Of a stretch of 64,000 bases of DNA, positions 1-64,000 are shown in pieces. The notes under the pieces are model-generated. The model ran no database searches. It was not told the DNA's origin and worked only from the letters and a program-made list of their open reading frames with translations. Location: positions 558,001-622,000 of the forward strand of contig JAHBXB010000001.1 of assembly GCA_019636655.1 (NCBI GenBank), given 5' to 3'. How positions within the stretch are numbered: the first letter of the stretch is position 1; every line of letters starts with the position of its first letter. This DNA comes from Phycisphaeraceae bacterium. GTDB taxonomy: Bacteria > Planctomycetota > Phycisphaerae > Phycisphaerales > UBA1924. The translations under genes were made by a program, and so were the position numbers.

Positions 1-1599
1 ACGGCTGCTGCAATCGATGGCGATGACAGCAGGGCGCTCGCGGAGGCGGCGCGGCAGTTGCGTTCGGATTCGGCGTCTGATGAGCGCGCGGAGGCGGCGC
101 TGGACGAGCGGATCCTGCAGTTGATGCTGCGGCATGCCGAGCGGTCGTATGCAACGACGTCGCCGACCATGAGCATCGTCGTCGACCGGCTCCGCGCGCT
201 CTACAGCACGTGGTATGAGCTGTTCCCCAGATCCGCATCACCGGATCCCTCGCGGCATGGCACGTTCAAGGATGTCGAGGGGCTGCTGCCGGATATTGCC
301 CGCATGGGATTCGACGTCCTCTACCTGCCGCCGATCCATCCGATCGGCAGGTCCTTCAGGAAGGGGCCGAACAACTCGGCCACCGCGGGGCCCGATGATG
401 TGGGAAGCCCGTGGGCGATCGGGGCCAAGGAAGGCGGGCACAGGTCGATCCATCCGGACCTGGGGACGATGGCCGACTTTGAGGGCCTGGTCGCGGCCGC
501 GGGCCGGCATGGGATGGAGATCGCGCTGGACCTTGCGTTCCAGTGCTCGCCCGACCATCCATATGTACGGGAGCATCCGGAGTGGTTCCGCAGGCGGCCG
601 GACGGCACGATCCAGTACGCGGAGAACCCCCCGAAAAAGTACCAGGATATCTATCCCTTCGACTTTGAGAGCGAGGCATGGGAGTCGCTCTGGGCGGAAC
701 TCCTGGGTGTTGTGCTCCATTGGTGCGACCGCGGCGTACGGATCTTCAGGGTTGACAATCCGCACACTAAGGCGTTTCCGTTCTGGGAATGGCTGATCGA
801 GAGCGTCAAGCGGAAGCACCAGGACGTGCTCTTCCTTGCGGAGGCGTTTACCAGGCCGCGTGTGATGCAGCGGCTGGCCAAGCTCGGCTTTACGCAGTCG
901 TACACGTACTTTGCGTGGAGGAACCTGCCCTGGGAGATCCGCGAGTACTTCACGGAACTGACGCGGACGGGAGTTGCCGAGTACTTCCGCCCCAATGCCT
1001 GGCCGAACACGCCGGACATTTTGACCGAGTACCTGCAGCACGGGGGCCGGCCGGCGGCGATGGCCCGGATCGTGCTCGCCGCGACGCTCTGCGCCAGTTA
1101 CGGTGTGTATGGACCGCCGCTCGAAACCGGGGACTGCACGCCGGTCGCGCCGGGCTCCGAGGAGTATCTGAACTCGGAGAAGTACCAGCGCCGCGTGTGG
1201 GATTTCTCGCGGCCGGACTCCCTTCGCGAGTTCCTGACGCGGATCAACCGGATCCGGCGAGAGAACGCGGCGCTCCAGCAGGATCGGACCCTGACGTTCC
1301 ACGATGCGGACAACCCGTCCGTGGTGTGTTACAGCAAGTCGGCCGGGCCGAATCGGGTCCTCTGCATCGTGAATACCGATCCGCACCGAGTGCAGTGGTC
1401 CGGCCTCGGGCTGGATCTCGGAGCGCTGGGTCTGAAGCCGGATGAGCCGTTCCAAGTGCATGACTTGCTGACGGATGCGCGGTACCTGTGGAAGGGGCCA
1501 CGGAACGTGGTAGGGCTCGATCCCGCCGTGTGCCCGGCGCACGTGTTCGCCATCCGGTCCCGCGGGCGGTCCGAGCGGGACTTTGAGTACTTCCTCTAG
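1..1599 (+). CDS. glgE: GlgE, alpha-1,4-glucan:maltose-1-phosphate maltosyltransferase (5' end missing)
   Basis: GlgE is a GH13 enzyme that adds maltose from alpha-maltose-1-phosphate to the end of an alpha-1,4-glucan in the cytoplasm. The frame is open from the first base, so the N-terminal domain lies outside the window; 532 of the family's usual roughly 660-700 residues are visible. The GH13 barrel can be read: the nucleophile region RVDNPHTK with its Asp at 754-756, and the acid/base region LAEAFTRP with its Glu at 841-843, both typical of GlgE rather than other GH13 enzymes. The end FEYFL resembles known GlgE C-termini. The next gene, a treS-maltokinase fusion, starts 14 bp after the stop, and glgB follows, so this is the operon making and polymerising maltose-1-phosphate. 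Identity is secure; only the start is unknown. Confidence 0.95.
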   Translation, partial: TAAAIDGDDSRALAEAARQLRSDSASDERAEAALDERILQLMLRHAERSYATTSPTMSIVVDRLRALYSTWYELFPRSASPDPSRHGTFKDVEGLLPDIARMGFDVLYLPPIHPIGRSFRKGPNNSATAGPDDVGSPWAIGAKEGGHRSIHPDLGTMADFEGLVAAAGRHGMEIALDLAFQCSPDHPYVREHPEWFRRRPDGTIQYAENPPKKYQDIYPFDFESEAWESLWAELLGVVLHWCDRGVRIFRVDNPHTKAFPFWEWLIESVKRKHQDVLFLAEAFTRPRVMQRLAKLGFTQSYTYFAWRNLPWEIREYFTELTRTGVAEYFRPNAWPNTPDILTEYLQHGGRPAAMARIVLAATLCASYGVYGPPLETGDCTPVAPGSEEYLNSEKYQRRVWDFSRPDSLREFLTRINRIRRENAALQQDRTLTFHDADNPSVVCYSKSAGPNRVLCIVNTDPHRVQWSGLGLDLGALGLKPDEPFQVHDLLTDARYLWKGPRNVVGLDPAVCPAHVFAIRSRGRSERDFEYFL

Positions 1600-1613
1600 A
1601 GCGGAGATTCGTG

Positions 1614-4600
1614 ATGCCGGCAACACGACGACGAGGCTCCACGGCTCGTACCGCTCCGGCGGGATCGCCAAACGGCACCGGCTCCACGGGCGAGCAGGAC
1701 CCGCTCTGGTACAAGAACGCGATCATCTATGAGCTGCATGTCCGGTCGTTCTGCGATTCCACGGGGGACGGGATTGGGGACTTCAACGGCTTGATCTCGA
1801 AGCTGGACTATCTCCAGGATCTCGGGGTCACGGCGGTCTGGCTGCTGCCGTTCTACCCGTCTCCGCTCAAGGACGACGGCTACGACATCGCGGACTACAT
1901 GAACGTGAACCCGTCCTACGGGACGTTCCGCGATGTCGAGAGGTTCATCAAGGAGGCCCACCGGCGCGGGCTGCGGGTGATCACCGAACTGGTCGTCAAC
2001 CACACGTCGGATGCGCACCCGTGGTTCCAGAGGGCACGCCGGGCTCCGAAGGGGAGCGCCCACCGCGACTACTACGTCTGGAGCGACACGCCGGACCGAT
2101 ACGTCGGGACCCGCATCATCTTCAAGGACTTCGAGACGAGCAACTGGGCGTGGGACCCGGTGGCGAAGCAGTACTACTGGCACCGGTTCTATTCGCACCA
2201 GCCCGACCTGAACTTCGAGAACCCGGCCGTGCTGGCCGAGGTGCTGAAGGTGCTGGATCACTGGATGAGCGCCGGCGTCGACGGCATGCGGCTTGACGCG
2301 ATCCCGTACCTGTTCGAGCGGGACGGCACGAACTGCGAGAACCTGCCCGAGACGCACGAGGTGCTGCGGAAGATCCGCTCGCACGTAGACAAGACCTGGC
2401 CCGGCCGCATGCTGCTCGCCGAAGCGAACCAGTGGCCCGAGGATGCCATCGCGTACTTCGGCCAGGGCGATGAGTGCCACATGGCGTTCCACTTTCCGCT
2501 CATGCCCCGGCTGTTCATGGCCCTGCGCATGGAGGACCGTTTCCCGATCATCGACATCCTGGAGCAGACCCCGGAGATCCCCAAGTCGTGCCAGTGGGCG
2601 GTGTTCCTGAGGAACCACGACGAACTCACGCTCGAGATGGTGACCGACGAGGAGCGGGACTACATGTACCGCGTCTACGCGGCCGACCGCGACGCACGGA
2701 TCAACCTTGGCATCCGGCGCCGCCTTGCCCCGCTGCTCGCCAACAACCGACGCAAGATCGAGCTGATGAACGCGCTGCTCTTCTCGCTGCCGGGCACGCC
2801 GATGCTGTACTACGGCGACGAGATCGGGATGGGCGACAATGTGTACCTCGGCGACCGGGACGGGGTCCGGACGCCGATGCAGTGGTCCGCCGATCGGAAT
2901 GCGGGGTTCTCGCGCTGCGGCCCGCAGCGGCTCTTCCTGCCGATCATCATCGACCCCGAGTACCACTACGAGACGGTGAACGTCGAGTCGCAGCTCGCAA
3001 ACCCCTCCTCATTGCTGTGGTGGACCAAGCGACTGATCGCTCTGCGAAAACGTCACCCGGTGTTCGGCAACGGCGACATCGAGTTCATGTCGCCGACCAA
3101 CCCGAAGGTGCTGGCGTTCGTTCGATCCGGGTCCGACGAGACGGCGATGGTCGTGGCGAACCTGTCCCGCTTCGCCCAGCCGACCCACATCGACCTGTCC
3201 AAGTTCGCGGGGCTAACCCCGGTCGAGATCTTCGGCCAGACACCGTTTCCTGCAATCGACGACAAGCCGTATTTCCTCACGCTCGGCCCGCACAGTTTCT
3301 ACTGGTTCCTCTTCAAGCCAAACGAGGCGTTCGCCGTTACGAGCGACGGGACGGACGCACGGTTGCTCCCGGTCGTCGATTGTCCGCGCGATCCGGCCGC
3401 GTGGCTCCCGACTCGGGAGGGGTGGCCCACACTGGGACGCCTGCTGTCGGGCGACGTGCCTCATCGCCGCTGGTTTGCGTCGAAGGCCAAGACGTTCCGC
3501 GCCCTGCACGTCACGGACTGCGTTCCGTTCAAGCACGCCGCGGGCTCCGCGGGGGCGTGGATGCTCCTGTGCCAGGTCGACTACGCCGACCACGAGCCCG
3601 AGACGTACGCGATACCGATCGTGATGTACCCGAAGGACGATACGGCGAGCCCGCTCGCCGATCGCCCGGCCGGCGTCATCGCGACGGTCGCGGACCCATC
3701 GGGAACCCAGTGGGTGCTGGCGGACGCGATGAGCACGCCCGACATGCCGGCGTTGCTCCTGGACTGCATCGCCCGCGGCCGGTCCCACCCGGGCACCCGC
3801 GGCGAACTCATTGCGACCAAGACCCGGGCATTCGGACCGACGGGTGATGTGAAGTCGCTGCCGGTCAAGATCAGCCGGGCCGAGCAGAGCAACTCGTCGG
3901 CGATGTTCGGTGATCGCTTCGTGCTCAAGCTCTTCCGCAGGATCGAGGCGGGGGTCAATCCCGATCTCGAGGTGCTCCGGCACCTCACCGAGAGGGCGCG
4001 ATTCGGCAATACCCCGTCGCTCACGGGTTCGATCGAGTACCGAACCGGGTCCGACGATCCGCGGACGCTGGCCATCCTGCAGGAGTTTGTCGAGAACCAG
4101 GGGGACGCATGGTCGTACGCGCTCGACCAGGTCGGATTGTTCTACGAGCGTGCGCTCGCCCTGGGCGATTCCCAGATCACGCAGATCCGATCGCTGCTGC
4201 CCGAGTCGCCGCTGGACTCGTTCACGGACGCCCTCACCAAGGAGTGCGCGGACCTGCTCGGGGACTTTGCGGTCGCCGCGGCGCTGCTGGGGAGGCGGAC
4301 GCTTGAGTTGCACGTGGCCCTGGCGACCGATCACGGCAACCCCGAGTTCACACCGGAGCCCTACTCGGCGCTGTACCAGCGTTCACTCTCACAGTCCATG
4401 CGGAACACGGTGCGCCGGACGCTGCAGATGCTCCGGAAGAAGATGGACAGGATCCCGGCCGATGCCCGGTCGAGCGTCGACGAGCTTGTCGGCCGGGAGG
4501 CGGATGCCGTTGCGTTCTTCCAATCGGCGAGCACAATCCCCGTCAGTACGCTGCGGATTCGGTGCCACGGTGACTACCACCTTGGTCAGGTTCTCTGGAC

Positions 4601-5021
4601 GGGCAAGGACTTTGTCATCATCGACTTTGAAGGGGAGCCCAACCGATCGCTCGGCGAGCGTCGGCTGAAGCGATCGCCGCTGCGCGATGTGGCGTCCATG
4701 ATGCGATCGTTCCAGTACGCGTCGGAGACGGGCCTGCGGCGGCACCACGACCGCGGCGGCAACGGTGCTCCGGCGATGCACCGGCTCGCGGACCTCTGGC
4801 AGGTTGCGGCGACCAGCGCGTACGTGGGCGCCTACGTGTCCATGGCGAGGAAGACTGCCCCGTCGCTGATCCCGGAGAGTGACGATGCGGTCCGTACGTT
4901 GCTGAGGATCTGGCTCTTCGAGAAGTCGCTCTCGGAGATCAACTACGAGCTGAACAGCCGCCCCGACTGGGTGGGGATTCCGCTGGCCGCCGCGTTGTCG
5001 CTGCTGTCCGGAGGCCACTGA
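1614..5021 (+). CDS. treS: Trehalose synthase / maltokinase fusion (TreS-Pep2)
   Basis: This is a two-enzyme fusion of 1135 residues. The first half is trehalose synthase, a GH13 isomerase converting trehalose to maltose; the second half is maltokinase, which phosphorylates maltose to maltose-1-phosphate, the donor for GlgE. Counting from the GTG at 1611, the GH13 part shows GMRLDAIPYL (nucleophile Asp about 229), LLAEANQWP (Glu about 271) and LRNHDELTLE (Asp about 337). The kinase part shows the catalytic loop CHGDYHLGQV (Asp about 988) and metal-binding IIDFEGEP (about 1005). GTG 1611 and ATG 1614 are both possible starts; the GGAG at 1603-1606 is 7 nt from the ATG, so the ATG is preferred. 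It sits tightly between glgE and glgB. Such fusions are known in bacteria with the GlgE pathway. Confidence 0.96.
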   Translation: MPATRRRGSTARTAPAGSPNGTGSTGEQDPLWYKNAIIYELHVRSFCDSTGDGIGDFNGLISKLDYLQDLGVTAVWLLPFYPSPLKDDGYDIADYMNVNPSYGTFRDVERFIKEAHRRGLRVITELVVNHTSDAHPWFQRARRAPKGSAHRDYYVWSDTPDRYVGTRIIFKDFETSNWAWDPVAKQYYWHRFYSHQPDLNFENPAVLAEVLKVLDHWMSAGVDGMRLDAIPYLFERDGTNCENLPETHEVLRKIRSHVDKTWPGRMLLAEANQWPEDAIAYFGQGDECHMAFHFPLMPRLFMALRMEDRFPIIDILEQTPEIPKSCQWAVFLRNHDELTLEMVTDEERDYMYRVYAADRDARINLGIRRRLAPLLANNRRKIELMNALLFSLPGTPMLYYGDEIGMGDNVYLGDRDGVRTPMQWSADRNAGFSRCGPQRLFLPIIIDPEYHYETVNVESQLANPSSLLWWTKRLIALRKRHPVFGNGDIEFMSPTNPKVLAFVRSGSDETAMVVANLSRFAQPTHIDLSKFAGLTPVEIFGQTPFPAIDDKPYFLTLGPHSFYWFLFKPNEAFAVTSDGTDARLLPVVDCPRDPAAWLPTREGWPTLGRLLSGDVPHRRWFASKAKTFRALHVTDCVPFKHAAGSAGAWMLLCQVDYADHEPETYAIPIVMYPKDDTASPLADRPAGVIATVADPSGTQWVLADAMSTPDMPALLLDCIARGRSHPGTRGELIATKTRAFGPTGDVKSLPVKISRAEQSNSSAMFGDRFVLKLFRRIEAGVNPDLEVLRHLTERARFGNTPSLTGSIEYRTGSDDPRTLAILQEFVENQGDAWSYALDQVGLFYERALALGDSQITQIRSLLPESPLDSFTDALTKECADLLGDFAVAAALLGRRTLELHVALATDHGNPEFTPEPYSALYQRSLSQSMRNTVRRTLQMLRKKMDRIPADARSSVDELVGREADAVAFFQSASTIPVSTLRIRCHGDYHLGQVLWTGKDFVIIDFEGEPNRSLGERRLKRSPLRDVASMMRSFQYASETGLRRHHDRGGNGAPAMHRLADLWQVAATSAYVGAYVSMARKTAPSLIPESDDAVRTLLRIWLFEKSLSEINYELNSRPDWVGIPLAAALSLLSGGH

Positions 5022-5045
5022 ACCGATCCGATCGGAGGAAACACC

Positions 5046-7070
5046 ATGGCACGGCAGACTCACGCTGGACCCTCAACGCGGCAGCCCGCCGTCGTGGACC
5101 CCCGCGGACAGGCCGGAGCTGACAGCCCCAGTCTTCTTGGCGCCGATGATCTGCATCTGTTCAACGAGGGCACGCACTATCGGTTGTACGACAAGCTTGG
5201 GGCGCATCTTGTGCGATCGGGGGGCGAGAGCGGGGTCCAGTTCGGGGTCTGGGCGCCGAACGCGCGGTATGTGGCGGTCGTGGGCGATTTCAACGGGTGG
5301 GACCGGGGCAGGAATCCACTCAAGCCGCGGGGGAGCGCGGGCCTGTGGGAGGGCTTTGTGCCCGGTGTCGCGGCGGGCGCGCGGTACAAGTTCCACGTCG
5401 CCTCGCGGGAAAACTCGTACACCGCGGACAAGGCCGATCCCTTCGGCGCCATGCACGAAACGCCGCCCAATACCGCGTCGATCGTTCACGGGCTCGAATA
5501 TGCATGGGGGGACGCGGCCTGGATGCGGGACCGCGGCTCTCGCCAGACGCTCCGCTCGCCGATGTCGATCTACGAGGTGCACATCGGGTCGTGGATGCGA
5601 AGCGACGAGGGGGACGGGACACGACCCCTCTCCTACCGCGAACTGGCCCCCCGGCTGGCGGACTACGTGAAGTCGCTCGGCTTCACGCATGTTGAGTTCA
5701 TGCCGGTGATGGAGCACCCGTTTTACGGGTCGTGGGGGTACCAGACGACCGGGTACTTCGCTCCGACAAGCCGGTACGGGACACCGCAGGACTTCATGTT
5801 CCTGGTGGACCACCTGCACCAGAACGGGATCGGCGTCATTCTCGATTGGGTGCCGTCGCACTTTCCCAGCGACGAGCACGGCCTCGGGTACTTCGACGGC
5901 ACGCACCTCTTCGAGCACTCGGACCCCCGCCAGGGCTTCCATCCCGACTGGAAGTCGCTGATATTCAACTATTCGCGGCACGAGACGCGGGCATTCCTGA
6001 TCAGCAGCGCCGTCTTCTGGCTCGACAAGTACCACGCCGACGGGCTCCGCGTCGACGCCGTCGCCTCCATGCTCTACCTGGACTACGGGCGCCGCACCGG
6101 CGAGTGGATCCCCAACAGGTTCGGCGGTCGTGAGAACATCGACGCGGTGGAGTTCCTCCGCCAGCTCAACTCCGAGGTGTACCGCTCGTTCCCGGATGTG
6201 CAGACGATCGCCGAGGAATCAACCGCGTGGCCCATGGTGTCCAAGCCGGTCTATGTAGGCGGGCTGGGCTTCGGCATGAAATGGGACATGGGGTGGATGC
6301 ACGACACCCTGGGCTATCTCCAGCAGGACCCGGTCTACCGCAAGTTCGCCCACAACTCGCTGACGTTCCGCAGCATGTACCAGTTTGCGGAGAACTACGT
6401 GCTGCCGCTGTCCCACGACGAGGTTGTGCACCTGAAGGGCTCCCTGCTCAGCCGCATGCCCGGCGATGTGTGGCAGAAGTTCGCCAACCTCCGGCTTCTG
6501 CTGGCGCTCCAGTGGCTGGAGCCGGGCAAGAAGCTGCTGTTCATGGGGGGCGAGTTCGGCCAATGGGGAGAGTGGAATCACGACTCGGGCCTGGATTGGG
6601 CCCTCGCATCGCCGGGCTCGCCTCATGACCGGGTGCGGGCGCTGGTGACCCAGCTCAACCGGCTCCATCGCGAGCTGCCCGCTCTGCACGAGTTTGATTC
6701 GCAGCCGCAGGGGTTTGAGTGGATCGACGCCAACGATGCGGACCAGAGCGTGATCAGTTTCCTGCGGCGGGGCGCCGGCACGGACGAGCTTGCCGTTGCC
6801 GTGATCAACTGCACGCCGGTTGTCCGACGCAACTACCGCATCGGTGTGGACCGGGCCGGTATCTGGCGCGAGGTGTTGAACACCGACGCAATGGAGTTCG
6901 GCGGCTCCGGCCAGGGAAACATGGGACAGGTAGAGGCGGCCCCGGTGCCGTGCCTGAGGCGGCCGTTCTCGCTGAACCTCACCCTGCCACCCCTGGCGGC
7001 CCTGCTGCTGACACCGGAGCGAGGGGCGACGGCCGGGAGTGACCCGACGAAGTCCCAGCCCACGCCGTGA
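5046..7070 (+). CDS. glgB: GlgB, 1,4-alpha-glucan branching enzyme
   Basis: GlgB cuts alpha-1,4 chains and re-attaches them as alpha-1,6 branches in glycogen-like glucan. The 674-residue protein has an N-terminal CBM48-type beta domain (about 55-150, with GVWAPNARYVAVVGDFNGW), a GH13 barrel and a C-terminal beta domain. The catalytic triad is visible: Asp337 in LRVDAVASM, Glu390 in TIAEES and Asp458 in LSHDEV. It is shorter than E. coli GlgB (728) because it lacks most of the N1 extension. A strong GGAGGAA at 5034-5040 is 5 nt before the ATG. It follows the treS fusion by 24 bp and completes the GlgE-route operon; no glgC or glgA is visible here. Confidence 0.97.
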   Translation: MARQTHAGPSTRQPAVVDPRGQAGADSPSLLGADDLHLFNEGTHYRLYDKLGAHLVRSGGESGVQFGVWAPNARYVAVVGDFNGWDRGRNPLKPRGSAGLWEGFVPGVAAGARYKFHVASRENSYTADKADPFGAMHETPPNTASIVHGLEYAWGDAAWMRDRGSRQTLRSPMSIYEVHIGSWMRSDEGDGTRPLSYRELAPRLADYVKSLGFTHVEFMPVMEHPFYGSWGYQTTGYFAPTSRYGTPQDFMFLVDHLHQNGIGVILDWVPSHFPSDEHGLGYFDGTHLFEHSDPRQGFHPDWKSLIFNYSRHETRAFLISSAVFWLDKYHADGLRVDAVASMLYLDYGRRTGEWIPNRFGGRENIDAVEFLRQLNSEVYRSFPDVQTIAEESTAWPMVSKPVYVGGLGFGMKWDMGWMHDTLGYLQQDPVYRKFAHNSLTFRSMYQFAENYVLPLSHDEVVHLKGSLLSRMPGDVWQKFANLRLLLALQWLEPGKKLLFMGGEFGQWGEWNHDSGLDWALASPGSPHDRVRALVTQLNRLHRELPALHEFDSQPQGFEWIDANDADQSVISFLRRGAGTDELAVAVINCTPVVRRNYRIGVDRAGIWREVLNTDAMEFGGSGQGNMGQVEAAPVPCLRRPFSLNLTLPPLAALLLTPERGATAGSDPTKSQPTP

Positions 7071-7127
7071 CCCGCCGTGTTCGGGCAGAATCTTCTGCCG
7101 GAACGCCCGACCTACCCTGAGGCTCGC

Positions 7128-7979
7128 ATGCTCTCGACTTCCGCACGCGACTGGTCAAAGACAACGCAGCCGCAACGGCCGCTGCCGTCGGTGGTCGAGG
7201 TGCGTGCGATACCACTCGAGTCCCACGATTCGATCGATTCCACGAGTCTCGAGGCACGACGGATACTCGCGGCGGCGCCGGCCGGCGGGGAACCGCGGGT
7301 TCCAAGGCTCATCGTGGCCAATACCCAGACCGCGGGGGTCGGTCGGCTGGGCCGGACGTGGGTAAGCCCGAGGGGCGGGATCTGGTTCACGCTCATTTGG
7401 CCGCTGCCGCCTGAACCTTCGGATGCCGCGGCGGTATTGGACGGGCTTGGGCTTCGCATCGGAGTGGCGGTCTGGGAAGTGATTGCCCAGGCCGTTGTCC
7501 GCCGCTGGGCGGAGAGCGCGGTCACGATCAAGTGGCCCAATGACATCCTGATCAACGGACGGAAGGTGTGCGGCCTGCTCACCGAGATTATCGGTTCACC
7601 CGGGGCGAGAGCCGCTCTTGTCGGCGTCGGGATCAACGCCAACTTCACGGCATCGGAACTCCCGGATGACCTCCCCACTCCCGTTACGACACTGCGCGAT
7701 GAACTGGCGACCGATGCCAACGCCGCGGGCGTGCTGGACGAGGTGCTGCGGCGACTCTACCGGGCCCTGACCGGGCGGGGGCTGGACCATATCACGCTGA
7801 TGCGGGCCCGCCGCCAACTGCACGGCGTCGGCAAGCCCGCCAGAGTGACTCTCCCTGACGGTTCGTCGCTCGAGGGGACCATCGTCGGCTTGTCCGATTC
7901 GGGCACGCTCATTCTGAGAGCACCGACTGGCGAGCACATCCTGCCGGCCGGGAGCGACGTCATCACCTCGCCCGGCTAA
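7128..7979 (+). CDS. birA: BirA-type biotin--[acetyl-CoA-carboxylase] ligase
   Basis: Biotin protein ligase activates biotin with ATP and attaches it to the lysine of biotin carboxyl carrier proteins. The family motifs are present: QTAGVGRLGRTWVSP (biotinyl-AMP loop), GGIWFTLIWP, VTIKWPNDIL and GRKVCGLLTE, followed by an SH3-like C-terminal domain (ARVTLPDGSSLEGTIVG...). There is no N-terminal helix-turn-helix, so this is a class I enzyme without repressor function. The reading frame extends back to a GTG at 7077, but ATG 7128 with GAGG 5 nt upstream is preferred, giving 283 residues. Its stop overlaps the end of guaD, which comes from the opposite strand, by 17 bp. Confidence 0.92.
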   Translation: MLSTSARDWSKTTQPQRPLPSVVEVRAIPLESHDSIDSTSLEARRILAAAPAGGEPRVPRLIVANTQTAGVGRLGRTWVSPRGGIWFTLIWPLPPEPSDAAAVLDGLGLRIGVAVWEVIAQAVVRRWAESAVTIKWPNDILINGRKVCGLLTEIIGSPGARAALVGVGINANFTASELPDDLPTPVTTLRDELATDANAAGVLDEVLRRLYRALTGRGLDHITLMRARRQLHGVGKPARVTLPDGSSLEGTIVGLSDSGTLILRAPTGEHILPAGSDVITSPG

Positions 7980-9231
7980 CCAGTTCGGTGCTGTACGAAA
8001 CTCGTCCTGCGACGATCGTGTGCTCGATCCAGCGATCGTCCCAGGCGTAGAGGAGCATCGAAAGAGGGTCGACGCCCGTTGCATCCCGGTCCAGCCATCG
8101 CGGCGGCAGGCCACGGGGTCTGACGAGCACGATATCAGCCGCGGAGCCGACAGCCAGCCTGCCGGTGTCGCTCCAGCCCAGGGCGTCGGCGTTCCCCGCG
8201 GTGATGAGCCACCACATCTGCGCGCCGGCCGGGACCTCGGAACCGCTCCGCTTGGCCGTTTCGATCATGCCGCGAGCGACACGAACCATGGAAATGTCGG
8301 GACCGCCTGCGATATCGCTCCCAAGCGCCAAACGGACACTCCCGCGGCGGTGGTCGTCAAGACTCATTGCGCCGGACCCAAGGAACAGGTTGGCGCCCGG
8401 GCAATGGGCCACAATGCTCCCGGACCGGGCCAGGATTGCCCGCTCGTCGTTGTTGAGCCAGACGGCGTGGCCGAGGATGGTGCGGGGATTCAGCAGGCCG
8501 GCCTTCTCGTACACGGCGGTGTAATGGACGGAGTCGTGAAGAGTGCGGACAAGGTCGCACTCGCTCCGGGTCTCGGACAGGTGTGTCTGGACAGCGAGCC
8601 GGCGCCGCCGCGCGATTTCGCCGCTCCCAGCAAGGAGATCCGGTGAGCAGGAGACGGCGAACCGGGGGGTTACGGCGGCCTCCAGACGTCCCCCGCCGCT
8701 CTCCCCGGCGATCCGATCGGCAAAGGCCTCGGCTTCCGCAAGCAACTGGACCGCCGGCCGGAGGAGTTCGGTGGGCGCCTGCTGGTCCATCAGCACCTGC
8801 CCAACCAGGGCCCTCAGGCGGTGATCCCGAATGACCGCGGCCGCCGCGAGCGCCCCCTGGTGATGGACCGTGGCGTACGCGGCGACCCCGGTCGTGCCAT
8901 GGGAAACGAGGCGGCGGCAGACCCGGTCGGTCATGGCGGCGGCGTAGTCCGGGTCGGCCCAGCGGACCTCGGCAGGAAAGATCACTCTGGAGAGCCATTC
9001 GAGCAGTTCCAGGCCATCGGCCCCGACAGAATCGAACTGCGGCAGGTGGACGTGTGCGTCAATAAACCCTGGGAAAATAAGGTGTTCTGGCGATCCGAGG
9101 TCGGGGGATGCGGGGCAGTCTCCCAGGCCGAGCTCCGCAATGGCGCCACCCTCAAGGCGGAGCCAGCCGGGCGACAGCGACAACTCGGACCGGTCGGGCA
9201 GGGGAAGGGCGAGCTGGCCAAGAATGATCAT
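7963..9231 (-). CDS. guaD: Guanine deaminase
   Basis: Guanine deaminase hydrolyses guanine to xanthine and ammonia in purine catabolism. The 422-residue protein belongs to the metal-dependent amidohydrolases. Zinc-binding PGFIDAHVHLPQFDS lies near the N-terminus, then LLEWLSRVIFPAE, AAVTPRFAVSCS, VQTHLSETRSE, LGHAVWLN, IAHCPGANLFLGSG and LALGSDIAGG. This series follows animal and bacterial guanine deaminases closely, which separates it from other amidohydrolases. The frame is open upstream of the ATG at 9231, but the conserved part begins there. There is no Shine-Dalgarno; a TACATT box lies 6 nt before the ATG, suggesting a leaderless transcript. The gene runs convergently into birA. Confidence 0.93.
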   Translation of the reverse strand: MIILGQLALPLPDRSELSLSPGWLRLEGGAIAELGLGDCPASPDLGSPEHLIFPGFIDAHVHLPQFDSVGADGLELLEWLSRVIFPAEVRWADPDYAAAMTDRVCRRLVSHGTTGVAAYATVHHQGALAAAAVIRDHRLRALVGQVLMDQQAPTELLRPAVQLLAEAEAFADRIAGESGGGRLEAAVTPRFAVSCSPDLLAGSGEIARRRRLAVQTHLSETRSECDLVRTLHDSVHYTAVYEKAGLLNPRTILGHAVWLNNDERAILARSGSIVAHCPGANLFLGSGAMSLDDHRRGSVRLALGSDIAGGPDISMVRVARGMIETAKRSGSEVPAGAQMWWLITAGNADALGWSDTGRLAVGSAADIVLVRPRGLPPRWLDRDATGVDPLSMLLYAWDDRWIEHTIVAGRVSYSTELVSRAR

Positions 9232-9237
9232 GGGCGG

Positions 9238-9243
9238 AATGTA
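9238..9243 (-). promoter_or_regulatory. Candidate -10 box for a leaderless guaD mRNA
   Basis: TACATT on the minus strand lies 6 nt before the guaD ATG, and no Shine-Dalgarno occurs between them. With usual -10 to start-site spacing, transcription would begin at the A of the ATG. No clear -35 box is seen. Confidence 0.4.
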
Positions 9244-9334
9244 GCGCGGGGAGAACGGGCTCGGGCCGGGCGGACCGCGGAGTGCCGACCAGCGCCGATC
9301 ACCGCGTTTTCGAGGCATTTTTGAGGGGGGCGAG

Positions 9335-9363
9335 TTGCTTCACCCGACAAAAGTCGCTACAAA
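9335..9363 (+). promoter_or_regulatory. Candidate sigma-70 promoter for the HU gene
   Basis: TTGCTT at 9335-9340 and TACAAA at 9358-9363 are separated by 17 bp, about 100 nt upstream of the HU start. The stretch is clearly poorer in G+C than its surroundings. Confidence 0.45.
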
Positions 9364-9462
9364 CCGCGTCAGCGGTGGACCTGCGGGTACTCGGCGAGGA
9401 GCGCCCCCGCGTTGTCGGATGACCGAATACGCCCCGCAGTTCCGCTACGAATGGAGACGACG

Positions 9463-9849
9463 ATGGCGAAGAAGATGATGAAGAAGGCGGCCAAGGCGAG
9501 CAGCAACGGCAAATCGGCCGCCAAGAAGCCCGGCCGGGTGGCGCCGGCCTCAAAGGTCCGGACGCTGGGCGACCTCTGTCGCACGATCAGCGAGCACGTC
9601 GGAGTCAAGGCCAAGGAGGTCAAGGGTGTCTTTGAGACCCTTGGAGCCGTGATGGCGGCCGATCTCACGAAGGGCCCCGGTGTGTTCAAGGTTGGGAACC
9701 TGATGAAGGTGACGGTTGTTCGCAAGCCCGCGACGAAGGAGCGAGAGGGCACGAACCCGTTCACGGGTGAGAAGATGGTCTTCAAGGCCAAGCCCGCCCG
9801 GAACGTTGTCAAGGTGCGGCCGCTCAAGTCGCTCAAGGCGATGGTGTAA
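9463..9849 (+). CDS. HU/IHF-family DNA-binding protein with a basic N-terminal tail
   Basis: HU-type proteins bend DNA and organise the nucleoid. This 128-residue protein starts with about 30 residues rich in Lys, Ala and Ser, followed by a complete HU fold (TLGDLCRTISEHVGVK..., then the arm with the tip motif EGTNPFTGEK). The Asn-Pro at the arm tip is the DNA-intercalating position. The ATG at 9463 has GGAG 6 nt upstream; the frame continues upstream without conserved content. The tail makes it longer than ordinary HU (about 90 residues) and resembles histone-H1-like extensions. It is a single-gene unit with its own candidate promoter (9335-9363) and a strong terminator (9897-9933). Whether it is the main HU or an accessory nucleoid protein cannot be told. 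Confidence 0.88.
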   Translation: MAKKMMKKAAKASSNGKSAAKKPGRVAPASKVRTLGDLCRTISEHVGVKAKEVKGVFETLGAVMAADLTKGPGVFKVGNLMKVTVVRKPATKEREGTNPFTGEKMVFKAKPARNVVKVRPLKSLKAMV

Positions 9850-9896
9850 GCCGTACTCCGGCGGCCCACGATGGGCCGCAGCGAGCTTGATCGAAG

Positions 9897-9933
9897 CCGA
9901 CGTGGCTCTCTTGAAGCGCCACGTCGGTTTTTT
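9897..9933 (+). terminator. Rho-independent terminator of the HU gene
   Basis: A perfect 10-bp G+C-rich stem (CCGACGTGGC / GCCACGTCGG, 9897-9906 and 9918-9927) is followed by six T (9928-9933). A second hairpin with an 8-bp stem and 3-nt loop (9861-9879) lies just before it, after the HU stop. Confidence 0.92.
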
Positions 9934-9981
9934 CGTGGAACCTCCGAACCCACCGAGTCAGCGAATCTCGAGGCCGCGCCG

Positions 9982-10001
9982 TATAAACTGCTTCGGCAGT
10001 T
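9982..10001 (+). promoter_or_regulatory. TATAAA box and UUCG-capped hairpin before the DUF748 gene
   Basis: TATAAA (9982-9987) resembles a -10 box, though no good -35 box is found. It overlaps AACTGC-TTCG-GCAGTT (9986-10001), a 6-bp stem closed by a very stable UUCG tetraloop. If transcription starts further upstream, the mRNA leader would carry this hairpin. Confidence 0.35.
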
Positions 10002-10037
10002 CGTGTGGAGGAACCGCGACACGGTCGGAAGGCGAGG

Positions 10038-13000
10038 GTGGCCCCGTTGAGCACGTCAACTGTCATCAACAGCCCGGGTGAGCCGGGCCCTGAAGCCCGC
10101 GCGAAACGAGCGTGGTGGCGGCGCCGGTGGCTCAAGGTGATTCTGGCCCTGGTGCTTCTGTACACCCTGTTTGGTTTCTTCGGTGTTCCGTACCTTGTGC
10201 GGAGCGTCCTGATCCCGAGGTTCTCGCGGAGCATCAATGGAACGATCACGCTCGAGAAGGCCAGGTACAACCCGTTCTTGCTCTCGATGCGGCTTGACAA
10301 GCTCGAGGTCCGAGACTCGTCTGGCGATCGCATCGCGGGGTTCGCCCGATTCGACGGCGACTTCCAACTGGTCTGGTCGATCTGGAATCGGGGCTGGGTG
10401 TTCCGCGAGGCCGTGCTGACCGAGCCGTTCATCCACGCCGTCCTGACGCCCGACGGCGAACTGAACTGGCAACACGTTATGAAGGCCTCCCCCACTCCGA
10501 CCGAGCCTACGAAGGCGATTCCCCGGATTGTGATCGGAAAAATCGCCCTGGATAACGCCTCGATTCTGTTCCGTGATGAGACACTCTCGCCCCCGCTCGA
10601 TCTGGCGCTCCAGAACCTGGCGTTTGCGATCGATGGGTTCGATTCTCAGCCCAAACACGAGAACGTTCACACCATGGGCGCTGTCTCGCCCGACGGCGCT
10701 ACGGTCAAGTGGGGCGGGGTGTCCTACTTCGATCCGCTCACGACTTCCGGTCGGCTCACGATCAGCGACTTCCACGTCGCGGCTCTCTCGCCGTACCTTG
10801 AGCGCCCAACACGTGCCGGCATCTCGTCCGGTGTTGCTCGGGCGACGATCGAGTACGACCTAGCCCCAGCCCTCCGCTCACCTCGGGCCACGGTGAACAT
10901 CTCCGATGTGATGGTGACCGACCTGCACGTCGAGCTGGACGGCCATCAGGTGCTGCGAGCACCGAAAGTCGTATTCGACGCCATTTCGGCGGACCTTGCC
11001 GGCCAAGTGCTTGAGGTAAAAGACATTATCGTCACGGGAGCAGACGTCCGGCTCAGCAAGAGCGAATCTGGCGTCATGGATGTTGCCAAGATTCTGCGGG
11101 CCCGGACCGAGGCTCCGGGGGCGGTGCAGACTCCGACCGGGACACAGGCCCCTTCTCCACCCGCCGAGTATCCGATCGAGAAGATCCTGGCCGGGTTCAA
11201 CCAAGTGCTGCAGGGCGCGGCGGGATCCTGGGCTGTCAACGCCACCAAGCTCCAGGTCCAGGAGAGCTCGCTCCGCTTTGAGGACCGCTCGGTCAACCCG
11301 GTCGTCCTCATTGAACTGCACGGCGCCAACCTGGAGGCGGGCCCCATCGCCAGCAAGGACAACTGGGTTGTGCCCCTCCAGGCGACCGCGGGCATCGCCC
11401 CTGCGGGCACGGGATCTGCCAGTGGTACCCTCGGCATCGGCGATACGTCGGTTGACCTTGCCGTGGAGGGCAAAGGGCTTGATCTCGCTGCGATCGCACA
11501 GTATCTCCCAACCACGTGGCCCGAGCCGCTGGTCTCCATGCACCTCAAGTCCGGTACTGCTGGGGCGTCCGGGCGATTCACGTCAAGCCGGGATCGATCC
11601 GGAGTCAGGGTCGCAGGTTGGTCCGGAGTCCTTCAGGTTGACACCCTTGTCGCATCCGGCTCAGAGGCGGAGTCGGGGGTAACCCTGGACCGAGCCCGGC
11701 TGGACGGCACGGCGTCCGCCGCGGCGACCGGCGATGAACTTCACTCGCTCTCGTGGGAGGTAGATGTGCAGATCACATCGCTGACCACGAATGCCCCGCT
11801 GCTCGGGCCTGTGTCGTTTGAGGGGCTGCATGTCGAACTCCCCGGGCGAGAGCCGGCCAGTATCGGCGCGCTGCACCCTTTGCTCATCACGACGGCGACC
11901 GTCAGCACCGCCGGCCGACTGCGTGCCGAGTGGGCAGAAGGCGGGGCGCTCCGGGCCTCGTGGGACGGTGGGGCCGAGGTCGCCGCGTTCCATGCCGAGT
12001 CCGGCGCCTCGAGCGCATCGCTCCAAGGCTTGAAGACTCGCGGCATACTTCGCCTTGACTTGGGTCCAGGTTCCGCGTTGGAAGACCTCGTGTGGAACGG
12101 CACCGCGTCGCTGCAAAAATTGACCTGCAAGGAGCCCGCACGGGATGCGATCAAGATCGCGGGACTGGAACCGCTGATCGTCCGGGAGGCGACAATCAGC
12201 GCGGATGGGTCGCTTGACCTAAAGGTCAACTCGGAACTCCACACCGAAGCGGACTGGACCGGCCGTGTCGCGGTCGACAAGTTCATCGGAAGCGGCGCAT
12301 CCGGCGATGAGACCTTCGGGGTTGAGCATGCGGTCCTCGATGCGGGCGTACGCCTCCGCGTTGATGAGGACTTCCTCAAAACGGTGGAGGCCACGGGAAA
12401 AGCCGAGGCTCGCGGGGCCCGCATGGTCGCGCCGATTGCCGGTTCGGTCGAGGCGAGTGTTGACGAGGCCCATGTTGACGGCGAGTTCAGCATCGCGTTC
12501 AGCGGCTCAGCGATCGACACCAGCAGCCGGGGTACGGCTGCCGCGAAGGGCGTCGGATTTGAGGCGAGGGACCAAGGTGGCCTCGCCGCCAGGGTCGAGA
12601 GCGCCGAGATGTCGGGGTTTGCTTTTTCGTCGCGGGAGAAGAGCGTCTCCGCCGAATCCCTGGTGATCGAGGGACCCTCTTTCGAGAGGACGCTTCAACT
12701 CGCCGCGGCCCCGGGTCAGAACGCTGGCAGTCCATCCGGCCAATCAAGCCCTCCGCCGGCTTCGAACGAGCCCTCGGCGCCGAGCCAGGCGCTCGTGACG
12801 GCGTCTCCGTCATTGCCGTTCCGGGTACGGATCGGGTCGGTTGCTCTCCGGAACGGCTCGCTCGTTGTGCATGACGCAGAGAACGGCGGGCGGGCGGCCC
12901 TCGAGGCCGACCAGATCGCCGCCACAGCAGCCCCGTTCGATACCAACGGACAGGCTTCGACGGAAGTCACGATGTCCGCCCGCATCCAGCAGGCTGGCAC

Positions 13001-13970
13001 CGCGGGTGCGAAGGGAACGGTTAATCTGTTTGCATCGCCGCCGAACGGCTCGATCACCTTCACGCTTGATGCGGTGCCGCTCCCGCCGTTCGACGCATTC
13101 GCCAGCCGCTATGTGGGGTACCGGATCGACACCGGGCGGATGAGCGTGGATATGCCGCTGACGCTCGATGCGGGCACCGTCGGTGGCACCCTTGCCGTCA
13201 ACTTTGATCGGTTGCACCTCGGCGACAAGGTCGCGAGCCCCGATGCGCCCGATGTACCAGTGAAACTGGGGCTGGACCTCCTACGCGATTCGAACGACCG
13301 GATCGAGGCGAGCATCCCGGTTTCCGGCAATGTGAATGACCCGCAGTTCAGCATCACCGGCCTGATCTGGAAGGCGTTCTTCAACCTCTTGCTCAAGGCG
13401 GCCACCTCGCCGTTCCAGCTCATCGGCTCGATTTTCGGCGGCAACGGCGACCAGGACCTGTCCATGGTCGTGTTCGAGCCGGGCTCCGCCGAATTGACCC
13501 GGGAAGCGAAATCCAAGATCGATGTCCTCGCGAAGGCGCTCAAGGAACGTCCAGCCATTTCTCTCACAGTTGTTGGCAGGATGGCTCCCGAGCAAGACAC
13601 GGCAGCGCTCAGGCCGGTGCTGCTCCGCGAACAGGCCGCCGCGGCCATCGGGTTCGGAGAGGACACGGCGACCCTAAGCGAATCCGAGTACCACCGCGGC
13701 ATTGACCAGTTGTTCAGGGATCAGTTCCAGCTTCCCGCGTTGCGGCGCAACGCGCCGGTCCCGCAGCCGCGTTCGCTGGAAGAAAAGGAGCTCGCGCTGC
13801 TCGATCGCATCAGCGTTCCCCTGGAGCGCCTCGCCGATCTCGCGGCCCACCGCGCGGCGGCCGTCGCCGCGGGCTTGATCCGTGATAACGCGATCGGCGA
13901 GGGACGCGTGACTGCGAGCTCGAGCGAATCCCCAGCAGATGCGCCGATTGCGGAGTTCAAGCTCGAATAG
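10038..13970 (+). CDS. DUF748/AsmA-like envelope protein
   Basis: A 1310-residue protein of the DUF748 (AsmA-like) group, thought to act in outer-envelope biogenesis. After a basic stretch there is one N-terminal membrane segment (KVILALVLLYTLFGFFGVPYLV). A long region of beta-type repeats follows, with DUF748-like phrases such as NPFLLSMRLDKLEV, EPFIHAVLTPDGELNW and ISDFHVAALSPYL. A proline/serine linker leads to a second block (SLPFRVRIGSVALRNGSLVVHD) and a C-terminal part with an OmpA-like phrase, MVVFEPGSAELTREAKSKID. The start is uncertain: GTG 10038 has GGAAGG 5 nt upstream, while TTG 10047 and GTG 10005 are alternatives. It ends 21 bp from the convergent oxidase gene. The exact function is unknown. 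Confidence 0.8.
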   Translation: MAPLSTSTVINSPGEPGPEARAKRAWWRRRWLKVILALVLLYTLFGFFGVPYLVRSVLIPRFSRSINGTITLEKARYNPFLLSMRLDKLEVRDSSGDRIAGFARFDGDFQLVWSIWNRGWVFREAVLTEPFIHAVLTPDGELNWQHVMKASPTPTEPTKAIPRIVIGKIALDNASILFRDETLSPPLDLALQNLAFAIDGFDSQPKHENVHTMGAVSPDGATVKWGGVSYFDPLTTSGRLTISDFHVAALSPYLERPTRAGISSGVARATIEYDLAPALRSPRATVNISDVMVTDLHVELDGHQVLRAPKVVFDAISADLAGQVLEVKDIIVTGADVRLSKSESGVMDVAKILRARTEAPGAVQTPTGTQAPSPPAEYPIEKILAGFNQVLQGAAGSWAVNATKLQVQESSLRFEDRSVNPVVLIELHGANLEAGPIASKDNWVVPLQATAGIAPAGTGSASGTLGIGDTSVDLAVEGKGLDLAAIAQYLPTTWPEPLVSMHLKSGTAGASGRFTSSRDRSGVRVAGWSGVLQVDTLVASGSEAESGVTLDRARLDGTASAAATGDELHSLSWEVDVQITSLTTNAPLLGPVSFEGLHVELPGREPASIGALHPLLITTATVSTAGRLRAEWAEGGALRASWDGGAEVAAFHAESGASSASLQGLKTRGILRLDLGPGSALEDLVWNGTASLQKLTCKEPARDAIKIAGLEPLIVREATISADGSLDLKVNSELHTEADWTGRVAVDKFIGSGASGDETFGVEHAVLDAGVRLRVDEDFLKTVEATGKAEARGARMVAPIAGSVEASVDEAHVDGEFSIAFSGSAIDTSSRGTAAAKGVGFEARDQGGLAARVESAEMSGFAFSSREKSVSAESLVIEGPSFERTLQLAAAPGQNAGSPSGQSSPPPASNEPSAPSQALVTASPSLPFRVRIGSVALRNGSLVVHDAENGGRAALEADQIAATAAPFDTNGQASTEVTMSARIQQAGTAGAKGTVNLFASPPNGSITFTLDAVPLPPFDAFASRYVGYRIDTGRMSVDMPLTLDAGTVGGTLAVNFDRLHLGDKVASPDAPDVPVKLGLDLLRDSNDRIEASIPVSGNVNDPQFSITGLIWKAFFNLLLKAATSPFQLIGSIFGGNGDQDLSMVVFEPGSAELTREAKSKIDVLAKALKERPAISLTVVGRMAPEQDTAALRPVLLREQAAAAIGFGEDTATLSESEYHRGIDQLFRDQFQLPALRRNAPVPQPRSLEEKELALLDRISVPLERLADLAAHRAAAVAAGLIRDNAIGEGRVTASSSESPADAPIAEFKLE

Positions 13971-13991
13971 CCCGCGCGGAATGCGGATGGG

Positions 13992-15149
13992 TCAGGGTTT
14001 CGGCTGCGAGAGCCGAGCCAGAGACAAGAATCCGATCGGATGTCGGGTGGCCCCGCTTTGCGCCATGTCCGCGAGGATCTCCCCGACGACGCTCGCGAAC
14101 TTGAAGCCATGTCCGGAGAAGCCGCAGGCGACCGAGACGTTGGGATGCTCAGAAAGGCGGTCGATGATGAAGTGGGAGTCCGGAGACATCGAGTACATGC
14201 ACGTCCGAAGGCCCAGCAGGTTGCCGTTCGCATCCGGGATGTACCTCGCAAGGCACTCACGGATTTCCGCCTCATCCTCCTTGTCCGGCCGGTTCGCGGC
14301 GGCGTGGAGGCGATCGGGGTCGATGGGGCGCCCGGGACGATGGAGCGCCACCTTGAAGCCAGGGGCTTCTGGTCGGATCGGAAATCCGTAGTACTCTCCG
14401 CTCGCAACGGCGGCCTCGGGCTCGATCGCCCACACCGGCATCTGTGGGTGCCGGAACCGGTCGGAATCGGCGGGCCACACCCACGCGAGAACCTGGCGGT
14501 GCACTCGGATCGGCAGCCAGTCGACACAGCGTGAGGCCCATGCCCCGCCGGCAATGATCAGTTTCTCGGCGCGGTACATCCCTCCGTGTGTGCGGACGCA
14601 GACACCGGTTGAGTCGGCTTCCCAACCCATGACCGGTTCGTGCGCCTTGAGCTCGGCGCCATACTGAAGGGCGAGCCCGGCCTGCGCGGCGACTACCGCC
14701 TCAGGGACAAGCAAGCCAGCCGCCTCCTCATAGACCGCCTCGTACGATGACGGTACTTCGAACTGGGGATATCGCTGGGCCAGTTGCCGACGAGACAACA
14801 CCTCATGGGCGAGACCATGGTTCTGAGCCGAGCGGAGCGAGCCGGGGACGAGACTCCCCGATCCGGGACCGATGTACACGCCCCCGGTCACGTGGAGCAA
14901 CGTCGATCCCGCCTGCACCTCCAGGTCCCGCCAGAGTTCGTAGGCCCGACGCAGCAGCGGCACATAGTCCGGGTGCTCGAAGTACGCCATCCGGATCATC
15001 CGTGAGTAGCCGTGGGAGGAGCCATTTCCGTGGGGGATATCGAACTGCTCCAGGCCGAGCACCCGAACCCCTCGCCTCGCAAGATGGAGCGCGGCGGATG
15101 AGCCCATCGCACCGAGTCCGATGATGATGGTGTGGTACTCCGGGGTCAC
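13992..15149 (-). CDS. Monomeric sarcosine oxidase / N-methyltryptophan oxidase family flavoenzyme
   Basis: An FAD-dependent amine oxidase of the MSOX family, which oxidises N-methyl amino acids and releases formaldehyde and hydrogen peroxide. The 385-residue length matches the family. The Rossmann dinucleotide-binding motif IIIGLGAMGSSAALHLARRG is at the very N-terminus, followed by SRMIRMAYFEHPDYVPL. The region LRTCMYSMSPDSHFIID contains the Cys that binds FAD covalently in this family; FSGHGFKFAS closes the FAD site. The GTG at 15149 overlaps the tag stop as GTGA and places the Rossmann motif correctly; ATG 15173 is the alternative. The substrate (sarcosine, N-methyltryptophan or pipecolate) cannot be read from sequence. 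Confidence 0.85.
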   Translation of the reverse strand: MTPEYHTIIIGLGAMGSSAALHLARRGVRVLGLEQFDIPHGNGSSHGYSRMIRMAYFEHPDYVPLLRRAYELWRDLEVQAGSTLLHVTGGVYIGPGSGSLVPGSLRSAQNHGLAHEVLSRRQLAQRYPQFEVPSSYEAVYEEAAGLLVPEAVVAAQAGLALQYGAELKAHEPVMGWEADSTGVCVRTHGGMYRAEKLIIAGGAWASRCVDWLPIRVHRQVLAWVWPADSDRFRHPQMPVWAIEPEAAVASGEYYGFPIRPEAPGFKVALHRPGRPIDPDRLHAAANRPDKEDEAEIRECLARYIPDANGNLLGLRTCMYSMSPDSHFIIDRLSEHPNVSVACGFSGHGFKFASVVGEILADMAQSGATRHPIGFLSLARLSQPKP

Positions 15150-15727
15150 CGCGCACCGCCAAGAACCCGCCATCGTGGGCAGGTCACCATGTGGTCGTTG
15201 ACCATCCCGACCGCCTGCATGAACGCGTAGCAGATGGTTGTCCCAACGAACGTGAAGCCGAGTTTCCGAAGATCCCTCGACATAGCGTCGGAAACCGGGG
15301 AGGAAGCGGGGACATCCGACATCCGCCGGCGTCGGTTCACAATCGGCGACCCGCCCACGTATCGCCACAAGCACCGATCCAACGATCCGTACGCCTCCGA
15401 TGCTGCGATCGCGGCTCTCGCATTGGTGATCGCTGAGGCGACTTTGAGCCGGTTCCGGACGATCCCGGGATCGGCGAGCAATGCTTTGACCTTCCTCGCG
15501 TCGTAGCGGGCCACGGTCTCGATATCGAACTGGTCAAAGACCTCGCGGTACCGCTCCCGCTTGCGGAGGATCGTGTCCCACGACAGACCCGCCTGCGCCC
15601 CTTCGAGGACAAGAAACTCAAAGAGTGTGCGATCGTCGTGGACCGGCACCCCCCACTCCTGATCGTGATAACGGAGCGACAGCTCGTTTCGGGCCCACGG
15701 ACATGCCTTCTGTGCAGGAGTTGGCAC
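15146..15727 (-). CDS. tag: DNA-3-methyladenine glycosylase I
   Basis: Tag removes 3-methyladenine from alkylated DNA. Family motifs are clear: CPWARNELSLRYHDQEWGVP, FEFLVLEGAQAGLSWDTILRKR and GFTFVGTTICYAFMQAVGMV, ending NDHMVTC. The Cys and His near the N-terminus and the His and Cys near the C-terminus are the set that holds the structural zinc in E. coli Tag. The start is uncertain: GTG 15727 (193 residues) fits the usual length, while TTG 15751 would add eight residues; neither has a good Shine-Dalgarno. It lies 31 bp downstream of the nucleoside transporter gene and overlaps the oxidase gene by 4 bp, so the three are probably co-transcribed. Confidence 0.93.
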   Translation of the reverse strand: MPTPAQKACPWARNELSLRYHDQEWGVPVHDDRTLFEFLVLEGAQAGLSWDTILRKRERYREVFDQFDIETVARYDARKVKALLADPGIVRNRLKVASAITNARAAIAASEAYGSLDRCLWRYVGGSPIVNRRRRMSDVPASSPVSDAMSRDLRKLGFTFVGTTICYAFMQAVGMVNDHMVTCPRWRVLGGAR

Positions 15728-15758
15728 GCGACCAGTGTACTCCGGGTCCAAGCCGCGA

Positions 15759-17015
15759 TCATGCGGGGATGAAGAGGCTCGCGACCGCGCCCGTCATCCA
15801 GCAGGCGAGTGCCCCGGCCACCATGGCCCGCAATCCAAGGGACGCCAGGTCCGAACGACGCTCGGGCGCCATCGCCGATAGCCCCCCGATCTGGATAGCG
15901 ATCGACGGGAGGTTGGCGAACCCGCACAGCGCGTAGGTCGCGATGTGGGCCGATCGCTCGCTCAGACGCCCGACACCGAGATCCTCGGCGAGCCGGATGT
16001 ACGCTACGAACTCGGTTGCGACGACCTGTGTTCCGAGCAGCGAACCAAACGCGTCGCACTCTTTCCAGGGGATACCGAGGGTCCAAGCGAGCGGCGCCAG
16101 GGCGCGGCCCAGGAGGACCTGCAACGACACCGCCTGTCCATCTATAGTTCCCAGCAGCGACAACGGGGCATTGACCAGCGCAATCACGGCTACGAACGCG
16201 ATCAGCATCGCCGCGACATTCAGCGCCAACCGCAGTCCGTCCGACGCACCCACGGCCAAGGCATCAAAGAGGTTGCGGGTCTCGGTCGTCCGGCTTGTCA
16301 GCAGAGCAACGTACTCCGCACGGGGCGTCTCGGTCTCGGGTAACATGATCTTGGCCATCACGAAACCGGCGGGGGCCGACATCACCGAGGCCGTCATGAG
16401 GTGCTTGGCAAAGAGCACCCGCGACGCCTCCGACTCTCCACCGAGAAGGTTGACGTACGCGGCGAGCACCGATCCGGCTATGGTCGCGAATCCGCCGGTC
16501 ATGACCGCCATCAACTGGGACCGGGTCATCGTGGGGATGTACGGCCGGACACAGAGCGGCGCCTCGGTCTGCCCAACGAAGATGTTCGCCGCCGCGGAGA
16601 GCGCCTCGGCCCCGGTAACGCCCAGCGATCGGCGCAGGACCCACGCGACAGCCGCCACGAGCCGCTGCATGACCCCGAGGTGATACAGTGCGCTCATGAT
16701 GGCGGCGAAGAAGATGATGACGGGCAGCACCTTCACCGCGAATACGAAGCCCCATGGCTGCGATGCGTCGGCCAACGAACCAAAGATGAACCTCGTTCCC
16801 TCATCGGCGCAGGAGATGACCCTGGTGACGCCGAGTGCAAGCAGGTTGAAGACCTCGACGACCGGAGGGAATCTCAGGAACAGGAACGCGAGGGTAACCT
16901 GGAGCGCCAGCCCAACGCCGACGATCCTGCCGCTGATCCGGCGCCGATCGGTCGATAGGGCATACGCAACGAACAGGAGCACGAGAACTCCAAGCAGTCC
17001 GGTGGTGTTGGGCAT
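15759..17015 (-). CDS. Concentrative nucleoside transporter (CNT/NupC family)
   Basis: A 418-residue membrane protein of the CNT family, which imports nucleosides with Na+ or H+. Three N-terminal membrane helices are followed by the conserved core: GFVFAVKVLPVIIFFAA, ANIFVGQTEAPLCVRPYI (nucleoside-binding Gln/Glu region), MTGGFATIAGSVLAAYV and, later, GTQVVATEFVAYIRL (second Glu-containing motif) and ATYALCGFANLPSIAIQIGG. The ATG at 17015 has GGGAG 5 nt upstream. The divergent neighbour is a uridine-kinase-like enzyme 72 bp away, which fits uptake followed by phosphorylation. Cation and nucleoside specificity are not evident. Confidence 0.93.
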   Translation of the reverse strand: MPNTTGLLGVLVLLFVAYALSTDRRRISGRIVGVGLALQVTLAFLFLRFPPVVEVFNLLALGVTRVISCADEGTRFIFGSLADASQPWGFVFAVKVLPVIIFFAAIMSALYHLGVMQRLVAAVAWVLRRSLGVTGAEALSAAANIFVGQTEAPLCVRPYIPTMTRSQLMAVMTGGFATIAGSVLAAYVNLLGGESEASRVLFAKHLMTASVMSAPAGFVMAKIMLPETETPRAEYVALLTSRTTETRNLFDALAVGASDGLRLALNVAAMLIAFVAVIALVNAPLSLLGTIDGQAVSLQVLLGRALAPLAWTLGIPWKECDAFGSLLGTQVVATEFVAYIRLAEDLGVGRLSERSAHIATYALCGFANLPSIAIQIGGLSAMAPERRSDLASLGLRAMVAGALACWMTGAVASLFIPA

Positions 17016-17087
17016 GGGATCTCCCGGGCAGGATCAGGATGCTACTGGAAAGTTCCAGCCGCGGCGTGCGTTGGAGGTTGGGGGCCC

Positions 17088-17702
17088 ATGGACGGGCGTG
17101 TAGTCGAGTTTTCGGATGCGCCCCAGGCGATCCTGCTCGCGGCCCGGGGGGCGATAAGCGCGAGGGCGGGCGCGGTGCTCATAGGCATCTCAGGCGCCGT
17201 CTGCTCGGGCAAGTCCACCCTTGCGAGGCGGCTCTCGGGGTGCATCATCTCGACCGATGACTACCTTCCCGACTACGAGACCGTCGAGTTCACCGAGCGT
17301 GACCTGCCCGAACGGTCCGATCTTGATCGGCTGTGCCTGGATCTGCAGCGATTGAGGACGACGGGGGAAACGGCAACACCGATCTGGTCGTTCAAGACTC
17401 ACAGGCGGGAGGGAGACCGCATTGTCACCGCGGACCGCGGCACGGCTGTCTGCGAGGGGATCCATGCCCTGCACACACAACTCTCGCCGCTGTATCACGT
17501 TCGTGTCTTCGTCGAGGCGTCAAGAGACGAGCGTTGGCGCCGGTGTCTTGCGCGGGAGTTGGCCGGGGAGCGGGGCTGGTCCTCAGAGCACGCCCGCGAG
17601 CACTTCGAAGCCGTCGCCGAGCCGACGTTCGACCGGTTCGCGACCGACTACCGGTCGAGGGCCCACCTGATCGTGATGAATCAAGACCCCGAGACGATGT
17701 GA
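17088..17702 (+). CDS. Uridine-kinase-like P-loop nucleoside kinase
   Basis: A 204-residue P-loop kinase of the uridine kinase/phosphoribulokinase type. The Walker A motif GISGAVCSGKSTLARRL starts about residue 33, followed by STDDYLPDYE (acidic substrate/metal site), RSDLDRLCLDLQRL and SFKTHRREGDRI, and a lid-like Arg-rich segment (ASRDERWRRCLARELAGERG). This matches the Udk superfamily, but the protein is not an obvious orthologue of E. coli Udk, so the substrate is inferred from the divergent nucleoside transporter. GGAGG at 17073-17077 precedes the ATG by 10 nt. It converges on yebC with a 25-bp gap. Confidence 0.8.
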   Translation: MDGRVVEFSDAPQAILLAARGAISARAGAVLIGISGAVCSGKSTLARRLSGCIISTDDYLPDYETVEFTERDLPERSDLDRLCLDLQRLRTTGETATPIWSFKTHRREGDRIVTADRGTAVCEGIHALHTQLSPLYHVRVFVEASRDERWRRCLARELAGERGWSSEHAREHFEAVAEPTFDRFATDYRSRAHLIVMNQDPETM

Positions 17703-17727
17703 GCAAGAGTCCTGTCAGAGCCGGCGC

Positions 17728-18510
17728 CTACCCCTGCAGCTCCGCCATCTCGGATTCGGGGATGTCGTAGTTTGAATAGACATTCTGAACATCGTCGTTG
17801 TCGTCGAGCGTCTCGATGAGCTTGAGCACGAGGCGGGCATTGTCCCCTGAGACAGGAGCGGTGGTCGTCGGAATCTGGTCGATACGGGCGTCCACGATTG
17901 AGCACCCATAGCGGGACTTCAGGGCTTCTTCAATCGACGCCCTGGCCGCCTGAAAACCAACGGGCGCCGCGTACACGAGCCAGGTCGCGGCGCCCTCGTC
18001 GTCGGACCCCAATGCCTTCACATCCTCGGCGCCCGCGGCGAGCACAATCTCCATCACATCATCTTCGGAGAGCCCGGTAGTCGAGAGCGTGATGCTGCCG
18101 CGGGTCTGGAACATGAACCCGACGCAACCCGTTGCGCCGAGGTTGCCGCCGTACTTGGCGAAGGCGTTGCGAACCTCGGTGGCGGTTCTTGTTCTGTTGT
18201 TCGTGAGGGCATCGACCACGATCGCGACGCCATTGGGCCCGTAGCCCTCGTAGCGGACCGTCTCCCAGTCCTCACCCCCGATTTCCCCCGCACCCTTCTT
18301 GATGTTCCGCTCGATCGTGTCCCGAGGCATGTTGCAGTACCGCGCCTCGTCGATCGCGTACCGGAGCGTGAGGTTGGTCTCCGGGTCGGCACCGCCGTTC
18401 TTCGCGGCGACCATGATGGCCTTGGCGCACTTGGTCCACAGCTTGCCGCGCTTGGCATCCACCGCTGCCTTGCGGTGCTTGATGTTGTGCCACTTGCTGT
18501 GCCCGGCCAA
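17728..18510 (-). CDS. yebC: YebC/PmpR family protein (TACO1-type)
   Basis: YebC-family proteins are described as transcriptional regulators and, more recently, as factors helping ribosomes through difficult peptide stretches. The signature AGHSKWHNIKHRKAAVDAKR is at the N-terminus, followed by NGGADPETNLTLRYAIDEAR, MPRDTIERNIKKGAGE and EGYGPNGVAIVVDALTNNRTRT. The start is decided by sequence: TTG at 18508-18510 lies 7 nt after AAGGAG and exactly at the family's first residue, giving 260 residues. An upstream in-frame start would add 13 unconserved residues. It is downstream of the TPR gene on the same strand, after a 62-bp gap with a short hairpin. Confidence 0.95.
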   Translation of the reverse strand: MAGHSKWHNIKHRKAAVDAKRGKLWTKCAKAIMVAAKNGGADPETNLTLRYAIDEARYCNMPRDTIERNIKKGAGEIGGEDWETVRYEGYGPNGVAIVVDALTNNRTRTATEVRNAFAKYGGNLGATGCVGFMFQTRGSITLSTTGLSEDDVMEIVLAAGAEDVKALGSDDEGAATWLVYAAPVGFQAARASIEEALKSRYGCSIVDARIDQIPTTTAPVSGDNARLVLKLIETLDDNDDVQNVYSNYDIPESEMAELQG

Positions 18511-18517
18511 TGCAGTA

Positions 18518-18523
18518 CTCCTT
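18518..18523 (-). promoter_or_regulatory. Shine-Dalgarno defining the TTG start of yebC
   Basis: AAGGAG on the minus strand, 7 nt before the TTG, fixes a TTG start for yebC. Confidence 0.75.
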
Positions 18524-18572
18524 CTGCCTGCGACTTTTCTCCCTACCACTTCCTAGGGGAAAGTGGGGAGAT

Positions 18573-21500
18573 TCAATCCTGAACTCCTGTTGTAGGCTGG
18601 GCGAGTGGGAATCGCGGCGCGATCTTGGGTTGGGATCCCCGGCTGGCCGCACCCAGTTTCGCCTGCACGGAGCGTAAGACATCCTGTGCCTTGATCGCCG
18701 CGGCCTGGATCCCCGCGTTGGTCATGGCGCGGTACCAGTCGTTCGCGGCCTGCATCGCGAGCCGCCAGGTCCTGATTGCCTCTTCGCGATCACCGGGCCC
18801 ATCGCGAAGCCACAGCGCATCGGCGAGGTGATCAGCAAGGGTCCCGTCGTTCCGCGCTCCTCCGAGTTGCACGGCTCGGCGTAAGAGCGAAACCGCCCCC
18901 TCGCGCGTGATCTCGCCCGTGGCATCACGCTCGTCATCCAGAACCCCGAGCTTGTAGCGGAGCCAGCCGATCGAGTCCGTAACGTTGGGATCATCGGGGA
19001 GCCCGTTGTGCGCGACCTCGAGCAGCCGCTCGGCGCGATCGATGTCCCGCCCCTGCTCGACCAGTGTGTATCCCAGGTTATTGCAGGTCAGCGGGTGCGT
19101 GGGGTTGTACTCGAGCGCCAGTTCGTAAAGCGGAACGGCCACCTCGTCACCCCCGGTTCGCCGTCGGGAGGCCATCGCCACGCCCATCTGGTACGCAAGA
19201 TCCGCTGCGGTCGGCGGTGAATCCGCTGCATCCGCGCGATCCCCCCCGAGGAGCGCCGGCGCCAGATCACGTTCTACGGCGGCTCTCACAAACTCGACGG
19301 CGTCCGACGGTGTCCCGCCGATCGCCACGACCTCAAGCCAGGCTCTGAACAGCACGGGAGCAGAGGCGGGAGACGCGGCCAGCGCCAGCGTCCGCACAAC
19401 GGGAATGGCCTGCTCGGGATCGCTCTGCAGGATCGCCGCGATCGAGCTGGTGATCGCGCTCGCCTGATCGGGTGTCAGCTGTGCCGACGGCGGGAGATGG
19501 TCTCGGAGCACCTCGGTCGCTCGCTGGGCCGAACCCGTGCGGAGCAGGGCCGCCGCGAGCCCGATCGTGTTCGGGATGTTCGGCTCGGACGCCGCAAGAC
19601 GGGCTACTGCCCTGACATCCGCCTCCTTGGCACGATCGGATCGCCTGAGGATGTCCTCCGCGCTCGCGGAGAGCGCCTCGGCGTCGGCATGCGTGGCACC
19701 GCTTGCCGCCTTGGCCAGCCGGGCGAGCCCGGCATCCGGGCCCGATTCGGCCGCATCGAGCCTGGCGAGGGCAACGACAGGCCAGATCGATCCGGTGCTC
19801 CGCTGTGCAATCGCCGTAAGCCTCTGCCGGCCGCGAGCCAGGATAGCGTCCCGCCCGACGCCCGACGTCGACACGAAATCCCAAACAGCTGCGAGGGTCT
19901 GAAAGGTCTCCCGATCAGATGGGTCTTCTTCGGCAAGGTCCAGCAACTCGGGCTCGGCGACCGCGAACTGCCCGGCGCGGGCGAGTTCCTGCGCCCGGAG
20001 CAGGCGAAGACCTCGCGAAGACGGTATGTGCTCCCGCACGGTTCGTACCGCCTCGGCCACCTTCATCTGGTCCGCCAGGGGCCCCGAATCCGCGTACAAC
20101 CTGATCAGCGACAGGTACGCAGGCTCGAGGTACGGGTCGGCATCGACGGCTCGCAGGAGGAACGATTCAGCGTCATCGTACTTGGCGAGCAGTCCGGAAA
20201 GGTCCGCAGCGAAAATCAAGTTGTCGACCGCCGACGGCGAGGCATCCGAGGTGTCGGGCAGCACCCGCCGGACAACCGCGAGCGCTTCGCTGAAGCGCTG
20301 ACATGCGGCGAGCGCCTTCGCGTAGGCGACCTGGATATCCGGGCTTGCCGCCGGACTTGCGGAGGCGGATGCAAGGACGGACAGCCCGGCCTCGACGATG
20401 TCCCATTGTCCCGCCCTTGTACCGACCGATACCGCCAAAGCCGCGGCGGGCAGGTCGTGAGGACGACGAACCTGGAGCGATCGCACGAGGCCGATAGCTT
20501 CGTCACCCCGACCCGCACGGCTCAGAAGGGCTGCAAACAGCAGCCGCGCTTCCCACGATTCGTCGGTCGACAATGCACCAAAGACCTGGTCGGCCTGGTC
20601 TCGCAAGAGATTGTCCAGAACGGACAACGCGTACCGATCGGCTCCAAAGGGCGTCGAGCCAACGAGACTCGCCAAGTCCCTTGCGATCAGGTCACCTTGC
20701 CGCGCACCATACGTCTTGAGGAGGGTGGCCATCGCCTCGCCGTCGGATGGGGCGGACGAGAGCCGCTGGATCAGTATGCCCCGGGCTGTACCCGGATCAT
20801 GCCGGCTGAACGCCGCGGCCGCGGCGCGGGCAAGCCGGCCATCCAGGGAACTCGGTGCCGGAGAGGCCCGTGAGGTTCTCAGGTATTCGATCGACTGGCC
20901 AAGCAACGGCGCCGCCTCAGGACCAATCTCCGCGAGGTAACTGATCAACTCGACGTGCCGGTCCTGAACGTTGGCGTCTTGCGCCGCAATGTCGCCAAGG
21001 ATGACCAGTGCCGCCCTCGCGGACTGTCCCTGACGCAGGCACGCGTAGACCTCGCGGGGCAGGAGCGATCCGGCATCGAGCGAGGGGAGTTCAGACGCTG
21101 CGGAATACGCTTCGATCGCGGCGTTGTAGTGCCCAACCCGGCACGCCGCATCGCCGATGGACCGCCAGAGTTCGGCACGACGACGGTAGAGGTCGGAGAG
21201 TTCTTCGCGGTAGCGGGTCGGCTCGGGAAACGGATCCGGCACTCCAACAGCCAGCCGGAGTGCCTCGGCCCCCGCGTTCGAACGCCCGGTATTCAGGAGT
21301 GACTGCCCCAGCAGGGCATTGACAATGTACGGGAGTGCCGGGTCTGTTGTAATCGATTCGCTTGCCCACAGGCGCGCGAGCACGGCAGACGCGGCCTCGT
21401 CATTTGACCTTCGGTGGTGCACTCTCGCGGCCGCGAGCAGCCCGAGCGGATCGACCGAGCCGAGCTCCGCTGCCCGAACGAACGAATCCTCGGCCGCCCG

Positions 21501-22037
21501 CATGCTCCCCGATCGGAGTTGGGCCTCTGCGAGCGCCTCGACCGGCTGCGGGGATGTTGGGTCCAGCCGAGCCGCCGATTCGAGGTCGTCCACCGCCGAC
21601 GGAAGATCATCCTTGAGCAGCGCCAGCCGGCCCGATGCGTACAGCCTCAGTGCGGTGTCGGCCGCGAGCGCATCGGGCGTTGGCGCCTCGGGCTCGGGGC
21701 GTGCGGCATTGAGTTCGCTTACGACCTCGTGCAGGCTCTGCGTGGCCCCGGACGTCGTGGGATCGGGCAGCGGCTTCACCTCGTCCGGATTCAGCCCCGG
21801 TGGCGGCGGAACATCTCTGGCATGCGCCGCGACTCGCCAGGTTGACGCCGGAGTCCGGGCCTGTTCCGCGGCGAGCCGTTCCAGGGCCGGTCGGCTGTCG
21901 ACGACCTGAGAGGCCGACGAGTAACCCGGTGCACTTGAGGCACAACCAACGCATAGCCCCGCCGCAATGCAGAGGAGCGGAGCCAGAATCCGCCAAACCG
22001 ACAGGTTGAAGGGCGCGCCGCTCTGCGGTTGCGTCAC
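18573..22037 (-). CDS. Large TPR-repeat protein, probable lipoprotein
   Basis: An 1154-residue protein made mostly of tetratricopeptide-like helical pairs (for example ASGRLALLKDDLPSAVDDLE, CNNLGYTLVEQGRDIDRAER). The N-terminus has a hydrophobic stretch ending in LCIAAGLCVGCASS, which resembles a lipoprotein signal with Cys as the lipidated residue, although the -3 position is Cys rather than the usual Leu. The start is GTG 22037, which overlaps the previous stop as GTGA and is preceded by a G-rich Shine-Dalgarno. The overlap implies coupling with the HhH-GPD-like gene. TPR scaffolds bind proteins; the partner is unknown. The protein is likely periplasmic, by inference from the signal. Confidence 0.75.
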   Translation of the reverse strand: MTQPQSGAPFNLSVWRILAPLLCIAAGLCVGCASSAPGYSSASQVVDSRPALERLAAEQARTPASTWRVAAHARDVPPPPGLNPDEVKPLPDPTTSGATQSLHEVVSELNAARPEPEAPTPDALAADTALRLYASGRLALLKDDLPSAVDDLESAARLDPTSPQPVEALAEAQLRSGSMRAAEDSFVRAAELGSVDPLGLLAAARVHHRRSNDEAASAVLARLWASESITTDPALPYIVNALLGQSLLNTGRSNAGAEALRLAVGVPDPFPEPTRYREELSDLYRRRAELWRSIGDAACRVGHYNAAIEAYSAASELPSLDAGSLLPREVYACLRQGQSARAALVILGDIAAQDANVQDRHVELISYLAEIGPEAAPLLGQSIEYLRTSRASPAPSSLDGRLARAAAAAFSRHDPGTARGILIQRLSSAPSDGEAMATLLKTYGARQGDLIARDLASLVGSTPFGADRYALSVLDNLLRDQADQVFGALSTDESWEARLLFAALLSRAGRGDEAIGLVRSLQVRRPHDLPAAALAVSVGTRAGQWDIVEAGLSVLASASASPAASPDIQVAYAKALAACQRFSEALAVVRRVLPDTSDASPSAVDNLIFAADLSGLLAKYDDAESFLLRAVDADPYLEPAYLSLIRLYADSGPLADQMKVAEAVRTVREHIPSSRGLRLLRAQELARAGQFAVAEPELLDLAEEDPSDRETFQTLAAVWDFVSTSGVGRDAILARGRQRLTAIAQRSTGSIWPVVALARLDAAESGPDAGLARLAKAASGATHADAEALSASAEDILRRSDRAKEADVRAVARLAASEPNIPNTIGLAAALLRTGSAQRATEVLRDHLPPSAQLTPDQASAITSSIAAILQSDPEQAIPVVRTLALAASPASAPVLFRAWLEVVAIGGTPSDAVEFVRAAVERDLAPALLGGDRADAADSPPTAADLAYQMGVAMASRRRTGGDEVAVPLYELALEYNPTHPLTCNNLGYTLVEQGRDIDRAERLLEVAHNGLPDDPNVTDSIGWLRYKLGVLDDERDATGEITREGAVSLLRRAVQLGGARNDGTLADHLADALWLRDGPGDREEAIRTWRLAMQAANDWYRAMTNAGIQAAAIKAQDVLRSVQAKLGAASRGSQPKIAPRFPLAQPTTGVQD

Positions 22038-22795
22038 TTTTCCCCCCGTTCGCCAGCCCGGCCAGCCGCTCGGGGAGGACGTGCCTTCTGGACCGGCCCC
22101 TTCACCTTGCCGTTGGATCGCTTGGAACTCGCTCGGGTTCGGGATGCGGCTCCGGCAACGTCGACTGGATCGTCGTGGTCGGACCACAACTGGAGCACCC
22201 GGTGAGCCTCAGCCAACTCGCCGGCTCGGATACGCCTCTCAAGCAAGGTGGCCGCGGAGCGAACCGTCGCCCCCTCCTCGACCACACGGGAGGCGATGAG
22301 CCTTCCAAGGAGCCGCTCGTCGACGGGCGCAGTGTGTCCTCCCAAGGAAACGAGTGTCACCCGCGACGCGACGTACCCCGGTACACCGTCGAGCGTCGCA
22401 AGGTAGTCAGCTGCCTCCCGCTTCGGGGCCTCGGCCAGACGCTGGAGCGTTACTGCATGCTCGCGGAGATAGATGGCATTCAGTGCGGCTCGCAGGCGCT
22501 GGCACCGCTCCTGAACCCTGGGAAACCGCTCTCCCAGAATGGCCGCGAGCTCGTCCGGGAGGCAGACTCGCAGTTCATTGAAGTCGACAACCCCCTGGGA
22601 GATCCGCTTCATGGCCGCCGCGGCCTTGGCCGACGTGCACTCCCACATCATGAACGAGCGAACGAACTCTTCGACCAGGGGCTCGGCGGGGTCGATGAGT
22701 GACACGACCGGTTCGACAACCTCTGGGCGAGGGTGGGCATCGGCCAGTCGCTTGAGGAGCGTGCTGAGTGCCTTATTCTGATCGACGGCGCTCAT
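22034..22795 (-). CDS. HhH-GPD (endonuclease III-like) domain protein
   Basis: A 253-residue protein whose middle resembles the helix-hairpin-helix plus Gly-Pro-Asp segment of base-excision glycosylases: YLATLDGVPGYVAS (about 131-144) then GGHTAPVDERLLGRL (Asp159 at the catalytic-Asp position). The catalytic-Lys position of endonuclease III is Tyr141, as in some mismatch glycosylases. No iron-sulfur Cys cluster follows; instead the C-terminus is a basic Lys/Arg/Pro-rich tail. It may be a divergent glycosylase or a non-catalytic DNA-binding relative. The ATG overlaps the rbfA stop (ATGA) and its own stop overlaps the TPR start (GTGA), so it is made together with ribosome-biogenesis genes. Confidence 0.65.
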   Translation of the reverse strand: MSAVDQNKALSTLLKRLADAHPRPEVVEPVVSLIDPAEPLVEEFVRSFMMWECTSAKAAAAMKRISQGVVDFNELRVCLPDELAAILGERFPRVQERCQRLRAALNAIYLREHAVTLQRLAEAPKREAADYLATLDGVPGYVASRVTLVSLGGHTAPVDERLLGRLIASRVVEEGATVRSAATLLERRIRAGELAEAHRVLQLWSDHDDPVDVAGAASRTRASSKRSNGKVKGPVQKARPPRAAGRAGERGEK

Positions 22796-23235
22796 GCCTT
22801 TGGGTCCTCAACATCGTGATCGGAAGGCCATGCCGGCTCGTCGCCCTCGCGCCCTGCGGCATCGGAGCCACCGGCGGCCTTCTCCCGGGCACGGTTCTCT
22901 TCCGCCACCTTGGCAAGAACGTCTAGCACTTCCGCCTCTCGCTTCGTGCTCTTGTCCACGCGGAAGTTCAGTTCCGGCAGCACGGAGAGCGCCATCCGCT
23001 CGGCCGCCTTGCGGCGGATATGGCGGGCGGCGTCGCGGATTGCGTGGATCGTGAGATCCTGGTGCTTCTCGGGGTAAACGGAGACCATAATCTCCGCGTG
23101 CTTCAGATCCGGCGAGACGGTGCACCCCGTGATCGTGATCATGCCCCGAGCCCTGGGGTCGCTTAGGCCTCTGGCCATCACTTCCTGCACTGCCCGCTGT
23201 AGCGTTGATGCGAGTTGCTCGGTTCGCCTGGTCAT
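22792..23235 (-). CDS. rbfA: Ribosome-binding factor A
   Basis: RbfA helps mature the 3' domain and 5' end of 16S rRNA in the 30S subunit. The 147-residue protein shows the KH-like fold sequence: EQLASTLQRAVQEVMARGLSD, GMITITGCTVSPDLKHAEIM, then RMALSVLPELNFRVDKSTKR, followed by a variable acidic tail. The ATG at 23235 has AAGGA 4 nt upstream and overlaps the ylxP stop as ATGA; the frame upstream is not conserved. The order infB-ylxP-rbfA is the same as in Bacillus, which supports the call. Confidence 0.95.
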   Translation of the reverse strand: MTRRTEQLASTLQRAVQEVMARGLSDPRARGMITITGCTVSPDLKHAEIMVSVYPEKHQDLTIHAIRDAARHIRRKAAERMALSVLPELNFRVDKSTKREAEVLDVLAKVAEENRAREKAAGGSDAAGREGDEPAWPSDHDVEDPKA

Positions 23236-23606
23236 GCGTCCTTCTCCCCCGCGTCGCGGGCCTCCTCGGAGGTCCACAGCGGCGAACCATCATCTGCGGC
23301 CTCCCCCAAGATGAGCCCGGCGTCCGAGATTACCTCTCGCGACAGTTCGCCCAGTCTGGCATTGCCGAGGTCGTGCAACTTTCGAGTCACGCTATCGAGC
23401 ACCTGGATCACCCGCCCGACCTCGCCCGCGACGCATGCAAGCCCGAGCCTCGCCACGCTCCGATGGTCGAGCAAACCCACCTCAGCGATCGAAACCTGGT
23501 GCTCGCGGTGCAGCCTGTCCTTGACTGAACGCACGACCCGCCGTTTATCCTTGAGCGACTCGCTGTCGGAAACGTGAAGCTCAAACTGGAGGATGCCGAT
23601 GTGCAT
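23232..23606 (-). CDS. ylxP: YlxP/DUF503 family protein
   Basis: A 124-residue DUF503 protein. The conserved start MHIGILQFELHVSDSESLKD is followed by KRRVVRSVKDRLHREHQVSIAEVG, the family's hallmark. YlxP lies between infB and rbfA in many bacteria and its role is uncertain, possibly in ribosome assembly. The ATG at 23606 fits the family N-terminus; ATG 23636 is possible, and neither has a strong Shine-Dalgarno. The C-terminus (about 25 residues) is acidic and not conserved. Its stop overlaps the rbfA start. Confidence 0.88.
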   Translation of the reverse strand: MHIGILQFELHVSDSESLKDKRRVVRSVKDRLHREHQVSIAEVGLLDHRSVARLGLACVAGEVGRVIQVLDSVTRKLHDLGNARLGELSREVISDAGLILGEAADDGSPLWTSEEARDAGEKDA

Positions 23607-23674
23607 GGTGTGAGCCGCGGGGAAGAGGCGAGGCATGACCGAGCCGCCGATCGAGCGTTCTTGGCTCACCGACC

Positions 23675-26548
23675 TCACAGTGTCCGCTTCACCTCGATGT
23701 TCTTGTAGCACTCGAGCACGTCGCCCTCCTTGATGTCGTCATAGCCGACAATCTTCATGCCGCACTCGGTCCCGTTCTTGACCTCTTTCGCGTCATCCTT
23801 GAACCGCTTGAGCTGCTCCAGGACCCGATCGTTCTCGATCACCACGCCGTTGCGGGTCACGCGGATAAGTGCATTTCGCTCAATAACCCCGTCGGTGACG
23901 TAGCAGCCCGCCACGGCGCCGAACTTGCTGAGCTTGTACACGCGACGCACCTCGGCGTGGCCCAGGACCTCCTGCCGGCGCTCGGGCTCGAGCAGGCCCT
24001 CGGCGGCCTTGCGGATGTCGTCGGTGATCTCGTAGATCACCTGGTACGTCCGGATCTCGACGCCCTTGGCCTCCGCCAGCTGACGGGCCTTGTTCGCCGC
24101 GATGACATTGAAACCGATGATGATCGCGTTCGACGCGTTGGCCAGGAGCACGTCCGATTCGTTGATGCCGCCGACGGCGGCGTGCAGGACGCGGGCCTTG
24201 ACCTCCTTGGTGGCGATCTTCTCGATCTCGTGCTTGATCACGTCCACGGAGCCCTGCACGTCGGCCTTGAGCACGACCAGGATCTCCTTGACCGCGCTCG
24301 CCGCCATCTGCGAGAAGAGGCTGTCCAGCGTGACCTTCGGCTGGGCGAGAGCGGCCTGGCGCATGCGGTGCCGGCGCTGCTCCGCGGCTTCCTGCGCTTC
24401 CTTGAGCGAATGGACGATGAAGAACTTGTCGCCCGCGTCCGGAAGCTCGTCGAACCCGGAGACCTGCACGGGCGCCGGCGGCGTAACGCTCTTGAGCCGT
24501 TCGCCCCGGTCATCGACGATATCACGCACCTTGCCGAATGCCCGCCCGACAACGATGAAGTCGCCAACCTTGAGCTCGCCGTCCTGGACGATCACGCTGG
24601 CCACCGGGCCGCGTCCTTCTTCCAGTCGGGCTTCGACGACGGTGCCCCGGGCCGGGCCCGCACAGTCCGCCTTCAACTCCAGCAACTGTCCCTGCAGGTC
24701 GAGGATTTCGAGGAGCTTGTCGATCCCGACGCCCTTGGTGGCGCTCGTGTGGACCACCTCGGTCGTCCCGCCCCACTCGACGGGGTTGAGCCCCTGATCA
24801 GCCAGCTGGGAGAGAGTCTGGTTGATGCGGGCCTCGGTCGCATCCGGACGATCGACCTTGTTGAGCGCGACGACGATGGGCACACCCGCCGCCTTGGCGT
24901 GGTTGATCGACTCCACCGTCTGTGGCATGACCCCCTCGGGCGCCGAGACGACGAGCACGACCACATCGGTGAGCGCCGCACCGCGCGAGCGCATCTGGGT
25001 GAACGCCTCGTGACCGGGCGTATCGAGGAAAACGATCGTCTTGGTCTCGCCGCCGATCGTCACAGGCACCTTGAAGGCGCTGGTGGCCTGGGTGATCCCG
25101 CCCGCCTCGCCCGCCGCCACGTTCGCGTTGCGGATCTTGTCGAGCAGGCTGGTCTTGCCATGGTCGACGTGACCGAGGATGGTCACGATCGGGCCCCGCG
25201 GCCGCAGGTCGATTGCCTCACGATCGACGAACCGGTCCGTGACGACCTGCTCGGCCGTCCGGGCTTCCGTCGTCTCGAGCTCGATGTTGAAGTCGATCAT
25301 GATCTCCTGGGCCTTGTCGGTGTCGATGCCCGAGTTGGCAGTCGCCATGATGCCCTGGAGAAGGAGCTTCTTAAGGATCTCGGACGACTTGACCCCCGTC
25401 GCCGCGGACAGGTCCTTGATCGTGAACGGTGCGGCGATCCGGACGACACCGCCGCCCACCTGCGAAGCGGTCGCACGGGACTCACCGTGGGACTGCTCCC
25501 GCATCTTGAGATCGTGGCGACGCTTCTTGAGGTACCCACCGGCCCGGGCAAGACGGGCCTCTCGCTCGGCGAGGTCCTGCTCGGAGAAGACGCCGGCCGG
25601 CGGCTCATCGGCTTTGCGGCGTGGAGTCTTTGTAGGGGTTGCCAGCCCATCGGTGCGCCGCTTGTTCCCGCCCGCCCGCCGGGCAACCCGCCCGCGGTCA
25701 TCATCGCTCGCTCCACTCCCTCCACCTGGGGCCATCGGCCCGCGCGGGCCTCCATCCCCAGTGCCGATCCGCCTGGGCTTCGGCCGGTCAATGACCTCGG
25801 GCGCTTCGATCCGGACCACGCGAGGACCGGAGAGTTTGACGGGAGTCTGGATCTCAAGCCGCTTCCCGGCCGGGGCCACCACCTTTGGACGCTCGGGGAC
25901 GTTCATCGGCGCCGGGCTGACCGTCGCCCGCCCGCCGCGAGCGGGGCCGTGCCCGGGCGCCCGTGGCGACTCCTCTCGCGGCTCTTCCGGCACCGGCCTC
26001 GCGGACGGCTGAGGTTCGGCGGGCGGAGCAACCGCTTCGGACTCTTGGACTTCTTCCTTGGCGGCGCCGGCGGCCGGCGTGTCCTCGACGGGCGTTGCTC
26101 GTGGCGCCGGCGCCTCGGTCCGAGTCACATCCTCGGCGTCGGTCGGCTCGTCATCGCCGTGGCCATGACCAACCGGCGCGGCCTTCGCGGTTTCCTGCAC
26201 GTATCCCGGCTCGACCGTTTCGGTGGATTCCGCGTCGGCTTCCGCGACCGAAGTCGCCGATGAGTCGCCGGCGGAGGCACTGTCCTTGCTCGCGGTGCGT
26301 CGGCGCGGCTTGGCCCGCACCTTTTCGATGTCGACGTGAGCGGTGGTCTCCACGGCGGTCGCGGACGGCGCCTCGCCGCTGACGGACGCGGCGAACCACT
26401 CGCGGATCGACGCTTCCAGACCCGGCGAGAGCACGGCCATGTGATTCTTCACCTTGTCGGAGGGGATCCCCTCCGCAAGGCACTTCTCAATGATGGCCTT
26501 GGACTTGATGCCAAGTTCCTTGGCAATGTCATGAATGCGCTTGGCCAA
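23675..26548 (-). CDS. infB: Translation initiation factor IF-2
   Basis: IF-2 is the GTPase that places initiator tRNA on the 30S subunit and promotes subunit joining. The 957-residue protein has an N-terminal IF2_N domain ([20 protein letters not shown]), a long Pro/Ala/Glu/Arg linker, and a second IF2_N domain ([20 protein letters not shown]). The G domain has [12 protein letters not shown] (about 458), DTPGHEAF and NKVDRPD, and domains II to IV follow, ending in [12 protein letters not shown]. The start is TTG 26548, with GGAG 6 nt upstream and located at the family's usual N-terminus; another TTG at 26575 is less likely. It follows nusA by 62 bp. Confidence 0.97.
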
Positions 26549-26554
26549 ACCGCT

Positions 26555-26558
26555 CTCC
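26555..26558 (-). promoter_or_regulatory. Shine-Dalgarno deciding the TTG start of infB
   Basis: GGAG on the minus strand, 6 nt before the TTG at 26546-26548, supports that codon over the TTG nine codons upstream. Confidence 0.6.
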
Positions 26559-26610
26559 GTTAGACTCGAACTCAAACCACTTCAACACTGGCAAACCGCG
26601 AAAACTCAGA

Positions 26611-28005
26611 TCACGTCGTCGACTGACCCGGCTGGTCGGGAACGCCCAGGATGTCGGCGGCCCGTGCGTCGTCGGTCGGCTGGATCTGGGCATCGGCACC
26701 CGGATCCATCCCGAGGATTGCAGACGCCCGCGCCTCGGCATCAGCCGGGACACCCGACGTGTCCCCTGCCAACAGCCGGCGGGCCGCATCTTCCTCCTCA
26801 CGCCGCTTGCGCTCGGACTCTTCCTTCTCCTTGGCCTGCTGCTCGGCGACCTCGCGGGCCTTGACTGCCGCCGTCTGGACCATCTGCTGGGACGCGGCCT
26901 CCTCGATTCCGAGTTCCGTCACGAGCACCTCGGCCCCGACTTCCTCAATGTCGAACACACTGATCATGCCGAGCGCCGCCAGCCGGTCGACCATCTCCTC
27001 GGTGACACCGGGGACCGTCTGCAGCGTTGCCGAGAGCGTCTCCAGCCCCTTGTTGAACTCGACGGGAGTCAGGATGTCGATGTCCCAGCCGGTGAGCCTC
27101 GCGGCAAGCCTGACGTTCTGCCCCCGCTTGCCGATCGCCAGCGAGAGCTGATCGTCACGGACGACGACGGTCGCCCGGCCAAGCTCGAAGCACAGCGAGA
27201 TCTCGGCAACCTCGGCCGGCTTCAGCGCGTTCTGAATAAGGATCTGCGACGACTCGTTCCAGCGGACAATGTCGATCTTCTCGCCGTTGAGCTCGTCGAC
27301 GATGTTCTTGATCCGCGACCCTCGGACGCCGACGCACGCGCCGACCGCGTCAACCTTGGAGTCGATCGACGACACCGCGATCTTCGTGCGGTAGCCTGCC
27401 TCCCGGGCCATCGCCTTGATCTCGATGATCCGCTCCGCCACCTCGGGCACCTCGACCTCGAACAGCCGCTTGATGAAGTCCGGGTGAGAGCGAGACAGCA
27501 CAATCTTGACCTGGTTCCCGACGTCTCGAACATCGAGCACCAGGCACCGGACACGGTCGCCGGGCTGGAACTGCTCGCCGGGGATCTGCTCCGAACGCGG
27601 CATGAAGGCCTCGGCGCGATCGATCGTGACGACCATCGAGCCGCCCTCGTAGCGCTGAACGGTGCCCGTGGCGATATCCCCGACCCGCTTGGAAAACTCG
27701 TCAAACACCGACTGGCGTTCATCGTCGCGGAACCGCTGGATCATCACCTGCTTGAACGTCTGCGCCGCGATGCGGCCGAAGTCCTGCGGGTTCATCTCCA
27801 GCGGCTCGCCGTGGCGGGTCAGTCTCAGTTGCCCCGACAGCGGATCAAGGACGCAGGCGAACTCCTCGGTGTCCAAGGTGTTGAAGTACTTTCGAGCCGC
27901 CGAGACCATCGCCTGCTCGAGATCACGCACCAGAACCGACTTCTCGATCTTGCGATCCCGGGCGATCGAATCGAGGATGCGCATCATCTCCTGTGTGTTC
28001 ATCAT
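26611..28005 (-). CDS. nusA: Transcription elongation/termination factor NusA
   Basis: NusA binds RNA polymerase and modulates pausing, termination and antitermination. The 464-residue protein has the N-terminal polymerase-binding domain (KSVLVRDLEQAMVSAARKYF), an S1 domain (ATGTVQRYEGGSMVVTI), and the two KH domains (VDAVGACVGVRGSRIKNIVD; LSLAIGKRGQNVRLAARLTG). An HhH-like segment (VPGVTEEMVDRLAALGM) and an acidic charged tail follow. Two ATG codons in tandem begin the gene, with GGAG 9 nt before the first. It heads the infB cluster. The usual upstream partner rimP is missing: the 613 bp before nusA look non-coding. Confidence 0.97.
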   Translation of the reverse strand: MMNTQEMMRILDSIARDRKIEKSVLVRDLEQAMVSAARKYFNTLDTEEFACVLDPLSGQLRLTRHGEPLEMNPQDFGRIAAQTFKQVMIQRFRDDERQSVFDEFSKRVGDIATGTVQRYEGGSMVVTIDRAEAFMPRSEQIPGEQFQPGDRVRCLVLDVRDVGNQVKIVLSRSHPDFIKRLFEVEVPEVAERIIEIKAMAREAGYRTKIAVSSIDSKVDAVGACVGVRGSRIKNIVDELNGEKIDIVRWNESSQILIQNALKPAEVAEISLCFELGRATVVVRDDQLSLAIGKRGQNVRLAARLTGWDIDILTPVEFNKGLETLSATLQTVPGVTEEMVDRLAALGMISVFDIEEVGAEVLVTELGIEEAASQQMVQTAAVKAREVAEQQAKEKEESERKRREEEDAARRLLAGDTSGVPADAEARASAILGMDPGADAQIQPTDDARAADILGVPDQPGQSTT

Positions 28006-28618
28006 GGCTTACCGCTCCGAGTTCCGAGTTGGTTGGTTGTCTGGATGTCGAGGCCCAATCAATCCGCCTGTCTTGTCTGATTTCCTGTCTGGCCGAACCG
28101 TCCGATACCGGCCTGTTTCCACCGTCCGAGCGCCCTTGAAACAACGAAGCCGCAAGCTGCAGATGCACGCTCGCGGCCGGAACCTCCCATGCTGGGAGTG
28201 GTCCGCTCCACCGGTACAGGTACCGGGAGGAGCCGGCAGGGATCTCGGTGAGAGTCAGGTCATGACACCCTCCGACAGCCCTGCCCGCGTCCGCTGGCGG
28301 ACACCCAAGGGAACCCCGCACATTCCGCCGGAATCCCGGCGGGACGGGGCGCCCGGGCCACGGAACCGGGGCAAGCCCGGGTCGCGCGCCTGGGTTGGGC
28401 GAGCATCAGCCAACATGATCGCGAGCCGTGAACATGCGACGAAAACCCTTCTTCAAGGACGCAAGGTCGCTCCGAAATGTCCCCGAATCCTACGGGTCCG
28501 ACCGGATGGCGGTCAAACGGGACAAGCCCGAATGACCACTCGCGGCCGGGAACTGGCCGGGTTCCAGGAAGTCGGGTTGACGGCCGCTGCCGCCCGGAAA
28601 CACCACCATCACCCAAAT
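28006..28618. other. 613-bp non-coding gap between fliM and nusA with hairpins
   Basis: No convincing coding frame is seen. The stretch holds three strong inverted repeats: CTCCCA/TGGGAG (28184-28198), a CCGGTAC/GTACCGG hairpin flanked by CTCC/GGAG (about 28206-28236) and CCGCCGG/CCGGCGG (28325-28342). None is followed by a T-run, so they are not obvious terminators. It should contain the nusA promoter and leader and the fliM 3' end. RNase P, tmRNA and SRP RNA signatures were looked for and not found. Confidence 0.5.
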
Positions 28619-29635
28619 TTAGACGCGGTCACCGGCCTGGACAGCCCGGGCGATCTTGAGGGCCCGGGTCCCCTTGTACTGCCCGATGTTCGCGAAGAAC
28701 GTCTTCCGTCCCTCGACGCACAAGAGCACGGGCGATCCGGCGGCCCGCTCGGTCACGATCAGGTCCCCTTCGCTGAGCGACATCAGATCCCGCAGCGTGA
28801 TCGTCGTCTCGGCAAGCAGGCCCGTCACGCTCAACCCCGCCCGGTTCAGCGTCGCCGCGATCCGCCCCTGGATCTCCCTCGACAGCCCCGACCGGGGCGT
28901 GTTGAACCAGTTCTGTGCCGAGAGATCCTCGATGAGCGGCTCGATCACGTTGTACGGGATGCACAGGTTCATCGTCCCCGCACGGTTGGCCATTTTGAGT
29001 TCGAAGCCGACCACGACCACCACCTCGTTCGGCGGCACGATCTGCACCAGTTGCGGGTTGCTCTCCGTAGCCGTGATCGTGAACGTCAACTGCCTCACGC
29101 TCGCCCACGCCTCGGAGAGCGCTGCCTGCCCCCGCGAAGTGACCTTGCCGATCAGTCGTGTCTCGATCAGCGTCATCGGCCGCTGCGGGATGAACAGCTC
29201 CTGGTTGGTGCCGCCGAGCAGCCGATCGATGATCGGGTAGATGATCAGCGGGCTGATCTCCAGGCACATCTGCCCTTCGAGCGGCTTGGCGTCCATCAGG
29301 TTGAAACAGGTCGGGTTCGGCAGCCCCGAGATGAACTCGGCAAAGGTCATCTGCTCGCAGGTTGCGACCTTGACCTCGACAATCGTTCTCAGAAAACCCG
29401 ACAGCGCCGCCCCGAAGTTCCGGGCAAACGACTCGTGCAGCGTCTGCAGGGCCCGCATCTGGTCCTTGCTGACACGCTCTGGCCGCTTGAAGTCGTAGTT
29501 GCGAACCTCGACGTGCTCCAGATCGCGCCGGTGCCGGCTGAAGATCTGGATCGGGTTCTGCTCCTCCTCGACCTCGCCCGAGTCGACCGCGGCGAGGAGG
29601 GCGTCAATCTCGCTTTGGTCAAGAACGTCGGCCAT
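28619..29635 (-). CDS. fliM: Flagellar motor switch protein FliM
   Basis: FliM is the C-ring protein that binds CheY-P and switches flagellar rotation. The 338-residue protein begins with the CheY-binding peptide LDQSEIDALL (residues 5-14), followed by the FliM middle domain (QMRALQTLHESFARNFGAAL, GLPNPTCFNLMDAKPLEGQM, IIDRLLGGT, LIETRLIGKVTSRG) and the C-terminal SpoA domain (ATLNRAGLSVTGLLAETTIT..., LCVEGRKTFFANIGQYKG). The ATG at 29635 fits the family exactly; no Shine-Dalgarno is clear. No other flagellar gene is visible: the neighbours are nusA and a divergent dsbD, so this fliM is isolated. Confidence 0.96.
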   Translation of the reverse strand: MADVLDQSEIDALLAAVDSGEVEEEQNPIQIFSRHRRDLEHVEVRNYDFKRPERVSKDQMRALQTLHESFARNFGAALSGFLRTIVEVKVATCEQMTFAEFISGLPNPTCFNLMDAKPLEGQMCLEISPLIIYPIIDRLLGGTNQELFIPQRPMTLIETRLIGKVTSRGQAALSEAWASVRQLTFTITATESNPQLVQIVPPNEVVVVVGFELKMANRAGTMNLCIPYNVIEPLIEDLSAQNWFNTPRSGLSREIQGRIAATLNRAGLSVTGLLAETTITLRDLMSLSEGDLIVTERAAGSPVLLCVEGRKTFFANIGQYKGTRALKIARAVQAGDRV

Positions 29636-29783
29636 GGTCGGGGTGTATGTTCCGTTGAGGGGCTGAATCCGACTCCCGGAGTATCGGACCGAGGGGTTTG
29701 GACCCTTGAAGGAGTGGAGGGCTCCCCGAATTCCCGGCCGCGTTGGCAACGCCCCCTCTCGGCGCGGGTTAAATAGGCACCCC

Positions 29784-31838
29784 ATGACGATGTCCAATCT
29801 CACCCCACTCCACCATCCCGTCCGTACCCTCCGATTGGTCGCTTTGGCCTTTGCCAGCCTTCTCCTGCTGGGGGTTCCGGCTCCGGCTGCCCAGCCGGCA
29901 CCGTCCGACGACGCCCCCGTGGCCATATCGGCAATCGCCCAGCGGACCACGACCCAGCCCGGCGACCGGTTCGCCGTTGCCGTCGTCCTTGAGTTCGCGG
30001 AAGGGTGGCACGTCTGGCCCCACGTTCCCGTTGTCCCGAAAGAGCTCGACGGGGTCACGGCCACTCCCACCGACCTTGGCATCCCATCGGAAGGGACGTC
30101 CAAGGGGATCACCGCTTTCCCAAGCCTCGCACAGTGGCCCAAGCCCGCGGCCGTGGAGACCGGCGCGTTCACCGGCGACCCGATCCGGCTCCTGAGTTAC
30201 GCCCAATCCGCGGTGATCTTCCTGCCCGTCCGCGTCGACGACAACGCCACTCCCGGACCAGCCCACGTATCGGTGGAAGTGAGTTTCCAGGCCTGCAACG
30301 AGACGACCTGCCAGCCGCCTACTTCGCTCACGGCTACGGCCGCGTTCGAGATTGTGGCGGCCGGAACGCTGAGCACCGATTCTCCGTCTGGAGACGCCTT
30401 CAAGGGTTTCGATCAATCGGTGCTGGCGGAGATCACCGGAGTTCCGAGCACCTCGGTGCAGCTCGAAGCCAGTTCGCCTCCCCGCCAACTCCCCTCCCTC
30501 TTCGGAGTCCAACTCCCCAGCCCTGACAGTGCGGTCGGCGTGTTCGTCCTGCTGCTGGTCAGCATCCTCGGCGGCGCCTCGCTCAACCTCACCCCGTGCG
30601 TCCTCCCGGTTATCCCGATTAAGGTCATGACTCTTGTGCAGCACGCCAACTCACCGGGCCGCACATTCGCACTCGGTGTGTGGATGTTCCTGGGTGTGGT
30701 CGCGTTTTGGGTCGCCGTCGGGCTTCCCATGGCCGTCTTCAGCGCCGTGCTCGATCCCTCGCGGCTGATCTTTGGAACGTGGTGGGTCACCCTCTCGCTC
30801 GGGCTGATCATCACCGCGATGGGCCTGGGGATCATGGGCCTCTTCACCTTCAACCTCCCCCAGTCTGTCTATCTCATCAACCCAAAGGCCGACACCCCCG
30901 GCGGCTCCTTCTTCTTCGGGGTGATGACCGCCGTACTGGGCCTTCCGTGCTTCGGCTTTGTTGCCGGAGGGCTCCTCGTCGGGGCTCCGTCCCTCGGCGG
31001 CTTCCGCATTATGGTGATCTTCACCGGGCTCGGACTGGGGATGGCAGTCCCGTACCTGGTCCTTTCCGCCAAACCCGGTCTCGTGCACAAGATCCCTCGT
31101 ACCGGTCCGGCGAGTGACCTTGTGAAGCAAGTCATGGGGCTGCTTCTCCTCGCCGCCGCCGCGTTCTTTGTTGCCGCCGGAATTCAGACGCTGCTTCACG
31201 AACGGCCGTATCTCTCCAAGAGTTTCGGCTGGTGGGTCGTCGCGTTCTTCGTCACGCTTGCCGGTGGGTGGCTCGCTCTCCGCACTGTACAGATCAGCAG
31301 AGCCGCATTGCCGAGAGTTGTCCTGCCCTTCGTGTCGTTGCTCGCCGTCGGCGTCACGATCGCATTCGCGGCGGGCATGTCCCGGACGGCAAGGGAGGAC
31401 TGGGAACGATCGGAGATGACAACCTCCGGCCCCGGAGCCCTCATCACCGGTGCCTGGCACGAGTACTCGGCCGCCCGCTTCGAACAGGCGATCCTGGCGG
31501 AGAGGGTCGTTGTCGTCGACTTCACGGCTGACTGGTGCATCAACTGCAAAGTGCTCAAGCAAACCATCCTGGACACCGAACCCGTTCGATCCCGCCTGCA
31601 GCAGGACGACGTAGTGCTGCTCGAGGTGGACCTCACCTCGAGCTCCGCGCCAGGCTGGACCTTCCTCCAGTCGCTCGGCCAGACCGGCGTGCCGACCCTC
31701 GCGATCTTCGGCCCCGGCGCTTCCAAGCCGATCGTCTACAACGTGTACACACCAAGCGTCGTCATCGCGGCCATTGAAAGGGCCAAGGGCCCGCCGGCGA
31801 CCGCCGCCGCGGCCCCGACCATCCCGACACGGCCCTGA
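29784..31838 (+). CDS. dsbD: Thiol:disulfide interchange protein DsbD-like
   Basis: DsbD carries reducing electrons across the inner membrane to periplasmic partners. The 684-residue protein has a signal peptide (about 1-36), an N-terminal periplasmic domain containing CNETTCQPP, and an eight-helix CcdA-like membrane domain with Cys272 in LNLTPCVLPV and Cys389 in LGLPCFGF. A C-terminal thioredoxin domain carries DFTADWCINCK (Cys585 and Cys588). All expected redox Cys are present. The ATG at 29784 starts the signal peptide; TTAAAT lies 9 nt upstream and no Shine-Dalgarno is seen. It is divergent from fliM. Likely roles are disulfide isomerisation or cytochrome c maturation. Confidence 0.93.
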   Translation: MTMSNLTPLHHPVRTLRLVALAFASLLLLGVPAPAAQPAPSDDAPVAISAIAQRTTTQPGDRFAVAVVLEFAEGWHVWPHVPVVPKELDGVTATPTDLGIPSEGTSKGITAFPSLAQWPKPAAVETGAFTGDPIRLLSYAQSAVIFLPVRVDDNATPGPAHVSVEVSFQACNETTCQPPTSLTATAAFEIVAAGTLSTDSPSGDAFKGFDQSVLAEITGVPSTSVQLEASSPPRQLPSLFGVQLPSPDSAVGVFVLLLVSILGGASLNLTPCVLPVIPIKVMTLVQHANSPGRTFALGVWMFLGVVAFWVAVGLPMAVFSAVLDPSRLIFGTWWVTLSLGLIITAMGLGIMGLFTFNLPQSVYLINPKADTPGGSFFFGVMTAVLGLPCFGFVAGGLLVGAPSLGGFRIMVIFTGLGLGMAVPYLVLSAKPGLVHKIPRTGPASDLVKQVMGLLLLAAAAFFVAAGIQTLLHERPYLSKSFGWWVVAFFVTLAGGWLALRTVQISRAALPRVVLPFVSLLAVGVTIAFAAGMSRTAREDWERSEMTTSGPGALITGAWHEYSAARFEQAILAERVVVVDFTADWCINCKVLKQTILDTEPVRSRLQQDDVVLLEVDLTSSSAPGWTFLQSLGQTGVPTLAIFGPGASKPIVYNVYTPSVVIAAIERAKGPPATAAAAPTIPTRP

Positions 31839-31860
31839 ATGGTCCCCTGTGCGGGTGCGA

Positions 31861-31889
31861 TTGACTGGCCGCCACGAACCGTCTACCTT
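31861..31889 (+). promoter_or_regulatory. Candidate promoter of tRNA-Gly
   Basis: TTGACT (31861-31866), a 17-bp spacer and TACCTT (31884-31889) lie 44 nt before the tRNA. The -35 box is good and the -10 box is weak. Confidence 0.45.
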
Positions 31890-31933
31890 CATCCCTCGAC
31901 CGGGATTTGCCGATGAGGTTCCCGGTAGGCATC

Positions 31934-32005
31934 GCGGGTGTAGCTCAGTGGTAGAGCGACACGTTGCCAACGTGTAGGTCGAGGGTTCAAGCCCCTTCAC
32001 CCGCT
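31934..32005 (+). tRNA. tRNA-Gly (GCC)
   Basis: A complete 72-nt cloverleaf. The acceptor stem GCGGGTG pairs with CACCCGC, the D arm is GCTC/GAGC, the anticodon stem ACACG/CGTGT carries loop TTGCCAA with anticodon GCC (31966-31968), and the T arm is GAGGG-TTCAAGC-CCCTT. The discriminator is T and CCA is not encoded. Confidence 0.97.
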
Positions 32006-32086
32006 TTTCCCAGGCCGGGTTGCCGATCTCACCGATCGGCCACTCGGCCGTTCGGATTTTTGGGACCTTCCGGTGACGCGCCAGCC

Positions 32087-32641
32087 ATGCCCCCACCCGC
32101 CCCATCTGGTCGCCTCGAGGTTATCGCCGGCTGCATGTTCAGCGGCAAGACGACCGAACTCATCCGCCGCGTCGCCTCGGCCGTAGCGGACGGCCGGCGG
32201 ACCGTCATCATCAAGCCCGCGGCCGACACGCGCTCGGGCGGCCATATCCGTTCCCACACCGGCCAGTCGATCCCAGCGGTCGAGGTTCCCGATGCAATCG
32301 CTGTCATGGCTGCCTGTGAAGGGGCCGACGTGGTCGTGATCGACGAGGCCCACTTCTTCGGCCCGGCTCTGACACCTGTCTGCTGCCGCCTGAGATCTGC
32401 CGGCGTCCGCATCATCGTGGCGGGAGTCGTCCGCGACCACTTCGGTGATCCCTTCGAACCAATTGCCGGCCTTGCTCCTCTCGCAGACGAGTACACCACG
32501 TTGACAGCGCCCTGCAGTTCGTGCGGCTCACCGGCCATTCACTCCCAACGACTCATCAACGCCGCCAAACGGATCGCCGTCGGGGGCGCCGAGTCCTACG
32601 AAGCGAGGTGCGACCGCTGCTTCGTGCCGACGCGCCGTTGA
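32087..32641 (+). CDS. tdk: Thymidine kinase (type II)
   Basis: Thymidine kinase phosphorylates thymidine for salvage into dTTP. The 184-residue protein shows the P-loop GCMFSGKTTEL (about 15-25), VVVIDEAHFF (Asp86, Glu87), a lid/substrate segment AGVVRDHFGDPF (the DF-GDPF pattern of type II kinases) and two zinc-binding pairs, CSSC and CDRC near the end. The ATG at 32087 places the P-loop at the usual distance from the N-terminus. It follows tRNA-Gly by 81 bp and may share its transcript. Confidence 0.95.
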   Translation: MPPPAPSGRLEVIAGCMFSGKTTELIRRVASAVADGRRTVIIKPAADTRSGGHIRSHTGQSIPAVEVPDAIAVMAACEGADVVVIDEAHFFGPALTPVCCRLRSAGVRIIVAGVVRDHFGDPFEPIAGLAPLADEYTTLTAPCSSCGSPAIHSQRLINAAKRIAVGGAESYEARCDRCFVPTRR

Positions 32642-32647
32642 TCGCGC

Positions 32648-33190
32648 CTACCCGCGCCTCGCTCCGAAGAACATCCCGACGACCGCCGACGCCGCGGACG
32701 GCATGTACCCCATGACCCACGACCGGGCGGCGCCCGCGTGCTCCTTCGCCCACTCCACCCCCTGGTCGACCTGCCCCTCCACCGTCGACCAATCGAACAC
32801 ATCAACCCCGGCCTTGCGGAGCCCGTAGATGCCCAGGGCTGCCAACCCCGCGACCAGCAGGGTGATCTTGATGAACTTCCTGGCGACAACCGCAAAGAAG
32901 TATCCCACGATAAACGACAGCCCCAGCCGGAAGACGGCCGGGGCCGAATCGTCGATCAGGCGGCTCTTCGGTGCGGCGTCAGAAGGCGCCGTCGCCGACA
33001 ACTGGGACGAGAACGCCGAGGCCGCCGAACTCTCAGGCACGGCCGGAGAAGCGGTCGCCGCGGCGTACACCCACATCGCCGCACCAATCGCAGTCACCCC
33101 GATGGCTGCCAGCAGCACCTTGGAGCGCCAGATCGACGTTGCCGTCGCGGTCGCCTTCTCTTGAAGGCCTGGGGCAGGTTTCTCGGTCAT
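32648..33190 (-). CDS. FUN14-like small membrane protein
   Basis: A 180-residue membrane protein. One hydrophobic segment near the N-terminus (VLLAAIGVTAIGAAMWVYAA) is followed by a Ser/Ala-rich linker. A FUN14-like core comes next: LGLSFIVGYFFAVVARKFIK, then TLLVAGLAALGIYGLRKAGV, an amphipathic helix, and a Gly-rich end (SAASAVVGMFFGARRG). FUN14 proteins are best known as mitophagy receptors; bacterial members have no established role. The start is decided by an AGGAGG 6 nt before ATG 33190; ATG 33196 is too close to it. It converges on tdk with a 6-bp gap. Confidence 0.65.
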   Translation of the reverse strand: MTEKPAPGLQEKATATATSIWRSKVLLAAIGVTAIGAAMWVYAAATASPAVPESSAASAFSSQLSATAPSDAAPKSRLIDDSAPAVFRLGLSFIVGYFFAVVARKFIKITLLVAGLAALGIYGLRKAGVDVFDWSTVEGQVDQGVEWAKEHAGAARSWVMGYMPSAASAVVGMFFGARRG

Positions 33191-33283
33191 GGTCATCCTC
33201 CTCGCGGCGAGACCCACCGGGGAGAGCCAGACGCCCTCCCGAGCCATAAGTGTACGAGTTCTGCCTCCCTCTTCGTCACCAGA

Positions 33284-34096
33284 TCATCGAGCATCAATCC
33301 ACGCCTCAACTGCCGCTTCGGCCGCTCCCGCCTGAGACGCCATGCCGCGAAGGTCGATCACCGGCATCCGCCCCCCATCGAGGAAGCCCGTTGTCGTCAG
33401 GGACACTTTCCAGGCCAGCACGTCCAGACGGCCATCGCGGGATCCAACCGGGACGCGCATTCCCATCGAAGAAACATCAGTCAGACGGACCGCACCGAGC
33501 CTCAACCCGAGGGCCGTTGCCGCCACGACCGCATCGCCCCCCGCAGCAACGATGCGAGCCGGGTCGAGGCCGATCCGCACTCCGGGCACCCCTTCGCCCC
33601 CATCCACCGGCCATCCAAAGTCAGCCAGGACCACGCCCCTCTCTAGTGCCCGCGCGCCGAGCGACGCGACCACCGCCTCCGCCCCCTTGGGCGGAAACGT
33701 CGTGCATACCGCGATGGCCGAGCCACCAAGAGCGTTGCCCCCCCACCTCCCAAGGGACTCCAGTTCTGCAGCAAGCTCGATCGCCGCGAGCACGGCTCCG
33801 GTGGCCCGGTCCGCCGTGGCGTTCTCCGCGAAGTGCTCGGGGGGAATCCACAGGTCCAGCCCGCTGCATCGCAGGCCGATCCGACGGAACGACGCTGCAA
33901 GGTCTCGCCTCGCCGACCGCCCAAGGTCCCGCGGCCGGATCTCTGCATCTCTCGCATCGAGCTGGGCCCCGGCGACGCCAACCTCTCCGGAACGAATTGA
34001 CTTGATCCAGTCCAACCCGGCGCGCACTCCCGCCTCGATCCCGATTGAGGCACGATCGAGCCCAGACATCGCAACACTGAGATCCTCGATGCGCAT
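33284..34096 (-). CDS. Sugar-phosphate isomerase/epimerase-like TIM-barrel protein
   Basis: A 270-residue protein resembling the xylose-isomerase-like TIM-barrel (AP endonuclease 2) superfamily. The second half has the pattern VRIGLDPARIVAAGGD, then LGAVRLTDVSS and PVGSRDGRLDVLAW, which matches the metal-binding Asp and the pre-C-terminal G-x-G-x-LD region of that group; it ends with PVIDLRGM. The substrate is unknown. There is no Shine-Dalgarno; TACAAC lies 5 nt before the ATG, suggesting a leaderless mRNA. The divergent neighbour is a DUF4149-like membrane gene 53 bp away. Confidence 0.6.
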   Translation of the reverse strand: MRIEDLSVAMSGLDRASIGIEAGVRAGLDWIKSIRSGEVGVAGAQLDARDAEIRPRDLGRSARRDLAASFRRIGLRCSGLDLWIPPEHFAENATADRATGAVLAAIELAAELESLGRWGGNALGGSAIAVCTTFPPKGAEAVVASLGARALERGVVLADFGWPVDGGEGVPGVRIGLDPARIVAAGGDAVVAATALGLRLGAVRLTDVSSMGMRVPVGSRDGRLDVLAWKVSLTTTGFLDGGRMPVIDLRGMASQAGAAEAAVEAWIDAR

Positions 34097-34101
34097 GGCC
34101 T

Positions 34102-34143
34102 GTTGTATCCGGTCATCCGATCAAAGTCTCGCGCTGGTACGAT
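34102..34143. promoter_or_regulatory. Divergent -10 boxes for the TIM-barrel and DUF4149-like genes
   Basis: In a 53-bp gap, TACAAC on the minus strand (34102-34107) is 5 nt from one ATG and TACGAT on the plus strand (34138-34143) is 6 nt from the other. Neither gene has a Shine-Dalgarno. Both would yield mRNAs starting at or near the ATG. Confidence 0.4.
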
Positions 34144-34149
34144 CGGTGC

Positions 34150-34767
34150 ATGAAGCCATGGAGGCCATTCTGCGAGGCCCTGCACGTCTCGGTCCTGGGC
34201 CTCTGGCTCGGCGCCCTGGGGATGGGTGCGGCCAGCGCGGGCGTGCTGTTCCCGACGATGAAGCGTCTGGCCCCTCGACTTCCCGATTTTTCGGCCTACT
34301 CGGGCGATCAATGGCTCATCGCCGCGGGCCATGTGGGCCAGAAGGTGTTCCTGATTCTGGACGTCGTTCAGTTCGCCTGCTCGCTCATCGCTGTCGTGAC
34401 GTTCACGGCTCTGGTGATGTTGAGGCCTCGGGCGAGGATTGGCGCATCGTTCATTCTGCGAGCCGTGGCGCTGAGCATCGCTCTCGCGAGCGTGGCCGGC
34501 GAGATCTTTATCCTGGCCCCATCCATGAACGCAGCGCTCCAGGCATACTGGTCGGCCGCGAGGGCGGGGAACCTGGACGCCGCACTCGAGCACCAGCAGG
34601 CCTTCACGGCGATGCATCCCATGGCAACCAAGCTCATGGTCCTGACGGCGATAAGCGTGCTTATCTCGCTGGCTCTCGGAGCCTGGGCCGCCGCGACGAG
34701 CCGGCCCGCTGGGGAGCCCGGTTCGCGTGGCCTGGAAACGCCCGCACTACTGAATGCGAGGACCTGA
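34150..34767 (+). CDS. DUF4149-like integral membrane protein
   Basis: A 205-residue protein with four predicted membrane helices. The first reads HVSVLGLWLGALGMGAASAG and is followed by FPTMKRL, the second lies in LILDVVQFACSLIAVVTFTA, and the last has KLMVLTAISVLISLALGAWA. The arrangement of G-rich first helix, F-P motif and short helices matches DUF4149-type proteins. The function is unknown. The nth start codon follows its stop directly (TGA-GTG), so the two are translated from one mRNA. Confidence 0.6.
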   Translation: MKPWRPFCEALHVSVLGLWLGALGMGAASAGVLFPTMKRLAPRLPDFSAYSGDQWLIAAGHVGQKVFLILDVVQFACSLIAVVTFTALVMLRPRARIGASFILRAVALSIALASVAGEIFILAPSMNAALQAYWSAARAGNLDAALEHQQAFTAMHPMATKLMVLTAISVLISLALGAWAAATSRPAGEPGSRGLETPALLNART

Positions 34768-35487
34768 GTGGCACGCCCGCGGATACAGGCTGAGCCCGAC
34801 CTGCCCTTCTCGCTCCCCCAGGTCACCCAGGCACAACGAGCTCGAGCGCTCGAACTCCTTGCCGCCCTCAAGGGCCACTATCCGAACGCCAAGTGCGAAC
34901 TGGAGTACTCGAGCCCGCACGAACTTCTCGTTGCGACGATTCTCTCCGCCCAAGCGACGGATGCCGGCGTCAACAAGGCCACCCCGGCGCTCTTCAAGCG
35001 ATTCCCCGCTCCATCGGACTACGCGAATTCCACGCCCCAGGAGATCGAACCGTACATCCGGACCATCGGACTGTTCCGCAACAAGGCCAAGGCGATTCAC
35101 GCTTCAATGAAGGATGTCGTCGAGGTCTTCCACGGCGAGGTTCCCCGCACGATGGCTGAACTCCTCACCCTGCACGGGGTCGCGAGAAAGACCGCCAACG
35201 TCGTCCTCGGAAACGCATTCGGAATCAACGTCGGAATCCCGGTCGATACGCATATCCAGCGTCTAAGCGTCCGCCTCGGGCTCGTGAAGGACGGGACCAG
35301 TGTCCAGATGATCGAGCGCCGATTGATGGCGCTCTTCCCCCGCGACCAGTGGTGCGAGGCGGGCCACCGCCTGATCTTCCACGGACGCTACGCCTGCAAG
35401 GCCCGCTGCCCGGCGTCTGGCGGCTGCCACCAGCACCCGATCTGCGCCCAGTTCGGTCGGTCGTGCGAGTGCCGCAAAGCCAGATGA
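34768..35487 (+). CDS. nth: Endonuclease III
   Basis: Endonuclease III is a bifunctional glycosylase/AP lyase for oxidised pyrimidines. In the 239-residue protein the HhH is LLTLHGVARKTANVV with catalytic Lys141, and the catalytic Asp160 lies in GIPVDTHIQRL. The C-terminus has Cys at 210, 214, 220, 226, 233 and 235. The usual cluster-binding spacing is C-x6-C-x2-C-x5-C; here only the C-x5-C end fits, so iron-sulfur binding is unusual or altered. The GTG start follows the upstream stop immediately, with GAGG 6 nt before it. The N-terminal 20 residues extend beyond E. coli Nth. Confidence 0.93.
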   Translation: MARPRIQAEPDLPFSLPQVTQAQRARALELLAALKGHYPNAKCELEYSSPHELLVATILSAQATDAGVNKATPALFKRFPAPSDYANSTPQEIEPYIRTIGLFRNKAKAIHASMKDVVEVFHGEVPRTMAELLTLHGVARKTANVVLGNAFGINVGIPVDTHIQRLSVRLGLVKDGTSVQMIERRLMALFPRDQWCEAGHRLIFHGRYACKARCPASGGCHQHPICAQFGRSCECRKAR

Positions 35488-35501
35488 CCCTGCCAACTCG
35501 G

Positions 35502-35530
35502 TTGAATACTCGATGTCATGAACATAGTAT
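35502..35530 (+). promoter_or_regulatory. Strong sigma-70-type promoter upstream of the basic protein gene
   Basis: TTGAAT (35502-35507), a 17-bp spacer and TAGTAT (35525-35530) lie in the most A+T-rich stretch of the region (about 35500-35570). Confidence 0.7.
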
Positions 35531-35567
35531 TTTATTATTGACCGTTCTATTACTATTGAAAGGCCTG

Positions 35568-35993
35568 ATGATGGCAAACAAGTCATTCGACGAGAAGTTT
35601 CTGCTCGAACTCGATCTCTCCGGACTCCTCGACCTCCGCGATGCCGTCGTGAAACGCCTCAAGGCCGAGCGAAACCGCATGGACGGCCTCATGGAGAAAG
35701 TCACCCACGCCATCGGTGAGGCCTTCGATTCCCACGATGGCGCCCCCAAGCGTGGCCGCACCAGAGCATCGCGCCCCGGTCGCGGCCGGGGCCGGCGCGG
35801 CGAAGGCTGGGAGATTGTCCGGTCGGCCATCGAGAGTAAGGGCGGCAAGGCCAAGGCCGCGGACATCCGCCCGTCCTGGGGGAACCGCTCCACACCGCTC
35901 TCCGTCGCCCTCGCGTCCTATGTCAAGAGCGGCCGGCTCAAGAAGTCGGGCAAGGGCCGCGACGCGGTCTTCACTCTCGCAAAGGGTGAGTGA
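35568..35993 (+). CDS. Small basic protein with winged-helix-like C-terminus
   Basis: A 141-residue protein of unknown function. The N-terminus is helical ([20 protein letters not shown], followed by [11 protein letters not shown]), the middle is a Lys/Arg/Gly-rich hinge ([17 protein letters not shown]), and the C-terminus ([20 protein letters not shown], then [20 protein letters not shown]) has the helix and wing pattern of a winged-helix DNA-binding domain. A nucleoid or regulatory role is plausible but unproven. Two tandem ATG codons follow GAAAGG; the first is 4 nt away and the second 7 nt. It has its own promoter (35502-35530), stronger than most in the window. Confidence 0.65.
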
Positions 35994-36044
35994 GTAGGCT
36001 GGGCCGCCCCCCCCCAGCGCCGGCTCGCGGCTCCCGACCCGAAA

Positions 36045-36118
36045 CGTGCCCGGCAGGAGTCGAACCTGCAACCTCTGCCTTCGGAGGGCAGCGCTCTATC
36101 CAATTGAGCTACGGGCAC
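36045..36118 (-). tRNA. tRNA-Arg (CCG)
   Basis: A complete 74-nt cloverleaf on the minus strand. The acceptor is GTGCCCG/CGGGCAC, the D arm is GCTC/GAGC, the anticodon stem CTGCC/GGCAG carries loop CTCCGAA with anticodon CCG (complement of 36082-36084), and the T arm is GCAGG-TTCGACT-CCTGC. The discriminator is G and CCA is not encoded. It is the second intact tRNA in the window. Confidence 0.97.
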
Positions 36119-36165
36119 ATGCTCCAAGCGCCGGCCTGCGCCGGCACCTGAATCCCAACGGCCCG

Positions 36166-36194
36166 ATGCTACGATCGGCCACACCGTTTGGCAA
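36166..36194 (-). promoter_or_regulatory. Candidate promoter of tRNA-Arg
   Basis: On the minus strand TTGCCA (36189-36194), a 17-bp spacer and TAGCAT (36166-36171) lie about 47 nt before the tRNA. Both boxes are close to the sigma-70 consensus. Confidence 0.55.
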
Positions 36195-36262
36195 CGGCCA
36201 CACCCCCGCAAGTCAACTACACACCCACCCAGAGCCGACGGCCCCTCCCACCGCAGGTTCCG

Positions 36263-37588
36263 ATGACGACGCTGGACGCCACTCCCACTCGCCCGAAGCA
36301 CCCGGCACTCTCCGCCAAGCCCTCCCCCCTCTGGTCCGTTCTGTCCTGGACCTTTATCAACTCCGTAGGCACTGGCATCCCAACCACCGGGATGGTCTTC
36401 CTGACCACCTCCGCCTATTCCTTCAGCGCTACCGAGAACTACGTCCTGGGCGTCATTCAAGGGCTCACCTACATCGCAGGAGCCCTGCTTGCGGGCCCCG
36501 CCCTCAGGCGACTCTTTGCGAAGTTTCCCCGCCTGAATGAGCGTCTGGTTCTCGCAAGCCTGATGGTCCTGCTCGCCGCGATCTGTGTCCTGCCAATCGC
36601 CGCCCGCACCTTCTCAGGCGGCGGCCGGGCCGGATCGTGGTCCGTCTGGGTCGTCATGGCCTGTTACAGCCCGCTCACCGGCGTTCTCTGGCCCGTCACG
36701 GAGTCCTACCTCTCAGGCGGCCGCCGCGGCGAGAATCTCCGCTCATCCATCGGCACCTTCAACGTGGTCTGGAGCAGCGCCCTCGTCGCGTCCTACTGGT
36801 GTATGGCCCCGCTGATCAAGAACCACCCCCTGGAGGTCATCCTCGGCGTCGCATTCGTCCACCTCCTCAGCGTCGCGCTGCTCCGCCCGATGGGTCCACG
36901 ACCGGCCCGGCACATCGCCGAGCATCACGAGCCACACCCGATCATCTACACCGCGCTCCTTCGTGTCTTCCGGCTCCAACTCCCCGTGAGTTACCTCTTT
37001 TACGCCGCTCTGACTCCGTACCTCCCCTCGGCTCTGCGACAACTCGGCATCGAGATCACCTGGCAGACACTGATCGCCTCAACCTGGCTCGTCGCACGCG
37101 TCCTTACCTTCTTCGTCCTCCAGCGCTGGCAGGGGTGGCACGGACGCTGGCCCGCCTCAATCGTGGGCGGCATTCTCCTCCTGGTCGGTTTCAGCGGAGC
37201 CGTCCTCTCGCCCGGACTCGGCTCCGGCGGAGTCGGGCTTGGCCTCTTCGTGCTCTCCCTCGTGGGATTCGGCATCGGAATGGGCACTATCTACACCGGC
37301 GCGCTCTACTACGCGATGGAGGTTGGTTCAGCCGAGGTCGACGCCGGCGGCGTCCACGAGGCCCTCATCGGAGTCGGGTACGCGGCGGGCCCGCTGTGCG
37401 GCCTCGGGGCGTATTGGGCCGCTGCGGTTGGCCTGATCTCCGAGGACGCGCGGGAGATCGTCATGATCGCGCTCGTTTCGGCGCTCAGCCTTCCGGTCGT
37501 CGTCTTCGCGCTGCTCAGCGCCACCCGGACAGCCCGCCGCGGAGATCCATCCGGCACCTCGCCCCCTTCGCTCAATGGGAAGGGATGA
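36263..37588 (+). CDS. Major facilitator superfamily transporter
   Basis: A 441-residue protein with about twelve membrane helices in two halves, separated by a cytoplasmic loop with MGPRPARHIAEHHEPH. Typical MFS features are the loop after helix 2 (GPALRRLFAKFPRLNERL) and YSPLTGVLWPVTESYLSGGRRGENL, where a helix end carries PVTESYLSG. The substrate cannot be told. The ATG at 36263 lacks a good Shine-Dalgarno; the frame is open back to a TTG at 36188, so the start is uncertain. It is downstream of, and divergent from, tRNA-Arg. Confidence 0.8.
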   Translation: MTTLDATPTRPKHPALSAKPSPLWSVLSWTFINSVGTGIPTTGMVFLTTSAYSFSATENYVLGVIQGLTYIAGALLAGPALRRLFAKFPRLNERLVLASLMVLLAAICVLPIAARTFSGGGRAGSWSVWVVMACYSPLTGVLWPVTESYLSGGRRGENLRSSIGTFNVVWSSALVASYWCMAPLIKNHPLEVILGVAFVHLLSVALLRPMGPRPARHIAEHHEPHPIIYTALLRVFRLQLPVSYLFYAALTPYLPSALRQLGIEITWQTLIASTWLVARVLTFFVLQRWQGWHGRWPASIVGGILLLVGFSGAVLSPGLGSGGVGLGLFVLSLVGFGIGMGTIYTGALYYAMEVGSAEVDAGGVHEALIGVGYAAGPLCGLGAYWAAAVGLISEDAREIVMIALVSALSLPVVVFALLSATRTARRGDPSGTSPPSLNGKG

Positions 37589-37821
37589 CTTGCTCCGATA
37601 AGGCCCCTGCAACGGCGTGACCCGGCGCGGGTATGCTGCTATGGAGGCCGGGAGGCCGATTCACTTATCTGTGGGAGGACGTGTGCCGATCGCCAAGAGT
37701 CGTCAATCGACCACAAGCCAAGGGAAGAACCCGGGCCCGTGGCGGGCGTACTGGTGATACGTGATCGGTATGGCACCGCACCACCTTGCAGGCCGGCACG
37801 GCCTCAGAAAAGGATCGATTC

Positions 37822-40050
37822 ATGAGCGTGGAACGCACCGTTCGTGCACTGCTGGCCGGGTGCATCGCCTGGTCCGTCGTCGCCCCCGCTTCCCTGATCG
37901 CCCAGACCTCGGCCCCCACCACCGTCGCCTCCGCGGCGAGTTCGCGGGCCGCAACAGATGTCGCCAACCGAGTCTGGGCCCAGGCTCTCGCGGGCAACGG
38001 TGACGCCGCGCTTGACGTCGTCCGCTCCCTCCCAGCTGAGAGCGCTGATCCGACCCTCGTCCACCTCAAGACGCTCCCCGATCAGTACGACCTGCACCTC
38101 GTCAAGCAGGCCCAGGCTCGCGACGAACGTCTTGCCACCCTCCAGAAGGAACTCGACGAGCAACTCGCCAAGCCCCAGTCCGCAACGACCCTCAGCGAGG
38201 CCCTCAAGACCACAGTCGAGTGGTACATGCTCTCGCTCGACAAGTCCAAAGTCCTCAGCGACCCGCGGATCGAGAAACTGGTCGCGGCCGCGGACACCAG
38301 CGCCAAGGCCGCCGAGGCCGAGGGCGACTGGCTGACCGCAAACGAGCTGTTCGTCCGCCTCAGCCTCCTGTTTGACGAGCAGGGCCGGTACCGCGACGAC
38401 GTCAAGCGCCTGGGTCACCGGCTCTCGATGCTCCGTCTGTTTGTCCCACAACGCTTCTGGGAGATGCGCAACCAGCAGCGGATCGCTTCAGGTAAGGACC
38501 CGCTCCCCCCGTACAACGCGCTCGGCGAGGACTACGCCGAAAAACTCAAGGGTGTCTCCCTCTCGCTGGTTGAGACTGCGATCAACCGCGCCGCCGAACA
38601 GCACGTCGACCGCGCCCGGATCGGCCGTCGCGACCTGCTGATCGGAGGGCTTGAGTTCGTCCGCACCATGGTCACGACGACAGACCTCAACCCCGTCTTC
38701 CCCGGTCTCGCCGACGCGCAGGCACGCACCCGGATGGTCGCGTATCTCGACGACAAGATCAACGACCTCTCCACCAACGCCGCCCGCTACTCCCGGTATG
38801 AGGTCCCCAAGCTGATCACCGATCTGCTCACCGTCAACTCCGAAACCGTGCGTCTCCCCGAGACGGCCGTCCTGCGCGAGTTCGGCGATGGCGCCATGTC
38901 CCGCCTCGACGATTTCTCGGCGATCATCTGGCCCGACGACCTCGCCCGCTTCGAGCGGATGTATCAAGGCAAGCTCAAAGGCATCGGCGTCCAGATCCAG
39001 ATGGACGAGGCTACGCAGCTCATCAAGGTCGTTACTCCCCTTGAGGGAACTCCCGCTCAGCGAGCCGGCATCCGCGCCGGCGACCTCATCAAGAAGATCG
39101 ACGGGCAGGCCGCGCTGGGCCTCTCGCTGAACCAGGCCGTCGAACTCATCACCGGCCGCGAGGGCACCAAGGTCAACATCACCATGGAACGCGACGGCGA
39201 CGAGGTCGACTTCAACCTCGTCCGCGCCGTCATCCCCATCCGCTCCGTCAAGGGCTGGAAGCGCACCAACGCCCGCGAGGACAAGTGGGACTGGTTCGTC
39301 GACCCCGAGAACAAGATCGGCTACATCCGCCTCCTCCAGTTCCAGGAGGACACCACCAACGAACTCAACGCGGCGGTCCGCGAGATGAAGGAGCAAGGGG
39401 TCAAGGCCCTGGTCCTCGACATGCGGTTCAATCCCGGCGGGCTCCTCACCCAGGCCGTCAGCGTGGCCAACTTCTTCATCGACCACGGCACCATCGTCTC
39501 GACCACCGGCGAGAACGCGAGCGAGGAGGCCGTCGCCCGTCTCGCCAAACTCAAGGGTCTGCCTCTGGCGGTCCTCGTCAACGAAGGCTCCGCCTCGGCC
39601 TCGGAGATCGTCTCGGGCGCCCTCAAGTACTACGCGGACAAGGGCGACATCCGCGCGGTCCTCATCGGTGATCGCACCTACGGCAAGGGCTCGGTCCAGA
39701 ACGTCTTCGACCTCTCCCGCAACGCCCAGATGAAACTCACCACCCAGTACTACAAACTCCCCAGCGGCGCCATCATCCATCGCCTCCCCGGCGCCGCCGA
39801 TTGGGGTGTCAGCCCTCACGTCACCTGCGCCATGCTCCCCGAGCAGATCTCGCAGTCTCTCACCCTCCGTCAGGATGCGGATGTGATGCCGATCGACGAG
39901 AACGGCAATCCCGCCCCGGGCGCCACCGCGGTCGATCCAAGCAAGCTGCTCACCGACGGCATTGACCTGCAACTCGAGTATGCCCTCGTCCTGCTCCAGA
40001 CCCAGACCGCCTCGCAGCCGACCGACCGCCAGGCGCGGCTGAATAACTGA
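37822..40050 (+). CDS. S41-family C-terminal processing protease with PDZ domain
   Basis: A 742-residue exported protease of the CtpA/Prc family, which trims proteins at C-termini in the periplasm. It has a signal peptide (ALLAGCIAWSVVAPASLIAQ), a long helical N-terminal region (about 40-370), a PDZ domain (KGIGVQIQMDEATQLIKVVT, AGIRAGDLIKKIDGQA) and the S41 core: NEGSASASEI (587-596, nucleophile Ser region) and RTYGKGSVQ (Lys622). The catalytic Ser/Lys arrangement is intact. AAAGGA is 8 nt before the ATG. A terminator follows at 40088-40126, so it is a single-gene unit. Confidence 0.93.
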   Translation: MSVERTVRALLAGCIAWSVVAPASLIAQTSAPTTVASAASSRAATDVANRVWAQALAGNGDAALDVVRSLPAESADPTLVHLKTLPDQYDLHLVKQAQARDERLATLQKELDEQLAKPQSATTLSEALKTTVEWYMLSLDKSKVLSDPRIEKLVAAADTSAKAAEAEGDWLTANELFVRLSLLFDEQGRYRDDVKRLGHRLSMLRLFVPQRFWEMRNQQRIASGKDPLPPYNALGEDYAEKLKGVSLSLVETAINRAAEQHVDRARIGRRDLLIGGLEFVRTMVTTTDLNPVFPGLADAQARTRMVAYLDDKINDLSTNAARYSRYEVPKLITDLLTVNSETVRLPETAVLREFGDGAMSRLDDFSAIIWPDDLARFERMYQGKLKGIGVQIQMDEATQLIKVVTPLEGTPAQRAGIRAGDLIKKIDGQAALGLSLNQAVELITGREGTKVNITMERDGDEVDFNLVRAVIPIRSVKGWKRTNAREDKWDWFVDPENKIGYIRLLQFQEDTTNELNAAVREMKEQGVKALVLDMRFNPGGLLTQAVSVANFFIDHGTIVSTTGENASEEAVARLAKLKGLPLAVLVNEGSASASEIVSGALKYYADKGDIRAVLIGDRTYGKGSVQNVFDLSRNAQMKLTTQYYKLPSGAIIHRLPGAADWGVSPHVTCAMLPEQISQSLTLRQDADVMPIDENGNPAPGATAVDPSKLLTDGIDLQLEYALVLLQTQTASQPTDRQARLNN

Positions 40051-40087
40051 TCCCGCAGGTCAACCGCGGCTACGCCTCTGCCTCCTT

Positions 40088-40126
40088 CGCCCCGCTCCGG
40101 ACCTATCCGGTGCGGGGCGTTTGCTT
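40088..40126 (+). terminator. Rho-independent terminator of the S41 protease gene
   Basis: A long hairpin (CGCCCCGC-T-CCGGA, 4-nt loop, TCCGG-T-GCGGGGCG) with a single T/T mismatch is followed by TTTGCTT. Confidence 0.85.
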
Positions 40127-40307
40127 GGCACGCCCCGCGGCCATCCGCCCCATGTCGGATTCGCCCCTACTATGGCGATGATCACCGCTTTCATTTTGTT
40201 TGGATTCCGATAGCAATGTGGCCGGAAGTTCAGGTCGATTGCGTTCCCTACGGTCCGGCCCTACGAATCCCCTACGGGACAAGCGCACCGCGGCACAATC
40301 CGCCGCC

Positions 40308-41480
40308 ATGAAACCAGAGACCCAGATGCGTCACGCGACCGAGCCAGCAACGCCCCAACCGTCAAAGCACCCTCGTTCCGGCCGCCCCGGTTCCGGGCGG
40401 CCCTCCGAGGCGCTCCCCGATGCCACGCTCATCGGATGGCTCCGCGACATGGTCCTCATCCGCGAGTTTGAGGTCCGCTGCGCCCAGTCCTACCAGCAGG
40501 CCAAGATCGGCGGCTTCTGCCACCTCTACATCGGGCAGGAAGCCTGTGCCGTGGGCACCATTGGCTCGGTCAACCCCGATGACCCGGTGATCACCGCCTA
40601 CCGCGACCACGGCCATGCCCTCGCCCGCGGCATGTCCGCCCGGGCCTGCATGGCCGAGATGTTCGGCAAGGCCGCAGGGTGTGCGAAGGGCAAGGGCGGG
40701 TCGATGCACATGTTCGACCGCCCCCACCACCTCTACGGCGGCCACGGGATCGTCGGCGCCCAGACCCCGCTGGGCGCGGGGCTTGCCTTCGCCACGAAGT
40801 ACGAACGTGAAGTGCTCAAGACCACCGACAAGAAGCGGGTCGCCCTCTGCTACCTCGGCGACGGCGCCCTCAACCAGGGAGCCTTCCACGAGGCCCAGAA
40901 CCTTGCCGGCCTCTGGTCGCTCCCCGTGATCTACGTCCTGGAGAACAACCGCTATTCGATGGGCACCTCGATCGAGCGCGGCACGACGATGGCCCACAAC
41001 CTCCTCTCCAAGTCGGCGGGGTACGGGATCGAGGGCCTCAAGATCCCCCACGACGAGGCCATGGACATCCTCCGCCTCTACGACCGCTTCAAGCCCTTTG
41101 CTGATGAGTGCCGCGAGAAGCAGCGCCCGGGATTCGTGGACCTCCACACCTACCGCTACCAGGGCCACTCCATGTCCGACCCGCAGAAGTACCGCACCAA
41201 GGAGGAGGTCGACCAGGTCAAGTCCCGCGACTCGATCGACCTGCTCGCCCGCCACCTGCTCGACTCCCACGAGCAGGGCGGCCGCGCCTGCCTCAGCGAG
41301 GCGGATTTCATCGCGATGCAGAAGGAAGTTAAAGCGGTCGTCCACGACGCCATCGACTTTGCCGACAAGGCCGAAGCCCCGGGCCTCGACGAGCTCTACA
41401 CCGACGTCTACGTGAACATCCAGCCCAATCTCAGTCCCACCCGCGACTACGCCAAGGGCGAGAAGAACCCGCTGCTGTAG
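40308..41480 (+). CDS. pdhA: Pyruvate dehydrogenase E1 component, alpha subunit
   Basis: E1 alpha binds thiamine diphosphate and decarboxylates pyruvate together with E1 beta. In the 390-residue protein the thiamine diphosphate motif begins GDGALNQGAF (184-193) and ends ENNRYSMGTS (Asn213 in the ENN). DHGHALARG, KGKGGSMHMF and YRYQGHSMSDPQKYR, with the phosphorylation-loop-like region, are characteristic of pyruvate rather than branched-chain E1. The first 30 residues are Pro/Ser/Arg-rich and unconserved, so the true start may be ATG 40326. E1 beta and E2 genes follow on the same strand. Confidence 0.94.
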   Translation: MKPETQMRHATEPATPQPSKHPRSGRPGSGRPSEALPDATLIGWLRDMVLIREFEVRCAQSYQQAKIGGFCHLYIGQEACAVGTIGSVNPDDPVITAYRDHGHALARGMSARACMAEMFGKAAGCAKGKGGSMHMFDRPHHLYGGHGIVGAQTPLGAGLAFATKYEREVLKTTDKKRVALCYLGDGALNQGAFHEAQNLAGLWSLPVIYVLENNRYSMGTSIERGTTMAHNLLSKSAGYGIEGLKIPHDEAMDILRLYDRFKPFADECREKQRPGFVDLHTYRYQGHSMSDPQKYRTKEEVDQVKSRDSIDLLARHLLDSHEQGGRACLSEADFIAMQKEVKAVVHDAIDFADKAEAPGLDELYTDVYVNIQPNLSPTRDYAKGEKNPLL

Positions 41481-41718
41481 CCTGCTCATGCATCGCGTTA
41501 CCGACATGACAAGGGAAACCTCTGGCTCGGGCTCGGCACTCTGGGCATCATGAGCTCCGCGCTATTCAAGTTGAGTTACGAAGTTCGTCCGCTCGTCGCC
41601 TCGCCTCACTCCTGTCTCTTCTGGGTCCTTGTCACCGCATCGTCCATCGCCATCGCCAAGGGGGTCAACAAGACCGTCTGCTGAGCACTGCAAGACCACG
41701 CACTCAGGAACCGACCCG

Positions 41719-42765
41719 ATGCCCGCCACGCTCGACCCAACCACCTCGCACATCCTCCCCGAGGACACCCGCGAGATCTCGTTCCGCGAAGCCCTCCGCG
41801 AGGCCATGACCCTCGAGATGCGCCGCGACCAGCGTATCTTCCTGATGGGCGAAGAAGTCGCTCAGTACCAAGGGGCCTACAAGGTCTCTCAAGGCATGCT
41901 TGAGGAGTTCGGCCCCGAGCGCATCATCGACGCCCCGATCTCCGAGAACGGCTTTGCCGGCCTTGCCGTCGGCGCCGCCATGTACGGCCTTCGCCCGATC
42001 ATCGAGTTCATGTCCTGGTCCTTCTCCCTTGTCGCCGCTGATCAGCTTCTCAACAACGTCCCCAAGATGCTCTACATGTCCGGCGGTCAATGGGGCTGCC
42101 CCATCGTCTTCCGCGGCAACAACGGCGCCGGCGGCCAGCTCGGCTCCACCCACTCATGGACCGTCGAAGCCCTCTACTCCAACATCCCCGGCCTCAAGAT
42201 CGCCATCCCCTCCTGCCCCGCTGACGCCAAGGGCCTCCTCACCACCGCGATCCGCGACGACGACCCCGTCTTCAACCTCGAGTCCGAGCGCATGCTCTCC
42301 GAGAAGGGCCCCGTCCCCGAGGGCGACTACGCCATCCCCTTCGGCCAAGCCGCCCTCCGCCGAGGTGACTGGTCCGGCGAGCGCGACAGCGACTGCACCC
42401 TCGTCTCCTTCGGCCGCCCCGTGAACTTCTGCACCGACGCCGCCGACGAACTCGCCAAAGAGGGCATCGCCTGCGACGTCCTGGACATGCGCACCGTCCG
42501 CCCCCTCGACATTGACTCCATCATCGAGAGCCTCAAGCGTACCGGCCGCATCGTTGTCGTCGACCAGTGCTGGCCCTTCGCCAGCGTCGCGAGCGAGGTG
42601 GTCACCCAGGTCTGCGAACGCGCCTTTGACTACCTTGATCACCAACCCCTCCGCGTCAACACCGACGATGTTCCGACGCCGTACGCCAAGAACCTCGAAG
42701 CGGAGTACCTGCCTCACAAGGGCAAGATCATGCGGGCGGTGAAATCGACGCTCAATCTCGGGTAG
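41719..42765 (+). CDS. pdhB: Pyruvate dehydrogenase E1 component, beta subunit
   Basis: E1 beta completes the active site of the E1 heterotetramer. The 348-residue protein has the family blocks FLMGEEVAQYQGAYKVSQGM, DAPISENGFAGLAVGAAMYG, PIIEFMSWSFSLVAADQLLN, GNNGAGGQLGSTHSW and IPGLKIAIPSCPADAKGLL, and the C-terminal DMRTVRPLDIDSI. The ATG at 41719 has AGGAA 8 nt upstream. It is separated from pdhA by a 238-bp gap, longer than usual for subunits of one complex; a 44-codon frame is visible there but is not convincing. Confidence 0.95.
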   Translation: MPATLDPTTSHILPEDTREISFREALREAMTLEMRRDQRIFLMGEEVAQYQGAYKVSQGMLEEFGPERIIDAPISENGFAGLAVGAAMYGLRPIIEFMSWSFSLVAADQLLNNVPKMLYMSGGQWGCPIVFRGNNGAGGQLGSTHSWTVEALYSNIPGLKIAIPSCPADAKGLLTTAIRDDDPVFNLESERMLSEKGPVPEGDYAIPFGQAALRRGDWSGERDSDCTLVSFGRPVNFCTDAADELAKEGIACDVLDMRTVRPLDIDSIIESLKRTGRIVVVDQCWPFASVASEVVTQVCERAFDYLDHQPLRVNTDDVPTPYAKNLEAEYLPHKGKIMRAVKSTLNLG

Positions 42766-42870
42766 GTCCGCCCCCCACCCTTTCGCCGATGATTGCACCC
42801 GGGCGACACCCAAACCCGACACCTATCCTTGAAGCCGCCGTGACAACGGTGAACCCGGAAGAACCGCACG

Positions 42871-44259
42871 ATGCCCATCGAGATGAAAATGCCCCGGCTG
42901 TCCGACACTATGGAGGTCGGCACCGTCGTCAAGTGGAACGTCAAGCCCGGCCAGGCGGTCAAGTCCGGCGATGTCATCGCAGATATCGAAACCGACAAGG
43001 CCACCATGGAGCTCCAGACCTTCGACGAGGGCACCGTCGCATCGCTGGCCATCCCCGAGGGCAAGTCCGTCCCCGTCGGTACCACAATCCTCGTCCTCGC
43101 CGAGGCAGGCGAGAACGTCGACACCGCCTCAAAGCCCACGCCCGCGGCCAAGTCTTCTCCGTCGCCTGATCGCACTTCCTCCCCCGCGCCCGACGCCGTC
43201 GCCCGCCCTGCACCCCCCCCCCAGCCCGCCAAGGCCGCAGCAGCCCAGCCCCGCGACGCCGACCGCGTATTCGCCTCCCCGCTCGCCCGTAAGATCGCCG
43301 GCGAGCGCGGCGTCGACCTCGGCGGCGTCCGCGGCACCGGGCCCTCCGGCCGCATCGTCCGCAAGGACGTCGAATCGGCCCCCACCACCGCGGCTGGGTC
43401 CCGCTCATCCGCTCCGACCTCCCCGGTTCGCCGCGAGACCTCGAAGGTTTCGTCCCTCTCTGCCGGCACGATCCCGGGCGTCGCCCTGCCGCCGGCCGAT
43501 GCCTCCCTCCAGGCCCGCACCATCGATCTCTCGAACATGCGGGCGACCATCGCCAAGCGGCTCGTTCAGTCCAAGTCGACCATCCCCCACTACCAGGTCA
43601 CTGTCTCGGCGCGGATGGACGCCCTGCTGACCCTCCGTTCCCAGCTCAACGATCAACTCGCCCCCCAAGGGGTGAAACTCTCCGTCAACGACTTCCTCGT
43701 CCGTGCCTGCGCTCTGGCGATGCACGCGCACCCCTTCATCAACTCCAGGTGGAAGGACGCGGCCGACAAGTCCACCTCGCCTTCGATCGAACTCCTCCCC
43801 GAGGTCAATATCGGTGTCGCGATCGCTCTCCCGATCGACCCCAAGACCCTCTCCGGCGGCGGTCTGGTTGTCGCCACGATCCGCAGCGCCGATCGCCTCG
43901 GCCTCCGGCAGATCTCCCAGACCTCCCGAGCCCTCTCCGAGAAGGCCCGGTCCAAGGGCTTGACCATCGAGGAAATGGGCGACTCCACGTTCACTATCTC
44001 CAACCTCGGGATGTTCGGTGTGGACCACTTCACGGCGATCATCAACACCCCCAACGCGGCCATCCTCGCCGTCGGCGCGGCGATAGAAAAGCCGGTCGTC
44101 AATACGGACCCCAAGTCCGGCGAGAAGCACCTCGGCATCGGCCACGAGATGTCCATGACGATGTCCATCGATCACCGTGTGATCGATGGCGCCATGGCCG
44201 CACAGTACCTTGCGACCGTGAAGGATCTCCTCGAACGGCCCGCGACCCTGCTTGTCTAA
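42871..44259 (+). CDS. pdhC: Pyruvate dehydrogenase E2 (dihydrolipoyllysine acetyltransferase)
   Basis: E2 forms the core of the pyruvate dehydrogenase complex and transfers the acetyl group to CoA. The 462-residue protein has a single lipoyl domain with Lys43 in IETDKATME, an Ala/Pro-rich linker, a peripheral-subunit-binding domain (FASPLARKIAGERGVDLGGV) and the catalytic domain with His435 and Asp439 in SIDHRVIDGAM. GGAAG precedes the ATG. With pdhA and pdhB it gives E1 and E2; the dihydrolipoamide dehydrogenase (E3) gene is not in the window. Confidence 0.95.
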   Translation: MPIEMKMPRLSDTMEVGTVVKWNVKPGQAVKSGDVIADIETDKATMELQTFDEGTVASLAIPEGKSVPVGTTILVLAEAGENVDTASKPTPAAKSSPSPDRTSSPAPDAVARPAPPPQPAKAAAAQPRDADRVFASPLARKIAGERGVDLGGVRGTGPSGRIVRKDVESAPTTAAGSRSSAPTSPVRRETSKVSSLSAGTIPGVALPPADASLQARTIDLSNMRATIAKRLVQSKSTIPHYQVTVSARMDALLTLRSQLNDQLAPQGVKLSVNDFLVRACALAMHAHPFINSRWKDAADKSTSPSIELLPEVNIGVAIALPIDPKTLSGGGLVVATIRSADRLGLRQISQTSRALSEKARSKGLTIEEMGDSTFTISNLGMFGVDHFTAIINTPNAAILAVGAAIEKPVVNTDPKSGEKHLGIGHEMSMTMSIDHRVIDGAMAAQYLATVKDLLERPATLLV

Positions 44260-44265
44260 CGGTTC

Positions 44266-44970
44266 CTACCGGCGTCGCCTCGCGGCAAACACACCAGCCG
44301 CCGCCAGCAGCGGCAGCGTGCCCGGTGCCGGCAACTGCGGGAAGGTGATCCCGGTCGCCGTAATGATGTAGTTACCCGTCTCGCCCTCGCCGGTCCAGTC
44401 GATATGCGGATTGAGTCCGCCGATGCCGTCGGCCCGCGAGATCTCCGTGGTCGTCATCTGATCGAAGATCGGTCCCGAGATGCTCACCGGGTCCCGATTG
44501 AATCCGGTCACGGCCAGCATGTAGTCACCCACCGCCGGAACCACGACCGGCCCCGGGCCATCGGTCGACATGCCCGTCAGCAGGGGGCGGAAGTCGCTGA
44601 TGCTGCGATCATCGTTCGCCAGCAGGCCGTACGCCTGATTGGTCACCGTGATGTTGAACAGGAACAGCTGGGCGTTGAAGTCGGAGGTGGTGATCGAGAT
44701 CGAGAAGTTCACCGGGTCGATGATTCGGATGAGATAGCAATCCTCAAAGTCAGGAAGCAGGTTCGAGCCGCTGAGCGCGCCCGTAATGGTGTTCAGCACC
44801 CCGGCCGTTCCGAACGGCACCTGTGCTGTGCCCAGGTTGAATCCGGCATCCCCCACCTCGGTCCAGTCCGGACCGGCAAGAGCCGAGGCCGATACACAGA
44901 GCGGAACCGCTATCGCTCCTGCCTGAAGACAGGCGCGGAGTCCCGACCGGACGGACTGGTGCCGTTGCAT
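44266..44970 (-). CDS. Secreted protein with PEP-CTERM-like sorting signal
   Basis: A 234-residue protein with an N-terminal signal peptide (about 30 residues, ending ASALAGP) and a C-terminal signal: PAPGTLPLLAAAGVF followed by AARRRR. That Pro-Ala-Pro motif, hydrophobic helix and basic end is the architecture of exosortase-processed PEP-CTERM proteins, common in Planctomycetota. The middle (NAQLFLFNITVTNQ, VGDYMLAVTGFNRDPVSISG) looks like a beta-rich surface domain related to pre-peptidase C-terminal folds. A G+A-rich Shine-Dalgarno precedes the ATG. No exosortase gene is in the window. It converges on pdhC with a 6-bp gap. Confidence 0.75.
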   Translation of the reverse strand: MQRHQSVRSGLRACLQAGAIAVPLCVSASALAGPDWTEVGDAGFNLGTAQVPFGTAGVLNTITGALSGSNLLPDFEDCYLIRIIDPVNFSISITTSDFNAQLFLFNITVTNQAYGLLANDDRSISDFRPLLTGMSTDGPGPVVVPAVGDYMLAVTGFNRDPVSISGPIFDQMTTTEISRADGIGGLNPHIDWTGEGETGNYIITATGITFPQLPAPGTLPLLAAAGVFAARRRR

Positions 44971-45171
44971 ATCTCTCTCCTCGCTTCTCGATCAGAGGAC
45001 CAAAACACGAGCCCGTGGGGGCTTCAGGTACAAATGCCGCTTTCTGCGAAGCTCCCCATCCCGGGGGAACCCCCAACCCAGCGGTCAATTGTGTGTCTCA
45101 GGTCCAGAATTGCAAGCGTTATCTCAAAGAATCCCGAGCGATCGCACGGAAACCAAACACCAAGCCGACCG

Positions 45172-46530
45172 TCACTCCCGGGCAATGTGGGGAAACGCGA
45201 CCGGGCTGCGGTACCCGTCCCGGTCATAGGCCCTGATCCCGAAGAAATAGTCGTCTTTGTTGAGCCGGATCGTCGCCTGGGTGACATCGCCGACATCCTG
45301 CGACTGCTGCCACACCGGGCTTGTCGTCTCCCGCCACACCACCTCGTATCCGGCCACATCCGGCTCGGGCGGCTTGGTCCATCGCAGCGTGGTCGTGCTG
45401 GTCAACTCCCCGGTGAGAATCACGGCATCCCCAGGCGGCGACGGCGCATTGGCCAGGCACACAATCGCCGCCGCGTTCAGCCGGCACACATCCGCCAGAT
45501 AATCCGTGTCAACGAACGACGCCATATCGCCGTACGGCGCACCGTCTTTTTCCGTCACATTCTGGTGCTGCCTGGAGTAGTCCTCATCAAGCTCTGTGAA
45601 ACGGACAGCCGGAAATCCGGCTTCGTTGAACGCCAGATGGTCCCCGCCCCGCAGGAACCGATCCGCGCGGAAAACCAGTTTCGGCTTCACCGACGTGTTG
45701 TATGTCTGAGCAACATCGTAGATGTACCTTGCCAACTGACGGCTCGGCGAATCACTCTCGGCCGACAGGGCCCGCATCTTCGCGTACTCCTCCGCGCTTG
45801 CCTCCCGCGGCAGTCCCTCTGAAAAAACCCGGACCAGCCGCCGGGCGTTGGCCGTGGCTGCCGTCCCCGCCGGAGCGCTCGGGTCGCCAACGATGTCGTT
45901 GTTCAGCACGCCCAGAATGTGCTCCCCACGGGCCGCCGCCTGCTCCGCGTGGAACTTTGCCCCAAGCAGCCCCTGCTCCTCCCCCGCGGTTGCCAGGAAC
46001 ACGATGGTCGCATCGGGGCGCTGCATCGGGGCCAGCGTTCTCGCTACATTCAGCATCGCCACGACCCCTGAGGCGTCGTCGTTCGCACCCGGCGCATCCC
46101 CAGTCGCATCCAGCCCGTCGCCGTTCCGCGAGTCGTAGTGCCCGACGATGTAGTACCGCCTCCCCTCCGCCTCCTTCATGGCCCCGGGCAGCACCGCCAC
46201 GACGTTGTAGATCTCGGTATCCGCCGGCACCCGATCGCTCCGTCCCGCCGGCTGCGTGAACGTCTCGTATGACACTTGGAGATCACGCGATCCATCCTGT
46301 TTGCCCAGTTCGTCGAACTGAGCCTTGAGCCACGCCCGCGCCGCCCCGATCCCGCGCGTCGCCGACGCCGTGTCCGACATCGTGTGCCGGGTCCCGAACC
46401 CGACTAGGGCATCCAGGTCGGCACGGATCTGCACCGCATCGATCCCGCCCATCACCTGCCGGGGGAACGGCGCTGGAGGTGGGGGAACCATCGAAACCAC
46501 CGCGGAAATCGCAAGAGTTGGAATCAGCAT
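45172..46530 (-). CDS. M28-family zinc aminopeptidase with C-terminal FN3-like domain
   Basis: A 452-residue exported M28 peptidase. The zinc ligands are visible: His/Asp in VGHYDSRNGD, the bridging Asp in APGANDDASGV, Glu-Glu in ATAGEEQGLLG, Asp in LNNDIVG and His in RGGDHLAFNEAGFPAVRFTE. After the catalytic domain comes a fibronectin III-like segment (TTLRWTKPPEPDVAGYEVVW, then FFGIRAYDRDGYRSP). The N-terminus is a signal-like hydrophobic segment (LIPTLAISAVVSMVPPPPA). There is no Shine-Dalgarno; TATCCT lies 6 nt before the ATG. It is divergent from the prpB-like gene. Confidence 0.88.
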   Translation of the reverse strand: MLIPTLAISAVVSMVPPPPAPFPRQVMGGIDAVQIRADLDALVGFGTRHTMSDTASATRGIGAARAWLKAQFDELGKQDGSRDLQVSYETFTQPAGRSDRVPADTEIYNVVAVLPGAMKEAEGRRYYIVGHYDSRNGDGLDATGDAPGANDDASGVVAMLNVARTLAPMQRPDATIVFLATAGEEQGLLGAKFHAEQAAARGEHILGVLNNDIVGDPSAPAGTAATANARRLVRVFSEGLPREASAEEYAKMRALSAESDSPSRQLARYIYDVAQTYNTSVKPKLVFRADRFLRGGDHLAFNEAGFPAVRFTELDEDYSRQHQNVTEKDGAPYGDMASFVDTDYLADVCRLNAAAIVCLANAPSPPGDAVILTGELTSTTTLRWTKPPEPDVAGYEVVWRETTSPVWQQSQDVGDVTQATIRLNKDDYFFGIRAYDRDGYRSPVAFPHIARE

Positions 46531-46536
46531 GTCGAG

Positions 46537-46542
46537 AGGATA
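46537..46542 (-). promoter_or_regulatory. Candidate -10 box for a leaderless M28 peptidase mRNA
   Basis: TATCCT on the minus strand lies 6 nt before the ATG at 46530 in an 88-bp divergent gap. No Shine-Dalgarno is present. Confidence 0.35.
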
Positions 46543-46618
46543 CGTCTGTCCCGTGACATCCGCCCCGGCGTGCGACCGGCCGCCCCGTGCACAGGCCCCT
46601 CGCCGGATAACATGAGCC

Positions 46619-47524
46619 ATGAGCGACGACCAGACCCACCCGGGACAGGATCTCCGCCGTCTGATGGACACCAGCTGCGTTGCGGCGCCCGGGGCCTTCA
46701 ACGGGCTATGTGCCCGCGCCGTCGCCCGTGCCGGGTTCAAGGCGTGCTATGTCTCCGGTGCGGCGACCAGCGTGTGCGCCGGCGTCCCCGACGTCGGGGT
46801 GCTCACCATGGACCACTTCTGCCGCGTGATCCGCGAGGTACGCGACGGCAGCGGGCTTCCCGTTCTCGTCGATGCCGACACCGGCTTCGGCGAAGCCGAG
46901 ATGGTCCGGCGGACCGTCATTGAATACGAGCGAGCCGGAGCTGCCGGTCTGCACCTCGAGGATCAGGTCTTCCCCAAGCGCTGCGGCCATCTCGATGGGA
47001 AGACCCTCGTGCCCACCGACCACATGTGCGAAAAGGTCGCGTGGGCCGCCAAGGCCGCCGAACAGTCGGGCTGTGGCTTCATCATTTGCGCCCGCACCGA
47101 TGCCCGCGGCGTCGACGGATTCGAGGCCGCTGTGGAGCGGGCTCGCGCCTACGTCGAGGCCGGAGCCGACATGATCTTCCCCGAGGGCCTCGCCACCGAG
47201 TCCGAGTTCTCCAGGTTCGCCGAGGCGATGGGCCGCGGTTCCGGCAAGCGCGCCGGCCCCTACCTCCTCGCCAACATGACCGAGTTCGGCAAGACCCCCA
47301 TTATCCCCGTCGACCGCTTCGCCGCCATGGGCTACTCGATCGTCATCTTCCCGGTCACGCTGCTCCGCATCGCCATGGGCGAGGTGATGAGGTCGCTGGA
47401 GATCCTGAAGAAGGACGGCTCGGCCGCCCGCCTCCTCGAGGAAATGCAGACCCGCCAGCAGCTCTACGACCTGATCGACTACACCCCGGGGTCTCCCTGG
47501 GAGTGGCCCAGCCGCAACGCGTGA
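46619..47524 (+). CDS. prpB: Isocitrate lyase/PEP mutase family protein, probable 2-methylisocitrate lyase
   Basis: A 301-residue member of the PEP mutase/isocitrate lyase superfamily. AAPGAFNGLCARAVARAGF, VLVDADTGFGE (Asp-rich metal site), LEDQVFPKRCGHLDGK with catalytic Cys122 and ICARTDARGVDGFEAAVERA match 2-methylisocitrate lyases, which cleave methylisocitrate to pyruvate and succinate in propionate use. The superfamily also includes oxaloacetate decarboxylases and phosphonate enzymes, so PrpB is the most likely but not the only reading. No prpD is seen nearby; a citrate synthase gene lies 1 kb away. There is no Shine-Dalgarno; TAACAT is 5 nt before the ATG. Confidence 0.8.
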   Translation: MSDDQTHPGQDLRRLMDTSCVAAPGAFNGLCARAVARAGFKACYVSGAATSVCAGVPDVGVLTMDHFCRVIREVRDGSGLPVLVDADTGFGEAEMVRRTVIEYERAGAAGLHLEDQVFPKRCGHLDGKTLVPTDHMCEKVAWAAKAAEQSGCGFIICARTDARGVDGFEAAVERARAYVEAGADMIFPEGLATESEFSRFAEAMGRGSGKRAGPYLLANMTEFGKTPIIPVDRFAAMGYSIVIFPVTLLRIAMGEVMRSLEILKKDGSAARLLEEMQTRQQLYDLIDYTPGSPWEWPSRNA

Positions 47525-47530
47525 TCACGG

Positions 47531-48304
47531 TCAGCGGGGCCCGGAAGCCGCCAGGATCTGCCCGCGCCAGAACGGCCTGCGACCCTTCTGAATCTGGACG
47601 AACCCAGGCATCCCACCCTCCGATGTGTACGCCCCCTCGATCGCCACGACATCCGCATCCGACAGCGGGAACTCGAAATAGGGTTTCTCAAACGCGTTCC
47701 TGACGGTTTCGAACCGCTCGGCCGCCGCGGCGAGAATCCGGTCCCCATCCGAGAGATCCGTCGCAACCGGGAAGTACAACGTCCCCCCCGGCCGCAGCCG
47801 ATCTGCCGCTCTCGCCAGCAGCGTCAGGATCGGCCCCGTACCGTCAATGCCTCCCGTCGGCACCTGGTCCGAGTACCACCCAAGAGCCCGGGCAACTCCG
47901 TCTGCAATACCCGAGACATCCCCGATGATCACATCCGCCATAACGCTGCGGAGTTCCGCCTCGCGGTCAAACGGGTCAAACCAGTCCCCCTGGTAGACGC
48001 TGATCCGGTCCGCGAGGCCGTACTTCGCCGCGTTGAGCCTGGCGAGTTCGCAGTGGAGCGCTACCGGGTCGACGGCGACCACCCGCTCCGCTCCGTCCAA
48101 CCCGGCCTTGATCGCCAGCGGCCCAATCCCGGTTCCGATGTCAAACACGGTGTCGCCAGGGGCAACCTGCACCGCCCGGCCGAACCGAACGGTCGTCGGG
48201 TTCGGGCGGAACGCCTTCTCCGAGATCAGCAGCTCAAGGGGAGGGTCAGTCACCCGGCATGTAATCAGGGGCAACGGCTCAGCCGCTTCGGGACCAATGA
48301 TCAA
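47531..48304 (-). CDS. SAM-dependent methyltransferase (PrmA/HemK-like)
   Basis: A 257-residue class I methyltransferase. Motif I is FDIGTGIGPLAIKAGL, followed by AERVVAVDPVALHCELARL (acidic loop), a motif II region in VIIGDVSGIADGVA and RLRPGGTLYFPVAT. Unlike PrmA or HemK it lacks the NPPY catalytic motif, so the substrate is unclear. The start is TTG 48304, 4 nt after GGAAGGGA, which removes about 47 unconserved residues from the open frame. It converges on the prpB-like gene with a 6-bp gap and is divergent from citrate synthase. Confidence 0.75.
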   Translation of the reverse strand: MIIGPEAAEPLPLITCRVTDPPLELLISEKAFRPNPTTVRFGRAVQVAPGDTVFDIGTGIGPLAIKAGLDGAERVVAVDPVALHCELARLNAAKYGLADRISVYQGDWFDPFDREAELRSVMADVIIGDVSGIADGVARALGWYSDQVPTGGIDGTGPILTLLARAADRLRPGGTLYFPVATDLSDGDRILAAAAERFETVRNAFEKPYFEFPLSDADVVAIEGAYTSEGGMPGFVQIQKGRRPFWRGQILAASGPR

Positions 48305-48308
48305 GGGA

Positions 48309-48316
48309 TTCCCTTC
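48309..48316 (-). promoter_or_regulatory. Shine-Dalgarno deciding the TTG start of the methyltransferase
   Basis: GGAAGGGA on the minus strand, 4 nt before the TTG at 48302-48304, supports the shorter protein. Confidence 0.6.
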
Positions 48317-48543
48317 CGTGGCCCGACGAGCCGAAAAAGCACCGCCCGAGGTTATGGTAGCAGACCGCGCCCTCCAACGCTCGCAGCAATCCCAAGCTTC
48401 CCGTCGTTCGCGATCTCGCAAACTCGGCTCATTTCCCCGCCTCACCGGTCTACAGTAGCCAAGCGGAGCGAATCGGCCGCGGCAGGTACGTGACCACGCT
48501 CCGCTCCCGTCAACCTGCCCCAGTACTTTGAGGGAGCCTGTTC

Positions 48544-49716
48544 ATGTCCACGGCGTCATCGTCGGCGTTTGCTCGGGGTCTCGAAGGCGTTATCGCCGGC
48601 CAGACCTCCATCTGCTCGGTCGAGCAGGGAGCTCTGATCTACCGCGGCTACGAGATCCACGACCTCGCCCAGAACGCCACGTTCGAGGAGGTCGCCTTCC
48701 TCCTTCTCGAGGGCCACAAGCCCTCCAAGGACGAACTCTCCCGCTTCAAGGGCGAGGTGATCAGCGAGCGAGCACTCCCCGAGCCTGTCGTCTCGTTCCT
48801 CAAGCAGAGCGGGCCTTGGCTCAAGGCAGGCACCGCCGTCCCGATGGACGTCCTCCGCACCGCCGTCTCCATGCTCGGTCACCTCGACGAGGACTGCCAG
48901 AAGGTTGACGCCAAGGCCAACCTCCGCAAAGCCAAGAGGCTGCTCGCCAAGATCCCCACCGTCATCGGCCACATGCAGAACGTCATCGACGGCAAGCCCA
49001 TCGTCGCCCAGGAGACCGGCGGCGACCCCAGCCTCTCCCACGCCGCCAACCTCCTCTACCTCATGAGCGGCAAGAAGCCCAGCGACGACTACGCCCGGGT
49101 CCTTGACATCTCCCTCATTCTCTACGCCGAGCACGACTACAACGCCAGCACTTTCGCCAGCCGCGTCATCGCCGGCACCCTCAGCGACATGCACGGCGCC
49201 GTCACCGGAGCCATCGCCGCCCTCAAGGGCCCCCTCCACGGCGGAGCCAACGAGGCCGCCATGGAGATGCTCAAGGAGATCAACCAGGCCACTGGCGGCA
49301 GCGCCGACGCCGCCAAGATCCAGGCATTCATGAAGAACGCCTTCGAGACCAAGCGCAAACTCATGGGCTTCGGCCACCGCGTCTACAAGAACGGCGACCA
49401 CCGCGCCCCGATCCTCAACAAACTCGGCCGCGGCATCGCCCAGAAGCAGGGCCCCGACTTCGTCAAGTGGTTCGATATCGGCGATGAGGTCGAGCGCATC
49501 ATGCTCCGCGAGAAGAACATCCACCCCAACGTCGACTTCCCCTGCGGCATGACCTACTTTGTCATGGGCATCCCCGTCCCGCAGTACACCCCCATCTTCG
49601 TCGCCTCGCGCATCACCGGCTGGGCCGCCCACATCATGGAGCAGCACGCCGACAACCGCATCATCCGGCCGCTGGCCCAGTATGTTGGTCCGGCGCAGAT
49701 GAAGTGGAAGGCGTAG
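48544..49716 (+). CDS. gltA: Citrate synthase (short, type II-like)
   Basis: Citrate synthase condenses oxaloacetate and acetyl-CoA. In the 390-residue protein the family motifs are GVIAGQTSICSVEQGALIYR, EHDYNASTFASRV, GPLHGGANEA (His232), GFGHRVYKNGD (His278) and NVDFPCGMTY (Asp331). The length and GPLHGGANE spelling fit the dimeric short enzymes, a group that also contains 2-methylcitrate synthases; the prpB-like gene 1 kb upstream makes the latter possible. GAGGGAG is 7 nt before the ATG. Confidence 0.95.
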   Translation: MSTASSSAFARGLEGVIAGQTSICSVEQGALIYRGYEIHDLAQNATFEEVAFLLLEGHKPSKDELSRFKGEVISERALPEPVVSFLKQSGPWLKAGTAVPMDVLRTAVSMLGHLDEDCQKVDAKANLRKAKRLLAKIPTVIGHMQNVIDGKPIVAQETGGDPSLSHAANLLYLMSGKKPSDDYARVLDISLILYAEHDYNASTFASRVIAGTLSDMHGAVTGAIAALKGPLHGGANEAAMEMLKEINQATGGSADAAKIQAFMKNAFETKRKLMGFGHRVYKNGDHRAPILNKLGRGIAQKQGPDFVKWFDIGDEVERIMLREKNIHPNVDFPCGMTYFVMGIPVPQYTPIFVASRITGWAAHIMEQHADNRIIRPLAQYVGPAQMKWKA

Positions 49717-49752
49717 GCAGCGACCTGCGACCTTCAGAGGGAGGCGCTCACC

Positions 49753-50322
49753 ATGTCCTCCTTCGAGTTATTCATCCCACAGAAGGGAGGCAAAGGGGCG
49801 CTCGGCGCCTTCTTACCGTTCCTCGCCGCGGTTCCAGGCTGCGACTGGAGAACTGACGAGGGGGGAGCACTGTGGACGGTGAACGACACGCGCCTCCTCA
49901 ACCTGGACTTTGGGCTCTACCCCGGTGACCAGATGAACGCGGTGCTCGCGGTCGTCGAGCTTGCTGTGACCCACACAGCAGGCTCGATCAACATTCCCGG
50001 ATCAATCGTCTATCTCAGTGTTCGTCCAGTCGACTTCCACCACGCCATGTTCTGTTACGACGTTCGCCGCGACCGTTCACGCGACGCCGAGCACCGCGAA
50101 GTCGTCGCCCTGATCCGGGATACAGCTCAAGGCGTTTTGGAGTCCTTCGAGTCCATCTTTCAACACCTCGATGCAGTTGCCCCGCCCTACCCCGCGCATG
50201 TTGCCCCGCCCCCCGGCCACGGCCGGAACCAACTCGGCGCCGAGCTCCTCGCCCGTGTCGAACGAGTCGCGGCCGCGCTCACGAACTGGGGCGCCGGACG
50301 CTCTCGGCGCACTCACGGCTAG
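49753..50322 (+). CDS. Protein of unknown function
   Basis: A 189-residue protein with no family I can name. It has no signal peptide or membrane segments. The first 100 residues alternate hydrophobic and polar positions (GALWTVNDTRLLNLDFGLYP, ELAVTHTAGSINIPGSIVYL), suggesting a mixed alpha/beta domain, followed by a helical region (VALIRDTAQGVLESFESIFQ) and a Pro-rich, Arg-rich tail. It lies between citrate synthase and a methyltransferase on the same strand with short gaps (36 and 59 bp), consistent with read-through, but nothing ties it functionally to either. Confidence 0.55.
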   Translation: MSSFELFIPQKGGKGALGAFLPFLAAVPGCDWRTDEGGALWTVNDTRLLNLDFGLYPGDQMNAVLAVVELAVTHTAGSINIPGSIVYLSVRPVDFHHAMFCYDVRRDRSRDAEHREVVALIRDTAQGVLESFESIFQHLDAVAPPYPAHVAPPPGHGRNQLGAELLARVERVAAALTNWGAGRSRRTHG

Positions 50323-50381
50323 CTCTGCCTGCTCTCTGCCATGGGCCGCCATACAGTACCTCTTCTTCCTGGAAACCACTC

Positions 50382-51194
50382 ATGAACCCCAACAAGGCCC
50401 TCTGGGAAAAGGGCGATTTCACCCGCATCGCTAGCTTCATGCGAGACTCCGGCGAGGCTGTCGCTCGCTCCTGCGGCGCCACATCCTCCATGCGGGTCCT
50501 CGACCTTGGCTGCGGGGACGGCACCACCGCCCTCCCCATGGCCGGCCTCGCCGCCGAGGTGGTCGGGATCGACATCGCGAAGAACCTCGTCGACGCCGGC
50601 AACGCCCGCGCCAAGGCCGCCCGCCTCACCAACCTGACCTTCCAGGAAGGCGATGCGTGCGCCCTCACCGGCGTCCCCGACTACTCCTTCGACCTCGCCA
50701 TTTCCATCTTCGGCGCCATGTTCGCCCCCCGCCCCTTCGACGTCGCCAAAGAACTGGTCCGCGTCACCCGCCCCCGCGGCCGGATCATCATGGGAAACTG
50801 GATCCCCAACGATCCGACCTTCGTCTCCCAGGTCCTCCGCATCAGTTCCGCATTCACACCCCCGCCCCCCGAGGGCTTCATCAGCCCCATGACCTGGGGC
50901 GTCGAGTCCCACATCACCGAGCGGTTCACCAAGGCTGGCGTCCCCGCCGCGAAGATCGCCATGGCCAGGGACACCTTCCACTTCACCTCCCCCGACAAGT
51001 CCCCCGCCGAGTTCATCGACCTCTTCCGCCGCTACTACGGCCCAACCATGAACGCCTTCGAGGCCGCCCAGAAAAACGGCAAAGAGAACGAACTCCACGC
51101 CCAACTGGTGGACCTCGCCAACTCGCAGAACACGAACACCGCTGGCGGCACCTCGATCCCGGCGACATTCATGCGAGTGACGGTTACACTCTAA
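50382..51194 (+). CDS. Class I SAM-dependent methyltransferase
   Basis: A 270-residue methyltransferase with a well-conserved fold: motif I VLDLGCGDGTTALPMAG, motif II EVVGIDIAKNLVDAGNARAK, motif III FQEGDACAL, and the post-motif DYSFDLAISIFGAMFAPRPF, then VTRPRGRIIMGNWIP. This pattern is typical of UbiE/COQ5-like small-molecule methyltransferases, but the substrate is not evident. The sequence after the fold (GFISPMTWGVESHI) is likely the substrate-binding lid. It ends 5 bp from the convergent glycosyltransferase gene. Confidence 0.8.
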   Translation: MNPNKALWEKGDFTRIASFMRDSGEAVARSCGATSSMRVLDLGCGDGTTALPMAGLAAEVVGIDIAKNLVDAGNARAKAARLTNLTFQEGDACALTGVPDYSFDLAISIFGAMFAPRPFDVAKELVRVTRPRGRIIMGNWIPNDPTFVSQVLRISSAFTPPPPEGFISPMTWGVESHITERFTKAGVPAAKIAMARDTFHFTSPDKSPAEFIDLFRRYYGPTMNAFEAAQKNGKENELHAQLVDLANSQNTNTAGGTSIPATFMRVTVTL

Positions 51195-51199
51195 CTCGC

Positions 51200-52558
51200 T
51201 CATGAAATGCTGAACAGACGGCTTGTTCCTGTCGATTGGGACGCAGGGCCCGCCATCTGTCGGCGCTGCATCATCGTATAAATCAAGCGGTGCGCCCAAG
51301 GGTTCTCGACCAGCCGCATCACCGCCCGGTCCCAGAAACTCACACGGCCGATCGTGTGCTCGCACAATCGCTCGATATCGGCCGCAGTGACTTTGGTGAC
51401 GATCGCTTCTTCCGCCGCGAGCGCCCGGCGCAGCGACTCACGATCTTCGTGCTCGACAGCCAAGGCGAAGACTCTGAGCAGCTTCTCCGTCTGCTGTTTG
51501 GGCTCGAGTTCGGCCCGCACCCACTCGCGTGCCTGCATACCCAGTCGTCGGCGCAGACCGTAGTCGTCCATGAGTCGCCTGAGCGCCACCGGAACGCTCG
51601 CCAGATCCGCGCATACCAGACCGCCCCGCTCGTGGCCCACGATCTCCAGTTGTGCGTTGGACTTCGTCGGCGTGCTCAGCGTCACCACCGGCGTCCCGCA
51701 CAGCATCGCCTCGCAGAGCACCATTCCGAATGTCTCGCCGATCCGTGTCACGTGCAGGAACACGTCCAGCGCCGAGTAGGCTTCCCTCAGGCTCTGATCG
51801 TCGTGCAGGAACGGCATACTGAGCACTCTTGCCCTCACGTCAGGCCGCAGGTCGGCCATCGCGCGGTCCAGCGCCGGAGCCCGTCCCAGCAGAAGCAGGT
51901 GCGCCCGCGGCTCGGTCTTCGCGAACGCCTCGAACGCAAGCAGCAGAGTCCGCGGCCAGATCGGTCGCTGCGGCTGCCCGAACCGTCCCAGCAGGAACGC
52001 ATCAGGCGCCAGACCGAGCCGTGCCCGGAACGCCTCGCGCTGCTCGACCGACGACGGATAGAACGAGTCCGGCCGCACAAAGGGGCGAACAAGTGCATCC
52101 ACAGGCGGCGGAGACAACGGACGCGCCCATCGTCGCCACCTCCACATGCACCACTGGGATATCTGGACATGCACATCCAGCAGGTTTCGGTCCGGCGTCC
52201 AGTCAACCTGGGCAAAGTGCTTAGTGGCGACGATCGGCAAGCGATGGGCGGACTTCGCCTTCAATTGGCGCAGGACAACCCCGAGCATTGGCCTCGCCCC
52301 CCCAAAGCGGTGAGCATGGATGATGTCGGGGTTCCAACCCGATGCCTGGGCCGTCACGTGGCGAATCTGATCCAAGCCGGTTCCACCGACAAACGTCGAA
52401 ACGCCCGCGGCCTGAAGTCGTGCAATTCTCGGTCCGCCTGCCTCGTAGGCCAGCACTGCGGAATCATGACCGGACTCGCGGAACGCGATGGCGCACTCCT
52501 GGGCAATCCGCTGCATGCCGCCAGGACCCAGATTATGGATGACCGTCAGGATTCGCAT
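51200..52558 (-). CDS. GT4-family glycosyltransferase
   Basis: A 452-residue glycosyltransferase of the GT-B fold. The N-terminus has ILTVIHNLGPGGMQRIAQEC, the glycine-rich loop typical of family GT4. The C-terminal domain has GRFGQPQRPIWPRTLLLAFE, VLSMPFLHDDQSLREAYSAL and the sugar-nucleotide motif RIGETFGMVLCEAMLCGTPV with the E-x7-E pattern. It should transfer a sugar from a nucleotide donor onto a lipid, sugar or protein; the acceptor is unknown and no polysaccharide cluster surrounds it. ATG 52558 has no clear Shine-Dalgarno. The last 60 residues are basic and may be membrane-associated. Confidence 0.85.
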   Translation of the reverse strand: MRILTVIHNLGPGGMQRIAQECAIAFRESGHDSAVLAYEAGGPRIARLQAAGVSTFVGGTGLDQIRHVTAQASGWNPDIIHAHRFGGARPMLGVVLRQLKAKSAHRLPIVATKHFAQVDWTPDRNLLDVHVQISQWCMWRWRRWARPLSPPPVDALVRPFVRPDSFYPSSVEQREAFRARLGLAPDAFLLGRFGQPQRPIWPRTLLLAFEAFAKTEPRAHLLLLGRAPALDRAMADLRPDVRARVLSMPFLHDDQSLREAYSALDVFLHVTRIGETFGMVLCEAMLCGTPVVTLSTPTKSNAQLEIVGHERGGLVCADLASVPVALRRLMDDYGLRRRLGMQAREWVRAELEPKQQTEKLLRVFALAVEHEDRESLRRALAAEEAIVTKVTAADIERLCEHTIGRVSFWDRAVMRLVENPWAHRLIYTMMQRRQMAGPASQSTGTSRLFSIS

Positions 52559-52840
52559 CAGGGAATCAACGGGAACACCGGATTGGCAACCGCCCGCGTT
52601 CCCTGCGGAGCAGCACCCAGACCATCGCCATACGCACGATTCCGCGGATTGTTGCCTATCGACCAATCTGTCCCCAATACCGAGACTATCTCACAACTTG
52701 AGTATCCATCGGTGGTTGCAGTCGGGCGAACCCGATGCCCACCTCCTGAAATATGGGACCGACCAACGCGTTTGTCCTGTGCGAGTCGGCATCCTGCCAG
52801 TGGGATTACCCATGGCCCGACCCGCTTTGGAGCGGTTCCT

Positions 52841-53695
52841 ATGCGCACGGCCAGAGTGTTGGTTTCCTGCGTTGTTGTCGGAGTCATGTCCCTACCGGTA
52901 CTCGCCCAGCCGAATCAGGGTGGCGGCCGCGGGGGCCAACCCCAGCCGCGGGAGCGGCAGGGCGGCGGCCCGCAGGGGGCGGGTGGCCCGCGTCAGGCCA
53001 TGTCCCCGGAGAAGGCCAAGGCCGCCTGGGAACTCGAAGCCCAGAGCGTGGCAAAGAAGCTCGGCCTGAGCGAGAACGAAACCGCCGCGCTCGTCAAGGC
53101 CTACACCCAGGCCCGGGAGAGCCACAACGCGGCGACCCAGGCCTTGCGGGAGCGGGCACGCGAGGGCGGTGGCGGAGAAGGTGGCGACGAAGGCGGTCGC
53201 GGCCGCATGCGTGAGGGCATGCGAGAACTTCAGGAACTCAATGCCGCCGAACGGACCAAGCTGGAGAAGTCGCTGGGATCGTCCCTCTCGCCGGAACAGA
53301 CGCAGAAGGCCGTCGCAGTGCTCGGGACGTTCAATCGGCGTTGGGACCAGATGGTTGACACCATCGCCGGGTTCAACCTCGAGGGCGCCAAGCGCGACCA
53401 GGCCCTCGACGCGATCGAGGAGTTCGTGACCGCGCAGGCCAAGGCGATGCCCGGCCCGGGCGCAAACCGCGAGGACATCGATCCCGAAGCACTCCGCAAG
53501 ACCATGCAGGAGTCCCGGCAGAATCTCACCACGGCTCTCAAGCCCGTGCTCTCCGAGGACCAGATGAAGCAGTTTGAGACGATGCTGAATCCTCGCGGCA
53601 TGGGCGGCCGAGGCGAGGCCCAAGGCGAAGACAACGCTCCGCCACGCCGTCGCGGCCGCGGCCAGCCAGGCGGTGGCGACGGAAACGGGGGCTGA
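52841..53695 (+). CDS. Exported Gly/Arg-rich protein with LTXXQ-like helices
   Basis: A 284-residue protein with a signal peptide (VLVSCVVVGVMSLPVLAQ) and low-complexity ends rich in Gly, Gln and Arg. The middle is alpha-helical and carries LSPEQTQKAVAVLGTFNRRW and, later, LSEDQMKQFETML. The LSxEQ/LSxDQ phrases resemble the LTXXQ motifs of Spy/CpxP-type periplasmic chaperones, but the match is by eye only. GGAG is 8 nt before the ATG, and a strong terminator follows at 53730-53757. Confidence 0.6.
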   Translation: MRTARVLVSCVVVGVMSLPVLAQPNQGGGRGGQPQPRERQGGGPQGAGGPRQAMSPEKAKAAWELEAQSVAKKLGLSENETAALVKAYTQARESHNAATQALRERAREGGGGEGGDEGGRGRMREGMRELQELNAAERTKLEKSLGSSLSPEQTQKAVAVLGTFNRRWDQMVDTIAGFNLEGAKRDQALDAIEEFVTAQAKAMPGPGANREDIDPEALRKTMQESRQNLTTALKPVLSEDQMKQFETMLNPRGMGGRGEAQGEDNAPPRRRGRGQPGGGDGNGG

Positions 53696-53729
53696 TCGCG
53701 AAGCCGGATTCCAACCAGGTGCTTCCGAA

Positions 53730-53757
53730 AGCGGCGCCGTTGGGCGCCGCTTCTTTA
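53730..53757 (+). terminator. Rho-independent terminator
   Basis: A 9-bp perfect stem (AGCGGCGCC / GGCGCCGCT) with loop GTTG is followed by TCTTTA. It ends the exported-protein gene and marks the left edge of the accessory region. Confidence 0.8.
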
Positions 53758-54067
53758 CTGCGCACACACTGTGTAGAAAAGTGGCGCCACCGGCTGCGGT
53801 CCTACCGCAACCAATGGCGCCGGATGGAGGCGCTCCCTACTCAATCACGCATGCGGCTGCCGCACGCGAACTCACCTCCCTGTCCCAATCACTACTAGAC
53901 TCAGCGCGAACCGCAAGCCCTGCGCGACCCTAGTTTGCGTCTCAAGATTCACGATTCCTGGCGCGCCGTTTGCTTCCACTGGCACAGAGCGATTGTGTCC
54001 ATTGTTGAGCTTGTCGGGCGGGTGAGAAGGTGAACCGGACACTCACCGATGCACTCGCCGCTCGGGC
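53758..54067. other. 310-bp non-coding junction between core genes and the island
   Basis: I see no convincing gene here; short open frames lack starts and motifs. It separates the terminator at 53730-53757 from the duplicated unknown genes. No tRNA, integrase or direct repeat marking an island end was recognised in it. Confidence 0.4.
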
Positions 54068-54307
54068 ATGATCGCCGACAACGCGACCGATGCTCTCGCC
54101 CTCGCCTGTCCCCTGTTCGTGCTCTCCGAGAAGGGTGAGGTTGTAACGAAGGCCGACGCGGCGGGCGTCATCCCCGGAGCCACGCCCGATCAATGGATCA
54201 TCGCTCAACTCCGCACACTCCGGCCGCACTGGTGGCCGAAGTCCGCGGGTGGCGGAGCAAGCGGCGGTTCACGGTCGCGGCGGTTGCGATCGTGTCGGCG
54301 CTGCTGA
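54068..54307 (+). pseudogene. Truncated duplicate of the downstream unknown gene
   Basis: The frame encodes CPLFVLSEKGEVVTKADAAG, then DQWIIAQLRTLRPHWWP and SAGGGASGG, and stops soon after in an unrelated basic stretch. The same phrases occur once more in the next gene (LFTVDESGRVVTRKDAADTL, AAWIVSQLRAQRPHYWP, SVGGGAAGG). The two copies align over about 60 residues, then this copy breaks at the Gly-rich point where the next gene's N-terminal helices begin in another frame. It is therefore probably the tail of a broken tandem copy whose beginning is lost. Confidence 0.6.
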
Positions 54308-54807
54308 CCAAGACCCCAGAGGCGGAAGCCCTGATCGCGGAGCGGACGAAGGCGCTGACGGCCGAGCGGGACGCGGCGGTAGCAGAGGCCGCGAAGGTCC
54401 GGGGCGAGCGCGCGGCGGAGCGGATCGACGCGGCGCTGTCCGATGCGTTCGCCAAGTGCGGGGCCAAGCCCGAGCACAAGGCCGACTACCTGACGCTGGC
54501 CCGTGGTCTGTTCACGGTCGATGAGTCGGGCCGCGTCGTGACCCGCAAGGATGCCGCCGACACCCTGCCCGGAGTGGAGCCGGCCGCGTGGATCGTCAGT
54601 CAGTTGCGCGCCCAGCGGCCCCACTACTGGCCGGTGAGTGTGGGCGGTGGAGCCGCCGGCGGCCGGAACGGCATCGCCCTGGGCGATACGGGCTGCTACA
54701 ACCCGCGCAGCCCCAAGTTCAATCTGAGCGATCAGTCTCGCTACGAAAGGCGCTATGGGAAGGCCGCCGCTGACGCCGCGATCCGGCAGTACGGGGGCCG
54801 GGCATGA
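54193..54807 (+). CDS. Unknown island protein (coiled-coil plus conserved tail)
   Basis: A frame of up to 204 codons. The first 30 or so residues from the ATG at 54193 overlap the broken upstream copy and are probably not translated; a GTG at 54292 is a more likely start. Residues then form a charged helix (ALIAERTKALTAERDAAVAE, likely coiled-coil), followed by the duplicated block (LFTVDESGRVVTRKDAADTL ... RPHYWPVSVGGG) and an unusual tail GCYNPRSPKFNLSDQSRYER. The helix-plus-tail design resembles small phage structural or scaffold proteins, but I cannot name a family. Its stop overlaps the next start (ATGA). Confidence 0.5.
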   Translation: MDHRSTPHTPAALVAEVRGWRSKRRFTVAAVAIVSALLTKTPEAEALIAERTKALTAERDAAVAEAAKVRGERAAERIDAALSDAFAKCGAKPEHKADYLTLARGLFTVDESGRVVTRKDAADTLPGVEPAAWIVSQLRAQRPHYWPVSVGGGAAGGRNGIALGDTGCYNPRSPKFNLSDQSRYERRYGKAAADAAIRQYGGRA

Positions 54808-55058
54808 TCGGCGACGGCCTGCTTGACCGTATCAACAAGTTCGCCCAGCGGGTCCGCCTGTCCAATGCTGACCTGTGGGCGATCGTGGAACTGAATCGGT
54901 TCATGGCGGACGACGTGCGCCGGCCCCCAACCGAGGCCGACGTGGAAGCCTGCTGCCGGCACGTCGGCGCGGACGCGAACAAGGTACTGCTGTTCTACTT
55001 CGGCGCTCGCCCTGGGCGGTGGTGGCGGTGGATGCACCGGGTCAGGCGGGAACGATGA
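54804..55058 (+). CDS. Small unknown protein, coupled to the upstream gene
   Basis: An 84-residue protein whose ATG overlaps the preceding stop as ATGA, a sign of translational coupling. It is mostly helical (LLDRINKFAQRVRLSNADLW, AIVELNRFMADDVRR) with an Arg/Trp-rich end (GRWWRWMHRVRRER). No family is recognised. Its position just before the SIR2-like gene and its basic C-terminus suggest an island accessory protein, but the leaderless signal before the SIR2-like gene implies separate transcription of the latter. Confidence 0.5.
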   Translation: MIGDGLLDRINKFAQRVRLSNADLWAIVELNRFMADDVRRPPTEADVEACCRHVGADANKVLLFYFGARPGRWWRWMHRVRRER

Positions 55059-55064
55059 TCCTCG

Positions 55065-55070
55065 TACAAT
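55065..55070 (+). promoter_or_regulatory. Candidate -10 box for a leaderless SIR2-like mRNA
   Basis: TACAAT, one mismatch from the -10 consensus, lies 7 nt before the ATG at 55078. The spacer (CGTCCCC) has no Shine-Dalgarno. Confidence 0.5.
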
Positions 55071-55077
55071 CGTCCCC

Positions 55078-56244
55078 ATGACTGCGAAGATTCCGCCACT
55101 ACCGACGCACAACATCCGCCGACACGTCGTCATCATCGGTGCTGGTGCTAGCCGCGCCTGCTGCCCGAAGGGCGACGCTGCCGGTCGGAAACTGCCTGTC
55201 ATCGCCGACTTCATCGAAACCCTCAAGCTTCGGCCGAAGTTGGAGGCGGCCGGTGTCTACGTCGATGGGGAAAACTTCGAGGCCCTCTACTCCCGGCTCG
55301 TGGCCGGTGGGAAGCACGCCGCGTTGGTGAAGAACCTGGAAGACGAGGTGTTCAACTACTTCACCGAGTTACGGTTGCCGAAGGAACCGACGATCTATGA
55401 CCACCTCGTGCTGTCACTTCGATCGAAGGACCTGATTGCGAGCTTCAACTGGGACCCGTTCCTGATTCAAGCGGTGCGCCGGTGCATCCCGATCGCAAAG
55501 CCCCCTCTCTGCCTGCACCTGCATGGGAACGTGGCGACTGGTTACTGCGTTCGACACGAGCGGCCAAGCATCGGCGACCGGGGCAACAACTGCCGGCAGT
55601 GCGGAGAGCCGTTCGTGGACAGCCGGCTGCTGTACCCCGTGGCCCAGAAGAACTACACGGCTGATCCCCTGATCGCTCTCGCGTGGAAGTCCGTGCAATC
55701 GGCGATGAAGAACTGCTTCCTGCTGACGATCTTCGGATATGGCGCGCCCGCCACCGACGTTGAAGCCGTGAAGCTGATGAAAGAGGGCTGGGGCGACGTG
55801 AACGTGAGGCAGATGGAGGAGACGGAGATCATCGACATCCGCTCGGAAGACGACCTGTGCAAGACCTGGGACCCGTTCATCCACTCCCATCACTACCAGA
55901 CCCACACCACGTTCTACGACTCCATGCTGGGCCTGCTTCCCCGGCGATCGGTGGAGATGATGTTCCGTCAACTGGTCGATGCCGAGTTCATCGAACACTT
56001 CCCGCTGCCGAAGGAAGCGGACTGGTGGGAACTGCGGGAGTGGGCGCGGCCGTTCGTTGAACAGGAGGAAGCCGCCGCGAGCGCCGCTGCTGCCGCAACG
56101 CCAGCCGGCTCCGCCAAATCCCCGGCTCCGAAGCCGAAGCACAGCGTGTCCAAGAAGGCTAAGGCAAAGCCGAAGGCAGGAAAGAAGGCTGCCGCGAAAC
56201 AGCCGAAGGCAAAGAAGAAAAGGGCGAAGAAGAAGAAAGCGTAA
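55078..56244 (+). CDS. SIR2-like (NAD-binding) protein with zinc-knuckle-like Cys/His set and H1-like tail
   Basis: A 388-residue protein of the SIR2-like superfamily, whose defence members degrade NAD+ to stop phage growth. The Rossmann motif HVVIIGAGASRACCPKGD is at residues 16-33. SFNWDPFL carries Asn124 and Asp126, and LHLHGNV carries His149, the positions expected for the catalytic Asn and His. A set Cys157, His160, Cys172 and Cys175 (C-x2-H-x11-C-x2-C) could bind zinc. The last 44 residues are almost only Lys, Ala, Pro and Ser, as in histone H1-type tails, and could bind nucleic acid. A PD-(D/E)xK nuclease gene starts 16 bp after the stop. NADase activity and defence role are inference. 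Confidence 0.8.
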   Translation: MTAKIPPLPTHNIRRHVVIIGAGASRACCPKGDAAGRKLPVIADFIETLKLRPKLEAAGVYVDGENFEALYSRLVAGGKHAALVKNLEDEVFNYFTELRLPKEPTIYDHLVLSLRSKDLIASFNWDPFLIQAVRRCIPIAKPPLCLHLHGNVATGYCVRHERPSIGDRGNNCRQCGEPFVDSRLLYPVAQKNYTADPLIALAWKSVQSAMKNCFLLTIFGYGAPATDVEAVKLMKEGWGDVNVRQMEETEIIDIRSEDDLCKTWDPFIHSHHYQTHTTFYDSMLGLLPRRSVEMMFRQLVDAEFIEHFPLPKEADWWELREWARPFVEQEEAAASAAAAATPAGSAKSPAPKPKHSVSKKAKAKPKAGKKAAAKQPKAKKKRAKKKKA

Positions 56245-56260
56245 TCAGCGGGGCCGCCAG

Positions 56261-57370
56261 ATGGACCAAGAAAACCTGCCTGAATCCGCAGAGCCGAAGT
56301 GGAAGCAGTTCGAGCGCCTCGTGACGGCGATCCACAAGGCCGAAGCGAAGGGCGGCAAAGTTACATGGAATGATTCGATCGACGGCCGCCAGTTCGATGC
56401 CACCATTCGGTTCGAGCACGCGCTATACAGCTATCTGACGGTCATTGAGTGCAAGGACACCGCGAGAGCCGTCCCCGTTGACGACGTGGAAGCGTTCGTT
56501 ACCAAGTCCCGAGGCGCAGGGGCGAACAAGGCGGTGATGGTCAGTTCCAGCGGATACCAAGAGGGCTGCTACAAGGTGGCCCGCGAGAATCGAATCGGCC
56601 TCTACACACTCACGGAACTTGACGAGGCCCCCGAAGGGTATCTCACGGATGACTTGACCCCGGCGGTTCAGGTGCTCGACGTTGAACTTCAGGCAGCCAA
56701 TGGGGCATGGGTACGGCTGCGCGACGAGGGAGGCTCACTCTCCTACTACGTGATGCACACCCGAGTTCTGATCGGCCGCACCGATCGTCCGCTTTGGGAT
56801 TGGATCGACGGCACGGTTCGGCAATCTCTGCGGCGGCTACGTGGCACACCAGCCGAGTTCAGCGCGAAGTTCCCACCAGCCACCCGAGTCCGTCTGCCGC
56901 ACAACGATGGGGAGTTCAACTCGTCAGAGGTGCGGTTCAAGTCCGCCATTGTCGAAGCGCGGGTGATGCGGGACCCTATGGACCCTTCTTTGGTGCCCAA
57001 GGTCTACTCGTGGCGCGATGAACTGGAGGGGACCGAGCGGAAGCTGGCTCCGCATCCGATGGCGCTTGGCCACGAGACGGTGATGACTGGTGGGAAGTTC
57101 TACGTGAATCCGATGCCGTTCTACTACTACTGCCGGGCGGTCACGAACGGGATGGCTCGCCTCGTGCTCTTGGAGTCCTACCAGCATGGAACTCTGATCC
57201 GAGCCGAGCTTGACCAAGAGGCGAAGTACGCCCACTTCTACGTCGAGGTGAAGGATCGGCCGACGTTGAAGCGGCTCCGATACCTGCTGGCCGACTATGA
57301 CCGCCTGGACGCCGAGCACGAGGCGAAAAAACGGCGGAAGGCGCAAGGCCCTGAGAGCCCCAGCTTGTGA
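56261..57370 (+). CDS. Mrr-like restriction endonuclease-fold (PD-(D/E)xK) protein
   Basis: A 369-residue protein. The N-terminal third is an Mrr/restriction-endonuclease-like domain: FERLVTAIHKAEAKGG (Glu18), the metal-binding Asp46 in DGRQFDATIRF, and the E-x-K pair Glu63/Lys65 in TVIECKDTARA, followed by NKAVMVSSSGYQEGCYKVAR, which is the usual fourth strand and helix. The remaining about 250 residues (VQVLDVELQAANGAWVRLRD, FYVNPMPFYYYCRAVTNGMA) are not recognised and may be a sensor or target-binding domain. It starts 16 bp after the SIR2-like gene, so the two probably work together. A role in cutting phage or foreign DNA is inferred from the fold and the island context. Confidence 0.8.
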   Translation: MDQENLPESAEPKWKQFERLVTAIHKAEAKGGKVTWNDSIDGRQFDATIRFEHALYSYLTVIECKDTARAVPVDDVEAFVTKSRGAGANKAVMVSSSGYQEGCYKVARENRIGLYTLTELDEAPEGYLTDDLTPAVQVLDVELQAANGAWVRLRDEGGSLSYYVMHTRVLIGRTDRPLWDWIDGTVRQSLRRLRGTPAEFSAKFPPATRVRLPHNDGEFNSSEVRFKSAIVEARVMRDPMDPSLVPKVYSWRDELEGTERKLAPHPMALGHETVMTGGKFYVNPMPFYYYCRAVTNGMARLVLLESYQHGTLIRAELDQEAKYAHFYVEVKDRPTLKRLRYLLADYDRLDAEHEAKKRRKAQGPESPSL

Positions 57371-57395
57371 CCCCGCTGTGACCCACCAATAGAAA

Positions 57396-57417
57396 AGGGC
57401 CGGTAAAAACCGGCCCT
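57396..57417 (-). terminator. Terminator hairpin in the minus orientation
   Basis: A perfect 9-bp stem (AGGGCCGGT / ACCGGCCCT) with a 4-nt loop is followed on the minus strand by TTTTC. It lies directly after the tRNA remnant read on the minus strand, as if it were the original terminator of that tRNA. On the plus strand it has no T-run, so it would serve the nuclease gene only weakly. Confidence 0.65.
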
Positions 57418-57423
57418 AGAAGC

Positions 57424-57472
<49 letters not shown>

Positions 57473-57583
57473 TGATGACGAAATTCCCCCTCCCACGTGA
57501 TCAAAAACGGCCTTGGGAGCTTCCTGGAGGGGGACAACAAGGTCCAGTGTTGGGTGTCTCATATGCGTCTTTGGGGCTAGTCA

Positions 57584-57614
57584 GGACGCATTGTTGGACG
57601 CATTTCGACGCATT
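57584..57614. repeat. Short direct repeats, block 1 (GACGCATT)
   Basis: GGACGCATT occurs at 57584 and 57596 and CGACGCATT at 57606, with an inverted copy (ATGCGTC) at 57563. The repeats lie on the inner side of the first tRNA remnant and could be integrase arm-type sites or the remains of an integrase gene end. Confidence 0.5.
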
Positions 57615-57701
57615 TTCAGGGACAACCGGACTGATACAAGGAGTGCAGTCCGGTCGTCGAGCGGCGTCGTCCGAGACACCGAGTGCGCCCGACGCGATGT
57701 T

Positions 57702-57747
57702 AGGTGGTGTAGGGCTCGAACCCACAACCACCGGACCAAATGTCCGG
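57702..57747 (-). other. tRNA 3'-end remnant, copy 2
   Basis: Read on the minus strand this has an anticodon-arm-like hairpin (CCGGA-CATTTGG-TCCGG), a T arm (GTGGG-TTCGAGC-CCTAC) and a 3' acceptor half (ACCACCT), again without a 5' half. The base before the anticodon is A, not the conserved T, so it is not a working tRNA. It shares a 21-bp segment with copy 1. Confidence 0.55.
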
Positions 57748-57781
57748 TGTTGCCTGACCTTGTCCGAATCTCTGGGTGCTG

Positions 57782-57838
57782 GGACGCGATTCAGGACGCG
57801 TTTCAGGTGGCTGCCTAGGACGCATTTCAAGACGCACT
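57782..57838. repeat. Short direct repeats, block 2 (GACGCRTTTCA), 12-bp register
   Basis: Copies at 57782 (GGACGCGATTCA), 57794 (GGACGCGTTTCA), 57818 (GGACGCATTTCA) and 57830 (AGACGCACT) are spaced 12, 24 and 12 bp. The block follows tRNA remnant 2 just as block 1 follows remnant 1. Confidence 0.55.
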
Positions 57839-57964
57839 GGCTTTGACGCCTTCTCGTTGGATTGTCTGTCCGGTGCTCGCGTCTGGCGTGCGCCCACGAA
57901 TGCCGGGACCACCGGCCCCCGGGGTAATCCAGACCGGCGTCGCCGACCGCTGGGATAATCCACG

Positions 57965-58075
57965 ATGAGGCGACGACGGCAGCAGGCGACCGAGCCCGAG
58001 CATCGGCTGCACCAACAAAGACAGCGGCTGCACGACCTGGTGCTTGTGAACGTAAATGCCGGCGGTGCGGCATGA
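57965..58075 (+). CDS. Very short basic/Gln-rich frame overlapping the next gene
   Basis: A 36-codon frame beginning MRRRRQQATEPEHRLHQQRQ and ending in ATGA shared with the start of the next gene. No Shine-Dalgarno is obvious and no family is known. The 4-bp overlap is the only support, so this is a tentative call. Confidence 0.25.
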   Translation: MRRRRQQATEPEHRLHQQRQRLHDLVLVNVNAGGAA

Positions 58076-58278
58076 ACTTCGACGTCCTGCTGAGCCGTGT
58101 GCCCGGCATCGGAGAGCACCTGTCGAAGGGCGGTGACACCTATCAAGTGACCGCGGTGCAGCACGTGCCGCTGGATGAGGACGGCAGGGCCTCGTGTGGT
58201 TGGCACGCTCTTCTTGACGCGGTGCTCATTCCGGAGCCGCCTCCCCAACGGCGGCGAAAGACGAAGCAACGACGATGA
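58072..58278 (+). CDS. Small unknown island protein
   Basis: A 68-residue protein with a mixed first part (FDVLLSRVPGIGEHLSKGGD, QVTAVQHVPLDEDGR) and a basic end (PPPQRRRKTKQRR). The GIGEHL phrase looks helix-hairpin-like but is too short to assign. The ATG overlaps a tiny upstream frame as ATGA. It lies between the tRNA remnants and the DUF6236-like gene, preceding a 254-bp stretch without genes. Confidence 0.4.
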   Translation: MNFDVLLSRVPGIGEHLSKGGDTYQVTAVQHVPLDEDGRASCGWHALLDAVLIPEPPPQRRRKTKQRR

Positions 58279-58532
58279 TGCTCTGTCGGCTTCGGACCGG
58301 GCGTCGGGGCTCTCGCCTTCGGCGGAGCCCCGCGCCCGCACGCCGAAGCCAAAGGCCGCCTCTCCCACAACCCCCTGTTGGCTCGGTTCAGGGGCTGAGG
58401 GGCCAGCCAAGCCTTGTGATGTCGACATCGGCGCTCCCCACTCGGTCTGACTGACCCCGCCGCGTACAAACAACGGTGACTAGCAGAGGGACCAGAGCCC
58501 TCTCAGTGCCGTTGCGGTCCATACCCTCGCTC

Positions 58533-59531
58533 ATGCCGGAGATCTGCCTGTATCACCCTTGGATCGAGCCACCGTACCACCGGACTGTTGCGAGCCTGAT
58601 GCTCTACTGGGACCAGCTTCAGACCATCGTGCCATCGAGCATTGCAACTCCCTACCGTCGATTGCACAACCGCAATGCAGTGGATCTGGGGTTTCTGCGT
58701 CCGAGGGTAGTTTCCCCCGAGATGGCATCGGTGGTCAGCGCCGGCGACCAGTTCGTCGCCACGATCGATGATCCAGCGGTCCGGGCCGAGGCAAGACGTT
58801 GCAGAAAGTCCCGCAGACTCAAGGACGTCATGACCGCCGATGTTCACCGCGAGAAGCTCTCGCACGAGCTCCGTTACCGGATCCTCGGCGAGGGTTCTGG
58901 CGCCCAAGACGATTGGGTTGGCATGTCCCACGGATTCGCCTCTTCCTACATGACGGTTCTGGCAGGATGCGTCGCGGCCGAGGACGGCTCGGCACCGGTT
59001 ACCGACCGCCCGACGAGCCTTCCGGTGAGCTTGGCACGGATCGCGGATACATCCGGTGCCAAGGGCGCAGAGGGTGTCGTCGCCCTGCTTTCGCTCAACT
59101 GCATCCACATCAATAACACGACCCCGCTTGTTCGAATCATGAGGTTTCGAGACAAGCACCACGACGCCCTGCTGCGATACCGCAAAGCCGTTCGTACTGC
59201 GTCACGATCGGTGTCCGGAGCCCGCCCTCCAGAGATACTGATTGCGGATGCTGAGGCCCTGGTGCGCGACGAGTTGACACCTACTGAAGTCGACCTGAGC
59301 GGCTATTTGCGCGACCACAACATCGACTTCGGGCTCGCAGCGCTCCAGATCGCGGTGAGCACATTGACGGGCGGATTGGTCGGAGGATGGCCTTCAGCCC
59401 TTGGCGGGGCTGGAGTGAGCGCTTTCTTCACCGCCGTGAACTGGAGGGTGAAGGCGGATAGAGCTCACCAACGCGATGCACTCGGTTACCTGGTTGCTGC
59501 CAAACGCACATTCGGTACACCTCGCTCGTGA
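58533..59531 (+). CDS. DUF6236-like protein
   Basis: A 332-residue protein starting MPEICLYHPWIEPPYHRTVA followed by SLMLYWDQLQTIVPS. This opening (hydrophobic-Tyr-x-Pro, then LYWD-x3-x-IVP) is characteristic of DUF6236-type proteins, which occur sporadically in accessory regions. The middle is helical and polar, and a Gly/Ala-rich, membrane-like segment (ALQIAVSTLTGGLVGGWPSA) lies near the C-terminus. The function of the family is unknown. The start at ATG 58533 fits the family opening; the frame runs back 19 codons. Assignment is from the N-terminal pattern only. Confidence 0.55.
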   Translation: MPEICLYHPWIEPPYHRTVASLMLYWDQLQTIVPSSIATPYRRLHNRNAVDLGFLRPRVVSPEMASVVSAGDQFVATIDDPAVRAEARRCRKSRRLKDVMTADVHREKLSHELRYRILGEGSGAQDDWVGMSHGFASSYMTVLAGCVAAEDGSAPVTDRPTSLPVSLARIADTSGAKGAEGVVALLSLNCIHINNTTPLVRIMRFRDKHHDALLRYRKAVRTASRSVSGARPPEILIADAEALVRDELTPTEVDLSGYLRDHNIDFGLAALQIAVSTLTGGLVGGWPSALGGAGVSAFFTAVNWRVKADRAHQRDALGYLVAAKRTFGTPRS

Positions 59532-59709
59532 GCACACCAGGCTCGGCGCGCCTTGAACGCATGCTGCTCAGCCCCCACGCGTGGCGAACGAGTTTGCCGC
59601 AAGTCCAAAGAGTGCCAAGCAATGGGCAGTTGGCCGCAATACCCTCGGACGGGGCCACAACCGGCTCGCGTCCGAAACGCCGCAGGCATCCTGGATCCGG
59701 CAGGTCTCG

Positions 59710-60735
59710 ATGGAGCACACTGAACAACGCATCACGATCGCATCAATAAGGATCGAGGGCCTGGCCGACGAACTGGCCCAGAAGGCCGATGCGGAGATCC
59801 GAGGCCTCCTCGTTCCGTTCGAGCAATCAGACTTGGAACTGGTCGCGCCCGTGCACCTGTCGGTGCTGGTCACGGATCGAATGGCCGAGCACGTCGACCG
59901 GATCAACCACGAGCACAAATCGCGAGCCGGTCCGTATTGCCGCCAGAAGGCGGCGGTCGCGTCGGGTGGGATCATGCTTACCGCGCCCGGTGGGCCCCCT
60001 CTCCAGATCACGCTGGTGCTCGACAACTTTCCGTGGGGACGGAGCGACTCCGCGGCAATAGTGGAACGCGTGTACATGCTCGCGTTTATGTTCGGGCATG
60101 TCCTTCGTCGAGGGCAAATGGAAGCTGAGGAACAGCCCGGACTGGGCAGAGTCACCGGCTTGCACGCGCGACAGGTTCGAGGCACGGTGGCGGCTGTTCT
60201 CACCGCATACGACATCGACCGCACGGCGATCGCTCTCTGCCGGCACTGGCTGCGGTGCGACAACGGCGACCCTGTCCCCGTTGCCGACTTTCTGAGCGCG
60301 GGCTTCATTGACGCGGCGCACGCACTCGGGGAGCGGCTGAGTGTCTTCGCGACGATCGACGTCCAGTTCTACCGGTTCACCGGCGTGGGTCTGGAGGATC
60401 TGCACCCTCGAATCGGGCCGCTCCTCGCGGAGACCATCCTCATCTTCGTGCACGCCTTGGCCCTCTGCGAGACTGAAGAGCACATCAACTCACTCTTGCA
60501 GGCCGCCTCGCAAAGCCCCGGCTTGAAGGAGTATCTCTTGCCCGAGACCGACGCCATCTTCAAGGCGATCAGCGCGAACGAGCAGGCGGATCGGGAGGGG
60601 CAGATGGCCGCCGTCTTCGAGCGGATTCTGGGCCGCCTGGGCCTTTGCATCGAGGACCTGCCCGAGGACGGCCTGCACGTCCACGTGTCCGAGCCGGTGC
60701 TGTGCCCGCTCACTCCCCGTTCGGAGGGGGCTTGA
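59710..60735 (+). CDS. Unknown island protein
   Basis: A 341-residue protein of no recognised family. It is mixed alpha/beta, with RINHEHKSRAGPYCRQKAAV and AIVERVYMLAFMFGHVLRRG in the first half and a helical C-terminus (PGLKEYLLPETDAIFKAISA). There is no signal peptide; a long helical-rich fold is likely cytoplasmic. The frame extends back to a GTG at 59581, but ATG 59710 after GGCAGG is preferred. Its end overlaps the end of the DUF4238 gene from the other strand by 26 bp. Confidence 0.5.
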   Translation: MEHTEQRITIASIRIEGLADELAQKADAEIRGLLVPFEQSDLELVAPVHLSVLVTDRMAEHVDRINHEHKSRAGPYCRQKAAVASGGIMLTAPGGPPLQITLVLDNFPWGRSDSAAIVERVYMLAFMFGHVLRRGQMEAEEQPGLGRVTGLHARQVRGTVAAVLTAYDIDRTAIALCRHWLRCDNGDPVPVADFLSAGFIDAAHALGERLSVFATIDVQFYRFTGVGLEDLHPRIGPLLAETILIFVHALALCETEEHINSLLQAASQSPGLKEYLLPETDAIFKAISANEQADREGQMAAVFERILGRLGLCIEDLPEDGLHVHVSEPVLCPLTPRSEGA

Positions 60736-61840
60736 TCTCCGATTTGGCGCCGTCGCCGGGTGCTTGTTTCGATCGCCCCTTCCCGTCCCGTAGGTCCTTC
60801 CACCCGTTGCGGGCCATCTCCGCCAGCTCGACTTCCGAGATCAGCGGCTCGCCGGTGCCGATTCGCGCCGCGTACTCCGATTCCCGATCGGTGCATTGAC
60901 TGGCGAAGAACACCGCATCGCTGAGCTCTACCGAGGCGACATTGATTCGCTCGTCGGAGAGCACGCCGTCGATCGGTCTCGGAGAAGCGACGAGCACGGC
61001 GCTCGAGCTGATGGGGCAGTACACAGCCTGCCACGTGTCCTTGAACACAAACGGCGACGAGATTCGACCCTCCATCGAGATCGCGAACACACACCCGTCG
61101 CCGAGGAGGAAGGTACCCTTGGGGCGTCTGATGACCTCCCAGTGCGAGGGCGCGAAGGACGCGGGCGCATCGGCAAGGTCGAGCAGGGCCGAGAGTCCGC
61201 GGATTTGTCCCTTTGCAGCCACGTTGGTGAAGTCGAAGAGCTGGCCCGCTTGCTGGCGGGCCCATCGAAGAAAGCCCTGCAGATCCAGGGTGCCGACATG
61301 ACGCGTCAGCAAGTCGCGGAAGGCGTCCACGCGGGCGGGGTTCTCGAGGAGTTCCAGCGCCCGCGTCGCGTAGGGCGTGGGCAGCTTGGCGAGGTCTTTC
61401 CGGAGAAGGTCGTCGCACTCGCGGTGCGCTTGGGCCAACATCGCGGCCTTCGCTTCGTCGCTCCCCGCGGTGCGCTCGAGCTGGTCCATCATCGTGGAAC
61501 CGGTGGCCGCAAACTGTTGGCGCGTTGCGTTGGTGCGGACGGTGAGCATCCAGATCAGCTGCCGGAGCGTTGCCGCGTGCTCCGCGGGGGATTGGCCCTG
61601 ATCAACAGCGACAAGCGCTCTCGCCTGGGTCTCCTCGACTCCCTGAAGACGCTCTTCGACTCCGTTTTCGGGCTTGCCGTAAAAGAACGAGCTCACTCCG
61701 ACGTCCTTTGTGCTGAGCTCCTTGGGCGATCTGTCCTTCGAGAACTGCCACACGAATCGCTTCTTGCCATCTGCTCGCGACGCGAACCGATTGAGCAGAA
61801 ACCGCGGCACATAGTGATTGCGTTCCTTCGTGGCGGACAT
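60710..61840 (-). CDS. DUF4238-family protein
   Basis: A 376-residue protein with the DUF4238 opening NHYVPRFLLNRFASRADGKK (residues 8-27), followed by WQFSKDRSPKELSTKDVGVS, the region that is conserved near the start of the family. The rest is helical until a beta-rich segment (WEVIRRPKGTFLLGDGCVFA) and a Lys/Pro tail. DUF4238 proteins are widespread and of unknown function, often in accessory islands. It follows the large gene to its right on the same strand after 24 bp, so the two are likely co-transcribed. Confidence 0.75.
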   Translation of the reverse strand: MSATKERNHYVPRFLLNRFASRADGKKRFVWQFSKDRSPKELSTKDVGVSSFFYGKPENGVEERLQGVEETQARALVAVDQGQSPAEHAATLRQLIWMLTVRTNATRQQFAATGSTMMDQLERTAGSDEAKAAMLAQAHRECDDLLRKDLAKLPTPYATRALELLENPARVDAFRDLLTRHVGTLDLQGFLRWARQQAGQLFDFTNVAAKGQIRGLSALLDLADAPASFAPSHWEVIRRPKGTFLLGDGCVFAISMEGRISSPFVFKDTWQAVYCPISSSAVLVASPRPIDGVLSDERINVASVELSDAVFFASQCTDRESEYAARIGTGEPLISEVELAEMARNGWKDLRDGKGRSKQAPGDGAKSEIKPPPNGE

Positions 61841-61864
61841 CGATTCACTCCTGACGGTGCCCCA

Positions 61865-64000
61865 TTAGAGGTCGCGAAACTCGTCACGCCGGCCCTCCGC
61901 GTCACGCTGCTTGCCGGCGGTCTCGTAGCCGTCGGCGACACTGCGGAGGACCGCGGCGGTGCGGGGTGAATCCCGCTCGAGCTTCGCGGCCATCGCGCGA
62001 TACGCATCACGCATCTTGCGCTCGGGGGCGCCGGTGGGCCCGACGTAGTGCACGCCGCGCCTGTTGTGGATGGCGATGGCCAGGCCCGACTCGAGCCTCT
62101 GGCTCGCGAGCCGCTCGATCCGCTGTCGAACCGGTGCACAGGGCCAGGCTCCATCCTCGTCGGCGGGCGCGAAGGCGAGGACCTTGCCGATGTGGGAATC
62201 GCACAGGTCGAGCCGGTCGCAGTCGCCTGCCAGTCGGCGGGCGCTGTCGATCCACTCTCCCAGTGCTTTTTCGTCGACGGTCCCCTCCACGGCCGGCTTG
62301 GTGGCCGCGTCGTCGGAGCTTGCAGCGCTTGCGGGCACCGTGGGCCTCGCAGTCCGGAGGTCCAGACCGGGGACGACGTGCCACGCCTCCAGCAGCTTCC
62401 ATGCCTGTCTAGCACGAAGCCGGCGCTGATCCGCGTTCGAGGATGGGGTTTCCGGCGTCGCCGGCTCGTCGGGAACGGCCTCACCCTTGGCACGATAGAC
62501 AAGTTGGAGGAGTTCCACGAACAACTCCGGCGATCTCGCCAGCTGTCTGCACAGCGCCCTTAGACCCCGGCCAGAGTGCTCCAGCACGGGCAGCCAGTGC
62601 CACTCCCAGTTCACGAGCAGTCGTTCGACGTCGTCGCCCGACCCCGCGTGCTCCTCGATGAAGGCCAGAACTTCCGAGACGCTGTGGGCCAACCACGACA
62701 GAGAGGGTGCGCCGAGCTCCGCGGCGGGATCGTGCTGCGGCAGCTGCCTGGTGACGAGCTCGCAGAGGGCAAGGACGCGAGCGACCGAATCTTCGCCCGA
62801 TTTGCTCCTCACGGTGTCGTGCGTCAGCAGGGCTGCGAGCGAGATCGCGGTGTAGGGCCGTCCCGCCTCGATCAGCCGGGACAGAGCGACCTCGGCCTCT
62901 TCAATCCGCAGGAAGCGGAGACTCGCCTGGGTCCAGTACCGTGCCGCCAGCTCGCGGTCCATGTCGTCCAGCGCCTTCCACAGGTCCACTGAGGGGGCCA
63001 GCGAGAGCGCGAAGCGGACCGCAGCATCGCGGGGACCAGCCTCACGGATCCGTTGGAGGTGGCCAGCGCCCCACGCTGACCCAACGCGTTGTTCGCGCCT
63101 TCGCACGAACCCATCGCCGAAGCGGCGGTTGGTGGTCCATTGCACGTCGGTTGCGCCGGAGATGAGGGTCTCATCGATCATCGCGATCTCCTCCTCGTCC
63201 GTCAATACGAGCTCGGCGAGCGTGGCGCCGAGCGCCTCGGGCGATTCGACCTCCTTCGACCAGTCCACCACACCGCGGAGGCCCTCCTCCACTCGAACGG
63301 CCTCGACGGCCGCCACCCGCGCCCGGGTGACCTCGTCCTGCTCCTCCTTCCAGGTGGCCTTGCGATTCCCGAGGCCGCGGGGGTTCGCGACAAACAGCCA
63401 ACGATGCTGGTCGCGGGCGCGGTCCGACTCGAACTTCTTTGCGAGCGGACGGAGCACCTCCAACTCGGCCGGCTCCAAGGCCCAATCCGCCTCCGGGAAC
63501 TCCTCGTGGTGCTGGATCAGCTCGCGCAGCCCCTCCGCGAGCGCCAGCCGTTCCTCGTTCGACCACCCTCGCGCATCCAAATTCATCAGTGCATTGGCCG
63601 CGGCTCCCGCATGCGCCGGCACGGATCGGAACAGCACCGGGAGTTCGCGGACGAGCTCCTCCCATCTCTGCGGGAGGTGACCGGCCATGGTGATGACCCG
63701 ATCAACGAGGGACTCGGTGAACTCGCGGTAGTCGGCCATGCTGGGCTGCTTGAAGTCCGCCGGCCGCCAGTCCCGGAACTGCGGCTCGGCGCTCGGACTC
63801 GAGACGTCATGATCCGACGGCAGAAGGGCGAGGGAGCACCGCCACGCGGCGTCGGGGCATCGACTGCTGACGTGATCGAACGCGTCCAATCGTTGCGACA
63901 ACGATGCGGCCGTCCCGGGGTGCCAGGGCAAGAGGATCTCTCGGAGGCTGTTCTTGGGCCGGTTGGCCAGCCGGCCCCCCGGATCGGCCTCCGCGAGCCG
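61865..64000 (-). CDS. Very large helical protein, 5' end outside the window
   Basis: The frame is open on the minus strand to the right edge, so only the last 711 residues are visible. They begin with GGRLANRPKNSLREILLPWH and continue PGTAASLSQRLDAFD, then a mostly alpha-helical region with many Glu, Ala, Leu and Arg (for example HEEFPEADWALEPAELEVLR). The opening phrase, NRP-x-SLRE-I-x-x-PW, recurs, as far as I recall, in long (over 1000-residue) island proteins with an N-terminal effector domain, but I cannot name the family with certainty. The effector, if present, is outside the window. It is followed by DUF4238 on the same strand. Confidence 0.6.
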   Translation of the reverse strand, partial: RLAEADPGGRLANRPKNSLREILLPWHPGTAASLSQRLDAFDHVSSRCPDAAWRCSLALLPSDHDVSSPSAEPQFRDWRPADFKQPSMADYREFTESLVDRVITMAGHLPQRWEELVRELPVLFRSVPAHAGAAANALMNLDARGWSNEERLALAEGLRELIQHHEEFPEADWALEPAELEVLRPLAKKFESDRARDQHRWLFVANPRGLGNRKATWKEEQDEVTRARVAAVEAVRVEEGLRGVVDWSKEVESPEALGATLAELVLTDEEEIAMIDETLISGATDVQWTTNRRFGDGFVRRREQRVGSAWGAGHLQRIREAGPRDAAVRFALSLAPSVDLWKALDDMDRELAARYWTQASLRFLRIEEAEVALSRLIEAGRPYTAISLAALLTHDTVRSKSGEDSVARVLALCELVTRQLPQHDPAAELGAPSLSWLAHSVSEVLAFIEEHAGSGDDVERLLVNWEWHWLPVLEHSGRGLRALCRQLARSPELFVELLQLVYRAKGEAVPDEPATPETPSSNADQRRLRARQAWKLLEAWHVVPGLDLRTARPTVPASAASSDDAATKPAVEGTVDEKALGEWIDSARRLAGDCDRLDLCDSHIGKVLAFAPADEDGAWPCAPVRQRIERLASQRLESGLAIAIHNRRGVHYVGPTGAPERKMRDAYRAMAAKLERDSPRTAAVLRSVADGYETAGKQRDAEGRRDEFRDL

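Follow-up and report, generated by a model that had tools for sequence, protein, structure and literature searches.

A SIR2-like gene family with zinc-ribbon-type cysteines and an adjacent Mrr-like nuclease gene on mobile-element debris of a Phycisphaeraceae bacterium

Described SIR2 proteins and the genes of the window

Sirtuins of the SIR2_2 group are described, in the relevant portions of PMC12700824 and of PMC11820453 on acetic acid bacteria, as having no zinc module or zinc binding, and a portion of the former presents the zinc module as perhaps a later development tied to a shift from NAD hydrolysis to deacetylation. The SIR2-like gene considered here was found in a stretch of 64,000 nucleotides from a Phycisphaeraceae bacterium, referred to below as the window, and is followed on the same strand, after a gap of 16 bp (56245-56260), by a gene for an Mrr-like nuclease (Table 1). 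In an earlier note on this DNA, the two genes had been joined into one defence system, one protein sensing or cutting phage DNA and the other depleting NAD+. The GAGAS, Asn124 and His149 residues of the first protein and the Asp46, Glu63 and Lys65 residues of the second were present where that note had placed them, as was the nuclease gene itself, but the genes were not inherited together. We consider it rather likely that they are two independent cargo genes on island debris, namely a one-gene, NAD-consuming SIR2 immune effector with a zinc ribbon and a stand-alone Mrr-like nuclease. The SIR2-like family, more than the gene pair, is the real find.

Table 1. Features at and around the two genes (window positions)
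Feature	Position	Strand	Remarks
Pair of overlapping ORFs (frames differ) matching a head scaffolding protein of phages; prophage debris	54068-54807	+	phrog_206
SIR2-like gene P0001	55078-56244	+	388 aa, ATG start; 75-row family alignment A2, AF2 model, SIR2 fold
GAGAS, NAD-binding loop of SIR2-like protein (aa 21-25)	55138-55152	+	G21 and G23 in 75/75
Asn124-Trp125-Asp126, catalytic Asn motif (within FNWDP)	55447-55455	+	75/75; profile-aligned with NxD/NYD of canonical and SIR2_2 sirtuins
His149-Gly150, catalytic His (within LHLHG)	55522-55527	+	75/75; falls on LHG in the canonical and SIR2_2 alignments
Putative zinc ribbon C157...C172-x2-C175	55546-55602	+	Cys in 73, 74 and 73 of 75; aligned with canonical zinc cysteines; short strands in model
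Ala/Pro/Lys-rich basic tail of SIR2-like protein	56083-56244, from about aa 336	+	long in 2/75 rows; low pLDDT
Mrr-like nuclease P0002, most likely an independent gene	56261-57370	+	369 aa, ATG start; Mrr_cat; D46, E63, K65
Copy of tRNA-Asp 3' end (att-like remnant)	57420-57464	-	45 bp, 100% to C1:667594-667638

Judged by their conserved residues and by the codon-position pattern against the nearest relative, both ORFs are real genes and not chance ORFs. Thus, the SIR2-like gene and that of its nearest relative, locus L041, agreed at 87.0% of first, 92.9% of second and 54.6% of third positions in 339 codons. An alignment of the window protein with 74 full-length relatives, drawn from 87 loci (A2), contained H16, G21, G23, N124, W125, D126, H149, G150, D227, R289 and R290 in all 75 rows, the row of the window included. 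Most relatives were unfused proteins of about 340 aa, and the rows of the tree fell into 18 named groups. The lysine-rich C-terminal tail reported in the earlier note was present in the window protein but was not a feature of the family, since a long basic tail was noted in only one other row (L079); it began where homology to L041 stopped and was poorly predicted in the structural model, with pLDDT block means of 48-70 from about aa 341.

Matches to the SIR2-like protein were obtained in 8 of 392 genomes of Planctomycetota, counting that of the window, and in 5 of 72,556 plasmid records. A search of 84,980 species genomes with a single peptide pattern gave 265 stretches with relatives, 80 of which were kept. 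Seven relatives were recovered from viral contigs with alignment A1 and none with single proteins, and no match was seen across 50,697 phage records. One plasmid-borne relative, annotated as hypothetical (L011, Vibrio coralliilyticus plasmid pOCN014), lay near a second member of the SIR2 family, a gene pair of McrBC type and a SLATT gene. Relatives from cultured strains included those of Aeromonas rivuli (L045) and Mesobacillus subterraneus (L092). A truncated copy of the gene, corresponding to query aa 182-279, was noted beside apmA on a multiresistance plasmid of Enterococcus faecalis (L013, 8001-8294), and a similar fragment occurred on a viral contig (L127, 288-596).

The SIR2-like protein of L041 was 83% identical to that of the window and was encoded on a contig of 4,970 bases that had been assigned to a Magnetovibrio bin. 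Identity of the DNA was 78.5% over 1,009 bases, from one base before the start codon to near codon 336, and a blastn comparison of window positions 53001-64000 with L041 gave nothing on either side of the gene. The two sequences were joined in the tree with full support, and this pair joined the planctomycete rows with 83 to 86% bootstrap support. No transfer between phyla is claimed, because the contig of L041 may be mis-binned.

No Pfam family was above cut-off for the SIR2-like protein, and neither it nor the nuclease was named by PADLOC 2.0.0 or NCBIfam; the single NCBIfam match of the former was below cut-off and inside the lysine-rich tail. Sequence searches of solved structures gave nothing convincing for either protein, and among the matches listed from open-licence PMC literature no title or abstract start concerned the pair or the SIR2-like family, which may be one clade of Bonhomme et al. 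2025 (Science). The family thus offers a candidate immune effector that is encoded by one gene and is named by no model scanned from these three collections. We propose, tentatively and at somewhat less than even odds, that it represents an unrecognised one-gene immune family, extending from Planctomycetota to Bacillota, in which an antiviral, NAD-consuming SIR2 core is combined with a canonical zinc ribbon. If so, the family would connect the immune and canonical branches of the sirtuins as a living link, and it would run counter to the rule of a missing zinc module in immune SIR2 proteins.

Fold, active site and zinc-type cysteines of the SIR2-like family

The AlphaFold2 model obtained with A2 had a pLDDT of 88.9 and a pTM of 0.85, and the SIR2 Rossmann fold, the GAG motif and the Asn and His-Gly active site of the SIR2 superfamily were all evident from this predicted model and the alignments. 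The active site was intact, with its Asn and His in every row, and lay in a confidently predicted fold of the immune type. In Foldseek comparisons, SIR2-HerA was the first match (E 1.9e-8) and CobB the second (3.0e-8), so close behind that Foldseek alone cannot tell immune from canonical sirtuins. VIA-align Z scores were 15.0 for SIR2-HerA, 14.9 for PsSIR2, 14.0 for KomBC, 13.9 for ThsA, 13.0 for DSR2 and 12.9 for CobB. With 17 SIR2_2 proteins, profile comparison gave a probability of 98.4% (P 7e-15); with 20 canonical sirtuins of Planctomycetota, the probability was 83% (P 9e-6). N124 was placed on NxD/NYD and H149 on LHG in both alignments. From the predicted fold and the residues, binding of NAD+ and removal of its nicotinamide would be expected of the SIR2-like protein.

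Three cysteines of the window protein, C157, C172 and C175, were profile-aligned with zinc cysteines of canonical sirtuins. One relative (L117) was without all three, which had been lost together, and another (L081) retained one in register. A C-x(2-4)-C pattern within 60 residues after HG was present in 66 of the 75 family members and 17 of the 20 canonical sirtuins but in none of the 17 SIR2_2 proteins. Three of the four canonical zinc cysteines are conserved in the family, while the position of the candidate fourth ligand, residue 160, is not fixed, being H in 31 rows, D in 28, C in 7 and another residue in 9 (G 6, E 2, N 1). The absence of a zinc-binding module by which SIR2_2 proteins are characterized in the portion of PMC12700824 concerned does not appear to hold for the family, since it carries these cysteines. 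Taken together, the profile match to SIR2_2 and the sirtuin-type cysteines identify the family as SIR2_2-like with a putative zinc-type insert.

Genomic setting, inheritance and alternative readings

The two genes lay between traces of different mobile elements. Just upstream of the SIR2-like gene, two ORFs matched phrog_206 (E 4.8e-15 at 54193-54807 and 6.5e-8 at 54068-54307), and just downstream of the nuclease gene, a duplicate of the tRNA-Asp 3' end was found. The island with tRNA remnants described in the earlier note was recognizable from this copy, from the intact tRNA-Asp about 52 kb beyond it (C1:667596-667670) and from an integrase match beside the latter (C1:666832-667413). Because the copy pairs with the intact tRNA-Asp and the integrase match, a roughly 52-kb integrative tRNA-Asp island (C1:615420-667638) probably starts at the end of the nuclease gene. 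The tRNA-Asp 3' end occurred a third time, with 98% identity, at C1:544832-544876, and a further integrase match was seen at C1:536003-536533. At window positions 57690-57770, a second tRNA-like 3' fragment resembled the end of tRNA-Asp (84% identity, 37 bases). With prophage ORFs upstream and the tRNA-Asp copy downstream, the pair therefore sits on mobile-element debris. Unrelated cargo genes are often adjacent on such debris.

The nuclease matched Pfam Mrr_cat (PF04471) over aa 13-121 with E 3.4e-10, above cut-off, and its D-(D/E)xK motif was intact, with D46, E63 and K65 identical in all four aligned rows, i.e., those of the window protein and of three full-length relatives. The C-terminal part, about 240 aa, was conserved in the same rows; no PADLOC or PHROGs match was obtained for the protein, and a single-sequence structure prediction, with a pLDDT of 35.4, was useless for the fold. 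Full-length relatives were located away from the SIR2-like genes, in L165 (43%), L173 (37%) and L168, the last on an Agrobacterium plasmid, before a VPA1262-family gene. Nuclease matches occurred in 19 of the 392 genomes of Planctomycetota.

Defence genes were noted near relatives of the SIR2-like gene. With genes delimited by a crude gene caller, no neighbour family held a fixed place in the 87 loci and none spanned more than 10 of them. The largest neighbour clusters, found in 10, 9 and 9 loci, were interpreted as ABC ATPases, tyrosine recombinases and serine recombinases. In 29 of the 80 loci that had a downstream ORF, this ORF shared the strand of the SIR2-like gene and was no more than 100 bp away. 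Nine of these 29 ORFs and the upstream protein of L113 were scanned singly, with matches to HsdR (L055), Schlafen-AlbA (L071), Cas1 (L083), Mrr with TPRs (L093), DUF2779 (L101), DUF4365 (L105), DUF4238 (L107) and Mrr (L113) and no clear family for L076 and L099; reverse transcriptase and nSTAND3 were also among the neighbours. In L055 (6400-10616), the SIR2-like gene overlapped the start of the type I restriction HsdR gene by 4 bp, as if riding in the restriction operon. The DUF4238 gene of L107 (11021-11977), directly behind the SIR2-like gene, matched the PADLOC DUF4238-Pers model, and a DUF4238 gene also occurred near the pair in the window, at 60710-61840 on the minus strand. At 1e-10, 82 neighbours matched 242 PADLOC models as opposed to 81 for 82 control proteins, which were sampled at 15 other sites of carrier genomes and themselves included some defence-model matches (methylase, AbiEi). 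Since PADLOC models are redundant and models, not proteins, were counted, this difference is a hint and not a test of island enrichment, suggestive of a location of the relatives in defence islands.

The joining of both genes into a single defence system, as set out in the earlier note, draws on their close spacing on one strand, on the intact active sites of both proteins and on the Mrr_cat proteins that adjoin a few other SIR2-like relatives, but appears very improbable from the pattern of inheritance. Among the 392 genomes of the phylum, the SIR2-like and nuclease lists overlapped in that of the window only, which is weak evidence alone since both proteins are rare in this sample. Of 80 carrier genomes of SIR2-like relatives, 79, many of them metagenome bins that may be incomplete, could be searched with the nuclease, and relatives of the latter were found in three. 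In G402, a full-length match (38%) and the SIR2-like gene were on different contigs, of 40,606 and 89,564 bases, respectively; in G403, a weak match and the SIR2-like gene were likewise on separate contigs, of 4,024 and 8,343 bases. The sole adjacent case, G463 (locus L113), involved a weak, N-terminal match to a 193-aa Mrr_cat protein encoded 190 bp upstream rather than downstream. Conversely, a tblastn search with the SIR2-like core against 27 loci with nuclease matches, most with short flanks, detected only the window (L022) and L171, which is the same locus as L113; the loci without a match were L023-L040, with flanks of at most about 1.5 kb, L165, L168-L170 and L172-L174. Mrr_cat was present in 3 of 82 neighbour proteins of SIR2-like relatives, two of which, in L093 and L113, were unlike in build and position, the former being downstream and with TPRs and the latter upstream and short. 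In L041, moreover, the next gene, 97 bp on, encoded a 776-aa nSTAND3 protein and not a nuclease relative. The genes of the window are thus most likely separate genes that lie together by chance and not one antiviral operon; at 16 bp apart on one strand they could be co-transcribed, and hence a private pairing within this genome is conceivable.

For the SIR2-like protein itself, the putative zinc ribbon raises the question of a true NAD+-dependent deacylase that acts on host or phage proteins in a housekeeping or regulatory role. The spacing of the cysteines and the rank of CobB among the structural matches are in keeping with such an enzyme, but its motifs are mostly missing. Thus, PxFR and FGE, counted with equal patterns in both sets, were present in 19 and 17 of the 20 canonical sirtuins whereas each was present in 1 of 75 family members (L126 and L045, respectively) and both were absent from the window protein; neither occurred in the 17 SIR2_2 proteins, and all 75 family members contained a YP/FP..K.Y motif in their place. 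The patchy distribution of the family in the phylum, the canonical sirtuin already present in the genome of the window (L156) and the defence genes near relatives also make a deacylase improbable. Without the deacylase motifs, NAD+ hydrolysis or ADP-ribosyl transfer would be likelier than deacylation. Either of these two reactions could be carried out with this fold and these catalytic residues, and DNA ADP-ribosylation by some sirtuins of conflict systems is proposed in a portion of PMC9503650. An ADP-ribosyltransferase of protein or DNA, rather than an NAD+-depleting hydrolase, nevertheless seems unlikely, as the small neighbour families include no constant partner for removal of the mark, although a lone transferase would need none, and the 25 Pfam families listed, out of 93 for the 82 neighbours, included no macrodomain.

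With the two genes regarded as independent cargo, a phage cue or oligomerisation would switch on the SIR2-like protein, which would then split nicotinamide off NAD+, leading either to depletion of NAD+ or to ADP-ribosylation of a target, and infection would be aborted by one or the other. The putative zinc ribbon and C-terminal helices would be likely sites of regulation or assembly, and the shortness of the protein suggests control by oligomerisation or by direct binding of a cue from phage or host. The nuclease, to judge from its Mrr_cat domain and D-ExK residues, would cut incoming DNA alone.

Comparison with known systems

P0002 resembles Mrr-type and type IV restriction endonucleases in its catalytic domain and differs from them in its C-terminal part. 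The SIR2-like family shares with AbiH (PF14253) the single-gene form, and two of the 75 rows gave weak Pfam matches to AbiH, the better one at 7.7e-6; a below-cut-off AbiH match in G454 was, by position, the SIR2-like gene of L104 itself. Identity with AbiH was rejected, since P0001 gave no PF14253 match and the profile comparison with two AbiH proteins was weak (probability 9%).

Likeness to SIR2-HerA (Nezha; PDB 8wld, 8w9l) consists of the SIR2 fold over aa 7-288, with an immune-type core, whereas identity is about 13% and the zinc-type cysteine cluster is a difference. No HerA match was found beside the SIR2-like gene among the window proteins scanned, eight by Pfam and six by PADLOC, and neither a ThsA with SLOG nor the TIR protein ThsB of Thoeris was found among the same proteins. 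The SIR2 domains of ThsA, KomBC, DSR2 and Avs5 are alike in fold (Z 12.3-14.0) and, presumably, in NAD+ consumption, but the protein described here is single and short and has no SLOG or STAND match.

In common with canonical sirtuins (CobB, SIRT2/3; PF02146), the family has the His-Gly motif and the spacing of the zinc cysteines; it differs from them in its near lack of PxFR and FGE, and the window protein has no PF02146 match. The Pfam model of SIR2_2, PF13289, did not match P0001 at E 1 and was not among the five families matched by the 75 rows at E 0.01. It is nevertheless the FAM118 and SIR2_2 (SIRim) sirtuins of PMC12700824 that the family matches in profile, and from these it differs in the zinc module, which is missing from them according to the portion of that source concerned, whereas the cysteines are present in the family. 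With a widespread, SIR2_2-like family that has zinc-type cysteines and is free of deacylase motifs, the argument on the zinc module in that portion of PMC12700824 becomes testable.
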